Shown here piece after piece: positions 1 through 64,000 of a stretch of DNA of 64,000 nucleotides. The DNA is taken from positions 897,501-961,500 of the forward strand of contig NZ_AP014690.1 of the NCBI RefSeq assembly GCF_001547995.1. Direction: 5' to 3'. Positions within the stretch are counted from its first letter, which is position 1. Each line of letters starts with the position of its first letter. The position numbers and the translations under genes are program-made. The DNA comes from Asaia bogorensis NBRC 16594 (lineage in GTDB: Bacteria; Pseudomonadota; Alphaproteobacteria; Acetobacterales; Acetobacteraceae). Below the pieces are notes generated by a model that was not told the DNA's origin, did not search any database, and saw only the letters and a program-made list of their open reading frames with translations.

Positions 1-205
1 CCAGGGCATGGTGGCGCTGAGCGTCGGCATCGGCGGTGGGCTAAGCAATCTGATTGGCGGATACATCGTGCAGCTCGAAGGTTATCACGCCGGCTTTCTC
101 TCACTCACGGTCATTGCTGTAATGGCGCTGGTATTTTTCCTGACGCTCATGCCCGAAACACGTGACCCGGATGAGCAGGGCGTCCCTGCTTCCGTGACAG
201 CCTGA
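1..205 (+). CDS. MFS transporter, C-terminal fragment
   Basis: The frame is open from the window edge to a TGA at 203-205, so only the C-terminus (about 67 residues) is visible. It contains a small-residue-rich helix (GIGGGLSNLIGGYIV), a short loop, one more long hydrophobic helix, and a charged tail after MPETRDPDE. A final helix ending in a PETR motif is typical of major facilitator superfamily carriers. The next gene starts 12 bp downstream on the same strand, so the two are probably cotranscribed. The substrate cannot be inferred from this piece. Confidence 0.7.
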   Translation, partial: QGMVALSVGIGGGLSNLIGGYIVQLEGYHAGFLSLTVIAVMALVFFLTLMPETRDPDEQGVPASVTA

Positions 206-217
206 GGAACAACCGCC

Positions 218-1456
218 ATGGACGCGCTTATCCTGTGGGGGGCCTGTCTTTTCGCTGTAGCGGGATTACTGCTACGGCCGTGGCAATTGCCCGAGGCGCT
301 ATGGACGTCACTCGCCGCCGTAACCCTGCCGCTTGCAGGGATTCTTGCTTGGCCAGATGTTGGCCGGGCAATCGCCTCGGGCAAGGAAGTGTATCTGTTT
401 CTGCTGGGCATGATGCTGCTGAGCGAAGTGGCACGGCAGGAAAAGCTGTTCGACTGGCTGGCGGCCCTCGCGCTGAGCCGGGCGCGCAGTTCCGGGCAAA
501 GGCTGTTCCTGATCATTTTTGCTGTCGCAATCGTCACAACGGCCTTTCTCTCGAATGATGCCACGATCATCCTGCTGACACCGCCCGTTATTGCGGTTGC
601 CAGCAAGGCCAAGATCGATCCTTATCCCTCGCTTCTTGCCTGCGCCTTTGTTGCCAATGCGGCGAGCTTTCTCCTTCCTATCAGCAATCCGGCCAATCTC
701 GTGCTTTACGGAGGGGCACCGCCCGGACTGGTGCCCTGGTTGGGGCGTTTCCTCGCGCCATCCTGTATGGCGATCGGGATCAGCTTTGTGATGCTTTTCT
801 TGATGATGCGACACAGGATCAAGGTGGAATTCAGCCAGTCGGAACCGTTGCCGAAGCTAGATGCGACGGCGCGTTTCAGTGCGCTGGCCCTGTTTGTTAT
901 CACGCTGCTGCTGACCCTCGTTTCTTTTATGCATGGTTCGCTGGGCTGGGCCACAGCCGCGGGAGGCGTGGCGCTTTATGCCGTGATAACGTTGCGCCGC
1001 CGCCAGTCTCCTCTGCCAGGGCTCAGCGAAATTTCCTGGTCGGTTTTTCCGCTTGTTGCCAGTCTCTTCGTGCTTGTCGCAGCCGTTGAGCAGAGTGGTG
1101 TTATCGCCTCGCTTGTCCGGTTCATCTTCGCCTGTGGTCACGGCACTGAGGCCGTCATGGTAACGGGCTTTGGCATGGCCATTCTGAGCAATATCATCAA
1201 CAACCTGCCTTCGGGCCTGATGGCCGCCCAGCTTGCCCCGATGCTCTCATCCCATGGGAGCGCCTTTCAGGATGCGTTGTTGATTGGTGTGGATCTGGGT
1301 CCGAACATGACGCTGAGCGGATCTCTGGCAACGGTGCTCTGGCTGATTATCCTGCGCAAGCACGATCTTGAAATGAGCTATGGGCGCTTCATGTGCTTTG
1401 GCATGGCGCTGACCGTACCCGCCCTGATTGCCGCTTTGCTTGTTCTGATGATCTGA
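218..1456 (+). CDS. ArsB/SLC13-type (ion transporter superfamily) permease
   Basis: A 412-residue integral membrane protein with about ten to twelve hydrophobic segments. The pattern SNDATIILLTPPVIAVA at about residues 110-126 and a second half-repeat with SNIINNLPSGLMA near residue 325 are the paired Asn/Asp-rich discontinuous helices of the ArsB/CitM/SLC13 fold, which exports arsenite or moves divalent anions with sodium or protons. No arsR or arsC lies nearby, so an arsenic role is unproven and a general anion permease is equally possible. It follows an MFS gene by 12 bp, suggesting a transporter operon. The start ATG is 218; no alternative in-frame start gives a better N-terminus. Confidence 0.75.
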   Translation: MDALILWGACLFAVAGLLLRPWQLPEALWTSLAAVTLPLAGILAWPDVGRAIASGKEVYLFLLGMMLLSEVARQEKLFDWLAALALSRARSSGQRLFLIIFAVAIVTTAFLSNDATIILLTPPVIAVASKAKIDPYPSLLACAFVANAASFLLPISNPANLVLYGGAPPGLVPWLGRFLAPSCMAIGISFVMLFLMMRHRIKVEFSQSEPLPKLDATARFSALALFVITLLLTLVSFMHGSLGWATAAGGVALYAVITLRRRQSPLPGLSEISWSVFPLVASLFVLVAAVEQSGVIASLVRFIFACGHGTEAVMVTGFGMAILSNIINNLPSGLMAAQLAPMLSSHGSAFQDALLIGVDLGPNMTLSGSLATVLWLIILRKHDLEMSYGRFMCFGMALTVPALIAALLVLMI

Positions 1457-1557
1457 GTGCAGGTGTTTCACCCCCGTTAGCGTGAGAGGCGGATTGTATC
1501 ATTGGATGTCATCTGGAAGACTGGGGACCTCCCGACCGATACGAGGCTGCTTTTCGC

Positions 1558-3036
1558 ATGGCTGAACTTCCGCAACCGCCCGCTTCCATCGCCACATCCG
1601 TTTTCGAGACACGCGATGCCCGCCATGAGGCGGGGCAGGGCCTGCGGAAAACCGTGCCCCGCAGCGCCCACGCCGCATGGGAGCCGCCTTCAAATCGGGT
1701 CGATCCGGTCGATCTGCTTATCAGGCAGGGTAAGAGCCGTATCCAGAACCTGCTGCCAATCCGTTATGAACGTATGCGTGCGTCTCCGTTTGCCTTCATG
1801 CGAGGGAGCGCCATCGTCATGGCCGCCGATCTGGCCCATACCGTCGCCAGCGGGCCGTATGTGCAAAGCTGTGGTGATTGCCATATGGCCAATTTCGGGG
1901 CCTATGCCTCGGCTGATGGTATAGCCGTTTTTGACATCAACGATTTTGACGAGACCTGTCCTGCCCCGTTCGAATGGGACATCAAGCGTCTTGCAACGTC
2001 GCTGGTTCTTGCAAGCGGGGAGGCAGGGGCGGCTGACAGGCTGGCGCGGCATAACGCTTTTCTGGCCGTGCGGACCTATCAGGATGAGATGGCCCGTCTT
2101 GCGCCAATGAGCCCGCTGGAAATCTGGTCCGACCGGATCGATCTTGCAGCCGCCATAGCCGATTTTTCCGACAAGCATACACGCAAGGGCGTGCGTGAGC
2201 GTTTGGAAGCGCGGCTGGAGAGCGCGCGTAACCATTTCGGTCTGGTCTCATTCGACAAGAACACACCCAGCCTGCGTGTCAAACCGCCGCTGGTGGTGCG
2301 TCTGCCTGACGAGGACGAGACCATCCACCAGGCCTTCGCACGTTACATCGCCACCCAGCCCCCTGAACGCGCGGTGCTGCTGTCGCGCTACCGGCTGAAG
2401 GATGTGCTGTTCAAGGTTGTAGGGGTGGGAAGCGTCGGCACTTATTGCGCGATTGGCCTGTTTGCCACGGCCGATGGCGAAACCCTGCTGCTGCAGATCA
2501 AGGAGGCGCAGGAATCAGTGCTCGCAGCTTATTGTGGGGGACCTCATTACGATAATCAGGGGCAACGCGTGGTGGAGGGCCAGCGCCTGATGCAGGCTTC
2601 TTCAGACAGGTTTCTTGGCTGGACCCATACAACGAACACCAAGCGCTCGCGTCATGCGCCTGATGGCTCGAACAGGCAGTTCTATGTCCGGCGCCTCAAG
2701 GATAGCCGTCTTGCCGCTATTGGCGCAGATGTGGCGCAGGAAGGGCTGGATGATTATGCCGCCCTGTGCGGCAGGGCGCTGGCACGTGCTCATGCGCGTT
2801 CGGGCGATGTGGCGAAGATTGCGGGTTATCTGGGCAGCAGCGACAGCTTTGCAGAAGCGATAGCCGATTTTGCCGAGGCTTACGCCGGCCAGACGCGCAA
2901 GGACTGGGAAGATTTCAACGCGGCGATCGATGCGGGCAGGCTCAGCGTAACTGGCGAAACGAAAGACCGGAAAAAGAGCCGGGGTGCGGGGCAGGGCACC
3001 AAGCGACGTACGGGGCGAGGCAGAAGCGCAGGGTAG
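1558..3036 (+). CDS. DUF2252 family protein (kinase-like fold)
   Basis: A 492-residue soluble protein that matches the DUF2252 family across its length. Visible signatures are the segment RYERMRASPFAFMRGSA near residues 70-86, the motif SCGDCHMANFGAY near residue 106, and FDINDFDET about 20 residues later. The GDxHxxNFG and DFD pair resembles the catalytic and metal-binding loops of aminoglycoside phosphotransferase-like kinases, but no substrate is known for the family. The C-terminal tail (about the last 25 residues) is very rich in Lys, Arg and Gly. It stands alone, 101 bp after the permease, and is followed by a regulated promoter. Function is unassigned. Confidence 0.8.
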   Translation: MAELPQPPASIATSVFETRDARHEAGQGLRKTVPRSAHAAWEPPSNRVDPVDLLIRQGKSRIQNLLPIRYERMRASPFAFMRGSAIVMAADLAHTVASGPYVQSCGDCHMANFGAYASADGIAVFDINDFDETCPAPFEWDIKRLATSLVLASGEAGAADRLARHNAFLAVRTYQDEMARLAPMSPLEIWSDRIDLAAAIADFSDKHTRKGVRERLEARLESARNHFGLVSFDKNTPSLRVKPPLVVRLPDEDETIHQAFARYIATQPPERAVLLSRYRLKDVLFKVVGVGSVGTYCAIGLFATADGETLLLQIKEAQESVLAAYCGGPHYDNQGQRVVEGQRLMQASSDRFLGWTHTTNTKRSRHAPDGSNRQFYVRRLKDSRLAAIGADVAQEGLDDYAALCGRALARAHARSGDVAKIAGYLGSSDSFAEAIADFAEAYAGQTRKDWEDFNAAIDAGRLSVTGETKDRKKSRGAGQGTKRRTGRGRSAG

Positions 3037-3121
3037 CCCTTCAACTGTCGGTCAAAGGCGGAGCGAGAAGGGCGGAAACATCGCGCCACCCCGTTGGCAG
3101 GCCTTGTAACAAGGTTCGGCT

Positions 3122-3163
3122 AATTCATGAATTATTGACAAATTGGCATTTTGCCACTATCTA
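3122..3163 (+). promoter_or_regulatory. Promoter and operator-like palindromes before the GH32 gene
   Basis: A near-consensus sigma-70 promoter is visible: TTGACA at 3135-3140, a 17-bp spacer, and TATCTA at 3158-3163. A perfect 12-bp palindrome AATTCATGAATT at 3122-3133 abuts the -35 box. A second inverted repeat, TGGCA-ttt-TGCCA (3145-3156), sits inside the spacer, where a bound repressor would block RNA polymerase. This AT-rich block stands out from the GC-rich surroundings. That the gene is controlled by a sugar-responsive repressor is an inference from operator position. Confidence 0.65.
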
Positions 3164-3227
3164 TATTTCGTCCCTGACCGAAAGGGGCTGTTTTCATAAA
3201 TAATCTTCAACAAGATCTTGGAAAAAC

Positions 3228-4754
3228 ATGACTGACCGGAAAACCGAATGTTCCGTCGCTCTGACGGGCAAGCTGTATCGACCCTCAGTTCATTTCACGC
3301 CTCCCACGGGCTTCATGAACGATCCGAACGGACTCGTTTTCGATGGCACGCAATATCACCTTTATTACCAGCATAACCCTGACGCCGCGTATTCAGCCAA
3401 TATCTGCTGGGGCCATGCCACAAGCACGGATCTGCTGAACTGGAAAGACCAGCCAATCGCCGTGCCTGATACGGTTGACGGTCAGGCCTATACAGGTTGT
3501 GCCGTGCTCGATCGGGACAATCGGTCGGGCCTGTTTGCCAATGCGCATGGCACCAACATCGCAGCGCTTTACACGCGCTCCCTGCCGACACGACAGAGCC
3601 AGTATCTCGCAATCAGTGACAATAACGGCCAGAGCTTCGAGGAGTATGCGGGTAATCCCGTTCTCGACATCGGCAGCCCGAATTTTCGCGACCCCCAGGT
3701 GATCTTTCACGAGCCCACGCAGAAATGGGTGGTGGTCATTGCCGAGGTCGATCATCATCGCATCGGCTTCTATGCCTCGAATGACCTGATCCACTGGACG
3801 CATCTCAGCCATTTTGGCCCCGCGGGACTGCCGACCGTCAATTACGAATGTCCCAACCTCATCCAGGTGAGGGACGAGGCCGGCGCAATGCGCTGGGTGC
3901 TGTTTGTCTCCATCAATCCGGGCAGCCCGATGGGGGGCAGCGTCACGCAGTACTTTATCGGTGATTTCGATGGCGCGGTGTTTACACCCTGCGATGCGAT
4001 CCTCCGCCTGACCGATTTCGCCAAGGATGCCTATGCCCTGCAGGTATGGAGCAACATGCCGGATTCCGAGGCGGTCAATATCGCCTGGATGGGGAACTGG
4101 CAGTACTGTCAGGAACTCCCGACGCGGGATTGGCGTGGCGCAATGTCACTGCCGCGCTCCATGACTATCATACAGGACACCAACGGCTATCCGCGTCTGG
4201 TGCAGAAGCCACGCGGCGTGGAAAAACTCCGTCTCCCACTCCTGAGCGAGGCGAACCGTTATCTCGCCGTGTCAACGCGTCGGGAAATTCCTCTCCCGGT
4301 GGGCAAGGCCATTGAGATTGTCATTCGCCTGACCGCCGATGAATATCGCCAGACTGAACCGGGTCAGAATGGCCCTGTAATCAATCGCTTCGAACTGGCT
4401 TTCGCTAACGAGGAAGGCGAGAAGCTGTCGATCGGTTATGATGTGCCATCCTCGCAGATCTGGCTGGATCGCAGCAAGCTGCGCGGGTTCGACCATCCAT
4501 TCTTCACGGGGCGTTTCGCCGCGCCAGTCAATACGGCCTATTACCCCGATGCCCGCAGTGTTGACCTGCATCTGTTCCTCGATGGCTGCGCCTTTGAACT
4601 CTACGCCAATGAGTATCTGGAAACGGCGACGGCGCTCGTTTACCCGGCCAGACCGCTCGACCGCCTGCGCCTCGTAACCGAGGGGACGGGGTTCACGATC
4701 GAAACGCTCGAGATTTACACACTCGACAAGACGATGTGCCGAGCGACGCTCTGA
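3228..4754 (+). CDS. Glycoside hydrolase family 32 beta-fructosidase (levanase/invertase type)
   Basis: A 508-residue protein that hydrolyses terminal beta-D-fructofuranosyl bonds in sucrose, levan or inulin. The three GH32 signatures are present: FMNDPNG at residues 29-35 with nucleophile Asp32, FRDP at 153-156 with transition-state-stabilising Asp155, and ECP at 207-209 with acid/base Glu207. The five-bladed propeller is followed by a C-terminal beta-sandwich from about residue 350. The N-terminus has no signal peptide or membrane segment, so the enzyme appears cytoplasmic, unlike most bacterial levanases. No transporter or fructokinase adjoins it. Exact substrate preference cannot be read from sequence alone. 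Confidence 0.88.
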   Translation: MTDRKTECSVALTGKLYRPSVHFTPPTGFMNDPNGLVFDGTQYHLYYQHNPDAAYSANICWGHATSTDLLNWKDQPIAVPDTVDGQAYTGCAVLDRDNRSGLFANAHGTNIAALYTRSLPTRQSQYLAISDNNGQSFEEYAGNPVLDIGSPNFRDPQVIFHEPTQKWVVVIAEVDHHRIGFYASNDLIHWTHLSHFGPAGLPTVNYECPNLIQVRDEAGAMRWVLFVSINPGSPMGGSVTQYFIGDFDGAVFTPCDAILRLTDFAKDAYALQVWSNMPDSEAVNIAWMGNWQYCQELPTRDWRGAMSLPRSMTIIQDTNGYPRLVQKPRGVEKLRLPLLSEANRYLAVSTRREIPLPVGKAIEIVIRLTADEYRQTEPGQNGPVINRFELAFANEEGEKLSIGYDVPSSQIWLDRSKLRGFDHPFFTGRFAAPVNTAYYPDARSVDLHLFLDGCAFELYANEYLETATALVYPARPLDRLRLVTEGTGFTIETLEIYTLDKTMCRATL

Positions 4755-4758
4755 AGTC

Positions 4759-4791
4759 CCGCAGGGGGAGCCTTGCCGCCCCCTGCTTTAT
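4759..4791 (+). terminator. Rho-independent terminator after the GH32 gene
   Basis: An 8-bp GC-rich stem, GCAGGGGG (4761-4768) with CCCCCTGC (4779-4786), encloses a 10-nt loop and is followed by TTTAT. It lies 7 bp after the GH32 stop codon and separates that gene from the convergent oxidoreductase. Confidence 0.7.
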
Positions 4792-4802
4792 CACCTGAGC
4801 GG

Positions 4803-5864
4803 TCAGTAAGCTGCTTTCTCCTCCTCCGTCAGGGGGAGGGGAACAGCCCGTTTCTCGCGAGCCGACTGGGCCGCTGCCTCTATCACCGCCATGACGGCGA
4901 GCGCTTCGACTGGCCTGATCGGGTTTGCGCCCTCGCCTGACAGGGCCTTTGCAAGGCAGCGATATAATTCGCGCTGGTCACCCGGCAGGGCGTCGGTTTC
5001 ATGAAAGCTTGTTTCATCGGTGTGGATCTGCAGGCGATCCGGGTCCTGTCCCCAGTCTTTCTCGCCCGGCGTCAACCCCGCACGAAGCTGCCCTTCCTGT
5101 GGGTCGCCAAGTGTCTTGATCAGGGTGCCGCCCGTGCCATGCACACGAAAGCGGACAGCCCCTCCGGCCGCCAGTGAACCCGTATGGAGGATGACCCGCG
5201 TCGGGCCATATTCCAGGATGATATGAGCCCAGTCATCACTGAGGGCGCCGTCACGCTGGAAGGCAATGGAGGCCTGAACCTGCTCGGGCAGACCGAAAAT
5301 CTGAAGTGCCTGATCAACAAGATGCGGACCGATATCGAACAGGACACCCGCACCAGCGCCTTTCCCCTCGCGCCAGCGATCCCTCACCTGAGGGCGGAAC
5401 CGATCAATGGTTGATTCAAAATGACGGACCTGCCCGATGACACCCTGCGCCAATGCGGCGCGGATTGTCAGGAAATCACTGTCCCACCGGCGGTTGTGAA
5501 AGACGCAGAGTTCGCGCCCATGATGTTCTGCCGTTGCGATGATCTGACGCGCCTCATCGAGCGACAGGGCGAAGGGCTTCTCCAGCAGGACGTGTTTGCC
5601 CGCAGCCAGGGCAGCACAGGCAAGCGGGAAATGCGTATCATTGGGGGTGGCGATCACCACCAGATCAATCGCCGGATCGGCAAAAGCGGCCTGCGGATCG
5701 TCATAGACGCGGCAGTCAGGGTGGTCCGCCCGGACCTCATCGGCCCGGCTCGACACGATGCCATACAGGTTCCATTCGGGCAGGGAGTCGATGAAAGGCG
5801 CATGGAAAACACGGCTCACATAACCATATCCGACCAGTGCCGCCTGCGTGATGCGTGCTGCCAT
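4803..5864 (-). CDS. Gfo/Idh/MocA family NAD(P)-dependent oxidoreductase
   Basis: A 353-residue dehydrogenase with an N-terminal Rossmann fold (glycine motif GYGYVSRVF near residue 12) and the family motif LLEKPFALS near residue 95, whose Lys takes part in catalysis. DIGPHLVDQAL near residue 178 supplies the conserved Asp/His of the C-terminal substrate domain. Members oxidise or reduce sugars, inositols or related polyols using NAD(P). The gene is alone on its strand, convergent with the beta-fructosidase gene, and divergent from the SMR exporter gene. A sugar-alcohol substrate would fit an acetic acid bacterium but is not shown by the sequence. Confidence 0.85.
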   Translation of the reverse strand: MAARITQAALVGYGYVSRVFHAPFIDSLPEWNLYGIVSSRADEVRADHPDCRVYDDPQAAFADPAIDLVVIATPNDTHFPLACAALAAGKHVLLEKPFALSLDEARQIIATAEHHGRELCVFHNRRWDSDFLTIRAALAQGVIGQVRHFESTIDRFRPQVRDRWREGKGAGAGVLFDIGPHLVDQALQIFGLPEQVQASIAFQRDGALSDDWAHIILEYGPTRVILHTGSLAAGGAVRFRVHGTGGTLIKTLGDPQEGQLRAGLTPGEKDWGQDPDRLQIHTDETSFHETDALPGDQRELYRCLAKALSGEGANPIRPVEALAVMAVIEAAAQSAREKRAVPLPLTEEEKAAY

Positions 5865-6040
5865 GAGAATTTCCTCCCGTTATGTGTTCGATCTGTTTTC
5901 CGGTTCCGGCATACGGCCAAGCGACTGAAATCTCGATAGGCCGCCGGTTGTCTCGGTGAGTTAATCGCGATGGCGCGACGCGAGTTGTCCCGTCGTGCCG
6001 ATTTGAACTCTGTCTTCAACCAGATTATAATGCCTTCAGC

Positions 6041-6110
6041 AGCGACGACGTTCCTGCCTCCATGCGAGCTTCAAGACCGGGACGGCCCGGCGAAACCCGT
6101 TTCAGGAGGT
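6041..6110 (+). promoter_or_regulatory. Probable guanidine-II (mini-ykkC) riboswitch
   Basis: Two short hairpins with ACGR tetraloops precede the exporter gene. Hairpin 1 is AGCG-ACGA-CGTT (6041-6052), a weak 4-bp stem including a GU pair. Hairpin 2 is CCGGG-ACGG-CCCGG (6077-6090), a strong 5-bp stem. Their loops can kiss through CG. The linker contains CCTCC (6057-6061), complementary to the ribosome-binding site AGGAGG (6104-6109), which lies just after hairpin 2. This layout, upstream of an SMR gene, matches the known guanidine-II class, in which ligand-stabilised hairpins free the ribosome-binding site. The weak first stem is the main doubt. Confidence 0.68.
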
Positions 6111-6115
6111 CCGTC

Positions 6116-6430
6116 ATGGCGTGGATCGCGCTTTTTCTTGCTGGTATGAGCGAAATTTTCTGGGCTGCGGCCATGAAGCAGTCCGAGGGCTTCACGCGCC
6201 TCTGGCCAAGCCTTGCCACGGTCATTGGCATGGTGGTGAGTGTCGGGCTTCTCGGCTGGGCAATGAAGAGCCTGCCTTTGGGTACTGCCTATATGATCTG
6301 GACCGGTATCGGCGCGATCGGGGCATTCATCATCGGGATCACGCTTTTTGGAGAGGCTGGCAGTCCTCTGCGCTGCATTGCGGCCCTTCTCATTCTCACT
6401 GGCCTGCTTCTGATGAAATGGGCTACGTGA
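6116..6430 (+). CDS. gdx: SMR family guanidinium exporter (Gdx/SugE type)
   Basis: A 104-residue, four-helix small multidrug resistance protein. The first helix reads LFLAGMSEIFWA with the essential Glu13, and the third helix carries the conserved GTAYMIWTGIGAIGAF segment. The start at 6116 is chosen because AGGAGG lies 6 bp upstream and the family begins at this point; the earlier ATG at 6062 would add 18 non-conserved residues spanning the riboswitch. Gdx proteins export guanidinium in exchange for protons as antiparallel dimers. The upstream guanidine-II-like element supports the Gdx rather than the broad quaternary-ammonium subtype. Confidence 0.85.
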   Translation: MAWIALFLAGMSEIFWAAAMKQSEGFTRLWPSLATVIGMVVSVGLLGWAMKSLPLGTAYMIWTGIGAIGAFIIGITLFGEAGSPLRCIAALLILTGLLLMKWAT

Positions 6431-6671
6431 GAAGCGGCTTTTCATAGCTCCGCCCTCCAGCCTGGGCGTGAGTTGCGAAGGGCTGGTCTGGTCCGGGGCG
6501 ATCGCGCGCCATCCTTGCCCGCTCGCAAAGATCGTTCAGGTCATTGCGCATCCCGTCCTCTGGTGGACTGCGAGCAGGCATGGGGGCGGTTACATTCCCT
6601 TTCGCTTCGTTCCTCGTCCGGTATGAAACGCCCTGCCATAGAATGAGCAGGACAATCGCCAGACGGATCAC
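6423..6671 (-). CDS. Small hypothetical membrane-anchored protein (doubtful)
   Basis: An 82-codon frame with a GTG start encodes a hydrophobic N-terminus (IRLAIVLLILWQGVSY) followed by a hydrophilic tail. The sequence AAAGGG precedes the start too closely to be a good ribosome-binding site. Its 3' end overlaps the exporter gene by 8 bp, and its start is 8 bp from the divergent proline-rich gene, leaving no room for two promoters. I recognise no family. It is listed only because the region has no better-supported gene. Confidence 0.25.
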   Translation of the reverse strand: MIRLAIVLLILWQGVSYRTRNEAKGNVTAPMPARSPPEDGMRNDLNDLCERARMARDRPGPDQPFATHAQAGGRSYEKPLLT

Positions 6672-6679
6672 GCCCTTTC

Positions 6680-7033
6680 ATGATACTCCGGATCACGACA
6701 TCCGCATTGCTTGTGCTCATTTCAGCCGGGTCGGTTTCTGCGGCGCTTGCGCAGAGCAATACGGTCTATAACGGGCAGGTCTATACGGCCTCGCCTGGTT
6801 ATGGCGCCACCTCATCCGCCGGACCGGAGGACGGGCAGGAACAGCGATGCAGACGCCCTCCTCCGCCGCCACGGGACGGAAGGGGACCTCCAGGGGGAGA
6901 TGACGGACACCCGCCCCCGCCGCCGGATGATGATCGTGGGCCGCCACCAGGGGACGGGCAGCGCTGGCACCATCCCCCGCATGGATGTCCGCCTCCACCG
7001 CCCCCTCCCGATGGGGAAGGATATGGGCGATGA
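6680..7033 (+). CDS. Secreted proline-rich small protein
   Basis: A 117-residue protein with a clear Sec signal peptide (about residues 1-24, cleavage likely after AALA) and a mature part dominated by Pro, Gly, Asp and Arg, with runs such as RRPPPPPRDG, HPPPPPDDD and CPPPPPPPDG. Such low-complexity tails occur in envelope-associated proteins of acetic acid bacteria, but no function is known to me. Its TGA overlaps an ATG (ATGA at 7030-7033) that opens the next frame. No good ribosome-binding site is visible. Confidence 0.55.
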   Translation: MILRITTSALLVLISAGSVSAALAQSNTVYNGQVYTASPGYGATSSAGPEDGQEQRCRRPPPPPRDGRGPPGGDDGHPPPPPDDDRGPPPGDGQRWHHPPHGCPPPPPPPDGEGYGR

Positions 7034-7368
7034 TCCCGCCTATCCTGTGTGACGTGCTGATCGCCCCTGAAGATAACGGCGCAAGGAGGCAGGCCGGGGG
7101 GCGATCTCGTGATGGCGAGCAGGCGCCCAGACGCTCCATAGCGTTGACCTATAAAGCCCGGACACTCGGTTTCTGCCTTGTTCTGATCTTCTGCGGATGT
7201 GCGTCGCATACGCAGCCAGACATGGATGACAGCGCGGGTGCTGATGATCAGGCGCAGCAGAGCGATGGCGCGCATGGATCACATGGAGGGGGATCCCATA
7301 TGGGTGGGCTCTGGACTGAAATGGCCCGCACAGCCCTGCAGACCGGCATGGGTTTCATCCATCACTGA
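7030..7368 (+). CDS. Small putative lipoprotein, uncertain start
   Basis: The frame opening at ATG 7030 overlaps the preceding stop by 4 bp and encodes 112 residues. A lipoprotein-type segment, TLGFCLVLIFCGCASH, begins only at about residue 45, so an internal TTG at 7144 (74 residues) may be the real start. The mature part is rich in Asp, Gln, Gly and His (GAHGSHGGGSHMGG) and ends in a short amphipathic helix and HH. The His-rich stretch could bind metal, which is speculation. No family is recognised. The ATGA overlap suggests coupling to the proline-rich gene. Confidence 0.45.
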   Translation: MIPPILCDVLIAPEDNGARRQAGGRSRDGEQAPRRSIALTYKARTLGFCLVLIFCGCASHTQPDMDDSAGADDQAQQSDGAHGSHGGGSHMGGLWTEMARTALQTGMGFIHH

Positions 7369-7583
7369 ACGCGTCATATGCAGCAGCATTTTCAGGGGGG
7401 CAGGCCGAGGCTCTATAGAACTTGCCACTGTCACACGACATGGTGCTGGGCGTCGGGGCTGTCCTGGGTCTGGGGGCGGGCGAGCACATCGCTATCGTAA
7501 CAATCTTCGCCGTTGCGTGATCGGACGTCCGGATTTTTTGTCCCTATAGTCGGATTTCAGATCTACTCAGAAAGAAAACTCCG

Positions 7584-7973
7584 ATGCAACTCGCTACCGC
7601 CCTGGATTATATCGACCGTGCCTTGCAGATTGCCCGCGAGCGCGGCGTGAGAGTTGCGGTCGCCGTCGTGGATGCCGGTGGCCATCTGGTGGCTTTCAAG
7701 AAGGATGACGGGACGCAGCTGGGGAGCATTGAGCTCGCCCTGTCCAAGGCACGTACCTCAGCCCTTTTCCTGCGCCCGACCGAGGATATGGAAAAGGCCC
7801 TGCATGCAGGCAAGACCATGATTGCAGCCCTTCCCAATGTTCTGCCCGCAGGTGGCGGTGCACCCATCATGGTCAATGGAGCGGTTATCGGGGCGCTGGG
7901 ACTGAGCGGCGGGGAGGGTGAGACCGATGCCCGTCTGGCCGAGGCGGCTGTCAAGGCCTTCGGCATAAGCTGA
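7584..7973 (+). CDS. GlcG/HbpS family heme-binding-like protein
   Basis: A 129-residue single-domain protein of the GlcG/HbpS (former DUF336) family. Diagnostic stretches are VAVAVVDAGGHLVAFKKDDG near residues 25-44, the conserved SxxKARTSALF helix near residue 58, and LPAGGGAPIMVNGAVIGALGLSGG near residues 90-113. Family members bind heme or act beside glycolate, propanediol and redox enzymes; their catalytic roles are poorly defined. There is no signal peptide, so it is cytoplasmic. It stands alone between a small lipoprotein gene and the tRNA gene, so context does not add a function. Confidence 0.85.
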   Translation: MQLATALDYIDRALQIARERGVRVAVAVVDAGGHLVAFKKDDGTQLGSIELALSKARTSALFLRPTEDMEKALHAGKTMIAALPNVLPAGGGAPIMVNGAVIGALGLSGGEGETDARLAEAAVKAFGIS

Positions 7974-8111
7974 TCCGGCCCCTCGCGGTCCCGGGCCAAC
8001 GCCTCGCAACGTTGGGGGCTGGCCTGTAAGGGCACTCCGCTTGGGCTGAGAGGCGCGCAGAGAACATGCCGCGCTACAGGGCCGTTGAAGCTGATGTGAT
8101 TTTTAGAGAAA

Positions 8112-8188
8112 TGGCGGACCCGAAAGGATTCGAACCTTCGACCTTCGCCTTCGGAGGGCGACGCTCTATCCAGCTGAGCTACGGGTCC
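8112..8188 (-). tRNA. tRNA-Arg (anticodon CCG)
   Basis: Read on the minus strand, the acceptor stem GGACCCG (8188-8182) pairs with CGGGTCC (8122-8116), followed by discriminator G and an encoded CCA (8114-8112). The D arm has AGCTCAGCTGGATAGAGC and the T arm has GGTTCGAATCC. The anticodon stem TCGCC/GGCGA encloses loop CTCCGAA, giving anticodon CCG, which reads CGG (Arg). Confidence 0.96.
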
Positions 8189-8646
8189 CGCTGGATCGCT
8201 TCATAACCAGATTTTCCAGAGCACGCCAGTCCCAAAATCCGTATTCATTCTCTCTCGCAGCGAGGAAATCACACCGGGAGCGACCCTAGCTTGTCTGTAT
8301 CACGTGCGCAGATTTGAGGTTGAAAGCGGTAACCGCAGGTGTTGCGATTGCACTGATATGTGGCCGCCGGGAACACCTGTTCGTTCAAACAGAATCTTGT
8401 AGCTGAGCTGAAGAGAAGGAAAAAGAAACCAAGTCTATCCCATTTTGCAGCATGGTATTTTCACAGGATGCAAAGTTGGCAGTGCTGTTCAGTTTCATCA
8501 CGCCGTTTGGATGCCGAGCGGTACGTTAATTGCCGCAACGCGGTGATTTGTTCATGATGTCGTGAGTACTATCCAATAACAAAAATATGACGTTCTCATC
8601 GTTATTATGTCGAATTATAACGCGAGAGGCATTCTGAGGATTCGAC
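8189..8646. other. Intergenic region, AT-richer, no supported gene
   Basis: This 458-bp gap lies upstream of both tRNA-Arg (leftward) and the BamE-like lipoprotein (rightward), so it should hold both promoters. From about 8360 the base composition becomes visibly AT-richer than the flanks. A short open frame at 8360-8557 has no ribosome-binding site and no recognisable sequence, so I do not call it. Confidence 0.5.
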
Positions 8647-9030
8647 ATGAAGAAAGTCTTTATAGCGGGCTGTGCCCTCTCTCTACTCACTGCCTGTGCG
8701 TCAAACGGAAACGAGTCTTTGCGTAACCAGACGCAGGCGACGGTTGCTACACAGATCAAGAATGGAGTGACCACGAAAGAAGAAGTAAGAAAGCAGTTTG
8801 GCGATCCTACAGAGACGTCCTTTACTGATGGCGGAAAAGAGATTTGGAAGTATCGCCTCGACAATGTCTCTGCCGATGCGGTCAGCTATGTCCCTGTCGT
8901 AAATATGTTCGGTGCGTCCGCTTCCGGAACGCGCAAGGAGCTCGTCATCCTCTTTGATGGTGATACAGTATCGAAATATACAATGTCGTCATCGGCGGTC
9001 AGTCAGAAGACGGGCCTGTTCAACAACTGA
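8647..9030 (+). CDS. BamE/SmpA-OmlA-like outer membrane lipoprotein
   Basis: A 127-residue lipoprotein: residues 1-18 form a signal peptide ending in lipobox LTAC (Cys18). The mature part carries a single small alpha/beta domain with the hallmark IKNGVTTKEEVRKQFGDPTET, followed by GKEIWKYRLDN, as in SmpA/OmlA (BamE-fold) proteins. It is not necessarily the BamE of the BAM complex, since many stand-alone lipoproteins share the fold. Codon use is more AT-rich (many AAA, AAT, ATA codons) than in neighbours, and the gene lies beside a tRNA, which hints at acquisition. A strong hairpin follows the stop. Confidence 0.75.
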   Translation: MKKVFIAGCALSLLTACASNGNESLRNQTQATVATQIKNGVTTKEEVRKQFGDPTETSFTDGGKEIWKYRLDNVSADAVSYVPVVNMFGASASGTRKELVILFDGDTVSKYTMSSSAVSQKTGLFNN

Positions 9031-9038
9031 ACACGCCA

Positions 9039-9065
9039 ATATGCCCTCTTCGTCAGAGGGCATAT
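9039..9065 (+). terminator. Stem-loop terminator after the lipoprotein gene
   Basis: A perfect 10-bp stem, ATATGCCCTC (9039-9048) with GAGGGCATAT (9056-9065), encloses a 7-nt loop 8 bp after the stop codon. The following GACTTTG has only a short T run, so termination may be weak on this strand. Confidence 0.6.
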
Positions 9066-9183
9066 GACTTTGTGACAACAAATTCCTGCTCCTTGATTGT
9101 TCCGTCTCCCGTGAGATTTGGCACAGTTCTGCCAAAGGGCTTGCCCGGCGCATCGCTTGTCAGTTCGAGCCACCAGATATTTC

Positions 9184-10305
9184 CTATTCAGGATCGAAAT
9201 GGCCTGGATCACCCGCCATCCATGCTGCCGCGGCGGCATCGCCTCCAGAGGGGAGAAGCTGGTCCGGGTACAAAATCCATGAGGCGATGTCACCCGTCGC
9301 ATTGCGCCCATTGCGGTCGCGCAGCAGCAGATGGTGCCCCCCGGGAATGAGGTCCTTGCGCACGCCCGCAGGCAGGTGGTGCCAGAACGAGGCCATGGGC
9401 GGGGCCGGGATCATCTGGTCATGATCGCCGTACAGGACGAGCATGGGAAGTTGTGCATTCCGGGCCTGGCTCTCGCCATCGGCCATCAGTTCGACCAGCC
9501 CGTGCAATGTGTCCAGACGATATTCATGCAGGGTGAGGGGGTCGAAATAGAGTCGGCGCAGGGCAGCAATGTTGTTGGTGGCGATATGCTCCCCCGGCAC
9601 ATGCGCGCCGGTAAAGACCCAGTCCGGGGCGATGGTGTCGAGCCCTTGCAGAACAAGGCGTGAGAAGGGGTCAAAGCGCCATATGGCGGGGGAGACGAGA
9701 ATGACGCCGCTTAATCCCGCACCTTCGGGGGCTGCCTGCGGATCGGTCGCCAGAATGGTCGCAACCGCGCCCCCCATGCTTTCCCCCATGATGAAAAGCG
9801 GCAGGGTCGGGTTGCGGGCATGGATGAAGCGGGCCTCTTCGCGCGCATCCTGAACCAGCCTTGCGGTGCTGCTCCAGCGGCCGCGACTGGCTGTTTCGCC
9901 AAAGCCGCGGGCATCGGGCGCTATGGTTTCGATGCCCGAGGCGGCAAGCTGCGGTGCAGAGAATTCCCAGGCGTCACGACTGTCACCAAAGCCGTGCAGT
10001 GCCAGAATGATGGCACGCATCGGCGCTTTGGCAGGCCATACACGCAGCGGCGCAACGGCACTGTCAGACAGGGTGATATGCATTGAGGCGGGAATAAGCG
10101 CGGCTTCCTGCCCGCGTGGTTGCGGCGCATGGCGGGGTGGGGCGGTGGTGCAACCCGACAGGATCAGGCCACAGATCACGACAGGAACGAGGCGCGCGAC
10201 CCGTGCCCGTGGCGAAACGGACGCGCTCTTGCCTTTCTCAGGGCAGGCATCGATCGCCCTTACCCTGCGACGGTGGTTTGAATGTGGGCGGAACTCTCGT
10301 ATCAT
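9184..10305 (-). CDS. Alpha/beta hydrolase lipoprotein (monoglyceride lipase-like)
   Basis: A 373-residue protein with an N-terminal stretch ending in lipobox ILSGC (Cys52) and a serine-hydrolase domain from about residue 85. Oxyanion motif LHGFGDS is near residue 103, nucleophile elbow GESMGG holds Ser176, LYGDHDQMIPA provides the acid near residue 300, and GGHHLLLRD the catalytic His. The closest broad family is Hydrolase_4 (lysophospholipase or monoacylglycerol lipase-like). The leader before the hydrophobic core is unusually long (about 38 residues), but I see no shorter in-frame start. The start lies 131 bp from polA, on the opposite strand. Confidence 0.8.
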   Translation of the reverse strand: MIREFRPHSNHRRRVRAIDACPEKGKSASVSPRARVARLVPVVICGLILSGCTTAPPRHAPQPRGQEAALIPASMHITLSDSAVAPLRVWPAKAPMRAIILALHGFGDSRDAWEFSAPQLAASGIETIAPDARGFGETASRGRWSSTARLVQDAREEARFIHARNPTLPLFIMGESMGGAVATILATDPQAAPEGAGLSGVILVSPAIWRFDPFSRLVLQGLDTIAPDWVFTGAHVPGEHIATNNIAALRRLYFDPLTLHEYRLDTLHGLVELMADGESQARNAQLPMLVLYGDHDQMIPAPPMASFWHHLPAGVRKDLIPGGHHLLLRDRNGRNATGDIASWILYPDQLLPSGGDAAAAAWMAGDPGHFDPE

Positions 10306-10436
10306 CGGAAGAGTATTGCGTCCTCGGGGCGCGCTGGCCAGTAGGGGCGCAAATCCGCCCCGCCGGGATGCCGTATGATGGCGTACCCGTAGAAGGAGAT
10401 GCGCAGCTTGTCATTCTCGATCATACAGGTTGCCGC

Positions 10437-13196
10437 ATGAGCGCCGGGAAACATCTGGTTCTGGTTGATGGTTCGGGCTTCATTTTCCGTGCCTTTCATG
10501 CGCTGCCGCCCATGAGCAGCCCCGAAGGGGTGCCGGTCAATGCGGTGTATGGCTTTACCAATATGCTGCAACGTCTGTTGCGCGATCATGTCGGCACGCA
10601 TCTGGCCGTTGTTTTCGATGCCGGGCGCCAGACCTTCCGCAACGATATCTACCCCCAGTACAAGGCGCATCGTCCCGAAGCGCCAGAAGATCTGCGCCCG
10701 CAATTCCCGCTCATTCGCGATGCGACGCGGGCTTTCAACGTGCCCATGATCGAACTTGCCGGGTTCGAGGCGGATGACATCATCGCTTCCTATGCCGAAA
10801 TCATCGAGCGAGAGGGCGGTCAGTGCACGATCGTCTCGTCAGACAAGGATCTGATGCAGCTTGTAAGCGATCGCGTAGCCCTGCTCGATCCGATCAAGCA
10901 AAAGCCGATCAAACTGGCCGAGGTTGAGGCCAAGTTTGGCGTACCGCCAGAGCGTGTGATCGATGTGCAGGCCCTGATGGGCGATCCGACCGATAACGTG
11001 CCGGGTGTGCCGGGGATCGGGCCCAAGGGCGCGGCGCAATTAGTGCAGGAATTCGGCACGCTGGAGGCGATCCTCGCGGCCGCTCCCGACATGAAGAAGT
11101 CCAAACGGCAGCAATCGCTGATCGACCACGCCGAGGCTGCCCGGATCTCGCTCCGGCTGGTGACGCTGGCACGCGATGTGCCCTTGCCTGAACCTGTCGA
11201 GGCCCTTGGCTGCCGTGAGCCCGACGCGCCCGTCCTGCGTGATTTTCTTGAAAAGATGGGGTTTCACTCGGTCATCCAGCGCATGGGTCTGGGGGCGCTG
11301 GCGGGCAAACGCGGCGTCGGCAAGGTCGAGCCGACGGCCAACGAAGCAACCGAAGAGACGACCGAGGGCGACAAGCCCTATGGCCCGTATGAAACCATCC
11401 AGTCCATCGACACACTCAAGGACTGGATCGCCCGCGCACAGCACCGCGGGTATTTTGCTTTCGATACCGAGACGGATTCGCTCAATGCCCGTCAGGCGAC
11501 GCTGATTGGCCTGTCACTGGCCGTGGCACCGGGCGAGGCGGCCTATGTGCCGCTGCGTCATGAGGGCACGCTGGAGCACCCTGCGGGCGGCCAACTGGAT
11601 GTGGCAGAGGTGCTCGAAACCCTGCGCCCGCTTCTGGCGGATGAGTCGGTGCTGAAGATTTTCCAGAACGCCAAATACGACCTGCTCGTGCTGTCTCACG
11701 CGGGTATCGATAATGTGGCACCGATTGATGACACCATGCTCATTTCCTATGCCCAGTCGGCGGGTGAGCACGGTCAGGGCATGGATGAACTGTCGCGCCT
11801 GCATCTGGGCCATGAGCCAATTTCCTATGACTCCGTTACGGGAACAGGGCGCAGCAGGGTGCCTTTTGCACAGGTCCCCATAGCCCGCGCAACGGAGTAT
11901 GCGGCTGAGGATGCCGATGTGACGCTGCGTCTGTGGCTCGCTCTCAAGCCTGCCCTGCGCGAGCGTCATGCGCTGGCGCTCTATGAAGAGATGGAACGCC
12001 CTCTGGTTGCCATCCTCAGGGACATGGAGCAGGCGGGGGTCAAGCTCGATGCCGCAGAACTGCGCCGCATGTCGGCCGATTTCGGCTCGCGCATGGCCGA
12101 GATGGAAATCGAGATCCATGCTCTGGCGGGGCGCAGTTTCAATCTGGGGTCGCCCAAGCAGCTTGGCGAAATCCTGTTCGACGAAATGAACCTGCCCGGT
12201 GGGAAACGCACCAAGGCAGGCGCGTGGGGCACGGATTCATCGGTGTTGCAGGAACTGGCCGATGCCGGGCATGAACTCCCCGCGCGTATTCTGGCGTGGC
12301 GTCAGCTCGCCAAGCTGAAATCGACCTACGCGGATGCGCTGGTACAGCAGATGGATGTGCGCACCCATCGCGTACACACCTCGTTCCAGATGGCCATCAC
12401 CACCACAGGCCGTCTGTCATCCAACGACCCCAACCTGCAGAATATTCCCATCCGCACCGAGGAAGGCGGGCGCATACGCCGTGCCTTCATTGCCGAAGAG
12501 GGCTATGTGCTGGTTTCAGCGGATTATTCCCAGATCGAACTGCGCCTTCTGGCCGAGGTGGCTGATATCGGCCCATTGAAGGAAGCCTTCACGCTGGGGC
12601 AGGATATCCATGCGCGCACGGCCGCCGAGGTGTTCAATCTGCCGATCGAGAATATGGACCCGCTGACGCGTCGACGCGCCAAGGCCATCAATTTCGGTAT
12701 TATCTACGGCATTTCGGCTTTCGGTCTGGCGCGTCAGCTTGGCATAGCTGCGGGTGAGGCGCGTCGTTATATCGATGCATATTTTGCCCGCTATCCGGGT
12801 ATTCGCGATTACATGGATCGTACCAAGGATGATGCCAAGCGTGATGGTTACGTCACCACGCCGCTGGGGCGTCGGTGCTACGTGCCGGGAATTGGCGAAA
12901 AGAACGGGGCCAGACGTGCTTATGCCGAGCGTCAGGCGATCAACGCCCCCCTGCAGGGCGGAGCTGCCGATATCATCAAGCGCGCCATGGTGCGCCTGGG
13001 GCGACGCTTGCCACAAAGCGGGCTGGACGCCAGAATGTTGCTTCAGGTGCATGACGAACTGCTGTTCGAGGTCCGAGCCGATCAGGCTGAGGCTCTGGCA
13101 GAATTCGTCCGTATCGAGATGGAGCAGGCCGCGACACTGAGTGTGCCGCTGGTTGTCGAGACAGGTATTGGCAAGAACTGGGCGGAAGCACATTAA
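10437..13196 (+). CDS. polA: DNA polymerase I
   Basis: A 919-residue three-domain enzyme that fills repair gaps and removes Okazaki primers. Residues 1-290 are the 5'-3' exonuclease (VDGSGFIFRAFHALPP, then FEADDIIASYA). The 3'-5' proofreading domain is intact, with the DTET motif near residue 348. The polymerase domain shows motif A VSADYSQIELRLL, motif B RRAKAINFGIIYG and motif C LQVHDELLFEV. I chose ATG 10437 because family members begin just before KHLVLVDGSG; an upstream in-frame ATG at 10368 exists. A 13-codon frame beginning at 10399 ends in the overlap ATGA with this start. The SCO1-like gene follows 3 bp after the stop. Confidence 0.95.
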   Translation: MSAGKHLVLVDGSGFIFRAFHALPPMSSPEGVPVNAVYGFTNMLQRLLRDHVGTHLAVVFDAGRQTFRNDIYPQYKAHRPEAPEDLRPQFPLIRDATRAFNVPMIELAGFEADDIIASYAEIIEREGGQCTIVSSDKDLMQLVSDRVALLDPIKQKPIKLAEVEAKFGVPPERVIDVQALMGDPTDNVPGVPGIGPKGAAQLVQEFGTLEAILAAAPDMKKSKRQQSLIDHAEAARISLRLVTLARDVPLPEPVEALGCREPDAPVLRDFLEKMGFHSVIQRMGLGALAGKRGVGKVEPTANEATEETTEGDKPYGPYETIQSIDTLKDWIARAQHRGYFAFDTETDSLNARQATLIGLSLAVAPGEAAYVPLRHEGTLEHPAGGQLDVAEVLETLRPLLADESVLKIFQNAKYDLLVLSHAGIDNVAPIDDTMLISYAQSAGEHGQGMDELSRLHLGHEPISYDSVTGTGRSRVPFAQVPIARATEYAAEDADVTLRLWLALKPALRERHALALYEEMERPLVAILRDMEQAGVKLDAAELRRMSADFGSRMAEMEIEIHALAGRSFNLGSPKQLGEILFDEMNLPGGKRTKAGAWGTDSSVLQELADAGHELPARILAWRQLAKLKSTYADALVQQMDVRTHRVHTSFQMAITTTGRLSSNDPNLQNIPIRTEEGGRIRRAFIAEEGYVLVSADYSQIELRLLAEVADIGPLKEAFTLGQDIHARTAAEVFNLPIENMDPLTRRRAKAINFGIIYGISAFGLARQLGIAAGEARRYIDAYFARYPGIRDYMDRTKDDAKRDGYVTTPLGRRCYVPGIGEKNGARRAYAERQAINAPLQGGAADIIKRAMVRLGRRLPQSGLDARMLLQVHDELLFEVRADQAEALAEFVRIEMEQAATLSVPLVVETGIGKNWAEAH

Positions 13197-13199
13197 GCA

Positions 13200-13826
13200 A
13201 TGAACAAGAACCGTACACCCCGCAAGACCTGGACCGCTCCGCGTCTTTCCATTGTCGTCCTCATTCTCGCTCTGGCGCTCAGCTGGAGCGCGTATCGCCT
13301 TTCCGAGAAATACGGCAGCACGGTTTCGACCCAGGGCAACGAGATTGGCGGGAGTTATCGTCTGGTCGCGCTGGGCGAGGGCAATGTCACCGAGGGTGAT
13401 TTCAAGGGGAGCTGGGTTCTGGTCTGGTTCTTCGACACGCATTGTCCCAAGGGACTCTGTGGTCCGGTGCTGAAAACCATGAGCGATACCAAGCTGGCTC
13501 TTGCGCGCGAGGGGGTGAAGGTTGCCCCGCTGGCCATCACGCTCGACCCGCTTCATGATGAATCAGACGACCTCAAGAAATATGCCCTGCCTCTGGGCGA
13601 TCATGTCGTACCGCTTACGGGCTCACCCAGCATGATCGACCGGGTGGCGAAGGAATTTCACGCACCCAACGAGATGGTCCATGCCGAAGATGGTACAGCC
13701 TATCATCTCCCGGCCCCACGTATTGTGATCATGGACCCGCAAGGGCATTACGCCGGGACGGTTGATTCGACAGCAGGGACCGAGGCGCTGGTGACGCGCA
13801 TCCATCAGCTTGCTCATCGCGGCTGA
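13200..13826 (+). CDS. SCO1/SenC-like thioredoxin-fold protein with altered Cys motif
   Basis: A 208-residue protein with one N-terminal membrane anchor (about residues 16-33) and a periplasmic thioredoxin-like domain. SCO proteins deliver copper to cytochrome oxidase through a CxxxC pair and a distal His. Here the motif is THCPKGLCGP, so Cys82 and Cys87 are separated by four residues rather than three; a His at 169 (AYHLPAPRIVIMD) matches the usual ligand region. The longer spacing could weaken copper binding and favour thiol chemistry. It follows polA by 3 bp and precedes a peptide-binding protein by 13 bp, so all three may be cotranscribed. Confidence 0.75.
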   Translation: MNKNRTPRKTWTAPRLSIVVLILALALSWSAYRLSEKYGSTVSTQGNEIGGSYRLVALGEGNVTEGDFKGSWVLVWFFDTHCPKGLCGPVLKTMSDTKLALAREGVKVAPLAITLDPLHDESDDLKKYALPLGDHVVPLTGSPSMIDRVAKEFHAPNEMVHAEDGTAYHLPAPRIVIMDPQGHYAGTVDSTAGTEALVTRIHQLAHRG

Positions 13827-13839
13827 AGAGTAGCGCAGC

Positions 13840-15555
13840 GTGAGAGGGCGTTACGGCCTCATTCTTGCCGGGCTGGGCGCTGTTCTTCTGGCGCCCTCCC
13901 TTCACGGCCAGGGAGCACAGGCGGCGCCCCCCGGGGCAGAGGAAGCATCGCCCGCGATGTCGGATGGCATTACGCAAGGCAGTCCTCATCGCGGTGGTGC
14001 GTTGCGACTGACCGCCGATGCGCCGGGCGGTACACTGGACCCGCAAATCAATTACACCAGTGAATATATCCAGCTTTTCGTGAACATGTATGACGGGCTC
14101 GTGACCTATCGTCAGGCTGACGGGACGCGCGGGCTCGAAGTCGTGCCGGATCTGGCGGAGGCGCTGCCCGAGGTGAGCGCGGATGGTCTGGTGTGGGCGT
14201 TTCGCCTGCGTGAGGGGATACGCTTTTCAAATGGCGCGCCGGTAACTGTAGAAGATGTGGCGGCATCGCTGCGCCGCATCTACAAAGTGGGTAGCCCCAC
14301 CGCCTTGTCCTTCTATGGCAATATCACCGGCGCCAAGGCCTGCCTTGCCGATCCCGCCCATTGTCGTCTTGAGGGGGTGACGACCGATCCGGCGACGCGG
14401 CGTATTACCATCCGGCTCGACACCCCTGACGGCGAATTTCTTCAGAAGCTCGCTTTTCCTCATGCTGTGATCCTGCCAAGGGATGCCCCGGCGACGGAAT
14501 CGGCGCTGACGCCCCTGCCGGGCACAGGGCCGTATCGGATCACGCATTATGATCCGTCGCGTCGGATGGAAATCGGGCGTAATACCTATTTCAGGGTCTG
14601 GAATCCGGCTGCGCAGAGCGAAGGCTATGTCGATCGGATCGATTATGATTTCGGCCTATCGGATGAGGCCGAGGTGACCGCCATCGAGCAGGGGCAGTAT
14701 GACTCTATGCTCGATGCCAAGCCGCAGGACCGGCTGGGCGAGCTGGGCAGCCGGTTTACCGATCAGGTGCATCTGCAGCCGCTTCTTGGTCTGTATTATC
14801 TGGCCCTGAATGTGCATGAGCCGCCTTTTGACTCGCTTGCTGTCAGGCAGGCCATCAATCATGCGATCGACCGCCATGCGATGACCATTCTCTATGGCGG
14901 TTCGGCCATTGCCGAGCCGCTCTGCCAGATTGTGCCTCATGGTATTGCCGGGGCCGATATTCCTTGCCGGTTCGGGCGGCTATCCGATTCCGGGCAATGG
15001 CAGGGGCCTGATATCGATCGCGCCCGGGCTCTTATCCGCCAGAGTGGCCATGCGGGGCAAAGCGTGACGCTTGTCGTGCCCAATCAGGCTGTCGGACTGG
15101 CAATGGGGGTCTATCTGCGGAACATGCTGCAATCCCTGGGATTTCAGGCCAGTGTGCGCCCCATGACACCCGCCACGGCGGAAGGCTATGCCCGCAATTC
15201 AGACAATCACGTGCAGATCAGCCTGGCTTACTGGTATGCGGATTACCCGTCACCCTCGACTTTTCTCGATGCCTTGCTGGGTTGCGACAACGCACGCCCT
15301 CACTCTGACAGCGCAACAAATGCGAGCGGGTTTTGTCATCCCGGGCTTCAGACGCTCATGACACAGGCCGAGCACAGTCTTGATGCAGGGCAGGCTCGCA
15401 CGCTGTGGGAACAGGCAGGCACATTGGCGATGGAGCAGAGCGCCGTCATACCGCTCATTCAGATGCGCTATGTGGATTTCGTCTCGAAACGTCTGGGGAA
15501 TTATCACTACTCATTGCTCAACCACATGCTGATTTCGCAGGTCTGGGTGCAATAG
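13840..15555 (+). CDS. ABC transporter substrate-binding protein, peptide/nickel family 5
   Basis: A 571-residue periplasmic solute-binding protein (SBP_bac_5) with a Sec signal peptide of about 28 residues. Domain signatures include GGALRLTADAPGGTLDPQ, the segment LEVVPDLAEALPEVSADGLVWAFRLREGIRFSNG (quoted here as two blocks: LEVVPDLAEALPEV and WAFRLREGIRFSNG), and SLAYWYADYPSPSTFLD near the C-terminal half. Family members capture oligopeptides, nickel or heme for an ABC importer. No permease or ATPase genes are adjacent, so it is an orphan component or serves a distant system. The start is a GTG at 13840, 13 bp after the SCO1-like gene. Confidence 0.85.
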   Translation: MRGRYGLILAGLGAVLLAPSLHGQGAQAAPPGAEEASPAMSDGITQGSPHRGGALRLTADAPGGTLDPQINYTSEYIQLFVNMYDGLVTYRQADGTRGLEVVPDLAEALPEVSADGLVWAFRLREGIRFSNGAPVTVEDVAASLRRIYKVGSPTALSFYGNITGAKACLADPAHCRLEGVTTDPATRRITIRLDTPDGEFLQKLAFPHAVILPRDAPATESALTPLPGTGPYRITHYDPSRRMEIGRNTYFRVWNPAAQSEGYVDRIDYDFGLSDEAEVTAIEQGQYDSMLDAKPQDRLGELGSRFTDQVHLQPLLGLYYLALNVHEPPFDSLAVRQAINHAIDRHAMTILYGGSAIAEPLCQIVPHGIAGADIPCRFGRLSDSGQWQGPDIDRARALIRQSGHAGQSVTLVVPNQAVGLAMGVYLRNMLQSLGFQASVRPMTPATAEGYARNSDNHVQISLAYWYADYPSPSTFLDALLGCDNARPHSDSATNASGFCHPGLQTLMTQAEHSLDAGQARTLWEQAGTLAMEQSAVIPLIQMRYVDFVSKRLGNYHYSLLNHMLISQVWVQ

Positions 15556-15622
15556 GCTCGCGCATCCCGTACATTGGTTCCTCAAAGGGCGTAGTCGTTC
15601 AGGCACTGTCTGAAGAGAGCGC

Positions 15623-16822
15623 TCAGATGCTCTCACGCTCTCGCCCAAACAATCGCTGCTTTGATGGGGTGGCGCCTGGCCAGCCACGCAGCCGCTTGTC
15701 GAGCGGCTGTGAAAAACCGCAGCTGATCACGCGGCCGAGGCCGAATACAGCGAGCAGGGTCGGGGCGTAGATCAGCCATGCCCAGCCGGTATCGAGCCCT
15801 GATAACCGGGTGAGCGCGACGACGGGCATGACGATGAACATGTGGCTGAGATAAATTTCATAGCTGTCTTGCCCCCAGCGACGCAGCCAGAGCGTATGTT
15901 GCCCCGTGTATGCGGCCCCCCATCCCCGGGCAAAAGCCCAGACACACAGGCCTATGGCCGTATTAAAAAACAAGGGTGTCGCGAGCCCGAAAAGGGACCA
16001 GCACCAGCCCCCCTGCAAAAGATAAAGCGCCATACTGGCAAGGCCTGCTGAACCGGCCATCGTGACAGCCAGTCGATAACGCCGATGCAAAGCCAGCCTT
16101 GCGACCAGAGCCGCGAACACGCCCGTGGCGATGGCGCTCATGCCTGGGCCATAGGCCTTTTCCTGCCATATCTCAGTGGCATCACGCAGTTGCCACTCGA
16201 AATACGGCGCGGCGAGCGCGAGGAGTGCTGCACAGATCAGCAGGGTTGTGCTCGAACGACCGAGGCTCAGGCAGATCAGCGGGAAGGCAAGGTAGAAAAC
16301 TTCCTCGACCGAGAGTGACCAGAGCACATCCCAATAAGCCGGCAGATATCCTGTGCGGCCCTCATAGACATTCAGATGCATGAACAGGGCGGAAAAGGCG
16401 GCCCCACCGAGGCTTTGTCCCGGATGGTCCGGCACGAAGCTTGGCACATGCAGCGCACCAAGTGTGCAGCAGATGGCGATGAGGGCAAGAAGGCAGGGCA
16501 GGATACGTGCAGCACGTCGGCCCGAGAAGACGCGCCAGTCGAGCGCGGCAGGACGGCCGTAGCGTCTGATCATGTGATCCGTAATCAGGAAGCCGGAAAT
16601 GACGAAGAACATCGTCACCCCCTTGATGCCGCCCCAGTTCAGCATCCTCAGCACGCGATAAGGCATGACGCTCGCAAGACCGGTTTCCGTAAGGGGAAAG
16701 CGCAGCGCCAGATGATGAATGACCACCAGCAGAATGGCTATCCCGCGCAGGCAATCGATCCCTGCATTGCGACGCGGGTTGATCCCGTCCTGCGCTTCTT
16801 GGGCGGCGCAAGAGAGAGGCAT
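15623..16822 (-). CDS. Acyltransferase 3 family membrane protein (OafA-like)
   Basis: A 399-residue polytopic protein with about ten hydrophobic helices. It begins the family signature at about residue 18 (GIDCLRGIAILLVVIHH) with the conserved Arg and His, then shows MFFVISGFLIT and WSLSVEEVFYLAFPLI, both diagnostic of acyltransferase 3. These enzymes O-acetylate or acylate polysaccharides, lipid A or peptidoglycan from the cytoplasmic side. The start at 16822 leaves a normal short N-terminus; an upstream ATG at 16903 would add 27 weakly hydrophobic residues. Neither start has a clear ribosome-binding site. Its stop overlaps a small hairpin (15615-15634) facing the convergent neighbour. Confidence 0.85.
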   Translation of the reverse strand: MPLSCAAQEAQDGINPRRNAGIDCLRGIAILLVVIHHLALRFPLTETGLASVMPYRVLRMLNWGGIKGVTMFFVISGFLITDHMIRRYGRPAALDWRVFSGRRAARILPCLLALIAICCTLGALHVPSFVPDHPGQSLGGAAFSALFMHLNVYEGRTGYLPAYWDVLWSLSVEEVFYLAFPLICLSLGRSSTTLLICAALLALAAPYFEWQLRDATEIWQEKAYGPGMSAIATGVFAALVARLALHRRYRLAVTMAGSAGLASMALYLLQGGWCWSLFGLATPLFFNTAIGLCVWAFARGWGAAYTGQHTLWLRRWGQDSYEIYLSHMFIVMPVVALTRLSGLDTGWAWLIYAPTLLAVFGLGRVISCGFSQPLDKRLRGWPGATPSKQRLFGRERESI

Positions 16823-16904
16823 GGCGGAAGGGGACAGGGGACGCGGAGGCGCGCTTATGATGTGGCAAAGCTCCGCAGGGATGATGACGCTGGGACCTGA
16901 CATC

Positions 16905-16924
16905 CCATCATGGCACCATGATGG
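16905..16924. repeat. Perfect 20-bp inverted repeat, operator-like
   Basis: CCATCATGG (16905-16913) and CCATGATGG (16916-16924) are perfect inverted arms with a 2-bp spacer. It lies in the divergent gap between the acyltransferase and the hypothetical gene starting at 17097. It may be an operator or simply a structured leader; no regulator gene adjoins. Confidence 0.5.
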
Positions 16925-17096
16925 CTGATGCGACGCGAGCCCGGCCCATCCTTGTCGCGTCAGTGGATCCTCTGACGAGGCGGCACAGGTGGATTGTTAT
17001 CTATAACTTCAATATAACGTGATATATGGGACTCGTAACGTTATTTTCGCTATCTTGAGGTCGCCGCCGTGCCGTCACGGCGTCGTGGAGAACACG

Positions 17097-17564
17097 ATGA
17101 TGCAGCATACGATCATGGCGGTATTCGATACCGCCCGTCATGCCCAGATCGCTGTTGATGACCTTCTGGTTTGTGACATTCCATCAGAGACAATCCACCA
17201 ATATCCCCTGCATGCAGGCGATGCCCCTGCCGAGGCCATGCGAACGGGCAACGAGCTTCATCGTCCACCGGGCGTGTGGACGTGGCTGATCAATGATCAT
17301 CCATCCCCGGCTTCGGACAAGGCGCATCAGGTGGCGCTCTATCATGAGAGCCGCGCGCGGAACGAGCCTGTGCTGGTTGCCGTCGCGTCATCTACGCTGA
17401 ACGAAGCCAAGATCAGAAAAATCCTCAACGACCATGCCCCGCTGGATGTAAAGGGCTCGGAAGAAGGACAACATCATGAGACCACGTCGCTTGCGCAGGA
17501 AAGCCAAATGGACCCGTCGTTCCTTGAGCCCACGGCCCCTGTCGAAATGACAGAATACCACTAG
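17097..17564 (+). CDS. Hypothetical protein, ferredoxin-like repeat of stress-protein type
   Basis: A 155-residue soluble protein. The N-terminal block IMAVFDTARHAQIAVDDLL followed by a short strand, and the block PVLVAVASSTLNEAKIRKIL near residue 110, look like the beta-alpha-beta units of general stress protein 17M-like proteins, in which small molecules or membranes are sensed; this is only a shape comparison. The C-terminus is hydrophilic and disordered-looking. GGAG lies 8 bp upstream of ATG 17097; a second ATG follows directly. Function is unknown. A GC-rich hairpin follows the stop. Confidence 0.7.
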   Translation: MMQHTIMAVFDTARHAQIAVDDLLVCDIPSETIHQYPLHAGDAPAEAMRTGNELHRPPGVWTWLINDHPSPASDKAHQVALYHESRARNEPVLVAVASSTLNEAKIRKILNDHAPLDVKGSEEGQHHETTSLAQESQMDPSFLEPTAPVEMTEYH

Positions 17565-17568
17565 GGCC

Positions 17569-17613
17569 TCAAAGCCCTCTCGGTCCGGTCTGATTGCCGG
17601 GCCGGGGAGAGGC
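17569..17613 (+). terminator. GC-rich hairpin after the hypothetical gene
   Basis: The arm CCCTCTC-GGTCCGG pairs with CCGGGCC-ggg-GAGAGG around an 8-nt loop, with one GU pair and a small bulge. It starts a few bases after the stop at 17564. ATTTTT occurs about 10 bp later. It is plausible as a terminator. Confidence 0.5.
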
Positions 17614-17666
17614 TCACCGCATTTTTGCGTAAGGCGGTTCCCATCCCGGCGGGGAGAGGAGTACGC

Positions 17667-17750
17667 ATGCCTTTGCGCATTGTGTTCACGGGCTCATACG
17701 CGCGCACTGTTCGTGAGGCGGATGCGGCCACGGGTCAGACCCAAGCCTGA
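17667..17750 (+). CDS. Possible 27-residue small protein
   Basis: An ATG at 17667 is preceded by AGAGGAG with six bases between, the best ribosome-binding site in this gap. The product starts MPLRIVFTGSYARTVREAD and ends 8 residues later at TGA 17748-17750. There is no signal peptide or membrane segment. It overlaps the inverted repeat described for this region, so the frame may be fortuitous. No family is recognised. Confidence 0.3.
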   Translation: MPLRIVFTGSYARTVREADAATGQTQA

Positions 17751-17885
17751 CGCGGCCGGTTTGATCCGCCGCTGACTCAAACTTTCGTATTCGGCAGGCA
17801 GAATTACCTCGCCTGTTCCGACGCCAGGACCAAGTCTATGCCTTGCGAACGGACCCGACGCATTTGCAGGCGGGTCAGTCTGGCT

Positions 17886-19142
17886 TCAGAGACCAATATC
17901 GCGACGGTAGATCCCGTCATCCCAGTCTATAGCCGAGACGCCCTGATAGGCCCGTACCCGTGCCTCTTCCGGCGTTGCACCTGTGGCGCACACGGTCAGG
18001 ACGCGGCCACCGGAAGCGACGAGCTTACCGTCCTGCATGGCTGTGCCGGCCTGAAACACCTGTACGCCTGGCACAGCATCGGCCCGCTCGATGCCCCGTA
18101 TCACCCCACCTTTGGAAGGGGTGCCCGGATAGCCACGCGCCGCCAGCACGACCGAAATCGAGGCCTCATCTGTGAAATTGATGGCGGCGTCATCAAGGCG
18201 TCCCTCGGCCAAGGCCTTGAGCACGGGCAGCAGATCCGATTGCAGGCGGATCAGCAGGGCCTGTGCCTCGGGGTCGCCGAAACGCACATTATATTCGATC
18301 AGCTTGGGGCCATCCTCGGTCAGCATCAGCCCTGCAAAGATGATCCCCCTGAAGGGCGTCCCACGCCGGACCATCTCGGCCAGCATCGGGCGCACCATGA
18401 TATCGAGCGCCTTTTCCTGCGCGTCGCGATCGAAATTGGGTGGCGGCGACACGGCACCCATGCCTCCGGTATTGGGCCCTGTATCCCCTTCACCAATGCG
18501 CTTGTGGTCGCGCGCGGCACCAATCAGCACAGCCTCACCGTCGGAGCAGAAGGCGAACAGCGAGACTTCCTGCCCGACAAGACATTCCTCGATCACGATG
18601 CTGGCGCCGGCGGCACCGAAACTGCGATCGGTCAGGATATCGATGATGGCGGCCTCGGCCTCTTCGAGCGTCATGGCCACGATCACGCCCTTGCCGGCGG
18701 CCAGACCATCGGCCTTGATGACAATGGGGGACCCACGGCGACGCACGAAGGCGAGGGCAGGTTCTGCTTCCTCAAAACGTTCCCATCGTGCCGTGGGAAT
18801 GCCGGCGGCATCGGCCACATCCTTGGTAAAGCTCTTGCTGCCCTCAAGCGCACTGGCGGCCTGGCTCGGCCCGGCGCAGGCAATGCCAGCTTCAGCGCAG
18901 AGATCGGCGAGACCGGCAACAAGCGGTGCTTCCGGGCCGGGAACGACGAGATCGATTCGCTGTTCACGGGCGAAATTCACGAGGCCCGTCACATCATCGG
19001 CGGCAAGAGGGACCAGCGTACCAAGCGTCTGCATGCCCGGATTTCCCGGTGCAATGAAGAGCGTTTCCAGCTCCGGAGAGCGGGAGAGGCAGGCTGCCAG
19101 AGCATGTTCGCGTCCGCCTGATCCGACAAGTAACACCCGCAT
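17886..19142 (-). CDS. purD: Phosphoribosylamine-glycine ligase
   Basis: A 418-residue ATP-grasp enzyme that joins phosphoribosylamine to glycine in de novo purine synthesis. It starts MRVLLVGSGGREHAL, the GARS N-domain signature, and shows the ATP-grasp segments VIKADGLAAGKGV near residue 140 and the metal-binding EYNVRFGDPEAQ near residue 287. ATG 19142 is selected because AGGAAG lies seven bases upstream and homologues begin here. It is divergent from xseA with only 58 bp between the starts, so the two promoters must overlap. Confidence 0.95.
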   Translation of the reverse strand: MRVLLVGSGGREHALAACLSRSPELETLFIAPGNPGMQTLGTLVPLAADDVTGLVNFAREQRIDLVVPGPEAPLVAGLADLCAEAGIACAGPSQAASALEGSKSFTKDVADAAGIPTARWERFEEAEPALAFVRRRGSPIVIKADGLAAGKGVIVAMTLEEAEAAIIDILTDRSFGAAGASIVIEECLVGQEVSLFAFCSDGEAVLIGAARDHKRIGEGDTGPNTGGMGAVSPPPNFDRDAQEKALDIMVRPMLAEMVRRGTPFRGIIFAGLMLTEDGPKLIEYNVRFGDPEAQALLIRLQSDLLPVLKALAEGRLDDAAINFTDEASISVVLAARGYPGTPSKGGVIRGIERADAVPGVQVFQAGTAMQDGKLVASGGRVLTVCATGATPEEARVRAYQGVSAIDWDDGIYRRDIGL

Positions 19143-19200
19143 TGTCATTCTTCCTGTTCTGACTGGTCGTAGCCCGCGTTCCGTAGCATAGACTGTGCTC

Positions 19201-20652
19201 ATGAGCGAAAACGATCACAGCGCGAGCGGGAATGTCCCCGAATATTCGGTCAGTGAAATTTCCGGCGCCATCAAGCGTACGCTCGAAGGCAGCTTCGGCC
19301 GCGTGCGTGTGCGCGGCGAGATTACCGAACTCAAGCGCTATCCCTCGGGCCATATCTATCTCTCCCTGAAAGACCAGGGAGGCAAGATATCGGGCGTGAT
19401 CTGGCGCGGCTCGGTCTCACGCCTTGGCATGGTGCCCGAGAACGGGGTCGAGGTGATCGCAATCGGCCGCGTTTCGGCTTATGGCGACAGGTCGAGCTAT
19501 CAGCTTGTCATCGACCAGATGAGTTTTGCGGGTGAGGGCGCGCTTCTCGTCAAGATCGAGAAGCTGCGCCAGAAGCTTCTGGCCGAAGGGTTGTTCGACA
19601 GCGAGCGCAAGAAGCCGCTGCCCTTCCTGCCCCGGCTGATCGGGCTCGTGACATCGAGCCGCGGGGCGGTGCTGCACGATATTCTCACCACATTGTCACG
19701 CCGCTTTCCACGCCCGGTTCTGGTCTGGCCCGTGGCCGTGCAGGGTGAGGGCGCTGCGGCCCAGATAGCGGCGGCCATCGAAGGTTTTTCGAGCCCGACC
19801 CTGCCTGAAGCGCTCCGACCCGATCTGATGATCGTGGCGCGCGGTGGCGGTTCGCTAGAGGACCTCATGGCCTTCAATGATGAGTCGGTTCTCCGCGCCG
19901 TGGCGGCCTGTCCCATTCCGCTGATCTCTGCGGTCGGGCACGAAACCGATACCACCCTGATTGATTTCGTGTCGGATCAGCGCGCGCCCACCCCCACGGC
20001 GGCGGCTGAAATGGCCGTTCCGCTTCGTTCGGAGATGGTGGCCGATCTGGCTCATCGCGGCGCACGCCTTGCTGGTGCCCTGTCGCGGCAGCTGCAGATG
20101 GCCCGGGCGCGACATGACCAGATCGTTGCGCGCCTGCCCGATCTGCCGGGATTGCTGGAAACAGCGCGTTTCAGGCTGGACGAGCGCGGACAGCGTCTTG
20201 AGCTTGCCCTGCCGATGGTGGCGTCCAAAGCCCGGCAACGTCTGATGACGCTTGAGGGACGCATGCCCTCAGCCGCTCATTTCATGGGCCAGAAGCAGGC
20301 GCGTCTTGGCCTGGCCAGCGCCGCTCTGGCTTCGGGCATCCGTTATCGCATGCAGCAGGAGCGCGCGTCATTCACCCATGCGCGTCTTGGAACCGAAACG
20401 GTCAGCGCTCGTCTTGGTCTCGATCGGGCGAGATTGTCCGGTATGGTGGGCAGGCTTGAGGCCGTGTCGCCCGAGGCAGTTCTGGCCCGCGGCTACGCAC
20501 TGGTGCAGGATGCACAGGGCAAGCCGGTAACAACGGCTTCCGGGCGGCCACGCGGCGGTGCCATTACGCTTCGTTTTGCAGATGGCACGCGCCAGGGACG
20601 GCTCGACCCTCTGGGAACGCAAAAGAAAGAACAGGGGGATTTAGGACTATGA
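19201..20652 (+). CDS. xseA: Exodeoxyribonuclease VII large subunit
   Basis: A 483-residue nuclease subunit. The N-terminal OB-fold (about residues 10-105; EYSVSEISGAIKRTLEG, then GEITELKRYPSGHIYLSLKD) binds DNA; the catalytic domain carries LVTSSRGAVLHDIL, VARGGGSLEDLMAFNDE and SAVGHETDTTLIDFVSD. A coiled-coil region follows to bind the small XseB subunits. With XseB it degrades single-stranded DNA. No xseB gene is in the window. Its stop overlaps the following lipoprotein start by 4 bp (ATGA), implying translational coupling. Confidence 0.95.
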   Translation: MSENDHSASGNVPEYSVSEISGAIKRTLEGSFGRVRVRGEITELKRYPSGHIYLSLKDQGGKISGVIWRGSVSRLGMVPENGVEVIAIGRVSAYGDRSSYQLVIDQMSFAGEGALLVKIEKLRQKLLAEGLFDSERKKPLPFLPRLIGLVTSSRGAVLHDILTTLSRRFPRPVLVWPVAVQGEGAAAQIAAAIEGFSSPTLPEALRPDLMIVARGGGSLEDLMAFNDESVLRAVAACPIPLISAVGHETDTTLIDFVSDQRAPTPTAAAEMAVPLRSEMVADLAHRGARLAGALSRQLQMARARHDQIVARLPDLPGLLETARFRLDERGQRLELALPMVASKARQRLMTLEGRMPSAAHFMGQKQARLGLASAALASGIRYRMQQERASFTHARLGTETVSARLGLDRARLSGMVGRLEAVSPEAVLARGYALVQDAQGKPVTTASGRPRGGAITLRFADGTRQGRLDPLGTQKKEQGDLGL

Positions 20653-21023
20653 AAACGCGCTTTGCACTCACACTGGCGCATGCCGGTCTGCTTGGGGTTT
20701 CGCTTCTGGCCGGTTGTGCCGACACGCCTGCGCCCCAGCCAGCTCAGGCCCAGACCCAGGCGCGTATTCCGCCGCAGGACTTCGCACCCGGCCTGACCGG
20801 CGAAACACCGCTGCCCGCCAATGAAGCGCAACTGACCAATGATCCTTCGGCCCCGGTCAACACCCCCCTTTGCGGTGCCGTGCAGCAGGAGACCAACCGC
20901 ATGGGCGGGCAGGTCTTTAGCGACGGTCTGGCCTCAGGCAGTACCTGCCCGCAAAATGCCTGCTTCAACCCGTTGACGGGCACGTATATCGCAGCGACCG
21001 GCGCGCCGAGCGTTTGCCGCTGA
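20649..21023 (+). CDS. Small lipoprotein, cotranscribed with xseA
   Basis: A 124-residue lipoprotein with signal peptide ending in lipobox LLAGC (Cys23). The mature region starts with a Pro/Ala/Gln-rich linker and ends in a Cys-containing segment (CGAVQQETNRMGG, SGSTCPQNACFNP, APSVCR), with four cysteines besides the acylated one that could form two disulfides. No catalytic motif is visible. The ATGA overlap with xseA shows it belongs to that operon. I do not recognise the family. Confidence 0.7.
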   Translation: MKTRFALTLAHAGLLGVSLLAGCADTPAPQPAQAQTQARIPPQDFAPGLTGETPLPANEAQLTNDPSAPVNTPLCGAVQQETNRMGGQVFSDGLASGSTCPQNACFNPLTGTYIAATGAPSVCR

Positions 21024-21444
21024 GTTGAGGCGGGTATCTTCCCCGGTCTCCCGACTGGAGGCTGTACTCAGTTGATAATGCGATACGGTCAGGGAGCGAG
21101 CTCCCTTCGTTGAGACGGGGTGGCACTCGCTTGATGCGCGTATAACCCATGGGCGACTGTCGAGCGTGCTCGATTGGTGCACTATTTCGCTCGGTATGGG
21201 GTCGAAGCCGAGGTGAATACAGTTCCGCATGCGCGCCACTGTGGCCGTTGGGCGTCTCAAATTAGATTTATAGCGGAGATCGCGCGGTCACTCCGTGCCT
21301 ATTCCGGCTTCAGGAAACTGCCTCTCTCGGGATGTCTTTTCGCGGCTGCTTGCGATACCGGGCCTCGCCATCCGTTCTCCCAAAAAAAACGGGGCGGTGT
21401 GAGCCGCCCCGTTTTCCTGCGTTCAACAATGAAGTCTGTTGCGG
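21024..21444. other. Intergenic region between the lipoprotein gene and rne
   Basis: This 421-bp gap separates convergent genes. Apart from the strong terminator at 21382-21414 I see no gene; the open frames here lack ribosome-binding sites and recognisable sequence. Confidence 0.5.
21382..21417 (-). terminator. Bidirectional-looking terminator downstream of rne
   Basis: The 10-bp stem AACGGGGCGG (21388-21397) with CCGCCCCGTT (21404-21413) and 6-nt loop is flanked by A8 on the left (T8 for the rne transcript) and TTTT on the right. It is a strong rho-independent terminator for rne and a weaker one for the opposite strand. Confidence 0.9.
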
Positions 21445-24384
21445 TTACCGCTTCCACCAGCCCGTACGGGGCTTGGCGGGTGCAACCTCATCGACATTGA
21501 TGGGCTGCACGACCGGGGCCGCATCATCGGCCTTGGCCTTGCCACGGCGGGCCGAGGTCTTGGCGGGCGCCTTCGCAGCCTGTTCCTCTGCCTTCACCGC
21601 GCTGTCAGTCTCAACGTCGTTCGCAGCTGCCTTGCGCGGCGTGCGGCCACGGCGTGGCTTGGGTGCATCGGCGGTTGCTTCTGCGGGGTCAGCGTCAACA
21701 GCATCACCTTCAGGCAGGGCTGCTGCAGCAAGTGCCTTGCGAGGGCGGCCGCGACGACGGGCTGCGGGCTTGTCCTGATCGGCCTCTGCCACGGCCACAG
21801 GCTCAGCTACGGAAGCTGAATCTGACTCCGCTGGCGCAGTCGGCGCAGGTTCAGCCTGCTCAGCAGCTACGGGACGACGACGCGGACGGCCACGCCCCTT
21901 GCGGGCGCCAGCCTCATCACCCTCGCGAAGGTGGCTTGTAGCCGTTTCGGCGGGTGCTTCTGTCGGAAGGCTGGCGGTCGAGGCAGCGCTTTCTGCCCTT
22001 ACAGATTCCGCGCCATTGTCGGCCACGCTATCTGCCAGAGTGGGCTTCGGCTCGTCATTGCGCGCAGATGGAGCGCCCAGACGGGATTCTGCCTGTTCGA
22101 TCATGTCGAAGATGTCGAACGAGGCGCCACCGAAGGGATCGGCCGGGGTAGGGCCATTCCAGCGGTTTTCCGGCTGGTTGCGACGACGCTCCTCGTTGCC
22201 ACGCTTGGCGCCATTGCGCTCACCGTTGCGATCCGCGTTATCACGCGTCTCAGCCTTGCGGGGCTCTTGGGCGCGGGCTTCGCGCGGCGCTTCGGCCTGG
22301 CCGCGTTCCTCACGGGAGACACGACGCGTGCGCATGCGACGACGGCCGGGAACGATCAGGGCTTCGCTGTCGCCAGCTGCCTGATCGTCGTGCGATGCCG
22401 CAACGTCCTGCTCAGGTGCCGTGCCTTCTTCGTCCTCTGCTTCATCAGAGACATCGGACTCGACTGCCTGCGGCATGTCGCGCGACTCATCCGAGCGTCG
22501 GCCATTGCGACGACGACGGCGACGGCGACGGCGACCGCCATCTTCACGGCTGTTTTCCTCGCGCGGTGCTTCGTCACGGCTTTCTTCGGCCGAAACCGCG
22601 CCCAGATCGGACTCCTCTTCCACAACGATGGAGGCAGGTGCGGCAGGGGGCGCTTCAGACTCATGACGCTCGGGCTGCGGCGCGCGCTGCTCGGCAGGAA
22701 CCTGCGGGCGCAGGCGTTCGATACGCAGATCGGCCGGTGTCAGGCTGTCATCCGGCTGGAACGACACCCGCATGCGGTGGCGCTGTTCGATCTCGCCCAG
22801 CCAGTCGCGCTTGTTGTTGAGGATGTAGAGCGTGATGCCCGACGTAATGTGGACACTGATCTCGGCGGCTTTCTGCTTCAGCCCTTCCTCGTCCAAGGCG
22901 CGCAGCACGTGCAGGGCGGCACTTTCAACGCCGCGCACATGGCCTGTGCCCTGACAATGGGGGCAGGGAACCAGAACGGCTTCCGAGATCGACGGGCGCA
23001 GTCGCTGGCGTGACATTTCCAGCAGGCCGAAATGCGAGATCTGTCCAATCTGGATGCGTGCGCGGTCAGAACGCAGGGCATCCTTCAGGCGCTTCTCGAC
23101 CATCGCATTATGCTTGCGGCTTTCCATGTCGATAAAGTCGATCACGACAAGCCCAGCAAGGTCGCGCAGACGAAGCTGACGGGCAACTTCCTCGGCAGCT
23201 TCGAGGTTCGTGCGGACCGCCGTATCCTCGATATTGCGCTGACCGGTCGAGCGACCGGAGTTCACGTCGATCGAGACGAGGGCTTCGGTCTGGTTGATCA
23301 CCAGATAGCCACCCGATTTCAGCTGGGCCGTGGGCGAGAAGATCGCGTCCAGATGGCCTTCCACATGGTAGCGACCGAACAGGCTCTGGCTCTGGTCGCG
23401 CCAGAGTTTCACCTTGTTGGCGTTATGCGGCATCAGAAGACGCATGAATTCGCGCGCATTCTTCCAGGCCGGCTCACCATCGATGATGATTTCTTCGATG
23501 TCCTTGCTGAACAGATCGCGAATGGCGCGCTTGATCAGATTGGCTTCTTCATAAATCAGCGTCGGGGCGACCGATGACAGCGTATGGTTGCGGATATCGT
23601 CCCAGAGCTGAAGCAGATATTCGCAGTCACGCGTGATTTCGGGCCCCGGACGCTGCGCACCAGCCGTGCGCACGATCATGGCCATGCCGCGCGGCAGGTC
23701 GAGCTCGGCAATGACGTCGCGCAGGCGCTTGCGATCGCTGTCGGATGTGATCTTGCGCGATACGCCGCCGCCGCGCAGGGCATTGGGCATCAGCACGCAA
23801 TAACGTCCCGCCAGAGACACATAGGTGGTCAGAGCCGCACCCTTGTTGCCGCGCTCTTCCTTGACGACCTGAACGAGCAGGATCTGGCGACGGCGAATGA
23901 CTTCCTGGATCTTGTAGTTACGCAGGAAGCGTGCCGTGCGACGGGCGGCTGCACCCTCGTCACCCGTGTCATGCTCACCACCAACGGTCTCGGGGCGGGC
24001 TTCGAAATCGGGCTGCTCTGCAGGCTCGGCCTGTTCCGCATCCGCAGTGGTCTCGGCGCCTTCGTTCTCGGTCTCGACGCGCTCATCGGCGCGGAGATCT
24101 TCGTCCTGAAGGGCGAGAAGCTTTTCGCGGTCGGCAACCGGGATCTGGAAATAATCCGGATGGATTTCGCTGAAGGCAAGGAAGCCGTGACGGTTGCCGC
24201 CGTAATCGACAAAAGCAGCCTGAAGGCTGGGCTCTACGCGAATGACCTTGGCGAGGTAGATGTTGCCCTTGATCTGCTTTTTTGATGATGTTTCGATATC
24301 ATAATCTTCGAGACGATCACCATCCATGACCACAACGCGGGTTTCTTCCGCGTGTGTGGTGTCGATCAGCATACGCTTGTTCAT
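21445..24384 (-). CDS. rne: Ribonuclease E
   Basis: A 979-residue endoribonuclease that initiates mRNA decay and processes rRNA and tRNA. The S1 domain (about residues 35-205) is split by an acidic Glu/Ala-rich insertion of roughly 70 residues, as in other alphaproteobacteria. The catalytic Asp residues lie in VSIDVNSGRST and VVIDFIDM, and the zinc-link motif is CPHCQGTG. From about residue 520 onward the protein is a low-complexity Arg/Glu/Pro/Ala-rich scaffold with Arg-rich RNA-binding blocks. The extreme C-terminus PRTGWWKR carries the GWW motif known in Caulobacter to dock polynucleotide phosphorylase. A long 5' leader precedes it, as expected if it autoregulates. Confidence 0.96.
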   Translation of the reverse strand: MNKRMLIDTTHAEETRVVVMDGDRLEDYDIETSSKKQIKGNIYLAKVIRVEPSLQAAFVDYGGNRHGFLAFSEIHPDYFQIPVADREKLLALQDEDLRADERVETENEGAETTADAEQAEPAEQPDFEARPETVGGEHDTGDEGAAARRTARFLRNYKIQEVIRRRQILLVQVVKEERGNKGAALTTYVSLAGRYCVLMPNALRGGGVSRKITSDSDRKRLRDVIAELDLPRGMAMIVRTAGAQRPGPEITRDCEYLLQLWDDIRNHTLSSVAPTLIYEEANLIKRAIRDLFSKDIEEIIIDGEPAWKNAREFMRLLMPHNANKVKLWRDQSQSLFGRYHVEGHLDAIFSPTAQLKSGGYLVINQTEALVSIDVNSGRSTGQRNIEDTAVRTNLEAAEEVARQLRLRDLAGLVVIDFIDMESRKHNAMVEKRLKDALRSDRARIQIGQISHFGLLEMSRQRLRPSISEAVLVPCPHCQGTGHVRGVESAALHVLRALDEEGLKQKAAEISVHITSGITLYILNNKRDWLGEIEQRHRMRVSFQPDDSLTPADLRIERLRPQVPAEQRAPQPERHESEAPPAAPASIVVEEESDLGAVSAEESRDEAPREENSREDGGRRRRRRRRRNGRRSDESRDMPQAVESDVSDEAEDEEGTAPEQDVAASHDDQAAGDSEALIVPGRRRMRTRRVSREERGQAEAPREARAQEPRKAETRDNADRNGERNGAKRGNEERRRNQPENRWNGPTPADPFGGASFDIFDMIEQAESRLGAPSARNDEPKPTLADSVADNGAESVRAESAASTASLPTEAPAETATSHLREGDEAGARKGRGRPRRRPVAAEQAEPAPTAPAESDSASVAEPVAVAEADQDKPAARRRGRPRKALAAAALPEGDAVDADPAEATADAPKPRRGRTPRKAAANDVETDSAVKAEEQAAKAPAKTSARRGKAKADDAAPVVQPINVDEVAPAKPRTGWWKR

Positions 24385-24903
24385 AAATAAGGAGACTCCG
24401 GTCAGCCCTTGTCACGGCCGGTATCGAACCCTGTGCAGACACAGTGGCGTTTCCGGCGCGCGCGGCAGAATGTCGAGGCGTGGTTTGTGAGAAAGAGCCA
24501 TCAGACCAGCGCTCGCGGAACAGCGTCGGACACAGGTCGATGCCTGCTCCGGTAGTTTTCCACAAAACGAGACTGGCAGATTTCATGCGGCCCCTGCGAG
24601 TTGTCATCTGCGCCCAGGCTTGGAAGACTGACCTCTCTTGTCGTCCCGCGGCTGTGCCTGCGGGAGGGAGGGGGCTCTTGCAAACCATGATGACGCGCGA
24701 AGCATGCCAGAAAACGGGAGCGGCGCGTGGAGAATGCCCCTCTAGACGGGGCTCTGTCCTGGCGCCGGATCGACCGTATCGTGATCCTTCTCCCACAGGA
24801 TGACGGAAAATGCCGTGCTATGCAAGATGGCGGCCATCGCCTTGTTGACACCTTATTTTTTGATCAGAAGATGCGCTGTCATCTCTCTTCACCGGGGCCG
24901 CCT
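24385..24903. other. Divergent regulatory region of rne and amidase genes
   Basis: This 519-bp gap contains the rne 5' leader (leftward) and the amidase promoter (rightward). For the amidase, TTGACA occurs at 24845-24850, followed after 17 bp by a poor -10 (AAGATG). RNase E leaders are known to form hairpins that mediate feedback; I could not assign a specific fold here. An in-frame ATG at 24727 would extend the amidase by 59 residues, but the Tat signal begins at 24904. Confidence 0.45.
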
Positions 24904-25806
24904 ATGCCTGTTTTCGATCCGACCCGCCGCAAGGTGACGCGACTTCTGGGGGGCTCGCTGGCCACAGGTACGCTGCTCGGTGTGCGCGCTGCGCGTGCGG
25001 AAGGCCACCGGGCAGCCCATCACGCAGCGCAGGGGGCGGGCAGCCATCATCTGACGCCGCACGCCAGCGGCAAGGCGCCTGCGCTGGTAGGCAAGGCCGC
25101 ACCACCGCGCCCTGTGATCATGCTCGACCCCGGTCATGGAGGCAAAGACCCAGGGGCGATCGGTGTGAGCGGCACCTATGAGAAACACATTGCCGCGGCC
25201 GCAGCGCAGGAACTCTATCATCAGATTAGAAGTGCCGGACGCTATGATGTCGTGATGACGCGAGCGGACGATCATTTCATTCCGCTCGAGGGGCGCGTGG
25301 ATCTTGCGCACCGCCACAAGGCGCAGCTTTTCATTTCCATGCATGCTGATGCCCTTCATGACCCGGAGGTGAGGGGCGCCAGCGTTTATACGCTTTCCAA
25401 CGGTGCATCAGACGCGCAGACTGCCTCACTCGCCCAGACCGAGAACAGCGCCGACCGGTTTGCTGGCCCGGCGTTTCACGGCATGTCCTCCGAGGTGCAG
25501 GCCATCCTCGCCAGTCTGGTGAACGAGGAGACGAGGCGGGGGTCGGCGCATATGGCCGCCAATGTCGTATCAGCTTTCCAGCCGCGTATCGGCCTGCTGC
25601 GCCATCCCGCGCGCCATGCAGCCTTTGTCGTGCTCAAATCGGCGGATATTCCCTCTGTGCTGGTCGAAATGGGTTTCATGTCCAACCGGCATGACGAGGC
25701 GGCCCTGAGGCAGGGAGGCTATCGCAAGCAGGTGGCGACCGCCATGAGCGCGGCAATCGATCGCTATTTCGCCGGATCTGGCATGAATATTGCGCATTCG
25801 GGCTAG
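24904..25806 (+). CDS. N-acetylmuramoyl-L-alanine amidase, Tat-exported
   Basis: A 300-residue periplasmic zinc amidase (Amidase_3) that cleaves the stem peptide from MurNAc, usually during cell separation. The N-terminus DPTRRKVTRLLGGSLATG is a twin-arginine signal peptide followed by an ARA-type cleavage site. The catalytic domain begins near residue 75 with MLDPGHGGKDPGAIG (zinc His), has zinc or catalytic residues in FISMHADAL, and ends with SVLVEMGFMSNRHDE containing the catalytic Glu. It lacks an AMIN domain. The Tat genes in this same window would export it. The divergent neighbour is rne. Confidence 0.9.
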   Translation: MPVFDPTRRKVTRLLGGSLATGTLLGVRAARAEGHRAAHHAAQGAGSHHLTPHASGKAPALVGKAAPPRPVIMLDPGHGGKDPGAIGVSGTYEKHIAAAAAQELYHQIRSAGRYDVVMTRADDHFIPLEGRVDLAHRHKAQLFISMHADALHDPEVRGASVYTLSNGASDAQTASLAQTENSADRFAGPAFHGMSSEVQAILASLVNEETRRGSAHMAANVVSAFQPRIGLLRHPARHAAFVVLKSADIPSVLVEMGFMSNRHDEAALRQGGYRKQVATAMSAAIDRYFAGSGMNIAHSG

Positions 25807-25861
25807 AAAATGATGCGACTGCGCTAGGCAAGAGCTGGTCTTTTACAGTAGGAAGGGCGTC

Positions 25862-25966
25862 ATGAACATTCTGGCGCCCCTTTCAAGCATAGGATCCCGT
25901 GCAGCAGCACGCGCCGATCTATGCCCGGGCCTCCTTCTTCGTACGCTTCGACTTATCTGCCCCTGA
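25862..25966 (+). CDS. leuL: Putative leucine-rich leader peptide of leuA
   Basis: A 34-codon frame starts at ATG 25862 with AGGAAGGG placed four bases upstream and ends at TGA 25964. Its second half encodes LCPGLLLRTLRLIC, with Leu codons CTC CTT CTT, then CTT and CTT within nine codons. It ends 77 bp before leuA, and its stop codon lies inside the left arm of an 11-bp stem. These are the features of an amino-acid attenuation leader; scarcity of charged tRNA-Leu would stall the ribosome on the Leu run. The role is inferred; conservation in relatives has not been checked. Confidence 0.62.
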   Translation: MNILAPLSSIGSRAAARADLCPGLLLRTLRLICP

Positions 25967-26017
25967 GCGCATTTTGCGGCCGGTCCGACCGGCGCGTTCA
26001 GGGGTTACGATCCTGTT
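25960..26017 (+). promoter_or_regulatory. Attenuator-like RNA structure before leuA
   Basis: CCCCTGAGCGC (25960-25970) pairs over 11 bp, with one GU, with GCGTTCAGGGG (25994-26004). An inner stem GCCGGT-ccg-ACCGGC (25979-25993) stacks on it. A competing weak hairpin, CAGGG (25999-26003) with TCCTG (26011-26015) followed by TTGTTC, uses the same right arm. A ribosome stalled at the Leu codons would leave the 11-bp stem free; one finishing the leader would cover its left arm. The terminator half is weak, so control might instead be at translation. Confidence 0.5.
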
Positions 26018-26043
26018 GTTCAAAGCCACGAAAAGACAAAGCC

Positions 26044-27615
26044 ATGACCATCATCCATCCTTCTTTCGGCTCGGTTGCTGACAACCGCGTCATCATTTTT
26101 GACACCACCCTGCGTGATGGCGAGCAATCGCCCGGCTTCTCGATGAATCTGGAAGAGAAGATCCGTATGGCGAAGGCTCTTGAAGAGCTGGGTGTCGATG
26201 TGATCGAAGCTGGCTTCCCGGTTGCGTCGCCCGGCGATTTTGAGAGCGTGCAGAAGATTGCCGAGACGGTCCGCGAGGCCGTGGTGTGTGGTCTGGCCCG
26301 AAGCGGTGGCAAGCGGGACATCGAGGCCGCAGGTGAGGCTATTGCCAAAGCGCCGCGTCGTCGAATTCACAACTTCATCTCCACCTCCCCGCTGCACATG
26401 AAGTACAAGCTGCGCATGGAACCCGAGACGGTTCTGGAGCTGATTGCCGAGGGCAACAAGGCATCGCGCCACTTCACGGATGACGTGCAGTGGTCGGCTG
26501 AGGATGGTTCACGCACCGAGCCGGATTTCCTGTGCCGTTGCGTGGAAATGGCGATCCGTCATGGCGCGACGACCATCAATATTCCTGATACGGTTGGCTT
26601 CACCACGCCGGATGAATTGCAGGCTATTTTCACCATGCTGCGTGAGCGCGTGCCGGGTGCGGAAAAGGTGATCTTCTCGACCCATAACCACAACGATCTG
26701 GGTCTGGGTGTCGCCAATACGCTGGCAGCAGTCGCCGGTGGCGCCCGCCAGATCGAGTGCACGATCAACGGTATTGGTGAGCGTGCCGGCAACGCGGCGC
26801 TCGAGGAAATCGTCATGGCGATCCGCACGCGCCGTGACAAGATTCCCTTCCAGAACCGCATCGAAACGCCACGTCTGCTGGGTATTTCGCGCCTGCTGGC
26901 CAATATTACCGGCTTTGACGTACAGCCCAACAAGGCGATCGTCGGGCGCAATGCCTTTGCTCATGAGAGCGGTATCCATCAGGACGGTATCCTGAAGAAT
27001 GCCGCGACCTACGAGATCATGACGCCGGAAAGCGTGGGCTGGAGCAAGACGTCGCTCGTTCTGGGCAAGCATTCGGGGCGCGCTGCCTTCCGCGACAAGC
27101 TCAAGGCGCTGGGCTATGACCTGCCGGATGAGAAGATCCAGGATGCGTTCGAGCGCTTCAAGGTTCTGGCGGATCAGAAAAAGACCGTATTCGACGACGA
27201 TATCCGCGCCCTGGTCGATGACGAAACCCGTGATCACGACCGCATCCGCTTTGTCTCGCTGGAGCTGACGGCTGGCTCGAAGCGTCCGGCCGAAGCAGCC
27301 CTCGAATTGCTCGTGGATGGCGTTGTGCGCACGGCAAAGGTCAGCGGCAACGGTCCTGTCGATGCTGCCTTCAAGGCAATTGGCGAGATCTTCCCGCATG
27401 AGGCCGAGCTGGCGCTGTTCTCTGTCGGCGCCGTGACCGAGGGCACGGATGCCCAGGCCAAGACGACTGTCCGCCTGCAGGAGGGTGGCAAGATGGTGGA
27501 TGGTCAGGGTGCTGATGCCGACACGATCGTTTCCGCAGTGCGTGCCTATGTTCATGCGCTGAACAAGCTGCTGGTCAAGCGTGCCCGCAGCGAGCCCGAG
27601 GCGCTTAACGCCTGA
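26044..27615 (+). CDS. leuA: 2-isopropylmalate synthase
   Basis: A 523-residue enzyme that condenses acetyl-CoA with 2-ketoisovalerate, the first committed step of leucine synthesis. The catalytic TIM barrel shows IIFDTTLRDGEQSPGFSM near residue 20 and the metal-binding HNHNDLGLG near residue 215, then GNAALEEIVMA. The C-terminal LeuA allosteric domain (about residues 390-515) for leucine feedback is present. ATG 26044 is used because homologues start just before this point; the earlier in-frame ATG at 25921 would translate through the attenuator. A terminator follows the stop. Confidence 0.95.
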   Translation: MTIIHPSFGSVADNRVIIFDTTLRDGEQSPGFSMNLEEKIRMAKALEELGVDVIEAGFPVASPGDFESVQKIAETVREAVVCGLARSGGKRDIEAAGEAIAKAPRRRIHNFISTSPLHMKYKLRMEPETVLELIAEGNKASRHFTDDVQWSAEDGSRTEPDFLCRCVEMAIRHGATTINIPDTVGFTTPDELQAIFTMLRERVPGAEKVIFSTHNHNDLGLGVANTLAAVAGGARQIECTINGIGERAGNAALEEIVMAIRTRRDKIPFQNRIETPRLLGISRLLANITGFDVQPNKAIVGRNAFAHESGIHQDGILKNAATYEIMTPESVGWSKTSLVLGKHSGRAAFRDKLKALGYDLPDEKIQDAFERFKVLADQKKTVFDDDIRALVDDETRDHDRIRFVSLELTAGSKRPAEAALELLVDGVVRTAKVSGNGPVDAAFKAIGEIFPHEAELALFSVGAVTEGTDAQAKTTVRLQEGGKMVDGQGADADTIVSAVRAYVHALNKLLVKRARSEPEALNA

Positions 27616-27640
27616 TCAGACGGCAGATCGATGTTTTCAA

Positions 27641-27671
27641 GCCCCGGTGGCCTCATGCTGCCGGGGTTTTT
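27641..27671 (+). terminator. Rho-independent terminator after leuA
   Basis: CCCCGG (27642-27647) pairs with CCGGGG (27661-27666) and is followed by TTTTT. It lies 26 bp after the leuA stop. Confidence 0.8.
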
Positions 27672-27733
27672 CATGGCACCATGAGGCTGTCATGAACTTG
27701 CGCCCGTTTATGAGGGTAGTAACGGCCCGGGAT

Positions 27734-27771
27734 AAAAGAAAACGCCCCGAAGCGGCATTGCTGCGGGGCGT
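27734..27771 (-). terminator. Terminator after the glycine-zipper lipoprotein gene
   Basis: Read leftward, ACGCCCCG (27771-27764) pairs with CGGGGCGT (27749-27742), followed by TTTCTTTT. It lies 37 bp past the stop of the leftward lipoprotein gene. Confidence 0.8.
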
Positions 27772-27808
27772 CTTCCGTGTGGTGTTCAATACAGCGAAGC
27801 CGTTGTGA

Positions 27809-28270
27809 CTAGTATCCGTAACCCTGGTTATAGGCTGGATAACCTTGCTGGGCCGGATACGCAGCCTGGGGCTGCGCGGGATAGGCCGGAGCGGCGTAGC
27901 CGTTCTGGCCATTATTGTAATAGGGCTGCTGATAGCCCTGTTGGGGCGGGGCCTGGTTGTAGTAACCACCCTGGTTGTAATACCCGCTTTGAGCGTAGCC
28001 CCCTCCAGGCCGGTTCGGCGTGGTGGCCGCACCACCAGCCGCGCCGACCAGTCCGCCTGCCAGCGCGCCGATCGCTGCTCCACGTCCGCCACCCGCAAGG
28101 GCGCCGATCGCCGCACCCGCACCGCCCCCGATCAGGGCGCCCGAACCGGCGCGCGAGCCCGGGTCATAGGGGCTGCCGCAGGCGCTGAGCAGCGTACAGA
28201 GACCCACCGTACCCAGAATAGCCAGTGGCCATTTGCGGCGTGAGGGGCGGGGCGAGGAAGCAAGTATCAT
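27809..28270 (-). CDS. Glycine-zipper lipoprotein with Tyr/Gln-rich tail
   Basis: A 153-residue lipoprotein. The signal peptide ends in lipobox LLSAC (Cys31). The mature region starts GSPYDPGSRAGSGALIGG and continues with two glycine-zipper helices of the GAAIGALAGGGRGAA type, which can pack in membranes. The C-terminal 65 residues are a repetitive tail rich in Tyr, Gln, Pro, Gly and Asn (GYYNQGGYYNQ, YPAQPQAAYPAQQGYP). It is a paralogue of the gene starting at 28564, 24 bp upstream, which lacks the tail. Related proteins are outer-membrane lipoproteins of uncertain function. Confidence 0.75.
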   Translation of the reverse strand: MILASSPRPSRRKWPLAILGTVGLCTLLSACGSPYDPGSRAGSGALIGGGAGAAIGALAGGGRGAAIGALAGGLVGAAGGAATTPNRPGGGYAQSGYYNQGGYYNQAPPQQGYQQPYYNNGQNGYAAPAYPAQPQAAYPAQQGYPAYNQGYGY

Positions 28271-28294
28271 GACACGCTTTCGGCGGGTAAGAGA

Positions 28295-28564
28295 TCAGTA
28301 ACCGGAACGCGGGCGATTGGGGGTGGTTGCGGCACCACCAGCAGCGCCCAGAGCGCCGCCCGCAAGAGCACCAATGGCAGCGCCACGGCCACCACCGGCC
28401 AGTGCACCAATGGCAGCGCCACCACCAGCACCGATCAGGGCGCCGGAACCAGCGCGTGCGCCGGGGTCATAAGGATTGCCGCAAGCGCTCAGGCCCAGCA
28501 TGCCGAGACAGGCCGAAGCGGCCAACAGCTTGCGCGAGCTACGGAAGGAAACACGCTTGGTCAT
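28295..28564 (-). CDS. Glycine-zipper lipoprotein, short paralogue
   Basis: An 89-residue lipoprotein whose signal peptide ends in lipobox GLSAC (Cys28). The mature part, starting GNPYDPGARAGSGALIG, matches residues 32-85 of the neighbouring downstream protein almost residue for residue, with the same two glycine-zipper repeats and the ending TTPNRP. The pair is a tandem duplication, 24 bp apart and likely cotranscribed. The gene after the duplication acquired or kept a Tyr/Gln-rich tail. No function is known to me. Confidence 0.75.
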   Translation of the reverse strand: MTKRVSFRSSRKLLAASACLGMLGLSACGNPYDPGARAGSGALIGAGGGAAIGALAGGGRGAAIGALAGGALGAAGGAATTPNRPRSGY

Positions 28565-28960
28565 TGTTCTTGTATCCTAGGTCATTTGTCCAACACTGTC
28601 AGAACGGAGTGGTTTTTGGTGAGTTTCCTCAGGCCACTGAGTCGTGAACAGGTTATGAACAAATAAGCCGATGACTCGGGTTGGGAGCATGTCCGCATCA
28701 TGGCCAAGCTGGGACGATTTGTAACGCAAGGTAACTGCTGCGATAAAGCATGGCTACGGCGGTGTTTATGGTCATTAAACTGCAATTTTCCCCAATCACC
28801 CCTTGCCCCCCACACGGGGCCCCGGTAAGCCACCCGCCAGAATATCTCGCGCCATGACTTCAGCCCGCCAGGGGCTTGCGTAGCCCCCAAAAGGGATCAT
28901 GCAGGCGAGATGGAGGCAAGGCGCGACCCGCGCGCAAAACCTTTCAGCCAGGAGGCTTGA
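28565..28960. other. Divergent region upstream of mreB
   Basis: This 396-bp gap separates the lipoprotein pair (leftward) from mreB (rightward), so it holds both promoters. A hairpin GGGGCT-tgcgt-AGCCCC at 28871-28887 lies in the mreB leader, 73 bp before the start, and AGGAGG lies 6 bp before the mreB ATG. I see no gene in it. Confidence 0.5.
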
Positions 28961-30007
<1,047 letters not shown>

Positions 30008-30028
30008 TAGCCAGGGAGCATCCCGTCG

Positions 30029-30973
30029 ATGCTGTCGATACAGGGACGACATGCACTCGCGAAGCTGATGCTGCCGTTTTTCTTCATTCTGGCGGTCGGG
30101 TTGATCATGCTTGGTCTGACCCGACGACCGGCGGTTGATTCCCTGCGCATGAAGCTCGCCGACGGGCTCTCTCCGGCTTATCGCCTTATGGCGGCCCCAG
30201 GTACAGGTTTAGGGCACCTCCGCCAGTCTCTAGTCGGGCTGACCGATATCGCGGGCGAAAATGCTCGTCTGCGGGCCGAAAACCAGAAACTGCGCCGTTG
30301 GTATGATGTCGCGGTCGCTCTTGCGGATGAGAATGCGCAGCTCAAGGCCAGCCTGCACTGGATTCCTGACAACGCGCCTAATTTCGTCAGCGGTCACGCG
30401 CTTCGCGATGCGGGCGGGTTATATGGCCGTTCCATTCTTCTGGCAGTGGGTGACGGTCATGGAATCGTGCCGGGTGACGTCGCGCTTGATGTTTCAGGCC
30501 TTCTGGGCCGCGTAACCGAAACCGGGTCGCATACGGTGCGTATCCTGATGATCAATGACGAAGCGAGCCGTATCCCGGTCATGCTCACGGCGTCACGCGG
30601 CAACGCGATCATGGCCGGCGATGGCTCGCTTTATCCGCGTCTGATCTATTATGCGCAGGATAACCGCCCGGTAGAGGGTGAGCGCGTGGTCACGGGCGAA
30701 CAGCCTGCACCAGAAGGGCGTGATCACGGGGCTTTTGCGGGTATGCCGGGCGGGCTCGTGGTCGGCACGGTGCACTACCTGCGTCCCGGTTCACCGGTCG
30801 TTGTGCCGGAGGCAGCGCTGGATCACCCTGATATCGTTCGTGTGTTCAATTACATGATCGCTGACCATAACGGCCCCGATGCCCCGGGGCGCGTCCATCT
30901 CACCCCGCCCATGCCGGTTGCGCCGGAACTGCCCCTCGTTCCGTTTCAGAAGCCCGTGCGCGGGCAGGGCTGA
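30029..30973 (+). CDS. mreC: Rod shape-determining protein MreC
   Basis: A 314-residue bitopic protein. A membrane helix at about residues 13-33 is followed by a coiled coil (GENARLRAENQKLRRWYD at about residues 74-91) and two beta-barrel domains in the periplasm (VSGLLGRVTETGSHTVRILM near residue 155). MreC links MreB to PBP2. It starts 21 bp after mreB with GGGAG upstream. The C-terminal 30 residues are Pro-rich, as in other alphaproteobacterial MreC proteins. Confidence 0.93.
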   Translation: MLSIQGRHALAKLMLPFFFILAVGLIMLGLTRRPAVDSLRMKLADGLSPAYRLMAAPGTGLGHLRQSLVGLTDIAGENARLRAENQKLRRWYDVAVALADENAQLKASLHWIPDNAPNFVSGHALRDAGGLYGRSILLAVGDGHGIVPGDVALDVSGLLGRVTETGSHTVRILMINDEASRIPVMLTASRGNAIMAGDGSLYPRLIYYAQDNRPVEGERVVTGEQPAPEGRDHGAFAGMPGGLVVGTVHYLRPGSPVVVPEAALDHPDIVRVFNYMIADHNGPDAPGRVHLTPPMPVAPELPLVPFQKPVRGQG

Positions 30974-30977
30974 CACC

Positions 30978-31544
30978 ATGGTTTCCCATCGTCTGCCCCC
31001 TGAGATCCATCCCGGCATTGCTCCCCGACAAACCCTGCGTCGGCGTATCGACGGTCTTGTACGGGCTCTCATGCCGTCGCTTTTCGTGGTCGTCTGTGCA
31101 CTCATTCTCTCGGCAGGGCTTGGCCTGCCGGGCCAGAGCGAGCTCTGTTTCGGCATCGCGGCGAGTACCGTGTTTTTCTGGTCCTCGCATCGCCCCCAAT
31201 CCATGACGCCTTTTATGACGTTCTGCGTGGGGTTGATCTGCGAGGCGCTGAGCTTCGGGCCGCCCGGTGTATTTCTTTTTTCGATGCTTGTGTTTCATGG
31301 CGTTGCGCATCTGTGGCGCTATGGTCTGAGCCGGATCAGCTTTCTGTTCGGCTGGGCGCTGTTAGGGGCTCTTGCCCTTGTTTTGTCGTTGTTTGGATGG
31401 ATCATCGCGTGTATCGGGTCGTTGACATTGCTGTCTCCGGGGCCGAGTCTCTTTCAGGCAGCGGTGACGATTGGTATCTATCCGACACTGAGCGCGCTGT
31501 TTGCCTGGGCGCGCCGTACAGTGGCCAACCCCGAGCAAGCCTGA
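30978..31544 (+). CDS. mreD: Rod shape-determining protein MreD
   Basis: A 188-residue inner-membrane protein with about five hydrophobic helices. It was identified by position between mreC and mrdA and by the MreD-like topology with a short hydrophilic N-terminus (RQTLRRRIDGLVRALMPS); similarity within this family is usually low. ATG 30978 follows the mreC stop by 4 bp. It is thought to stabilise the MreC-PBP2 complex. Confidence 0.8.
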   Translation: MVSHRLPPEIHPGIAPRQTLRRRIDGLVRALMPSLFVVVCALILSAGLGLPGQSELCFGIAASTVFFWSSHRPQSMTPFMTFCVGLICEALSFGPPGVFLFSMLVFHGVAHLWRYGLSRISFLFGWALLGALALVLSLFGWIIACIGSLTLLSPGPSLFQAAVTIGIYPTLSALFAWARRTVANPEQA

Positions 31545-31652
31545 AGGCCCCGACTTGACCCTTACGTCCCGTTACAGCGCAGTGCATTGTGTTGAACGTC
31601 CGACCGGCGAAGGCGATGTTGTGACCTGTCTCAGGCCCGGGATCCTTGCCGC

Positions 31653-33563
31653 GTGATGAGAAAGAACAGGCGGACTCCACCTTCCCGGGCACGTGCCAAA
31701 CGCGAGGAGATCACCCCCTCGCGCGGTATCTTTACGCGAAGGGCACTTCTTGTTCTGGCAACGCAGGCCGGCGTGCTCGGCGTGCTGGGCAAGAAGCTCT
31801 ACGATCTTCAGGTGCATGAAGGGGACCACCTGCGCGATCTGGCGGCGCGCAATCGCACGAGCAAACGATTGCTGGCCCCCGCGCGTGGCCAGATTGTCGA
31901 TCGCTTTGGCATCCAGCTTGCTGGCAACAAGGTCAACTGGCGAGCGCTTCTCATGCCTGAGGAGACGACCGATCTGCACGCAACGATTGCCCGTTTCGGT
32001 CAGATCATCGCGCTGGACGAGCGCGACCAGGCCCGTATCGAGCGCGACCTTCGTCATATCCGCAAATATGTGCCTGTCGCGCTCAAGGACTTCCTGAGCT
32101 GGGACGATATGGCGCGTATCGAACTGAACGCGCCCAGCCTGCCTGGCGTGCTGATCGATGTGGGAACGACGCGCCTTTATCCCTATGGGCCGCAGCTCGC
32201 GCATATCGTCGGCTATGTTGCCCCGCCTAACGAGCGCGATGTGGCCTCAAGTCCCATGATGGCGCTGCCCGGTATGCGCGCAGGTCGCGCAGGCATCGAG
32301 CAGACACAGGATCTGCTGCTGCGTGGCGAGCCGGGCTCGGTTGAGATGGAGGTCAACTCCAAGGGTCGTGTCATGGGCGAGATGGACCGCCTGGACGGTC
32401 AGCAGGGCGATGAAGTTGTCCTGACCATCGACGCCGGCTTGCAGCAGATGGTGCTCAACCGCATTGGTGATCAGGCAGCGAGCGTTGTGGTGATGGATTG
32501 CCGCAACGGCGAGGTTCTGGCCATGGTCAGCACCCCGTCATTCGACCCGTCGCTTTTCGATTCCGGCGTGAGCCATGCGCAATGGATCGAGTGGACGAAC
32601 AACGTCCGGACACCGCTCATCAACAAGACTGTGGCGGGTGTCTACCCACCGGGCTCGACATTCAAGCCCGCCGTGGCGCTTGCCGCATTGCAATCAGGGC
32701 AGATCAGCCCTCAGGACCGGTTCACCTGCCCTGGCTATTACGATATGGGCGGCGTTCGCTTTCATTGCTGGTCGCGCTGGGGGCATGGCAGCATCACCAT
32801 GCAGCAGGCGCTCATGTATAGCTGCGACGTCTATTTCTATCTCGCAGCGCGCAAGATTGGCATGGAGCCGATCAAGGCGATGGCCAACGGGTTTGGTCTT
32901 GGCACCAAACTCGATATCGAATTGCCCCATACACGTGCGGGTGTGATCCCCACGCCGGAATGGCGGCAGAAGCACGGCTTCCACTGGAATGGTGGCGACA
33001 CGGTCAATGCCGGTATCGGGCAGGGCTTCGTGCAGGTGACGCCGCTCGAGCTTGCAACCTATGTCTCGCGCATCGCCTCCGGCCGGAATGTCACGCCGCA
33101 TCTGGTGCGCAAGGTGAATGACAAGGATTCCGAGCACACGCCGCTTGATGCCGCGCCTGTGCTCGATATTCCCGACACGCATCTTGCTGTTATCCGGCAG
33201 GGGATGTTCGATGTGGTCAATGCACCACGAGGCACCGCGCCCAAGGCCCGGCTGAACATCCCCGATGTGGCCATGGCGGGCAAGACGGGCTCCGCGCAGG
33301 TGCGACGCGTTTCACGTGCTCTGCGTGAGAGTGGTCACTTCAATTCGATGAACCTGCCTTGGGAAGAGCGCCCCCACGCGCTGTTCATCTGTTTCGCTCC
33401 TTATGACGCGCCACGCTACGCGATTGCCGTTGTGATCGAGCATGGCAATGGCGGTGCCGATGCCGCGGCCCCTCTGGCGCGGGACATCATGACCGACACG
33501 CTCACGCGCGACCCGGTCAATCATGACCACGCCCCCGGTCAGGCTGTCGCGGACGCCGAGTAA
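31653..33563 (+). CDS. mrdA: Penicillin-binding protein 2 (elongation transpeptidase)
   Basis: A 636-residue class B penicillin-binding protein. A membrane anchor at about residues 28-47 is followed by the pedestal domain (RGQIVDRFGIQLAGNKVNW) and the transpeptidase domain: active-site PGSTFKPAVAL with Ser335, YSCDVYFY supplying the SxD motif about 55 residues later, and KTGSAQV near residue 545. It crosslinks lateral-wall peptidoglycan with RodA as the glycosyltransferase. The start GTG 31653 is directly followed by ATG 31656, either of which may be used. The stop overlaps rodA by one base (TAATG). Confidence 0.95.
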   Translation: MMRKNRRTPPSRARAKREEITPSRGIFTRRALLVLATQAGVLGVLGKKLYDLQVHEGDHLRDLAARNRTSKRLLAPARGQIVDRFGIQLAGNKVNWRALLMPEETTDLHATIARFGQIIALDERDQARIERDLRHIRKYVPVALKDFLSWDDMARIELNAPSLPGVLIDVGTTRLYPYGPQLAHIVGYVAPPNERDVASSPMMALPGMRAGRAGIEQTQDLLLRGEPGSVEMEVNSKGRVMGEMDRLDGQQGDEVVLTIDAGLQQMVLNRIGDQAASVVVMDCRNGEVLAMVSTPSFDPSLFDSGVSHAQWIEWTNNVRTPLINKTVAGVYPPGSTFKPAVALAALQSGQISPQDRFTCPGYYDMGGVRFHCWSRWGHGSITMQQALMYSCDVYFYLAARKIGMEPIKAMANGFGLGTKLDIELPHTRAGVIPTPEWRQKHGFHWNGGDTVNAGIGQGFVQVTPLELATYVSRIASGRNVTPHLVRKVNDKDSEHTPLDAAPVLDIPDTHLAVIRQGMFDVVNAPRGTAPKARLNIPDVAMAGKTGSAQVRRVSRALRESGHFNSMNLPWEERPHALFICFAPYDAPRYAIAVVIEHGNGGADAAAPLARDIMTDTLTRDPVNHDHAPGQAVADAE

Positions 33564-34717
33564 TGAACTGGCAGAAACGCCTGTGGCGTCCCGAGCCCAG
33601 TTTCAGGCTTCTGGGCAAGCTTCTCCAGATCAACTGGCTCTACGTGCTTCTCATCTGCGCTCTGGCCGGGGTTGGCTATCTGGCGCTCTATTCTGCCGGA
33701 GGCGGCACGGCCAAGCCTTTTGCACGCCCGCAGATGGTTCGGTTCGGCTTTGGTCTGGTGATGATGATCGTGGTTGCACTCACCAGCCCCAGAGTGCTGC
33801 GTCTGCTCTCCATACCAATTTACCTCATGGCCATCACCCTGCTGACCCTCGTGCTGCGCATGGGCCATGTGGGCAAGGGCGCAGAGCGCTGGATCAATCT
33901 GGCCGGTATCCAGTTCCAGCCCTCGGAATTCGCCAAGATTGCCCTGGTCCTGGCTCTGGCAAGCTGGTTTCATCGCATCGACATCAAGCGCATGGGCAAT
34001 CCGCTCCGATTGATCCCGCCCGCCTTGCTGACGCTCCTGCCAGTGGTTCTGGTGCTCAAGGAGCCCAATCTGGGTACGGCTGTCATCATCGGTCTCATCG
34101 GTGCGACCATGTTCTTTGCTGCGGGCATGCGCCTTTGGCAGATCGTGTTGCTGGTGGCGCCCGTGCCGTTCCTTGGCAAGTTCGTCTATGCGCATTTGCA
34201 TGACTACCAGAAGGCCCGTATCGACACCTTCCTGCACCCTGAGCATGACCCGCTTGGCGCTGGCTACAACATCATCCAGTCCAAGATCGCCCTTGGCTCG
34301 GGAGGGATGTGGGGCGAGGGTTATCTGCGCGGGACGCAGGGGCAACTGAACTTCCTGCCGGAAAAACAGACCGATTTCATTTTCACCATGATTGGTGAGG
34401 AATGGGGCTATGTCGGCGCGGTTTCGGTCATTGGTCTTCTGGCCACGCTTGTGGTCGGGGGGATGCTCATGTCCATGCGCAGCCGCAACCAGTTCGGGCG
34501 GCTTCTGGCGCTGGGCATCTCGGTCGATTTCTTCCTCTACTGCGCGGTCAATCTGTCGATGGTCATGGGGGTTATTCCGGTGGGTGGCGTGCCGCTGCCC
34601 CTTATCTCCTATGGCGGTTCGGCCATGCTCACCATGATGTTCGGCTTTGGCCTGCTGCTTTCTTCCTGGGTGCATCGCAACGAGCGCGATGTTGTCGAGC
34701 GCAATCCGGATCTGTGA
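33563..34717 (+). CDS. rodA: Peptidoglycan glycosyltransferase RodA (SEDS family)
   Basis: A 384-residue SEDS protein with about ten membrane helices that polymerises glycan strands for rod elongation. Signature regions are GKGAERWINLAGIQFQPSEFAK near residues 106-127 (quoted here as GKGAERWIN and FQPSEFAK), the conserved PDLGTA-like KEPNLGTAVI, and MVMGVIPVGGVPLPLISYGG near residue 335. Coupled by a one-base overlap to mrdA. Its TGA overlaps the GTG start of the next gene by 4 bp. Confidence 0.95.
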   Translation: MNWQKRLWRPEPSFRLLGKLLQINWLYVLLICALAGVGYLALYSAGGGTAKPFARPQMVRFGFGLVMMIVVALTSPRVLRLLSIPIYLMAITLLTLVLRMGHVGKGAERWINLAGIQFQPSEFAKIALVLALASWFHRIDIKRMGNPLRLIPPALLTLLPVVLVLKEPNLGTAVIIGLIGATMFFAAGMRLWQIVLLVAPVPFLGKFVYAHLHDYQKARIDTFLHPEHDPLGAGYNIIQSKIALGSGGMWGEGYLRGTQGQLNFLPEKQTDFIFTMIGEEWGYVGAVSVIGLLATLVVGGMLMSMRSRNQFGRLLALGISVDFFLYCAVNLSMVMGVIPVGGVPLPLISYGGSAMLTMMFGFGLLLSSWVHRNERDVVERNPDL

Positions 34718-35169
34718 GAAGGATCAGACCGCCGAGCCCGGCGATCCTGCGTGCCTATCATGACACGGCGTATCGGATTGCGCCCTTTACCCTGCGTATC
34801 GGGCAGACACTCAAGCCGTGGCCTTTTTCTGTTCCGGCCCTTGTGCTGATCGGGGCCTGTAATCCTGGTGGCAGGCGTATGACTGATCGGTACAATCAGC
34901 GCGCCATGACGGCTCTGCATGCGACACTCGATCGTGCATTGCGTTCGTCTGGCTCAGGGCTCACGCCAGTGGTGCTCTGCGGCAAGGGGGTGCTGGGGCA
35001 GTGGCAGGAGCCGTTTTTCGCAGTGCCGCTCGCGCCTGACAGAGCCCGTGTGCTGGGCCGGCAATTCGGTCAGAATGCCCTCGTCATCGCACGAAGGGGA
35101 CAAAAGGCCCGGCTGGTGTGGCTATGCGACCGCCTTGCGCTAACCGAAGCGTTCAAAGCAAGGCGATAA
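34714..35169 (+). CDS. DUF3293 domain protein
   Basis: A 151-residue protein starting at GTG 34714, which overlaps the rodA stop by 4 bp (GTGA). The order of motifs AYHDTAYRIAP, LRIGQ, GACNPGGRRMTDRYNQRAM, WQEPFFAVPL and RQFGQNALVIAR matches DUF3293, a family of unknown function found widely in proteobacteria. No membrane or signal segment is present. It is cotranscribed with the elongasome genes, although a cell-shape role is only suggested by position. Its last 17 bp overlap the convergent LysR gene. Confidence 0.75.
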   Translation: MRRIRPPSPAILRAYHDTAYRIAPFTLRIGQTLKPWPFSVPALVLIGACNPGGRRMTDRYNQRAMTALHATLDRALRSSGSGLTPVVLCGKGVLGQWQEPFFAVPLAPDRARVLGRQFGQNALVIARRGQKARLVWLCDRLALTEAFKARR

Positions 35170-36019
35170 ATGCTTTCTCTACGGGGGAAAGCGCTCTGGC
35201 GTTGCGCACAAGCGAGAAACAACGTTCGGGAAAGCTGATGCCGACATGATGCAGCAGCCCGTTCTCGATCAAGCCAGCGACCACACTGGCCGAAAGCACC
35301 GTGGCTGCATTGCCGGTCGCGACAGCATTGGCGATTGCCTCGTTGGATGTCAGCTCCATCACGATGGGCAGGGCAGCGCGGTCAACGCCCCAGTCTGCCA
35401 CCGCTTTCTCGAAGCTGGCACGGGTGCCTGAGCCTTTTTCGCGCAGGATCCAGTCTGAACCGGCAAGGTCCTGGGGGCAGGGCGGATGGCGGGCCCATTC
35501 GTGTTCGGGAGTTACCACGAGCAGAAGCTGATCGGTTGCGACCGATGTGGCTGTCAGGGTGGGGTCCGTCACAGCGCCTTCAATCAGACCCATGGCCAGC
35601 GTATCGTCCAGCAGATGCTGACAGATATCCTCGGTGTTGCTGATGGTGACTTCCAGCGTGATAGCCGGATGCTGTTCATGAAAGCGGTTGATACGGGCGG
35701 GCAGCCAGTAGCTGGCGATGGTCTGGCTGGCCCAGAGATGCAGCGACCCCTCATCAAGCGTCGTCAGGGCGCGCATGCGCTGCTGGGCCGCACCAGCGCG
35801 TTTGAGAACTGCACGGGCTTCCTCCAGAAAGAGCCCGCCTGCTTGTGTCAGGCGTATGCGCCGCCCGATACGATCGAAAAAGACGAGGCCGAATATCTGT
35901 TCCAGCGTCATGATGGCATGGCTGACGGCTGACTGGGTCAGGCAGAGCGCCTCGGCTGCACGGGTCATATGCTCGCGTTCCGCGACCGCCACAAAGATGC
36001 GCAGCTGGTCAAGCGTCAT
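35153..36019 (-). CDS. LysR family transcriptional regulator
   Basis: A 288-residue regulator. The N-terminal winged helix-turn-helix (residues 1-60; MTRAAEALCLTQSAVSHAIM) is typical of LysR proteins, followed by the two-lobed effector domain from about residue 88 (LHLWASQTIASYWLP). It is the last gene of a leftward operon, overlapping the DUF202 gene by 4 bp (ATGA). Sequence resembles the CysB/CbbR-like group, but the effector is unknown. An inverted repeat at the operon promoter fits autoregulation. Confidence 0.88.
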   Translation of the reverse strand: MTLDQLRIFVAVAEREHMTRAAEALCLTQSAVSHAIMTLEQIFGLVFFDRIGRRIRLTQAGGLFLEEARAVLKRAGAAQQRMRALTTLDEGSLHLWASQTIASYWLPARINRFHEQHPAITLEVTISNTEDICQHLLDDTLAMGLIEGAVTDPTLTATSVATDQLLLVVTPEHEWARHPPCPQDLAGSDWILREKGSGTRASFEKAVADWGVDRAALPIVMELTSNEAIANAVATGNAATVLSASVVAGLIENGLLHHVGISFPERCFSLVRNARALSPVEKAFIALL

Positions 36020-36390
36020 GAAGGCAGAACGCCGAGCAGCGAGAGCAGAATGGCGCCGATCAGGGCGCAGAGGAGCAGACAGAAGATACCCTCCAGTCCA
36101 CTCAGTGTGATCTCACGGGGTTCCTCTGCCGACAGGGCTTCCTTTACCTTGCGAAACCGCCACCAGCTGGCAGGCAGAAGCGCAAGCCCGGCACAGATGG
36201 TGGCGACCCCGATCCAGGCTGAGGACCCCGGCAGAACCGGCATGGCAGCATGATGCTCGCTGCTGATAAGGCGCAGAAAGATGTTGAATTTTGCCAGCAT
36301 GCACCCGATGGCGACCATCGCCAGCGCCGTACGCACCCAGGCCAGAAAAGTGCGTTCATTGGCGGCGTGGTCGGTATAGCGGGCAATCAT
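36016..36390 (-). CDS. DUF202 (YidH-like) membrane protein
   Basis: A 124-residue protein with three hydrophobic helices (about residues 18-38, 57-76 and 101-121). The N-terminus RYTDHAANERTFLAWVRTAL is the DUF202 signature. Such small inner-membrane proteins have no established activity. It overlaps the upstream FAD protein gene by one base and the downstream LysR gene by four, so all three are translated as one operon. That coupling suggests a shared, undescribed role. Confidence 0.85.
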   Translation of the reverse strand: MIARYTDHAANERTFLAWVRTALAMVAIGCMLAKFNIFLRLISSEHHAAMPVLPGSSAWIGVATICAGLALLPASWWRFRKVKEALSAEEPREITLSGLEGIFCLLLCALIGAILLSLLGVLPS

Positions 36391-37829
36391 CAGGAACGGC
36401 TTTCATGACGGGGGGAAGCAGACGCGCCCTTTGGTGTCTGAATGGCTGAAGGGCTGGCGAGGCGTGTGGCGAGATCATAGGCCTGCTGGCGGATTTCCGG
36501 AATGGCGATGGATTCGAACAGTGTTCCCAGTCGGGCGGGTCCCAGGGTGTAGAGGGCATGAGGACTTTCGCCATTGGCGTTGATCAGCCTGCCATCATTG
36601 CCCGTATCCAGCCCGGCGCCCCGGTTGCCGGGCGAGGCGAGCCCCGAGGCAAATAACTGCTCAAGCAGGGCCGATCCGACACGCGTGTAGTCGAGGTCGG
36701 GACCTGTGCAATTCAGCACATGGTCAGCGCGAAAGCGCGTCTGGCCCCCGGCATGGCTGGCTGTCACGATCAGGCCTTCAGGCTGCGCCTCGATATGCGT
36801 GACACGGCCGGCATGAAGTTCGAGCGTGCCCTCCTGAAGGGCATCGTGCAGGAAAGCGGCGATCTGTGGTGCGATGCGGTGGCGCGCTACATCCCATCGA
36901 CGCCTGAGATGACGATTGAACCGCGCCTGTTCAGTTTGCGAAAGCGTCGCCCACAAAATATTGGTGATGGGACGCAGGCTGTCGATCGCACTGCGCCAGT
37001 CCAGTCCTTGCCTCAGCGCTGCATGAAACTCGCGGACATATCGGCTGAGACGGGCGCCTTTCTGATCGGCGCCTTTTTCGACGCTGATAACAGGCGCGAC
37101 GGATCTCTGGCCGGGTTTATGAGACTTCGGCAGGCTTGCATGGCCTGACAGGAGATGGATTGGTCCCGCATGGCTGGCGAGGCGCGCCTTCATGACCATG
37201 TCGATGGCGGTGAGGCCACTACCGATCATCAGTAATGTTGCCTCAGGGGCAAACGGGGTGAGACGGCCCGTCGCGGCCATATCTTCGGCAGCGGCAGTGC
37301 GGTAACCGGCCCCGCTATCCCAGACATTGTGATGATAACGCGGGTCGTGCATGACTTCAGGGGTTGCGCCACGCAGCATGGCAGGCGGGAAATTGCCAAG
37401 GGCCAGAACGACCTGCTGCGCCATGACGATTTCTCCGGAGGCCAGAACAAGCCGGAAACCCCTGGCGACAACATCGCATGCCACCACCTTGCCCTGCATG
37501 GAGATGACGCCGCTTTCGCCAAACAGGTGCTGGAGGTAGAGGCCGTAAATCGCGCGGGGGATAAAGGCATCGGGTGCGATACCCGGATCAATGTGTCGGT
37601 GTAGCCACTGCACGAAATGATCCGGCTCGTCCGCCAGCCCGCTCATGCCGCAGGCTGGAACGTTGAGCAGGTGCCCGATGCACCGCGTGCCATAGGCCAC
37701 CCCGAGAGCCGGGTTGGCACTGGGATCGATGATCAGACAATTCCGTCCATGTTGTCTTTTCAGAACATGGGCAAGCAGGGTTGCGCTGGCTCCCCCGCCG
37801 ATAATGACAATCTCATATGGCCTGTCCAT
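36390..37829 (-). CDS. FAD/NAD(P)-binding protein (NAD_binding_9 type)
   Basis: A 479-residue flavoprotein. The N-terminal Rossmann motif EIVIIGGGASATLLAHVL binds FAD, and a second glycine motif, LLMIGSGLTAIDM near residue 200, lies in an NAD(P)-binding position. YGTRCIGHLLNVPACGMSGL near residues 46-65 and the C-terminal LNCTGPDLDYTRVGS are typical of the FAD-NAD(P)-binding (HpnW/YwqG-unrelated) family. Substrate is unknown. It is the first gene of the operon with DUF202 and LysR; the start is preceded by AGGAAACC and a promoter with an inverted repeat. Confidence 0.82.
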   Translation of the reverse strand: MDRPYEIVIIGGGASATLLAHVLKRQHGRNCLIIDPSANPALGVAYGTRCIGHLLNVPACGMSGLADEPDHFVQWLHRHIDPGIAPDAFIPRAIYGLYLQHLFGESGVISMQGKVVACDVVARGFRLVLASGEIVMAQQVVLALGNFPPAMLRGATPEVMHDPRYHHNVWDSGAGYRTAAAEDMAATGRLTPFAPEATLLMIGSGLTAIDMVMKARLASHAGPIHLLSGHASLPKSHKPGQRSVAPVISVEKGADQKGARLSRYVREFHAALRQGLDWRSAIDSLRPITNILWATLSQTEQARFNRHLRRRWDVARHRIAPQIAAFLHDALQEGTLELHAGRVTHIEAQPEGLIVTASHAGGQTRFRADHVLNCTGPDLDYTRVGSALLEQLFASGLASPGNRGAGLDTGNDGRLINANGESPHALYTLGPARLGTLFESIAIPEIRQQAYDLATRLASPSAIQTPKGASASPRHESRS

Positions 37830-37856
37830 GGTTTCCTACTCCCTCGCGTCTCAGGG

Positions 37857-37903
37857 ACTATAAGGGGCGTGGGTCAATCGATCCAATTGATATTATGGAT
37901 CGA
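37857..37903 (-). promoter_or_regulatory. Promoter and LysR-type inverted repeat of the FAD-DUF202-LysR operon
   Basis: On the minus strand, TTGGAT (37886-37881), an 18-bp spacer and TATAGT (37862-37857) form a promoter. TCGATCCA (37878-37885) and TGGATCGA (37896-37903) are perfect inverted arms with a 10-bp AT-rich spacer, a size normal for LysR operators. The proximal arm overlaps the -35 box, where a bound regulator could repress. The regulator encoded by the operon's last gene is the obvious candidate; this is inferred. Confidence 0.6.
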
Positions 37904-38110
37904 ACCGATCGATTTTCATGAACAGTATCCTCGGTGTGGCCGCGGTTTGTTGCAGGCATCGTATCCTTGGGGTTGCTGCTTAGGTATCGAACAATCGCCT
38001 GGGAAACATGGGGGCTAGGAACAGGAAACAGCGCCTGACCCGTAAAACTGTTGCGCGACTCCGGATCAGAATCTGAAGATCGTGTCTCTGGCTCCTAAGG
38101 ACGCTTCGAG

Positions 38111-38503
38111 ATGATCCAAGACCGTGTGCGGATGATGATCGTTGTGGCCTGCGTGGCTGCCTCATTGCCTTATCCGGCCCGCGCGAAAGGCTTCTCGACC
38201 GTCCTGCCGCTCCAGCTCGATATGCCTGCCGGCAAGATGGTTCCGCCCTCAAATGGCCCTTTGGCGGGATCGGGACACTGGGAACCCGCGCCAATGCCTC
38301 GCCCGATGGCGGCACCGCCTTTAAGGCGCACCACGATTGGCAGGATTGTGGATTTCGGGCGGCAGTTTCTTCCTGTGGGGAATGGAGCACCGGGGCACGA
38401 TCCGACAACAGGCACATCGATCGGTGCGTTTGGACCGGCCTATCAGGATGCCAGTCTGGTCGGCCACGGACGCGCCCCGCCGGGCGAGACGATAGGGCAC
38501 TGA
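38111..38503 (+). CDS. Hypothetical secreted protein
   Basis: A 130-residue frame with a Sec signal peptide (about residues 1-25; MMIVVACVAASLPYPARA). The mature part is Pro- and Gly-rich with no recognisable domain (HWEPAPMPRPMAAPPLRR; GHDPTTGTSIGAFGP). A competing frame on the opposite strand is longer but has low-complexity shadow-like sequence and no signal. No clear ribosome-binding site precedes the ATG. It may be an envelope protein; the call rests on the signal peptide. Confidence 0.45.
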   Translation: MIQDRVRMMIVVACVAASLPYPARAKGFSTVLPLQLDMPAGKMVPPSNGPLAGSGHWEPAPMPRPMAAPPLRRTTIGRIVDFGRQFLPVGNGAPGHDPTTGTSIGAFGPAYQDASLVGHGRAPPGETIGH

Positions 38504-38914
38504 GCAGGAAGCTCGGCGCGGAGCGCTTCTTCTTCCTGCCGACACGGATCATGGACAGAGCGCAGGCGCGAGAACCCCGCGTGATTCTCGTTGGGGTCTG
38601 GGGAGTTTGAGGCGCCATCGTCCATAAGCCGGAACCGGGAACGTGAGGGAGCATTTCCGCGGAATCACGGCGCAAGTCGTTTGCAGGGCTTTGATATCAG
38701 GCAACACTCGCGACGATGCATTCCCCGAGCCCAGATGGGCGCTTTTGTCTGATAGGAAGATAGACTGTGGCTGACAAAACCGCCGGGTACAGCTTGCGGC
38801 CGCATTATCCGCGGAATGACTGCGCAAGAGTTGTGGGCGGCGCTGCCCCGGCTGAGGCAGGGAGTCTCCTGTCTCCATCGCTTCAGGCGTCGGAGACAGG
38901 GGTATGCGTCGATA
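38504..38914. other. Intergenic region with an imperfect repeat
   Basis: This 411-bp gap lies between the secreted hypothetical gene and the end of glyS. A segment TCCGCGGAAT-n-AC-n-GCGCAAG occurs twice in the same orientation, at about 38657-38677 and 38808-38828, about 150 bp apart, with a partly palindromic core. No gene is supported here, and I could not identify an insertion-sequence remnant. Confidence 0.45.
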
Positions 38915-40984
38915 TCAGCCTTCGATCTGGCCGAACTCGGCAATCTCGGTCAGTGTCTCACCAATCTGGGTCAGAAGGCGCAGGCGGTTGAGGCGTCGAG
39001 CGGGCTCGGGATCATTGACCGTCACCTCGGCAAAGAACTGATCGAGGCTCGGGCGCAGGCCTGCTGCCACACGCATGGCTTCGGCAAAGCGCTCTGCCAC
39101 CAAGGCATCGTGGATATCCTTGCGGGCGGCCGCAAGAGCGTGGCCCAGAGCGCGCTCCTCATCCTGCACATAGAGTGCCGCATCGGGTTCACCCTGATGC
39201 GGGCCGTCCTTGCGGTTCTCGATACGCAGGATATTGGCGGCGCGCTTGCTGGCCGCCAGCAGGTTGCGTCCGTCATCCGTGTCCACCATCTCGGCCAATG
39301 CCGAGGTGCGGGCCAGGAGGCGTACGAGGTCGCCATCCAGTCCACCTGCCAGTGTGGCGGCGAGCACATCGTGACGCTCGCCCTCGGTGCGAAGCTGCAC
39401 GCGCAGGCGCTCGGCCAGGAAGCCGGGCAGGGCGGCGAGCTCGCCGCCTTCGCGCAGGCCTTCGGGCAGGTTCTGCGCAGCCTGTGCGATCAGGGCTGTC
39501 AGATCGAGGCGCAACTGGTTGTCACGGATGATGCGGATGATCCCGAGCGCCGCACGCCGCAGCGCATAGGGGTCGCCCGAGCCACTTGGTGTCTCGCCCA
39601 TGGCGAAAAAGGCCGTCAGCAGATCCAGACGGTCTGCCAGAGCCACGGCGACCGAGACAGGCGCGCGCGGTGTGTCGTCATTCAGGCCGCGCGGCATGTA
39701 ATGCTCTGCCACCGCATCCGCAACGGCATCGCCCTCATGGTCATGACGGGCGTAGTAGCCACCCATGATCCCCTGAAGTTCGGGGAACTCGCCAACCATG
39801 CCGGTAGTCAGATCGGCCTTGGCCAGCAGGGCGGCCCGTTTTGCTTGGTTCTGTGCGGTGTCATCCAGCCCCAGCGCCTGCGCCACGATACCGGACAGCG
39901 TCACGATGCGCTGGACGCGCGCGCCCTGACTGCCGAGGCGGGCATGGAAGGTCACGGCATCGAGCGCCGCAACACGATCGGCCAGCGTCGTCTTGCGGTC
40001 GAGATCCCAGAAATGGCGGGCGTCGGCAAAGCGTGCCCGCAGCACGCGCTCGTTGCCTGCAATGGTCAGGGCGCCACCATCGGCAAAGTCCATATTCGCG
40101 ATGAATGCGAAATGCGGTGCTGCCTTGCCGTCTGCCGTACGCAGCGCAAAATAGCGCTGGTTGATGCGCATCGAGACCTGCATCACTTCAGGGGGCAGAT
40201 CCATATAGGCATCGTCGATACGCCCGAGCAGGGCAACGGGCCATTCAGCCAGACCCGAAACTTCCTCGACCAGCTTGTCATCCTGCACAAGGGTCAGGCT
40301 GGCCCTCTCGGCCTGAGCCTGCAACCCGTCGCGAATGATCGACAGGCGTTGCGCCGGGTCGAGCACGACCTTGCGGGCAAACAGCTCGCTCCTGAGCTGC
40401 TCGAAGGACGTCACCTCGAACGCTTCCGGTGCCGTGAAGCGATGGCCTTCGGTCTGCGTACCGGCCACGAGCCCGTGGGCATCATCGGCGTCGGTAGCGA
40501 GGCTGAAAGGCACCAGCTTGCCGTCAAGCAGGCAGATCACGCGGCGCAAGGGGCGTACCCAGGTGAAAGCGCTGCCCTGTCCCCAGCGCATGGATTTGGG
40601 CCAGGGAAAGCGCCAGAGCAGGCCGGGAATGGTCGCTGCAATCTGCTGGGAAGCGGTGATGGCTGGCAGTGTGCGATTGAGCACCCAGAAACCGTTTTCG
40701 AGCACGAGCGCATCGCGCTCGGCACCGTGCTTGCGCAGAAAACCGGCAAGCGCCTGTTCGGGCGCGCTCTCGCGCGGGCCGCGCTCGGACTGCGTCGTTT
40801 CAGCAATCTGATCGTTGATCTCAAGCGAGACGCCGATACGGCGCGCGCCCCAGAAAGCTGTGACGTTTACGGGTGACAGGGGCGAGAGGGCCTCACTGAC
40901 CAGACGGGCCAGATCTTGCCCCGCCGTTTCCTGCATCCGGGCGGGAATTTCCTCGCAATCGAGAACGAGAAGGAATTCGGCCAT
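38915..40984 (-). CDS. glyS: Glycyl-tRNA synthetase beta subunit
   Basis: A 689-residue beta subunit of the heterotetrameric glycyl-tRNA synthetase, which charges tRNA-Gly with glycine. It begins [18 protein letters not shown], shows WGARRIGVSLE, the catalytic-scaffold segment RWGQGSAFTWVRPLRRVICL and RINQRYFALRTADG, and ends in an HD-like and anticodon-binding C-terminus. ATG 40984 overlaps the glyQ stop by one base (TAATG), so the two chains are made in step. The start was chosen by this overlap and by family N-termini. Confidence 0.95.
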   Translation of the reverse strand: MAEFLLVLDCEEIPARMQETAGQDLARLVSEALSPLSPVNVTAFWGARRIGVSLEINDQIAETTQSERGPRESAPEQALAGFLRKHGAERDALVLENGFWVLNRTLPAITASQQIAATIPGLLWRFPWPKSMRWGQGSAFTWVRPLRRVICLLDGKLVPFSLATDADDAHGLVAGTQTEGHRFTAPEAFEVTSFEQLRSELFARKVVLDPAQRLSIIRDGLQAQAERASLTLVQDDKLVEEVSGLAEWPVALLGRIDDAYMDLPPEVMQVSMRINQRYFALRTADGKAAPHFAFIANMDFADGGALTIAGNERVLRARFADARHFWDLDRKTTLADRVAALDAVTFHARLGSQGARVQRIVTLSGIVAQALGLDDTAQNQAKRAALLAKADLTTGMVGEFPELQGIMGGYYARHDHEGDAVADAVAEHYMPRGLNDDTPRAPVSVAVALADRLDLLTAFFAMGETPSGSGDPYALRRAALGIIRIIRDNQLRLDLTALIAQAAQNLPEGLREGGELAALPGFLAERLRVQLRTEGERHDVLAATLAGGLDGDLVRLLARTSALAEMVDTDDGRNLLAASKRAANILRIENRKDGPHQGEPDAALYVQDEERALGHALAAARKDIHDALVAERFAEAMRVAAGLRPSLDQFFAEVTVNDPEPARRLNRLRLLTQIGETLTEIAEFGQIEG

Positions 40985-41871
40985 TATTTCGACTCCTCGT
41001 CGCCAGCAAGCCAGGTTTCGCAGCACAGCTTCGCAAGATTGCGCACGCGACCGATGTAAGAGGCACGCTCCGAGACCGAGATCACACCACGTGAGTCGAG
41101 CAGGTTGAACAGATGGCTGGCCTTGACGCACTGGTCATAGGCAGGCTGGGCGACACCGGCTTCTGCCAGACGGACAGACTCCGCCTCGGCATCACGGAAG
41201 TGACGCATGAGCATTTCGGTATTGGCCAGCTCGAAATTGTGACGCGAGTAATCCTGCTCGGCGCGCAGGAAGACATCGCCATATTTCAGGCCCTGACCGT
41301 TGAAGTCGAGATCATAGACGTTTTCGACGCCCTGCACATACATGGCCAGACGCTCAAGCCCGTAGGTCAGCTCGGTTGAGGGTACGACGGTCGGGATGCC
41401 GCCAACCTGCTGGAAATAGGTGAACTGCGTGACTTCCATGCCATCGCACCAGACTTCCCAGCCCAGACCCCAGGCGCCGATGGTCGGGTTTTCCCAGTCA
41501 TCTTCTACAAAGCGGATATCGTGCTTTTCCGGATCGATCCCGATGGCACGGTAGCTGTCGAGCAGCAGGCGCTGGCTGTCCTCGGGTGTTGGCTTGAGCA
41601 GAACCTGATACTGGTAATAATGTTGAAGACGGTTCGGGTTTTCGCCATAGCGGCCATCTGAGGGACGGCGGCAGGGCTGCACATAGGCGGCCTTCCACGG
41701 CTTGCGCCCCAATGCCCGCAAGGTGGTGTGCGGCGAGAGCGTGCCCGCGCCAAGCTCTGTGTCATAGGGCTGGAGCAGGGCGCAGCCCTGTGCCGACCAG
41801 AACTGATGCAGGCGCAGGATCAGATCCTGAAAGGAAAGGGGGCGTCCGCCGTTTTCGGGCAAGGGGGTCAA
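40984..41871 (-). CDS. glyQ: Glycyl-tRNA synthetase alpha subunit
   Basis: A 295-residue class II synthetase subunit that holds the active site. Signature segments are [20 protein letters not shown], the tetrapeptide-rich [36 protein letters not shown], and the long [20 protein letters not shown] (20 residues). It lies upstream of glyS with the genes coupled by TAATG. The two-subunit form is typical for alphaproteobacteria. Confidence 0.97.
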
Positions 41872-42045
41872 GGATCGAGGCTCCGGTCTTGTTCACTTGC
41901 CCTGTTCTACCCTGACAGCCCAAACAAGCCAATCTCAGGTGCCACACTCAATAGGCCTGGCCTTTGAGACGGGCTCTTGCAACTCTTTCCGACCCAAACC
42001 ACATTATATGCCGTTATCATTTTGACCGGATGGAGAGTCATCCCC

Positions 42046-42834
42046 ATGAACCAGCAAGAGCGTGATCTTATTTCGCAGTTCGTTGCCCGCGTCGGCGGAG
42101 CGCCGAATAGCGGGTTTGGCGGCTCTCAGGCCCCGGCCAATCTGCCTCCGGTCGATCCCGAGGCGGATCGCTGGATTGCGGATAACTTCCAGAAATATCC
42201 CGAAGCCCGCTACCGCGTGACCCAGATGGCTGTGGTGCAGGAAGTGGCGCTGGCCGAAGCGCAGAACCGCATCCGCCAGCTTGAGTTCCAGTTGCAGCAG
42301 GCGCAGTCCCAGCTGCAACAGGCACAGCAGCAGCGCCCGCAGGGCGGTGGCGGTCTGTTTGGCGGTCTGTTTGGCGGCGGTAATCGCCAGCAGTCATCGG
42401 CGCCGCCTCCGGGCTGGGGTGGACAGCCCCAGCAAGGCTACGGTCAGCAGGGTTATGGCCAGCAGGGCTACGCTCCGCCGCCGCAGGCCAACCTGCCTCC
42501 GGGTTACTCGACCGGCATGTTCCAGCAGCGCGGGTCGGGCTTTCTCGGTTCGGCACTGACCACGGCCACCGGTGTCGCGGGCGGTATGCTGGCTGCCAAC
42601 GCCATTGAAAGCCTGTTTTCGGGCCATCATGGCGCCGATGCTGCCGGGGGTTTTGGTGGCGGTGAAACCATCATCAACAACAATTACGGCGGTGCGGGTA
42701 ACGATCCCTTTGCCGGGGGCGGTCAGGACGCCGGGCAGAACTACGACGCCAATGACTGGGGCAATAATGGCGGCGATAGCGGCGGAGACTGGGGTGGTGA
42801 CAGCGGTGGCGGCTGGGGCGACGATTCCTTCTGA
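42046..42834 (+). CDS. DUF2076 family protein
   Basis: A 262-residue protein. The N-terminus MNQQERDLISQFVARVGG with VDPEADRWIADNFQKYPEA is the DUF2076 signature. A Gln-rich coiled coil (LEFQLQQAQSQLQQAQQQ, about residues 76-95) is followed by a Gly/Gln/Tyr-rich region, a short hydrophobic glycine-rich helix near residue 180 (GSALTTATGVAGGML) and an Asn/Gly/Asp-rich tail. Function is unknown; periplasmic or surface location is suggested for relatives. A strong terminator follows. Confidence 0.82.
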   Translation: MNQQERDLISQFVARVGGAPNSGFGGSQAPANLPPVDPEADRWIADNFQKYPEARYRVTQMAVVQEVALAEAQNRIRQLEFQLQQAQSQLQQAQQQRPQGGGGLFGGLFGGGNRQQSSAPPPGWGGQPQQGYGQQGYGQQGYAPPPQANLPPGYSTGMFQQRGSGFLGSALTTATGVAGGMLAANAIESLFSGHHGADAAGGFGGGETIINNNYGGAGNDPFAGGGQDAGQNYDANDWGNNGGDSGGDWGGDSGGGWGDDSF

Positions 42835-42927
42835 GCCCGTCATCATGGCCTGATCCGAGCGGATCTCCGGGCTATGCAGCCTCAGTGCAATTCATGCGGA
42901 AGCCTCAGATCCACGACTGATTTCTGG

Positions 42928-42957
42928 AAAACCCGGCCCTCACGCCGGGTTTTCTTT
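42928..42957 (+). terminator. Rho-independent terminator after the DUF2076 gene
   Basis: AAACCCGGC (42929-42937) pairs over 9 bp with GCCGGGTTT (42944-42952), followed by TCTTTT. It lies 94 bp after the DUF2076 stop. Confidence 0.88.
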
Positions 42958-43052
42958 TGCCCGCCGACAGATCGTGACAGGGTCGCTTGTCCATGTCCGG
43001 CGTCGGGGCATGATCTCTGTCCGCCCCGCTATCCGTGAGGAGAAACTCCAGA

Positions 43053-43826
43053 ATGAGCCATCCTGTTTTCCGCCGTATCCTTCTGACCAACGATGACGGC
43101 ATTGACGCGCCCGGTCTGGAGCTCCTTCAGGACGTGGCAGCGCAGCTGTCGGATGATGTATGGGTGGTTGCCCCGGCGCGGGATCAGAGTGGAATCTCAC
43201 ATGCACTCAGCCTGCATGACCCGCTGCGTGTTCATCAGCATGGGCCAAGGCGCTTCGCCGTGACCGGCACGCCGGGCGATTGTGTGGCCATTGCGGCACG
43301 GCATATTCTGGGCGACGCGGCCCCGAGCCTTGTCCTGTCCGGGGTCAATCGTGGGGCAAATCTAGGCGTCGAGACGGTGTTTTCCGGCACGGTGGGGGCG
43401 GCCATGACAGCCATGCTTCTCGGCCTGCCTGCATTTGCGCTCAGTCAGGCCTTCAGCGACGGCAATAATGTGCCTTGGGAAACAGCCCGAAAACTGGCGC
43501 CGGATGTCATTGCCGCCTTCGCCCCCCTCGCGCTGCCGGAGCCCGCCTGCCTGAACATCAATTTTCCTGCCTGTCCCGCCAGCGAGGCAAAGGAGGCCGT
43601 GGTGACGACGCAAGGCCGCGGGCTGCTGCGCGATGTCGAGGTTGTGGCGCGCGAGGATATGCGCCGCGCGGCCTATCACTGGCTGCATCTCAAGCGCGAT
43701 CACGAGGGTGACGCACCCGGTACGGAAACCCGTGCCATCACCGAGAAACATGTGAGCGTGACGCCGCTTTCTTTCGGGCGGACAAACAGGGTGGTCCATG
43801 ACTGGCTGATGGCACGGCCCCGCTAG
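43053..43826 (+). CDS. surE: 5'-nucleotidase SurE
   Basis: A 257-residue metal-dependent phosphatase acting on nucleoside 5'-monophosphates and polyphosphate. The family signature LLTNDDGIDAPGLELL at residues 10-25 supplies the metal-binding Asp pair, and SGVNRGANLGVETVFSGTVG near residue 97 the Asn/Gly metal loop. ATG 43053 follows GAGGAGA by 9 bp. In many alphaproteobacteria surE lies next to serS; here the two genes are about 13 kb apart. It is transcribed as a single gene. Confidence 0.94.
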   Translation: MSHPVFRRILLTNDDGIDAPGLELLQDVAAQLSDDVWVVAPARDQSGISHALSLHDPLRVHQHGPRRFAVTGTPGDCVAIAARHILGDAAPSLVLSGVNRGANLGVETVFSGTVGAAMTAMLLGLPAFALSQAFSDGNNVPWETARKLAPDVIAAFAPLALPEPACLNINFPACPASEAKEAVVTTQGRGLLRDVEVVAREDMRRAAYHWLHLKRDHEGDAPGTETRAITEKHVSVTPLSFGRTNRVVHDWLMARPR

Positions 43827-44042
43827 GCGTCGAGCGGCCTCCTCTGCTCGGTCAGATCGGGGAAGGGCAGGCGAAGGTCTCGCACTGATCGCTACCGTAT
43901 CGTGTCATGACCCGATCCGGGCTCGCTGACGTTACGCGCTGCTTTCAGGGGGATGACGCGAGCCAGAGGCCTCAACCCGATCCGCTTCCCGGCGTTGCAA
44001 TCGGTATCCAACACTGATTCATCCGATTGCACTGGAAACGAC

Positions 44043-45560
44043 ATGAGCCAAGATCTGCTGGACTGGACCGATGTTATGGCCCTGAATGACCTTCCGGAGG
44101 AGGTCATCACGCCCTTTACCATCGGCGACAAGGCGCTGGTTCTCTATCGCTCAGGCGATCAGATCCGGGCCTTCGACGGAAAATGCCCGCATAAGGGAGC
44201 CCCGATGGAGCAGGGTGTGGCCTGCCGCTCGCTGCAGGGCGATGTGCAGCTTGTCTGCCCTTGGCACAAGGCGAGTTTCTCGGCCGAGAGTGGTCGCCTG
44301 ATTGAGCCGCCCGCTCTCGATCCGCTCAATCGCTACCCGGTTGAAGTTCATGATGATCGCGTGCTCGTGGGCAAACAGCCCATGAGCCAGACGGCGCCAG
44401 CCCCTATGCGCGAGCACGAATTCGTTGCCGTCATCGGGGCCGGGGCGGCGGCGATTGCTGCGGCGGTGACCTTACGCGAGGAAGGCTTCGCCGGACGCGT
44501 GGTACTGATCAGCCCTGAGCCAGACCTGCCCTACGACCGCACAGCGCTCAGCAAGATGGTGCTTGGCTCAGGTGAGGAGGGGGCACCTCCTCCGGCTCTG
44601 CGCCCGACGGAATGGTATGACGCGCACAGGATCGAGCGGCTGGTTGATCGGGCGGTCAAGGTCGATCTCGAAACCCGCCTGATCACGCTGGAGAAAGGCA
44701 ATCCGTTCACGCCGGATCATATCCTGCTTGCCTCCGGCTCTCGCGCCCGCAAGCTGGATGTGCCCGGCGCCACGCTGGAAGGAGTGCATGGGCTACGCTC
44801 CGCACAGGACGCCCAGCAGATCATCGCGGCGGTGGACAAGAATACGAGTGTTGTCGTGATCGGTTCCGGCTTTATCGGCATGGAGGCGGCGGCGGCCTTG
44901 CGCAAGCGTGGGGCTGGCGTAACGGTGGTGTCGCAAAGCGAATTGCCATTCCAGAAGCAGCTTGGCGACAGCGTGGCAGGTGCCATGCGCAGCCTGCATG
45001 AGGAGAAAGGCGTCGCCTTCATCGCCTCGCGCAAGGTGAAGGCCATTGAGGGAGACAAGGCAGTCAGCGCTGTGACGCTGGATGACGGAAGCACCATCAG
45101 CGCCAATCTGGTTCTGGCCGGTATCGGTGCCAGCCCGGTGCTGGATTATCTGCCTGATTACGCCATCAACAATCAGGACGGGCTCGATGTGGATGAGTCC
45201 ATGCGGGTTGCCCCTCATGTCTATGCGGTGGGCGATATCGCCAGCATGGCGCATGACGGCCAGCGTTACCGCATCGAGCACTGGCGCACCGCGCAGTGTC
45301 AGGCGCGTATCGCGGCACGCACCATGCTGGGCCTGCCCGGCGGAGCATTGCCCGTGCCGTGGTTCTGGACGCAGCAATATGACCGCAAGATCGAATATCT
45401 CGGCTGGCCCCAGAGCTTTGACAGGGTCGAGATCGACGGCGAGGCGGATCGCTTCGATTTCACGGCACGTTATCTGAAGGGTGATAAAATCGTGGGTCTC
45501 GCCATGGCGGGACGTCCAAAAGAGATGGCGAAGGAAGCCGTCACCTTCGACGATGCTTGA
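44043..45560 (+). CDS. Rieske-domain FAD-dependent oxidoreductase (AIFL-like)
   Basis: A 505-residue protein with two parts. Residues 1-105 form a Rieske [2Fe-2S] domain: [11 protein letters not shown] and CPWHKASF give the Cys-His and Cys-His ligands. From about residue 120 a pyridine-nucleotide disulphide oxidoreductase fold follows with FAD motif [16 protein letters not shown] motif [16 protein letters not shown] near residue 275 and the FAD segment [10 protein letters not shown] near residue 395. The fusion resembles apoptosis-inducing-factor-like ferredoxin/NADH reductases. Its electron acceptor is unknown. The start ATG 44043 is the only one that keeps the Rieske domain intact. Confidence 0.88.
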
Positions 45561-45594
45561 CAGACAAGGGGTGGAGCGGCTTCCTGCGCTTCAT

Positions 45595-45618
45595 TCGCGG
45601 GGGGAACACCCCCGCAAC
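45595..45618 (+). promoter_or_regulatory. Hairpin in the aspS leader
   Basis: A 7-bp GC stem GCGGGGG (45597-45603) with CCCCCGC (45609-45615) and 5-nt loop lies 31 bp before the aspS start, followed by a 4-bp AACC/GGTT hairpin. There is no T run, so it is not an ordinary terminator; it could influence translation. Confidence 0.35.
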
Positions 45619-45646
45619 CCCGTGGTTACGAATCAGGAAGACGCCC

Positions 45647-47482
45647 ATGCACCTTTATCGCACGCATAGCTGTAGCGCCCTGCGCGAAAGCGACGCCGGT
45701 CAGACCGTCCGTCTGTCGGGCTGGGTTCACAGCAAGCGCGATCATGGTGGTCTTCTCTTCATCGATCTGCGCGACCAGACCGGCGTCACCCAGATCGTCA
45801 TTCCTTCGGGGACGGATCTGCTGGAGACTGTCGAGCGTCTGCGCGTCGAGAGCGTGATTACGGTTACGGGCGAAGTCGTGGCGCGTGAAGACGGCCAGCG
45901 CAACCCGCATCTCCCGACGGGCGCCATTGAACTGCGCGCCCGCGAGATCGAGGTCCGCTCCCATGCCGCCGTCCTGCCTTTCCAGGTGGCGGGCAACGAG
46001 AACTACCCCGAGGACCTGCGCCTCAAATATCGTTACCTCGACCTGCGTCGTGAGAAGATGGCGGCCAATATCCGCCTGCGTTCGGCAGTCATCGCTTCCA
46101 TGCGCTCGCGCATGATCGGCCACGGATTTACCGAATTCCAGACGCCCATCCTGACCGCGTCCTCGCCTGAAGGCGCGCGTGACTTCCTCGTGCCTGCGCG
46201 CCTGCATCCGGGCAAGTTCTATGCGCTGCCGCAGGCACCGCAGCAGTTCAAGCAGCTGGCCATGGTGGCGGGTTTCGACCGCTATTTCCAGATCGCGCCC
46301 TGCTTCCGCGATGAAGCCTCACGCGCTGACCGCAGCCCCGGCGAGTTCTATCAGCTCGATTTCGAGATGGCGTTCGCTACGCAGGAAGACGTGTTTGCCG
46401 TGCTGGAAGACGTGCTGAGCGGCCTGTTTGCCGAGTTCGGCAAGGGCCGCAAGGTCGACACGGCACCTTTCCGCCGTATCCCCTATGACGAGGCAATGCG
46501 TCTTTATGGCTCCGACAAGCCGGACCTGCGCAACCCGCTGCTGATCAGCACGGTGACAGAAGCCTTTGCCAATTCCGGCTTTGGCCTGTTTGCACGTATC
46601 GCGGCCAATGGCGGCGAAGTGCGCGCCATTCCGGCCCCCGGTGCCGGCACGCGTCCGCGCGGCTTCTTCGACAAGCTCAATAGCTGGGCGCGTGATGCCG
46701 GTGCGGGCGGTCTGGGCTACATCATTTTCGAGGAAGATGGCGGCAAGGGCCCGATTGCCAAGAATCTGGAAGCCGATCGCGTTGAGGCCATTCGTGAAGC
46801 CTGTGGCCTCAAGGCGGGCGATGCCGTGTTCTTTGCCGCAGGCGAGGGCGATGCCGTGGCCAAGTTCTCGGGTCAGGTGCGCACGCGCATCGCGCAGGAA
46901 CTCGATCTGATCGAGCAGGACGCGTTCCGTTTCTGCTGGATTGTCGATTTCCCGATGTTCGAGCGCAATGAGGAGACGGGGCAGGTCGACTTCTCGCACA
47001 ACCCGTTCTCGATGCCGCAGGGCGGGCTTGAGGCGCTGAACTCTCAGGACCCGCTGACCATCAAGGCCTATCAGTACGATATCGTCTGCAACGGCATCGA
47101 ACTCTCCTCGGGCGCGATCCGTAACCATCTGCCGGAAGTCATGATCCGTGCCTTTGCCATTGCCGGCTATGGCGAGGACGTGGTCGAGGCGCGCTTTGGC
47201 GGTATGCTCAACGCATTCCGTTATGGCGCCCCGCCGCATGGTGGCTCGGCACCGGGTGTGGACCGCATTGTGATGCTGCTGGCCGATGAGCCGAATATTC
47301 GTGAGGTCATCCTGTTCCCGCTCAACCAGAGCGGTGAAGACCTCATGATGGAAGCCCCGGCGCCGGTTGAGCCCGCGCGCCTGAAGGAACTCTCGCTCGC
47401 CATTCTGCCGCCCAAGCCCAAGGCTGCGGTCGTCAAGGACGGGGGACAGAAGGAAGCCGGCCAGAAGGACGGGGCTGCCTGA
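45647..47482 (+). CDS. aspS: Aspartyl-tRNA synthetase
   Basis: A 611-residue class IIb synthetase. The N-terminal OB-fold anticodon domain begins with [20 protein letters not shown]; the catalytic domain shows [15 protein letters not shown] (residues about 170-185), [19 protein letters not shown] (motif 2) and [17 protein letters not shown] (motif 3). The central GAD insertion is present, as in bacterial AspRS. ATG 45647 is chosen because residues before it are not family-like. It lies 86 bp after the AIFL gene. Confidence 0.96.
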
Positions 47483-47502
47483 GACCCCCTCGGAGCAGAA
47501 AA

Positions 47503-48378
47503 ATGCGATTGAGCCGGGTAAAAGGAGCATCGCCTGCGATGCTCTGCCTTCGGGCTGTGGCCTCGGCAGGTGCCAGTACGCTGTCGGGTTTCTGGCTGGC
47601 CCTTTACGGTCTGGCTTCCCCGGCACACGCGGCGCAAGTTCCGAAGGCCGAGCCAGCCTTGCTTGCGCATAAGGTGACCTACACGCTCGATCTCGCCCGT
47701 CTCAAGGCGGGGTCACTGGCAACGGCGGGTGGTCAGGCCACTTACCAGATTCATGATCTGTGCGATGTCTGGTCGGTCAGCCAGAAACTCGATGTGCAGG
47801 TGACCGGTGCCGATGGCACGGTCTCGGCACTGAGCTATCAATCTGCAACGCTCGAGGACAAGAAGGGGCGGTCCTTCATTTTCCGGACGGTCCAGACTCA
47901 GGATAACGAAACCACCAGCGAGACCGCCGGAGAGGCCAGACGCCAGCGCAATGGCAATGTGGTGGTGCGCTTTACCAAGCCAGAGGCCAAGGTCATGACC
48001 TTGCCGGCACGGGTCGTCTTTCCCACGCAGTTCACCCTTCAATTGCTCGATGGCGCGCATAAGGGCGTACTGCATCTGGAGCGTGATCTGTTCGACGGGG
48101 CTTCCACCGATGGCGCGACGCCAAGCTATGCCACGCTGGGGCGACTGGCGCAGGTGAAGCCTGATAATCCCAGGGCGCTCTTTGACGGGCTCAGCGCCGT
48201 GCCGGTCTCGGTGGCGAGCTTTGGCGTCGGCAACGCGGCGTTTTTGCCTGATTCGACCTATAGCGACCGTCTCTGGACGAACGGCGTCGAGGACAGGTTG
48301 CTGATCGATTTTGGTGATTATGTTCTGTCAGGCCAGATCGAGAGCCTGACAAGTTTGCCAAACCCGCACTGCCCCTGA
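47503..48378 (+). CDS. eipB: EipB-like periplasmic protein (DUF1849)
   Basis: A 291-residue periplasmic protein with a Sec signal peptide of about 43 residues ending at HAAQ. It matches the EipB family, an alphaproteobacterial beta-spiral protein needed for envelope integrity in Brucella. The family disulphide pair is conserved: a Cys in HDLCDVWSV near residue 86 and a Cys at residue 290 in NPHCP. It starts 20 bp after aspS and may be cotranscribed with it. Length and the two Cys positions give good support. Confidence 0.8.
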   Translation: MRLSRVKGASPAMLCLRAVASAGASTLSGFWLALYGLASPAHAAQVPKAEPALLAHKVTYTLDLARLKAGSLATAGGQATYQIHDLCDVWSVSQKLDVQVTGADGTVSALSYQSATLEDKKGRSFIFRTVQTQDNETTSETAGEARRQRNGNVVVRFTKPEAKVMTLPARVVFPTQFTLQLLDGAHKGVLHLERDLFDGASTDGATPSYATLGRLAQVKPDNPRALFDGLSAVPVSVASFGVGNAAFLPDSTYSDRLWTNGVEDRLLIDFGDYVLSGQIESLTSLPNPHCP

Positions 48379-48556
48379 CACGAACCCTCCGCTTTCGATT
48401 GACGGCCTTGCCGCCACCCAACAAGAGCGTGTCGGCTCTTGGTCGCGCCCCGAATGCGTTTTCGTGCGGGTGCGGCCAGTGCCGCGACAGCCGGATGAGG
48501 GGGACCTGTAAAGGCCGTAGCGCCCTTCGCAAGCGACGGCCAACAAAAACCAATGC

Positions 48557-49324
48557 CTAGGACAGCGTCACAATCAGCGGGATGTGATCCGATGGCTGAT
48601 CTTTCGCCCGCTCATCACGGTCGGGCGTGACCGATACAAGACGTTCGGCCAGTCTTGGCGACAGCAGCGCATGGTCGATGCGTAAGCCGGCGTTTCGCTG
48701 GAAGGCGGCGTTCTGATAATCGAAGAATGTGTAGTGTCGTCCCGAGGGTTTGAGCGCCCTTAGTGCATCAGTCAGCCCGAGCCAGAGCAGGCGATGCCAG
48801 CCTGCGCGGCTCTCGGGGCGAAGCAGAGCATCGCCCGGGCTCAAGGCACCGGGGGCGAAGTCCTCATCTGTGGGGCAGACATTGAAATCACCCGTGAACA
48901 GGAAATCGGCTTCCTCATCGCGCAAGATTCTGGCCCGCTCGGCAAGTGCCGCGAAAAAGTCGAGCTTGGTCGCAAAGCCTTCTGCCCCGCCCGAATTGCC
49001 GTTGGGTAGATAAAGATTGCCGATCGTCATGCCTGCCATGCGAATTTCGACATAGCGGGCGGCTTCATGGGCAAAGCCGGGCAGGCGCTCATGAACCACC
49101 TCGACAGGCGTGCGCGCCAGCATGGCAACGCCATTATAGCCCTTTTGCCCCACCACAATCGGATGATATCCGGCCTCTGCAAAGCTTGCCGGAAAGAGAT
49201 GCGTCTCGCATTTCAATTCCTGCAGGCAGAGCAGATCCGGTTTGACGCGGTCGAGCCAGTCGAGCACGTGTTTCTCACGCTGGCGGATGGAATTGACGTT
49301 CCAGCTTGCGAAAGTAAAGCTCAT
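48557..49324 (-). CDS. xthA: Exodeoxyribonuclease III
   Basis: A 255-residue apurinic/apyrimidinic endonuclease and exonuclease for base-excision repair. Signature segments are FASWNVNSIRQRE, LCLQELKCE with the metal-binding Glu, YLPNGN, LFTGDFNVCPTDED with the Asp/Asn pair, and LRIDHALLSP with SDHIPLIV at the end. The start ATG overlaps the upstream erpA stop by 4 bp (ATGA), so the two genes are translationally coupled. Confidence 0.94.
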   Translation of the reverse strand: MSFTFASWNVNSIRQREKHVLDWLDRVKPDLLCLQELKCETHLFPASFAEAGYHPIVVGQKGYNGVAMLARTPVEVVHERLPGFAHEAARYVEIRMAGMTIGNLYLPNGNSGGAEGFATKLDFFAALAERARILRDEEADFLFTGDFNVCPTDEDFAPGALSPGDALLRPESRAGWHRLLWLGLTDALRALKPSGRHYTFFDYQNAAFQRNAGLRIDHALLSPRLAERLVSVTPDRDERAKDQPSDHIPLIVTLS

Positions 49325-49692
49325 GCGAGGGAGAAGCTCGTGCCGCACCCGCAGGACGAGGCAGCATTGGGATTGGCGACCGTGAAATGCGCCCCCATCA
49401 GCTTGTCCACGAATTGCAACTGGGCCCCACCCAGTAGGTCGAGGCTGACCGGATCGACCAGAACCGTTGCGCCGTCCTGCTCGATCACCACATCATCATC
49501 TGCCCGGTCAGTGTCGAGCTTGAACTGATACTGGAAGCCATTACAGCCCCCGGCCAGCACGGCCACACGCAGGGCCAGCCCCGCGGGCTCGTCCTGCTGG
49601 GAGATGATCTCGACAATCCGGGCAGCGGCACCGGGCGAGACCGAAAAGCTGCCCGCAAGGGCCGCGTCGGAAGGGGGCGTGGTCTGGCTCAT
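49321..49692 (-). CDS. erpA: Iron-sulfur cluster insertion protein ErpA
   Basis: A 123-residue A-type carrier that passes [4Fe-4S] or [2Fe-2S] clusters to target proteins. The three conserved cysteines are in AGGCNGFQYQF and SSCGCGTSF. The N-terminus (MSQTTPPSDAAL) is short and disordered. ATG 49692 was chosen because sequence further upstream has no family similarity. It is divergent from dgt with 58 bp between the starts and coupled to xthA downstream. Confidence 0.92.
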   Translation of the reverse strand: MSQTTPPSDAALAGSFSVSPGAAARIVEIISQQDEPAGLALRVAVLAGGCNGFQYQFKLDTDRADDDVVIEQDGATVLVDPVSLDLLGGAQLQFVDKLMGAHFTVANPNAASSCGCGTSFSLA

Positions 49693-49750
49693 GTTTTCCC
49701 ATATAATGCGCCCGGCCATGCTCTTAAAGCGGGCAAAGTGGAGAGTGTGG

Positions 49751-50920
49751 ATGATCAGTCAGGATGTCGCCCCCTATGCCGTGCGTCGCGAGACAGCGCG
49801 AGGCCGCCTGCACCCCGAGGAGGATGCGCCCACGCGCTCTCCCTGGCAGCGTGACCGCGATCGCGTCATTCATTCTGCGGGGTTTCGCACGCTGCAATAC
49901 AAGACGCAGGTTTTCATCAATCATGAGGGTGATTTCTTTCGCACACGCCTGACCCATTCGCTTGAGGTGGCGCAGATTGCCCGCTCGATTGCCCGCCAGC
50001 TTCGCCTGGATGAGGATCTGACCGAGGCACTCGCTCTGGCGCATGATCTTGGTCATACGCCTTTTGGCCATGCGGGGGAGGATGCGCTGAAAGCCTGCAT
50101 GCAGGATCATGGCGGCTTCGATCATAATACCCAGTCCCTGCGTCTCGTGACCCTGCTCGAGGGGCGCTACCACGCCTTTGACGGCCTCAACCTGACATGG
50201 GAGACGCTTGAGGGGCTGGCCAAGCATAATGGCCCGGTCAAACGCCCCACGCCCTATCTGCTGGAATACGACGCCCAGCATCACCTCGATTTCGCCAGCT
50301 ATGCCTCTGCCGAGGCTCAGGTGGCGGCGCTGGCCGATGATATCGCCTATCATGGCCATGACCTCGATGACGGGTTGCGCGCAGGGCTGCTTCGCTTTGA
50401 GGATATCGCAAATCTGCCAATCGTGGGACCAGCGCTCGAGCGGGCGATGAGCGGCGCAAGGGCGACCGAGCGCTATGATCGCGAACGCCGGATACGCCAT
50501 GAGACCATAAGGCAGGTCATCAACGTGCTGGTGACCGATCTTACGATGCAGACAAGGGCCAATATCGAGGCGCTTCGGCCGGAATCGTCAGACGACATCC
50601 GCCAGGCCCCAGGGCCCGTGGTTGCCTTCAGCGAGCAGGTGGCGCTGGAGAACAAGGAAATCCGCAAGTTTCTCTATGCGCGCATGTATCGTCACTGGAA
50701 GGTGAAGCGCATGACCCGCAAGGCCCGCTTGGCGCTGGGCGAGATTTTCGGGATATTGGCAGAAGACCCAAGCCTGCTGCCCGATGGCTGGCGCGAAAAG
50801 GCACAGCAGGGCGATGAGAACGGGCGCAGACGTGTCGTGGCCGATTACATCGCAGGAATGACCGATCGATTTGCGATGGATGAACATCGACGGTTGACGG
50901 AACTCTCGATGCTGGGTTGA
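49751..50920 (+). CDS. dgt: dGTP triphosphohydrolase-like HD-domain protein
   Basis: A 389-residue HD-superfamily phosphohydrolase that removes triphosphate from dGTP or related dNTPs. The HD motif occurs as RLTHSLEVAQIA (first His) and LALAHDLGHTPFGHAGEDAL (HD pair), followed by GGFDHNTQSLRLV and GLNLTWETLEGLAKHNG. ATG 49751 begins the family N-terminus. In many alphaproteobacteria dgt, erpA and argS are neighbours, and that arrangement is seen here, with argS 40 bp downstream. Confidence 0.9.
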   Translation: MISQDVAPYAVRRETARGRLHPEEDAPTRSPWQRDRDRVIHSAGFRTLQYKTQVFINHEGDFFRTRLTHSLEVAQIARSIARQLRLDEDLTEALALAHDLGHTPFGHAGEDALKACMQDHGGFDHNTQSLRLVTLLEGRYHAFDGLNLTWETLEGLAKHNGPVKRPTPYLLEYDAQHHLDFASYASAEAQVAALADDIAYHGHDLDDGLRAGLLRFEDIANLPIVGPALERAMSGARATERYDRERRIRHETIRQVINVLVTDLTMQTRANIEALRPESSDDIRQAPGPVVAFSEQVALENKEIRKFLYARMYRHWKVKRMTRKARLALGEIFGILAEDPSLLPDGWREKAQQGDENGRRRVVADYIAGMTDRFAMDEHRRLTELSMLG

Positions 50921-50960
50921 TACAGGCAGCAGAATACACGTCAGGAACGCAAGGCTCTTC

Positions 50961-52766
50961 ATGTCCGATACACCAACGCCCACCACAGACTGCCTTTTCG
51001 CCCGTTACCAGAACCAGGTGCGTGAGGCATTGCGTTCAGTGGTGGCCGATCTGCCTGACGAGATTGCGGCCCGTGTCGAGGTAACGCCGACGCGCGACCC
51101 GTCTCATGGTGACATGGCAACCAATGCCGCCCTGCTGGCCTCGAAATTCGCCCGTCGTCGTCCTGCCGATATCGCAGCCGATCTGGTGCCGTTGCTTGTG
51201 GCGCTGCCGGGTGTCGCCAAGGCAGAAGCTGCCGGGCCGGGCTTTGTGAATATCACGCTCAGCCCTGACGTGCTGCAATCGGTGGCGCGCAGCGTGATCG
51301 AGGCCGGGCCGCGTTTTGGTGAGTCGCGCCTGGGTGCGGGCAAGCGCGTGAACGTGGAATATGTCTCGGCCAACCCGACGGGCCCGATGCATGTGGGCCA
51401 TTGCCGTGGCGCCGTGGTAGGCGATGCTCTCGCCAATCTTCTGGCCAAGACCGGGCATGATGTAACCAAGGAATATTACATCAACGATGCCGGGGCACAG
51501 GTCATTGCGCTGACCTGGGCGGCATATTGGCGCTACCTCCAGGCCATTGGCACGCAGGTCGATACCGAGGCTTTTGCCGCGCTGACACCAACCGGTCTGC
51601 AATATCAGGGTGACTACCTCACCCCCATCGGTGAGGCTCTTGCGGCTGCGCATGGCAAGGCGCTGGCGAACGAGGCCGGGCAGGCCGCCGAGCCTTCCGT
51701 ATGGTTCGAGATCGTGCGTGCCGCCACGCTCAAGGCGATGATGGAAGAAATCCGCACCGATCTTGCAGCTCTGGGTATTCATCACGAGGTTTTCGCCTCG
51801 GAAGCCGAGACGCTCGCCAGTGGTCGCGTGGATGAGGCGATCAACGCGCTGGAAGCCAAGGGGCTGCTTTATGAGGGGGTGCTTGAACCCCCCAAGGGCA
51901 AGACGCCGGAAGATTGGGAGCCACGCCCCCAGACGCTGTTCCGCTCCACCCAGTTTGGTGACGACGTGGATCGTGCGCTGCGCAAATCCGATGGCAGCAA
52001 CACCTATTTCGCCAATGATATCGGCTATCACGCCAAGAAGGCCGAAGCAGCCGATGTGCTGATCGATGTGCTGGGCGCCGATCATGGCGGCTATGTCTCG
52101 CGCATGCGGGCTGCTGTCAGCGCACTGACAGATGGCAAGACCGAGTTCGAGGTCGTGATGTGCCAGATCGTGCGCATCATGAAGAGTGGCGAACCCGTGC
52201 GCATGTCCAAGCGTGCCGGTACCTTCGTGACCCTACGCGACCTGCTGGACGAGGTGGGACGCGACGCCGTGCGCTTTACCATGCTGACCCGCAAGGCCGA
52301 TGCGCAGATGGATTTCGACCTTGATGCGGTCGTGGCCCAGACGCGCGACAACCCGGTTTTCTATGTTCAATACGCCCATGCGCGCTGCCGCTCGGTCATG
52401 CGCAGTGCCGAAACCATGTTCGGTGCTGACAGCACGAGCGATGCCTCCCTGCTCGGTGCCGATCTGTCGCGCCTTGATGCCGATGTGGAACTCGCGGTGC
52501 TGCGTCGTCTCTCGACGTTCCCGCGTGTGGTCGAGGGGGCTGCCCAGACGCGTGAGCCGCACCGCATCGCCTATTATTGCGGTGAGCTTGCGGCCGATTT
52601 CCATGCCTTGTGGAACAAGGGCCGTGAGGATACGACGCTGCGCTTCCTGCATGAGCAGGACCGCCCGGCGAGTCTGGCCAAGCTTGCTCTCGTGGCGTCG
52701 GTTGCCAGCGTGTTGCGCTGTGGCCTAGCCATTCTCGGTGTCGAGCCGGTTGAGGAGATGCGATGA
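50961..52766 (+). CDS. argS: Arginyl-tRNA synthetase
   Basis: A 601-residue class Ia synthetase. The N-terminal additional domain (about residues 10-95) is followed by NVEYVSANPTGPMHVGHCRG with the HVGH form of the HIGH motif, and by MSKRAGTF, the KMSKS-like MSKR motif near residue 415. The C-terminal DALR anticodon-binding domain is present. It lies at the head of a same-strand cluster. Its last bases overlap the SPOR gene by 4 bp (ATGA). Confidence 0.95.
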   Translation: MSDTPTPTTDCLFARYQNQVREALRSVVADLPDEIAARVEVTPTRDPSHGDMATNAALLASKFARRRPADIAADLVPLLVALPGVAKAEAAGPGFVNITLSPDVLQSVARSVIEAGPRFGESRLGAGKRVNVEYVSANPTGPMHVGHCRGAVVGDALANLLAKTGHDVTKEYYINDAGAQVIALTWAAYWRYLQAIGTQVDTEAFAALTPTGLQYQGDYLTPIGEALAAAHGKALANEAGQAAEPSVWFEIVRAATLKAMMEEIRTDLAALGIHHEVFASEAETLASGRVDEAINALEAKGLLYEGVLEPPKGKTPEDWEPRPQTLFRSTQFGDDVDRALRKSDGSNTYFANDIGYHAKKAEAADVLIDVLGADHGGYVSRMRAAVSALTDGKTEFEVVMCQIVRIMKSGEPVRMSKRAGTFVTLRDLLDEVGRDAVRFTMLTRKADAQMDFDLDAVVAQTRDNPVFYVQYAHARCRSVMRSAETMFGADSTSDASLLGADLSRLDADVELAVLRRLSTFPRVVEGAAQTREPHRIAYYCGELAADFHALWNKGREDTTLRFLHEQDRPASLAKLALVASVASVLRCGLAILGVEPVEEMR

Positions 52767-53986
52767 ACGACGATACGCCAGACTGGCGCGACGATCAGCC
52801 GGGTGGCGACGGGGGCTATGACCGCCCCCGCCAGGAAACAGGCCGTGGCCCGGACCGGCGCGCCAATGACCCGCGCTTTACCGATACGCGTCCGCCTTCC
52901 TATCCTTCGTACGCTACGGGTGGTGCCGGGTATGACGGTGCGACGGGCTCTTCTCGTGGCGCATCGTCACAGACTTCCTCTCCGCGTGAGCGCCTGAGCG
53001 CCGATTACGATGACGAACCTGTCTTCAGGCGCCGCAGCGCCGGGGCAGGGGGTGGTCTGGCGTCGCTGCTGGGCTCTGACATCATGACACGTCGTCTCGT
53101 TTACGGGGCTGCGGGTCTGGGTGCGCTGCTCGTGGTTGGCGTGGGTGGCTGGTCACTGCTGGGCGGCCATTCAGGGGGTATTCCCGTCATTGGCCCGCCT
53201 CCCGGTCCTGTGCGCGACCGCCCGGCCGATCCGGGCGGGATGCAGATCATGGGTGATGGCACCGACCTTGACGTGACAGGCAAGGGTGAGGCGCATCTGG
53301 CCCCTGAACCAGAGCAGCCACGCCCCGAGGCGCTGGCGGCGCGCACAGCCCCCGAGACGCCTCCTGCTGGAGCAACGGCGCCTGCTGGATCAGCAAGCGC
53401 GGGAGCAGGGCAGGATGCAGGAGCCGATAGTGCCGGAGCTTCGGGGCAGAGCGCCCCTGGTGGCCTGCCCGACACGTCCGTTCAGAAGTTGCCGGAAGGT
53501 ACCGGAGCGCAGGGTGAAGCCGATCAGGGCGGGTCTGCCGCCCCGGCGGCGGCGGAAAATACGGCTCCCGAAAAGGCTACGCCCGAAAAAGCTGTGTCTG
53601 AGAGAGCTGTGCCGGAGAAAGCTGTGCCCGAGCGCGCACCGTCCGAGAAACCGGCCAAGGCAGCATCGGCCCCTCCTGCGGCATCGTCTTCCGCAACCAC
53701 TGACTCTGCCAGCAAGACCGCTGCCGCCAATACGGCAACGGGCGGGCATATGGTCCAGCTTGCAGCCCTTGGCAGCGAAGCCGACGCCAAGGCGACGTGG
53801 AGCAAGCTTTCGAAGCAGGCCAGTGATCTGCTGAGCGACCGCACGCCGACGATCGAGCAAAAGACCATCAATGGTCATGTGTTCTATCGTCTGCGCGTCG
53901 GCGGGTTTGACACTACCCAGGCCGCAAAGTCGTTCTGCGTGCGCCTGCATGCACGCTCGATTGCCTGCACACCGGCTGTTTTCTGA
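52763..53986 (+). CDS. SPOR-domain membrane protein
   Basis: A 407-residue bitopic protein. A disordered cytoplasmic part (residues 1-105), a membrane helix (about 108-132), a long Pro/Ala/Glu-rich periplasmic linker and a C-terminal SPOR domain (about 328-407; MVQLAALGSEADAKATWSKL) that binds denuded glycan at the septum. The linker has PEKA/PERA-type repeats near residue 270 (APEKATPEKAVSERAVPEKA). In other alphaproteobacteria nagZ often follows; here scpA starts 5 bp downstream. It overlaps argS by 4 bp. Confidence 0.85.
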   Translation: MNDDTPDWRDDQPGGDGGYDRPRQETGRGPDRRANDPRFTDTRPPSYPSYATGGAGYDGATGSSRGASSQTSSPRERLSADYDDEPVFRRRSAGAGGGLASLLGSDIMTRRLVYGAAGLGALLVVGVGGWSLLGGHSGGIPVIGPPPGPVRDRPADPGGMQIMGDGTDLDVTGKGEAHLAPEPEQPRPEALAARTAPETPPAGATAPAGSASAGAGQDAGADSAGASGQSAPGGLPDTSVQKLPEGTGAQGEADQGGSAAPAAAENTAPEKATPEKAVSERAVPEKAVPERAPSEKPAKAASAPPAASSSATTDSASKTAAANTATGGHMVQLAALGSEADAKATWSKLSKQASDLLSDRTPTIEQKTINGHVFYRLRVGGFDTTQAAKSFCVRLHARSIACTPAVF

Positions 53987-53991
53987 TCGGT

Positions 53992-54810
53992 ATGGGGGAG
54001 GGGAGCACCGCCTTTTCGTCGGCCATGGTACCGGATGGCGCAGATCTAGAATCGGCGCCGCATCTCTCCCTGACCGGATTTGAGGGACCGCTCGATCTGT
54101 TGCTCGATCTCGCTCGTGCCCAGAAGGTCGATCTGGCACAGATCTCGATATTGCAACTGGTTGAGCAATATCTGGCTTTCGTTGAGGGCGCGCGGCAGAT
54201 CAGACTCGAACTGGCCGCAGACTGGCTGGTCATGGCAGCCTGGCTGACATGGCTCAAATCACGTCTACTGCTCCCTGCCGAAAATGAGCCGGATGCCGAG
54301 GCTGAAGATGCCGCCGGATTGCTTCAGGGCCGATTGCAGGAGCTGGAATCCGTCAGGGCGCTGGCCGTCTGGCTCGATGACCGCCCCAGACTGGGCGAAC
54401 ATGTCTTTGCCCGTGGCTATGGCGAGGACATGACGCGTATCGATCGTTCAGGGCTGCGGGTGGATCTTATGGGGCTGATTGGCGCCTATCTGGCCATGAC
54501 CCGCCGTCGTGGACGCAAACGTATCTACGCGCCACCACGCCCGCGCTACTGGACCGTGACCGAAGCCGTTTCGGCCCTGCATCGCCTTCTGAATACGAGT
54601 GACGTGGTAGGCTGGCAGAAACTGACTTCGCTTTTGCCAGCGCAATCCGCTGCATCGCCACGGGCACGGGCTGCCGCCATGGCCAGCGCCCTTGTGGCAG
54701 GGCTCGAAATGGCCAAGAGCGGCACGGTAGAATTGCGGCAGGAGAGCGTTTTTGCCGAGATCATGCTTCGGGCCCCTCAGGGTGACTTTCAGGAAGTGAC
54801 AGAAAGCTGA
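53992..54810 (+). CDS. scpA: Segregation and condensation protein A
   Basis: A 272-residue kleisin subunit of the Smc-ScpAB condensin. The N-terminal segment HLSLTGFEGPLDLLLDLARAQ, then VDLAQISILQLVEQYLAFVE and WLVMAAWLTWLKSRLLLP, is the ScpA signature. The C-terminal winged helix binds the SMC head. It lies 5 bp after the SPOR gene, with scpB overlapping its stop by one base (TGATG). Confidence 0.92.
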   Translation: MGEGSTAFSSAMVPDGADLESAPHLSLTGFEGPLDLLLDLARAQKVDLAQISILQLVEQYLAFVEGARQIRLELAADWLVMAAWLTWLKSRLLLPAENEPDAEAEDAAGLLQGRLQELESVRALAVWLDDRPRLGEHVFARGYGEDMTRIDRSGLRVDLMGLIGAYLAMTRRRGRKRIYAPPRPRYWTVTEAVSALHRLLNTSDVVGWQKLTSLLPAQSAASPRARAAAMASALVAGLEMAKSGTVELRQESVFAEIMLRAPQGDFQEVTES

Positions 54811-55541
54811 TGTCAGAACTCTCCATGCCCGGCGGGCCGATCTCCCCTGCGGATGCAGTGGAACAGGCCGAAGATGTGTCGGTCGCCTCATCGACGCCAG
54901 GTTCCATCGCTCATCCGGATGCGGTCACTGACGCGCATCAGGCAGCGACGCATCGCGACCGCGCGTTCGAGGCCGTGAACGCGCTCTCCCGTCTGGTTGA
55001 GGGACTGATTTTTGCCAGTGCTGAGCCCGTCACCGAAACGGCGCTGAAGCAGTTCGTGGTCTCGCAGGGGGCCGATGAGTCGCTTCTGGGGCCGGTTCTG
55101 GCCTGCGTCGTGGCAAGATATGAAGATCATGCGGTGGAGCTGGTGTCGGTCGCCAGAGGCTGGCAGTTCCGGACCCGTCCGGAAATTGCCCCGGCACTGA
55201 CACGGGTGGTGGAGAAACCGCGCCGGCTGAGCCGTTCCGCGATGGAAACATTGGCGATCATCGCCTATCATCAGCCCTGCACCCGTGCCGATATCGAAGG
55301 CATACGCGGCGTCTCGCTGAGCCAGACCGTGCTTGATACCCTGATCGAGGATGGACTGATCATGCCCAAAGGGCGCAAGGAAGTACCGGGTCGCCCTATT
55401 TTATGGGGGACCTCGACGCATTTTCTGAGCAGTTTCGGGCTGAGTGATCTCGGGGCTCTGCCGCGGCGTGAGGAATTGCTGCTCGATCCCGATGCTTCGG
55501 GGCGTAATGATCGTATCGTGACCCAGAAGGGCGCGGGCTAG
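54810..55541 (+). CDS. scpB: Segregation and condensation protein B
   Basis: A 243-residue winged-helix dimer that binds ScpA. The core is RLVEGLIFASAEPVTETALKQ near residue 55 and SRSAMETLAIIAYHQPCTRADIEGIRGV near residues 146-173 (quoted here as MATCH segments SAMETLAIIAYHQPCTRA and DIEGIRGV). A long N-terminal extension of about 50 residues is disordered. Start and stop signals link it tightly to scpA. Confidence 0.92.
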   Translation: MSELSMPGGPISPADAVEQAEDVSVASSTPGSIAHPDAVTDAHQAATHRDRAFEAVNALSRLVEGLIFASAEPVTETALKQFVVSQGADESLLGPVLACVVARYEDHAVELVSVARGWQFRTRPEIAPALTRVVEKPRRLSRSAMETLAIIAYHQPCTRADIEGIRGVSLSQTVLDTLIEDGLIMPKGRKEVPGRPILWGTSTHFLSSFGLSDLGALPRREELLLDPDASGRNDRIVTQKGAG

Positions 55542-55582
55542 GCCGGGCGTCGTGCAAGACTGAAGCCGGGTTTCTGAGATGA

Positions 55583-56335
55583 GTGGGGAAGATGTTCGAT
55601 TTTAGCTGGTCGGAAATTGCGCTGATCGTTGTCGTGGCGCTGGTTTTCATCGGCCCCAAGGACATGCCGACCGCCATTCGCGCCGTCAGTCGGGGTATCA
55701 AGGCGGTGCGCCGCATGGCGTCCGAGTTTCAGGGCCATGTGGATGAGATGATCCGCGAGGCCGATCTGGGTGAAGCACGCGACCATCTGCGCGACCTGAA
55801 GCGCTTCGACTTCCGGGACCGTATTGCGCGCACGATCGACTCCGACAAGACGATCAGCAAGAGCCTGGATTTCACGCCTCCTCCGTCGCTTTCCTTTCCG
55901 GCCCACGGAACGGACAACGCGATCCCGGTCACGGGGCCTGGCGTGACAGAGACGCCCAATACCCATGCCTACGGTACCGGTGAGGTTGAGGCTCACAGTC
56001 CGGCCCGGCCGGCCGAGGCCTTTGGTCCAGCGATCCTGCCCCCGGCAACGGCGCGTCGCCTCCGGCATGAAGAGACGCTGTGGCATGCCCCGGCCGTCAT
56101 TCCGCCCTTGCGGGTCATCCATAATGGGCGTCGTGTCGCGCTCGATCCGCCACCTGCCGCGCCTGCCTCGGTGCCTCCTGCATCGTCAAAGCCTGGCGAC
56201 GCAATGAGCGGTCATCCCGCTGCGGCGACCCCCGACCTTACCCAAGCGCCCTATCCCGCCATGACCCCAGAGGTCTCAACGGCCCCGGCCCATGCGCCGG
56301 GGGTGATCCTGCCTGAATGTCCGACAGCGCCATGA
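55583..56335 (+). CDS. tatB: Sec-independent translocase TatB
   Basis: A 250-residue TatB: one N-terminal membrane helix (SWSEIALIVVVALVFIGPKD, residues about 5-24), an amphipathic helix and a long, Pro-rich C-terminal tail of over 150 residues. TatB is the receptor partner of TatC for twin-arginine substrates. In many alphaproteobacteria tatA lies between scpB and tatB; here only 41 bp separate scpB and tatB, so tatA is absent from this position. Its end overlaps tatC. Confidence 0.9.
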   Translation: MGKMFDFSWSEIALIVVVALVFIGPKDMPTAIRAVSRGIKAVRRMASEFQGHVDEMIREADLGEARDHLRDLKRFDFRDRIARTIDSDKTISKSLDFTPPPSLSFPAHGTDNAIPVTGPGVTETPNTHAYGTGEVEAHSPARPAEAFGPAILPPATARRLRHEETLWHAPAVIPPLRVIHNGRRVALDPPPAAPASVPPASSKPGDAMSGHPAAATPDLTQAPYPAMTPEVSTAPAHAPGVILPECPTAP

Positions 56336-57111
56336 CGAATAACGACTCCCTCGATGACAAGGCCATGCCGCTTCTCGATCACCTGATCGAGCTGCGCAGG
56401 CGGCTTATCTGGTCTCTGGTCGCGTTTATCGTCGCCTTCCTGCTCTGCTATCATTTCTCGGAGCAGATCTATCTGTTTCTTGCCGAGCCTTTGGCGAAGA
56501 TCATGCGGCAGCAGGGCGAGCAGCCGCATCTGATCTATACGGCGCTGTCAGAAGCCTTTTTTACCTATGTGCGCGTGGCGGTGTTCGGGGCCGTGTTCCT
56601 GTCATTTCCGATCATCGCCATGCAGGCCTGGATCTTTATCGCACCGGGCCTGTATCGCAACGAGAAGCGGGCCTTTGCGCCCTTCCTGATTGCCACGCCG
56701 CTCATGTTCCTGCTTGGCGCGACCATGGCGTATTACTTCATCTTCCCCATAGCATGGCGCTTCTTCCTGTCGTTTCAGACGGCCCCGGCAGGTTCGCAGG
56801 GGCTGCATATCGAGTTGCAGGCGAGGGTCTCGGATTATCTTTCTCTAGTCATGAAGCTGATCCTGGCTTTCGGTGCGGCTTTCGAACTGCCCGTCGTGCT
56901 GACGCTGCTGGCACGTGTGGGCATTGTAACCTCCAAAGGCCTGAAGAAATTCCGCCGCTATGCCATTGTCGGTGCAACGGTCATTGCCGCCATACTGGCC
57001 CCGCCCGATGTGATTACCCAGGTGGGCCTCGCCGTGCCGCTGATCTTTCTGTATGAAATCTCGATCTTTACGGCACGTCTCGTTGAGCCGCGCCCTGCGA
57101 CGATCGACTGA
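56317..57111 (+). CDS. tatC: Sec-independent translocase TatC
   Basis: A 264-residue six-helix membrane protein that recognises twin-arginine signal peptides. The N-terminal PLLDHLIELRRRLIWSLVAF, the conserved EAFFTYVRVAVFGA, and FGAAFELPVVLTLLARVGIV are TatC signatures. The frame opens at ATG 56317, overlapping tatB by 19 bp with GGGGGTGA upstream; an alternative ATG at 56332 overlaps the tatB stop as ATGA. Either start is possible. It is coupled to tatB and precedes serS. Confidence 0.94.
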   Translation: MSDSAMTNNDSLDDKAMPLLDHLIELRRRLIWSLVAFIVAFLLCYHFSEQIYLFLAEPLAKIMRQQGEQPHLIYTALSEAFFTYVRVAVFGAVFLSFPIIAMQAWIFIAPGLYRNEKRAFAPFLIATPLMFLLGATMAYYFIFPIAWRFFLSFQTAPAGSQGLHIELQARVSDYLSLVMKLILAFGAAFELPVVLTLLARVGIVTSKGLKKFRRYAIVGATVIAAILAPPDVITQVGLAVPLIFLYEISIFTARLVEPRPATID

Positions 57112-57133
57112 AAACTGACAGGACTTTACTGAC

Positions 57134-58396
57134 ATGCATGACTTGCGCGCCCTTCGCGCCGACCCGGCTGGTTTTGATGCGGCTCTGGCTCGTCGCGGCC
57201 TGTCGCCTGTCGCCGGTGATCTGGTGCGACGCGATGAGGAGCGTCGTGCGGCCCTTCAGGTCCTTCAGGAGCAGCAGGCACAGCGCAAGGTGCTGGCCAG
57301 GGAAATCGGTCAGGGCAAGAAAGCCGGGCAGGATACCAGCACCCTTGAGCAGAAGGCTGTCGAACTGCGCGATCATATCGCCGCGCTCGAAGCCAGTGCC
57401 TCGACAATCGAGAGCGAGATCAGCGCCACGCTGGCCGGTCTGCCCAACCGTCTCGATGAAACCGTGCCGGAAGGGCGCGATGAGGAGGCCAATCAGGTTG
57501 TTCACCAATGGGGTGAGGTGCCTGTTTTCGATTTCGAGCCCAAGCAGCATTTCGAACTTGGCGAACAGCTGGGGCTGATGGATTTCCCGACGGCCGCCAA
57601 GCTTTCAGGGGCCCGTTTCACGGTGCTGCGCGGGGCGCTGGCGCGGCTGGAGCGTGCGCTCGGGCAATACATGCTCGATACCCACACGCAGGAATTTGGC
57701 TATAGCGAGACCATCGTGCCGCTTCTGGTCAATGATGCGGCCATGTACGGCACCGACAAGCTGCCCAAATTCGCCGAGGATTCTTTTCAGACCACGGATG
57801 GCCGCTGGTTGATCCCGACCGCAGAGGTGCCCCTCACGGCCAGCGTCGCAGGCGAGATCCTTGAGGCGAAGGCGTTGCCATTGCGTATGACGGCGCTTTC
57901 AAGCTGTTTCCGTTCCGAGGCCGGGTCGGCCGGGCGTGACGTGCGCGGCATGTTGCGCCAGCATCAGTTCAGCAAGGTCGAGCTGGTTTCCGTTACGACG
58001 CCTGAGGCCAGCGCAGATGAGCATGAGCGCATGACGCGCTGTGCAGAAACCATTCTGGAGCGACTGAATATTCCCTATCGTCGTATGCTGCTCTGCGCCG
58101 GAGATACCGGGTTCGGTGCCGCCAAGACATTCGATCTCGAAGGCTGGTTGCCCGGCCAGAAGGCCTGGCGCGAAATCTCCTCTTGCTCCAACACGCGCGA
58201 TTTTCAGGCACGCCGCATGAATGCGCGCTACCGCACCGAGAACGGTCCGGCTTTTGTGAACACCCTCAACGGGTCTGGTCTGGCAGTGGGGCGCACGCTG
58301 ATTGCCGTCATGGAAAACGGCCAGACGGCCGATGGGGCGATCGAGATCCCCGAGGTGTTGCACCCCTATATGGGCGGGATGACCCGCATCGGCTGA
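57134..58396 (+). CDS. serS: Seryl-tRNA synthetase
   Basis: A 420-residue class II synthetase. An N-terminal coiled-coil arm (about residues 30-100) that grips the long variable arm of tRNA-Ser is followed by the catalytic domain with [21 protein letters not shown] (motif 2 region, here cited as [11 protein letters not shown] and GMLRQHQF) and [17 protein letters not shown] (motif 3). The N-terminus [17 protein letters not shown] is standard. It ends the scp-tat-ser group; dld begins 146 bp downstream. Confidence 0.95.
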
Positions 58397-58542
58397 TGAT
58401 TACCCTCGATGGGACGCGCATCCGATGGCACGGCAAAGCCAGTCTGTCGGATCAGGTCGCATCGTCGCCGTGCGGGTGAGCGCCTGCCTGACACGCCCGT
58501 AAAAAGGGCGTCGTGACTGACATTGCGAGAAGGAAGACCCTC

Positions 58543-60264
58543 ATGCGTCTGACCGAACCGACCCTTCATGCCGACAGGCTTCTTGTGCTGTTGCGTCAGA
58601 TCGTCGGCACGCCGCATGTGCTTGTCGCGCCCCATGCGACAGCGCCCTATACCAAGGGGTTCCGGTTCGGATCGGGCAAGGTGAGGGCGGTCATCCGGCC
58701 ACGCACGCTGGTGGAATTCTGGCGTGTGGCCGAGCTTTGCGTAGCGGCTGACCAGATCATGATCGTGCAGGCGGCCAATACCGGGCTGACCGGGGGCTCG
58801 ACGCCAGACGGCGACGCATATGATCGCCCCGTCATCCTGATCAACACCCGTCGTCTGCGCGGCATGCATCTGATCGATGGTGGCCGACAGGTGATCTGCC
58901 TGCCCGGCACAACCCTGCACAAGCTTGAAACCACCCTCGCGCGTTATGGGCGCGAGCCCCATTCGGTTATTGGCTCATCCTGCATCGGGGCCTCGGTGCT
59001 GGGTGGGATCAGCAATAATTCAGGGGGCGCTCTGGTGCAGCGCGGCCCGGCTTATACCGAGATGGCCCTGTATGGTCGCGTTACGGCGGAGGGACGACTC
59101 GAGCTCGTCAACCATCTGGGTGTGAAACTGGATGCTGACCCCATCAAGGCGCTGGCCCGTCTGGAAAGTGGCGCGTTCACACGTGACGAGATCGAATGGA
59201 CCGGTCGGAAAGGGCATGATGACGGCTATATCGCGCATGTGCGCGATGTTGAGGCCCAGACACCTGGGCGATTCAACCAGGATGAGCGCCGTCTGTTCGA
59301 GGCATCCGGCTGCGCGGGTAAGCTGATCGTCTTTGCCGTGCGCGTTGACAGCTTTCCGGCCGAGCTCGATTCCCGCGTTTTCTATATAGGCACGAACTGC
59401 ACCGATAAGCTGGAGGATCTGCGCCGCCATCTGCTGACGGCCTACGACACGCTGCCGATCGCCGGTGAATACATGCACCGCAATGCCTTTCGTATTGCCG
59501 AGGCCTATGGGCGCGATACGGTGGCCCTCATACGCTACGCAGGCACCAGAAATATTCCGCGTCTTTTTGCGGCCAAGGCCTGGCTCGATGACTGGCTTGG
59601 TCAGTGGAAATGGCTGCCTGCGCACCTGACCGACAAGGTCATGCAGAAGCTGGGGCGTGTGTTACCCCAGCAGATTCCAGAGCGTATGCTCGCCTTCGAG
59701 GCGCGATTCGAGCACCATCTCATGCTGCGCGTCTCGGCAGATCTGGCCGCCAAGGTCGAGGCGCATTTGCGCGATACGTTCGCGACAGAAGGAACAGACT
59801 GGTTCGCCTGCACGCCTGATGAAGGCAAGCGTGCCTTTCTGCATCGGTTTGCGGCAGCCGGTGCGGCGCTGCGTTATCGCGCGGTGCATGATCATAAGGT
59901 GGGGGAGATTGTTGCCCTTGATGTTGCGCTGCGACGCAACGACAGGGAATGGTCCGAAACCTTGCCCGCGGCACTCGATGCCCGGATTTTGGAGAAGCTC
60001 TATTACGGGCATTTTCTCTGCCACGTGATGCATCAGGATTACGTTCTGAAGCCGGGGGAGTCAGCGGAAGCGACCGAGCATGAAATGCTCACGCAGCTGG
60101 ACCAGAGAGGGGCCCGCTATCCTGCGGAACATAATCTCGGTCATCTGTATGAGGGCGATGACGCCCTGTTTGCCCATTACCGGGATCTGGACCCTTGTAA
60201 CTGTCTCAATCCCGGTATCGGAAGGTCGACAAAGAAGCGAAACTGGAAAGCAGAAAGTATCTGA
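58543..60264 (+). CDS. dld: Quinone-dependent D-lactate dehydrogenase
   Basis: A 573-residue peripheral membrane flavoenzyme that oxidises D-lactate to pyruvate and passes electrons to quinone. The N-terminal FAD_binding_4 domain shows ANTGLTGGSTPDG and GSSCIGASVLGGISNNSGG; the C-terminal Lact-deh-memb domain includes HHLMLRVSADLA, LHRFAAAGAALRYRAVHDHK and LDPCNCLNPGIG. ATG 58543 is preferred over GTG 58513 because AAGGA stands about eight bases upstream and the resulting length matches E. coli Dld (571). A respiratory D-lactate dehydrogenase fits acetic acid bacteria. A hairpin follows. Confidence 0.92.
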   Translation: MRLTEPTLHADRLLVLLRQIVGTPHVLVAPHATAPYTKGFRFGSGKVRAVIRPRTLVEFWRVAELCVAADQIMIVQAANTGLTGGSTPDGDAYDRPVILINTRRLRGMHLIDGGRQVICLPGTTLHKLETTLARYGREPHSVIGSSCIGASVLGGISNNSGGALVQRGPAYTEMALYGRVTAEGRLELVNHLGVKLDADPIKALARLESGAFTRDEIEWTGRKGHDDGYIAHVRDVEAQTPGRFNQDERRLFEASGCAGKLIVFAVRVDSFPAELDSRVFYIGTNCTDKLEDLRRHLLTAYDTLPIAGEYMHRNAFRIAEAYGRDTVALIRYAGTRNIPRLFAAKAWLDDWLGQWKWLPAHLTDKVMQKLGRVLPQQIPERMLAFEARFEHHLMLRVSADLAAKVEAHLRDTFATEGTDWFACTPDEGKRAFLHRFAAAGAALRYRAVHDHKVGEIVALDVALRRNDREWSETLPAALDARILEKLYYGHFLCHVMHQDYVLKPGESAEATEHEMLTQLDQRGARYPAEHNLGHLYEGDDALFAHYRDLDPCNCLNPGIGRSTKKRNWKAESI

Positions 60265-60280
60265 GGAGAGTAGAACGGGT

Positions 60281-60321
60281 GGCCCTGCGCAAGACCTGTC
60301 AAAGCAAGGTGGCGTAGGGCC
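60281..60321 (+). terminator. Hairpin downstream of dld
   Basis: GGCCCTGCGC (60281-60290) pairs over 10 bp, with one GU, with GCGTAGGGCC (60312-60321); the loop also holds ACCT/AGGT arms. It lies 16 bp past the dld stop. There is no T run, so it may be a 3'-end stabiliser rather than a terminator. Confidence 0.5.
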
Positions 60322-60390
60322 GAGGCGCGCCTTTACGGTGGGCCAACCCCTTTATATTTGGCATCTGCAGAGAAAACCCTGATCGAGATC

Positions 60391-60513
60391 ATGGTTTTCG
60401 ACGAAAATGTGCTTACGGAAAAACCAGACGACATATCTGTATTCCTTCTTCACATGGCGCACGATGCGCACTATTTCGCGTTGGCCGAACTTTACTTCAA
60501 TCAACCGGAGTAA
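60391..60513 (+). CDS. Possible 40-residue small protein (doubtful)
   Basis: An ATG at 60391 opens a frame to TAA 60511-60513. The product is acidic with a hydrophobic middle (ISVFLLHMAHDAHYFALAEL). Only a weak GAG precedes the start. It has codon use unlike the neighbours. It may be random; no family is recognised. Confidence 0.15.
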   Translation: MVFDENVLTEKPDDISVFLLHMAHDAHYFALAELYFNQPE

Positions 60514-60893
60514 TTTCCGGAGAATTACTTGAAGCAACCTCGGTTGCCGCAAAGAAACGCTAGCGCGGTTTTTGTGAAGAATGGAAGAACTTTTTGCGTC
60601 GACCACGCGAAAAAATTCATGTGTCGCGCCGGAAACCGAGGCGATGATCTGGATAAGTCTATGTTTTGACTTGATTTTCCGGCTTATGGCGAGGCTGGGC
60701 GACTCGTCAAATCCGGCCCATTACAGCGCCCGCCCAACCGTTTCGCATGGTGCTGACGCCAGCTCGGCAGCGATGCAGGCGCCAGCGACAGGGAGGGGAC
60801 GCGCACGCGCGATCTTGCGCAGCCACACTCCCATGCTCCTATTCTGGGTATGTTCTGCCACCCTGCCGAAGCGCAGCGAGACGACGCGGGATA

Positions 60894-60919
60894 AAAAGCG
60901 ATTGCGGCGTGTCAGCCGC
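60894..60919 (-). terminator. Terminator overlapping the helicase stop codon
   Basis: Leftward, GCGGC-tgacac-GCCGC (60919-60904) contains the TGA stop and is followed, after 5 bases, by TTTTTAT. The 5-bp stem is short, but the T run fits a terminator. Confidence 0.5.
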
Positions 60920-63461
60920 GGCCGTGGCCACCCTTGCCGCCCTTGCGTGGGCCGCCCGCTCCCTTGAAACGCTTGCCGGAGGGCGACCCACCGGGGGAGC
61001 GCTCACCCGATTCGCTCCTGCCGCCATCGCGCCCGGCGCCGTCACGCCGCGCATCGCCTCTGGATGACGGGGGGCGGCCGGGGCCGGAATAGCCTCCGCC
61101 GGACCGGTCACCAAATCCTTTCCCGCCGCCGCGCCTGCCGGGCATGGCGCGTTTCTGGTGTTCGCGCTCGCGGCTTTGCTGGCGAAGCACCGCCTCGATC
61201 CAGTCATTCAGGGCCGTCGTGTTGTCCTCGGCGGCCTGCTTGTCGGTGTAAGCATCGGCAAAGCGCAGCGAGAGCCAGCGCCACGCCACAAGGCGCTTGT
61301 GCCGTTTCTCGGCGCGTTCGAGTTCCTCGCGCCCGGCCTGTGAGGGCTGGACCAGACGCCCAGTGCCGGGCGGCGGCACCCGCCGACCCGCTGCATGATC
61401 GCTGGCCCAGCCGACCAGCCGCGAAATGCCATTATCGCGCTCATCGATGGGGCACATGGCGTAGACCCAGCGCTGGGTGAGGGACAGCCCCTCCACACCT
61501 TCCAGGGCTGAGGCAATCTCGAAGGCCTGATCCATATCGGCCAGACGGTAATTCGGGTCGTCGGCGCGCAACACGGCGCGCTTGATGCGCACCAGCACAC
61601 CGTAAAGGCTGTCGGTCTCGATTTCCTCAGCCACCGCGCGCACGATATCGGCATCCGGCTGCACGAGGGGGCGCAGTTCCGTGATGGGCTCGGGCGGTGC
61701 GGCCAGCATCTTGCGGATATGGGCCGGTGTGCCAGCTTCACCCAGCACGGCGACGACGCCGTTTTCATGATGGCCGTAGCGCCCGGCGCGACCGCCAATC
61801 TGCTTGATTTCCTGCGCGGTGAGGTCTCGCGTCTGCTTGCCGTCATATTTGCGCAGCGCACTGAACACCACGCGCTTGATGGACAGGTTGAGCCCCATGC
61901 CAATGGCATCGGTTGCGACAAGGATTTCGGCCTCGCCATTATTGAATCGCGCGGCTTCGGCACGGCGCACCTCAGGGCTGAGCGCGCCATAGACTACGGC
62001 CACACGCTTGCCGAGCGTCAGAAGCTCGGCGCGCAGATCCAGCACCTCGCGTCGTGAGAAGGCAATAAGCGCATCGCCCGCCTCCAGATCGCGCAGGCGC
62101 AAGGGTGCGCTGGCGGCGCGGAGTGGCGATTTGCGCTCAAGGCTGATTTCATCCAGCGGGTCATCGCAAAGCTCGGCAATACGCCTGATGAGGGGGATGC
62201 AATCGGGGGCGCCCAGAATATACAGATGACGCGCCGGTACACCCATGATGGCAGCCGTCCAGGCCGCGCCGCGATCGGGGTCCATCAGCATTTGCGCTTC
62301 ATCGATCAGCGCGACATCGACCGGGTTGTGAAAGGGGCACATCTCGACCGTCGCGGCCAGATGGCGGGCGCCGGGGAAATCGATGCGTTCCTCACCCGTG
62401 GCGAGCGAGGCCGGAACCCCGCGGGACAACAGGGACTCGCGAAACTCATGGGCCAGAAGGCGCAGGGGGGCGAGGGCGAGGCCGCTCTCGGCATTGGCCA
62501 GCGCATTGAGCGCGGTGTAGGATTTGCCTGAATTGGTCGGGCCGGTCACCAGCGTGATACGGCGCTTGAGCGAGCGTGCCGTGCGAAAATGCGCGACATA
62601 GCGATCGAGCGCGGCCACACGGGCGATGACAGCATTGCCGACCTTGCGTCCGGCAAGCGCTGGCGTGCCTTTCTGGCCTCCGCGCCATTCCGCCAGCTGC
62701 GAACGCAGGCGCTTGAGGATTTCGGGATCGAACTCGAATTTTTCGGTGCCGTCGGGCTGCGGGGTACGGCGTGTGACGGGAAGGCGGTTTTCGGCAATCC
62801 AGCGCAGCGCCTCACGCGGGGTGCAATGCAGGATAGCGGGCACCTGATCGAACCCGACGAGGCTTTCTTCCCATGCCTTGAGGCGCTCGTTTTCCCGCTT
62901 GCGCCGGGCCTCGGCACGCGCCTCGATCCGCTCTTCCTCTTCGCGTCGCGCCTTTTCGCTCGCGATCAGTTCGGCCTCGAAGCCGGTATCCTCCACCCCG
63001 AAAGCCGAGGCGATGATCTGCGCCAGCCGATCGATCTGTCCGCCCGAGAGGAAGGTGCCCGCATCGGTCAGATCGGCCTGCACCGCTTCAAGCACGTCGC
63101 GCGGCGTATGCCCCATATCGCGAAAACGTGCGGCCAGCGTGTCTGCCAGCGTGGCACGGAGCAGCTCTGGCGTGGCCCGGGGGTCGTGTACGCGACTCAC
63201 CGCATCGAGCATGTCAGCCTTGCTGATCCAGAGTTCACCCGCGCGGCGGGTGAGGTTCATCAGCTGTGCTGCCCAGTCCTTGCGGCGCACATCGCATATC
63301 AGGCGCTCATATTCAGAGGCGAGGATGGTGTTCGTCCCCGGCACGAGGCTTCGTGCGATCAGTTTGAGCAGGCGCGGCTCTTCCTTGGGGGAGGGCGAGA
63401 GGCCGGTTTCCTCGATCGCAACAGAGAGCGCGTGATCGGCGGGGGAGAGTGCTGAGTCCAT
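60912..63461 (-). CDS. SUV3-like ATP-dependent RNA helicase with RGG-type tail
   Basis: An 849-residue superfamily 2 helicase. The N-terminal 270 residues are a helical, Arg/Glu-rich region. The helicase core shows GPTNSGKSYTAL (motif I, near residue 305), ALIDEAQML (motif II, DEAQ variant), VATDAIGMGLNLSIKRVVFS (motif V) and QIGGRAGRYG (motif VI), then the SUV3 C-terminal domain. From about residue 780 the tail is Gly/Arg/Ser/Lys-rich (RRGGGKGFGDRSGGG), likely binding RNA. SUV3 proteins unwind RNA with exoribonucleases in mitochondria; the alphaproteobacterial form probably acts in mRNA decay. It is divergent from the S10 peptidase gene. Confidence 0.88.
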   Translation of the reverse strand: MDSALSPADHALSVAIEETGLSPSPKEEPRLLKLIARSLVPGTNTILASEYERLICDVRRKDWAAQLMNLTRRAGELWISKADMLDAVSRVHDPRATPELLRATLADTLAARFRDMGHTPRDVLEAVQADLTDAGTFLSGGQIDRLAQIIASAFGVEDTGFEAELIASEKARREEEERIEARAEARRKRENERLKAWEESLVGFDQVPAILHCTPREALRWIAENRLPVTRRTPQPDGTEKFEFDPEILKRLRSQLAEWRGGQKGTPALAGRKVGNAVIARVAALDRYVAHFRTARSLKRRITLVTGPTNSGKSYTALNALANAESGLALAPLRLLAHEFRESLLSRGVPASLATGEERIDFPGARHLAATVEMCPFHNPVDVALIDEAQMLMDPDRGAAWTAAIMGVPARHLYILGAPDCIPLIRRIAELCDDPLDEISLERKSPLRAASAPLRLRDLEAGDALIAFSRREVLDLRAELLTLGKRVAVVYGALSPEVRRAEAARFNNGEAEILVATDAIGMGLNLSIKRVVFSALRKYDGKQTRDLTAQEIKQIGGRAGRYGHHENGVVAVLGEAGTPAHIRKMLAAPPEPITELRPLVQPDADIVRAVAEEIETDSLYGVLVRIKRAVLRADDPNYRLADMDQAFEIASALEGVEGLSLTQRWVYAMCPIDERDNGISRLVGWASDHAAGRRVPPPGTGRLVQPSQAGREELERAEKRHKRLVAWRWLSLRFADAYTDKQAAEDNTTALNDWIEAVLRQQSREREHQKRAMPGRRGGGKGFGDRSGGGYSGPGRPPSSRGDARRDGAGRDGGRSESGERSPGGSPSGKRFKGAGGPRKGGKGGHGRG

Positions 63462-63548
63462 GAATCCGTTTGTGCGTTATGACACGGTTTGCTGCAACGG
63501 GAGACTTGCGGCCATGGGCGTTTCGCTTTCCTATACGCAACCGGAACG

Positions 63549-63570
63549 ATACGCCGCGGCGTATTTTTTT
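63549..63570 (+). terminator. Terminator-like hairpin in the S10 gene leader
   Basis: ATACGC-CGCG-GCGTAT (63549-63564) is a perfect palindromic stem followed directly by a run of seven Ts (63564-63570). It lies 25 bp before the GTG start of the S10 gene and is not behind any rightward gene. A premature terminator (attenuator) is possible, as is a stabilising 5' hairpin. Confidence 0.55.
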
Positions 63571-63594
63571 GAGACGTGACACAAGGAGAACCCG

Positions 63595-64000
63595 GTGCGG
63601 TTCAAGCAAGCTCCGAAGATTTCTGCTCTTTTCGCTCTGACGGCTTTGATGGGCGGCACGGCCCTCGCAGCGCCGGACATGCCGCCGCCGCATATGGGCC
63701 CGCCACCCCCGCCCCCCGGCCCCGATGGTGGCCCCGGCGAGGTGCATGGTCCTGCCTTTCTGATGAAGCCACAGCATGTTCTGAGCGATGGCAGCGTAAC
63801 CATTCGCGGGCAGGCTGTTCCCTATCAGGCAGAGTCGGGCACGCTCATCGTTCATCCCGAGGGCTGGGACGATGCCAATCCCGATCCGAAGGCCCCGCAG
63901 GCTGTCGCCTCCATTTTCTACGTCGCCTATTTCAAGAAAGGCGCGCATGCGGAAAACCGCCCCATCACGTTTGTCTATAATGGTGGGCCGGGTTCTGCGA
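63595..64000 (+). CDS. Peptidase S10 (serine carboxypeptidase-like), N-terminal part
   Basis: The first 135 residues of a gene running past the window. It begins at GTG 63595 with AAGGAG eight bases upstream. A Sec signal peptide (about residues 1-26) is followed by a Pro/Gly/Asp-rich linker (PPPHMGPPPPPPGPDGGPG) and then the S10 domain start, with IFYVAYFKKGA and the conserved NGGPGSA oxyanion segment. The catalytic Ser, Asp and His lie beyond the window. The enzyme would be a periplasmic serine carboxypeptidase-related protein; its substrate is unknown. It is divergent from the SUV3-like gene. Confidence 0.8.
   Translation, partial: MRFKQAPKISALFALTALMGGTALAAPDMPPPHMGPPPPPPGPDGGPGEVHGPAFLMKPQHVLSDGSVTIRGQAVPYQAESGTLIVHPEGWDDANPDPKAPQAVASIFYVAYFKKGAHAENRPITFVYNGGPGSA

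Follow-up and report, generated by a model that had tools for sequence, protein, structure and literature searches.

A Leu-codon leader upstream of leuA in Asaia bogorensis and other Alphaproteobacteria, probably a ribosome-mediated translational attenuator

The attenuator of the enterobacterial leu operon ends in a T-run terminator, and in the erm-type translational attenuators a ribosome stalled in the leader ORF exposes the Shine-Dalgarno (SD) site of the downstream gene. In Actinobacteria, Seliverstov et al. (2005) described the LEU element upstream of leuA, drawn with a pseudoknot and with a base stem between the run of Leu codons and the SD box of leuA, and these authors found leader translation unlikely as the mechanism and preferred a trans-acting factor (PMC1262725). 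Two actinobacterial leader peptides have been published, MRFGLLLLSCRGEGL-stop (PMC8079986) and MNRANLLLLRRGGSQA-stop (PMC5784534).

The leuA gene in the window, i.e. the whole 64,000-nt stretch of DNA analysed here, taken from a genome of 3,198,265 bases, is preceded by a short ORF rich in Leu codons. On the 5' side of this leader is a putative gene resembling an N-acetylmuramoyl-L-alanine amidase (named from its sequence), which ends at position 25806. The features of the region are as follows, with P1, P2 and P3 denoting the three stems.

25850-25857, + strand: leader SD sequence AGGAAGGG, read in the sequence, 4 nt before the ATG
25862-25966, + strand: leader peptide ORF of 34 codons, MNILAPLSSIGSRAAARADLCPGLLLRTLRLICP-stop, with the tail LLLRTLRLICP-stop; from the sequence and the conserved tail
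25938-25957, + strand: 5' strand of base stem P1, the Leu-codon run, which is the anti-SD strand; from the minimum free energy (MFE) structure and the cognate-versus-swapped pairing test
25946-25955, + strand: near-invariant core CTTCGACTTA (codons Leu-Arg-Leu plus A); covariance-model match of 60.2 bits
25960-25970, + strand: 5' arm of the covarying stem P2, CCCCTGAGCGC, holding the leader stop TGA (25964-25966)
25979-25993, + strand: apical hairpin P3 (25979-25984 with 25988-25993), nested in P2 and variable between species; from the fold
25994-26004, + strand: 3' arm of the covarying stem P2, GCGTTCAGGGG
25999-26015, + strand: weak alternative hairpin CAGGG...TCCTG, a possible "terminator half" without a T run; read in the sequence, its pairing unsupported across species
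26009-26032, + strand: 3' strand of base stem P1, overlapping the leuA SD region; 26028-26032 pair with 25938-25942
26030-26036, + strand: GAAAAGA, which we take as the probable SD sequence of leuA, partly within P1
26044-27615, + strand: leuA, 2-isopropylmalate synthase, the presumed regulated gene; its start MTIIHPSFG is kept in relatives

The leader has 8 Leu codons among its 34, and at least five Leu within nine of the last 14 codons are found in just 4 of the 1858 stop-ended frames of the window. A sequence-only reading of this DNA had proposed a 34-codon frame with a good ribosome-binding site, five Leu codons within nine, and a stop buried in an 11-bp stem, and all three are borne out, with the five Leu codons in fact lying within eight (LLLRTLRL) and the stem formed by 25960-25970 and 25994-26004. 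The same reading had the stem compete with a downstream hairpin, and this part is not supported: the strong hairpin P3 is nested in P2 and stacks on it, and the sole competitor of P2 is a 5-bp stem between 25999-26003 and 26011-26015, with no T run and no terminator-like site. The leader region folds more stably than shuffled sequences (z -3.2), and in the MFE structure the Leu-codon stretch pairs across P2 and into the leuA SD region. Beyond leuA, on the - strand, two adjoining small lipoprotein-like ORFs (27809-28270 and 28295-28564) contain near-identical glycine-rich repeats, GSGALIGGGAGAAIGALAGGGRGAAIGALAGG, and look like a tandem duplication; the copy on the leuA side has a Gln/Tyr-rich end.

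Conservation was followed in a family set of 112 leuA upstream regions from Acetobacteraceae genomes. A frame ending in (L/I)RLxxP-stop or (L/I)RLxxPWA-stop is located 74-194 nt before leuA in 103 of them, and with a covariance model the leader is found in 111, since 8 of the 9 regions missed by the pattern are recovered, one of them, L047, as a partial match. A start lies exactly 34 codons before the stop in all eight readable congeners and near relatives. The bases CGACT, CCCC and the T after them do not vary in any of the sequences (103 of 103), and this holds even for the third position of CGA, a rare codon that makes up 6% of the Arg codons in the window genes (reference: the 32 long ORFs of the window). 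In the leaders that end in PWA-stop, TGA has become TGG and the stop is found two codons later with the RNA unchanged, CCCCUGGGC, indicating that it is the sequence of the stem that is conserved rather than the exact stop. The loss of the frame or the Leu codons in relatives, named by the sequence-only reading as the outcome that would speak against it, is thus not what is seen: frame, Leu codons and stop-codon stem are all conserved. The leuA leader is real and ancient, and conserved well past what chance would give. Two near relatives, L004 and L006, have lost one or two C from CCCC, by which the leader stop disappears and the frame continues, in L006 so far that the run-on frame would overlap the start of leuA; this is either an assembly error or a real variant with translational coupling.

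The stem around the stop codon covaries, a check that had also been suggested from the sequence. In 60 diverse sequences there are 13 double-changed cells in P2 against 4.4 in shuffles (0 of 500 shuffles), and in 61 model-aligned sequences, an alignment that is fitted to the structure, there are 43 against 4.9 expected (0 of 500), with 2-13 in the slid controls. Leader stops of the type UAA or UAG are accompanied by a U in the partner strand, and a change from CCC to CUC (Pro to Leu) is paired with a change from GGG to GAG. These compensatory changes prove stem P2, and since both the stop and the Pro to Leu changes are compensated, it is the RNA stem and not the peptide that is selected there; proline and the type of stop are free to vary as long as P2 is kept. 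A peptide-level arrest at Pro-stop, as in TnaC, is ruled out by the shifted stop of the PWA leaders and by the Pro to Leu change with a compensated stem. In six sequences (L082, L090, L092, L107, L112 and L113) P2 is followed immediately by another inverted repeat, CUCAGGGG-AA/GA-CCCCUGAG, which is perfect and lacks a T run.

The pairing of the Leu codons with the leuA SD region (P1) was assessed by the predicted duplex energy between a 23-nt Leu-codon segment and the region from P2 to leuA, from the same or from another species, after removal of row and column means. Own-species duplexes are stronger, at -17.4 kcal/mol, than swapped duplexes, at -13.7 kcal/mol (z -10.9, 67 sequences), and the same preference is seen in an independent GTDB set (z -5.7, n=40) and in a model-found set (z -5.9, n=34). 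When the test is limited to the 30 nt before leuA, i.e. the SD window, z is -8.2, -5.0 and -3.3 in the three sets. The controls with an upstream leader segment, the leuA coding start and the reversed Leu segment gave -0.7, -0.5 and -0.9 in the first set and -1.7, -0.9 and +0.6 in the second; of the two controls run in the third set, the upstream leader segment gave -2.2, which is not fully null, and the leuA coding start -1.3. Examples of the predicted duplexes are UUCUCUCGCU with AGCGAGAGAA (L069), GCUCUCGC with GCGAGAGC (L016), GUCCUUCG with CGAAGGAC (L127) and GCCUCACC with GGUGAGGC (L022).

Codon choice in the leader fits such a pairing. CUG makes up 13% of the Leu codons in the leader tails and 52% in the window genes, and CUC and CUU together make up 83% in the tails; these codons are able to pair with GGAG and AAGG, and CUC-CUU is the exact complement of AAGGAG. 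Masking of the Leu codons, in imitation of a stalled ribosome, raises the mean predicted accessibility of the SD from 0.30 to 0.45 in 142 sequences, with an increase of more than 0.1 in 78 and a decrease in 9, and from 0.27 to 0.43 in the window. In the window itself P1 is interrupted and covers the weak SD only partly, with a predicted probability of 0.46 for pairing between SD and Leu codons and z -1.2 against shuffles, so that the case is carried by the relatives. In a minority of species, e.g. in many with a spacing of 120-190 nt between leader and leuA, P1 cannot be made out clearly.

The element is not confined to the acetic acid bacteria. Its core is CUNCGACUUA-NNNN-CCCCURRGCG, followed by a stem with the 3' arm CGCUCAGGGG, and in frame the core reads nearly always Leu-Arg-Leu-x-x-Pro-(Trp-Ala)-stop. 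The pattern CGACTWANNNNCCCCTRRGC is found in 26 of 289 genomes of the class, in 25 cases upstream of leuA, and the reversed control pattern has a single match; the exact motif has no match in the sampled Pseudomonadota outside the Alphaproteobacteria. Scanning GTDB species yielded 80 loci that could be read, alphaproteobacterial wherever the record names a group below phylum, with 78 directly upstream of leuA and two that end at a contig edge. With the covariance model, the element is present in 86 of the 289 alphaproteobacterial genomes, in about 50 families, and all 40 of the weaker matches that were opened are upstream of leuA; in the GTDB scan and these model matches combined, 118 of 120 opened matches are located just 5' of leuA, the remaining two lying where a contig ends. 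In a second subclass of leaders, LLLLxxP-stop, a Leu codon CUN replaces CGA (L295, L297, L300, L304, L305, L308, L312, L315 and L318), and in several of these the stop is UAG and the partner strand matches it. The element also precedes a different type of leuA, with about 26-30% identity to the LeuA of the window (L164, L200, L293, L303, L317, L324 and L327). The switch is therefore not tied to one enzyme lineage, which suggests that it has been kept or acquired independently of the lineage of the leuA enzyme.

Taken together, the leader probably functions as a ribosome-mediated translational attenuator of leuA. It is a short ORF with codons for the end product of the pathway, in which ORF, ribosome-binding site, start, Leu enrichment and stop are conserved, and its RNA structure should depend on the position of the ribosome, as P1 and P2 covary and switching is predicted. 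We infer as follows how leuA responds to leucine, in what order the steps occur, and what P2 and the invariant CGA codon contribute. The Leu-codon segment 25938-25957 would pair with the 5' flank and the SD region of leuA (26009-26032), with P1 enclosing P2. When charged tRNA-Leu is plentiful, ribosomes should finish the leader, terminate at the UGA within P2 and depart, after which P1 would re-form, sequester the ribosome-binding site of leuA and shut the gene. When it is scarce, a ribosome would stall on the Leu codons (LLLR-LRL) and cover the 5' strand of P1, leaving the ribosome-binding site free so that leuA can be translated. The same nucleotides would thus serve as sensor, being Leu codons, and as anti-SD sequence. 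P2 probably holds the two strands of P1 near each other. At about 5 nt beyond the last Leu codon, it might slow the ribosome as well.

The sequence-only reading, by which leuA would respond to charged tRNA-Leu, is supported by the conservation of the leader; it had noted a weak terminator half and left it open whether transcription or translation is controlled; since the Leu codons covary with the leuA SD region and terminators are absent beyond chance, the evidence favours translation. A mixed control, in which the sequestered SD cuts the translation of leuA, the mRNA left untranslated is terminated by Rho and the level of transcript is affected too, would have the same anatomy and would need no T-run terminator. 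Rho-dependent polarity is known for untranslated mRNA, and this arrangement is inseparable by sequence from a purely translational attenuator; we nevertheless regard it as unlikely.

Classical transcription attenuation, with P2 as the antiterminator (helix 2:3) and, as a terminator formed when the ribosome arrives at the stop, a downstream hairpin in which the P2 3' arm is used again (helix 3:4), has slim odds. The arrangement does fit the trp/leu paradigm, with Leu codons followed by a stop codon inside P2. A perfect alternative hairpin, CUCAGGGG-AA-CCCCUGAG, follows directly after P2 in L082, L092, L107 and L112, and strong downstream partners for segment 3 (the P2 3' arm) are somewhat more frequent than in shuffles (19 of 142 at or below 5%), although the mean z of this segment against shuffles is just -0.23. 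Intrinsic terminators between leader and gene are no commoner than chance, however: T-run hairpins in the stretch from the stop stem to leuA occur in 3 of 142 sequences against 4.4 expected by shuffles, thus without excess, and a scan of the window for a σ70 promoter and an intrinsic terminator found none. Helix 2:3 is strongly supported, whereas 3:4 has no signal between species (z -0.1 and +3.2), in a test that is weak because segment 3 hardly varies. The 3:4 hairpin is therefore unsupported as a terminator, and classical attenuation would also leave the covariation of the Leu codons with the SD region unexplained.

It is more improbable still that a trans-acting factor, protein or tRNA, binds the conserved RNA and that the leader peptide is incidental. 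What speaks for such a factor is CGACUUA, near-invariant even at synonymous positions and unexplained by the stems, together with a mutation study of the Streptomyces coelicolor leader that, in the form in which PMC1262725 cites it, is at odds with classical attenuation. Against it, frame, start, Leu enrichment and stop are all conserved, many families swap CGA for a Leu codon (LLLLxxP-stop), so that CGA is not generally essential, and mutations in the Leu codons should also break the anti-SD pairing, so that odd mutants are expected under a translational attenuator too.

That there is no leader and leuA itself starts upstream, at ATG 25921, with the conserved bases as N-terminal coding sequence, can be practically dismissed: the leuA frame is open from this position in the window, but the opening is not shared by relatives, where open frames are mostly 525 to 600 aa with differing starts, the conservation tracks the leader frame and not that of leuA, and the LeuA alignment begins at MTIxHPSFG. 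The open stretch of 41 codons 5' of the leuA start (25921-26043, + strand) is absent in relatives and is probably due to chance.

Within the translational attenuator, the strict invariance of CGACUUA is not accounted for by P1 or P2. A downstream partner, GUYG, is mildly enriched (55 of 142 against 38 expected), which is too small an effect to explain it; our guess is a codon-pair pause ahead of P2. Tentatively, and with less than even confidence, the element might be a leuA switch in its own right across the class: the Leu codons would act as anti-SD, and the invariant CGA-CUU pair, with the stop-codon stem 5 nt further on, would act as a programmed pause that sets the sensitivity. It would then be either independent of the LEU element of Actinobacteria or anciently related to it. 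If the translational reading holds, leuA, the first committed step of leucine synthesis, is under translational attenuation in much of the Alphaproteobacteria, including acetic acid bacteria, Rhodospirillales, Geminicoccaceae, Thalassospira and many others, through an RNA element not represented in Rfam, and the complementarity of CUC-CUU and AAGGAG offers an easy explanation of how leucine leaders can act directly on translation.

Among known systems, the enterobacterial leu operon attenuator is similar in having a leader with Leu codons before a leucine biosynthesis gene and a fold that is selected by the position of the ribosome. The leuA element differs from it in having no terminator and no Rfam match: a search against Rfam 15, including Leu_leader and T-box, gave no match at the gathering score, and none up to E 5 for the 301-base region. 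No description of an alphaproteobacterial leuA leader was found in the open-access full-text literature; a survey of attenuators in proteobacteria by Vitreschak et al. (2004) may include some such leaders, so that priority is not certain. The likeness to the erm-type attenuators lies in the stalled leader ribosome that opens a downstream SD (cf. PMC5118997); there the signal is a drug-stalled ribosome, whereas in the leuA element the signal would come from Leu codons short of charged tRNA, and these codons themselves make up the anti-SD strand. Judged by architecture, the nearest known counterpart is the LEU element of Actinobacteria, which is likewise located 5' of leuA, with a short ORF containing a Leu run, a base stem between Leu codons and SD box, and no obvious terminator. 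The LEU element has a pseudoknot, whereas the alphaproteobacterial element has a nested covarying hairpin, P2, that holds the stop codon, with the core CUNCGACUUA-N4-CCCCURRGCG, and the two published actinobacterial leader peptides are without LRLxxP-stop. If the mechanism proposed here is true, it offers a testable reading of the LEU element, whose Leu-codon mutants, in the cited account of them, misfit classical attenuation.
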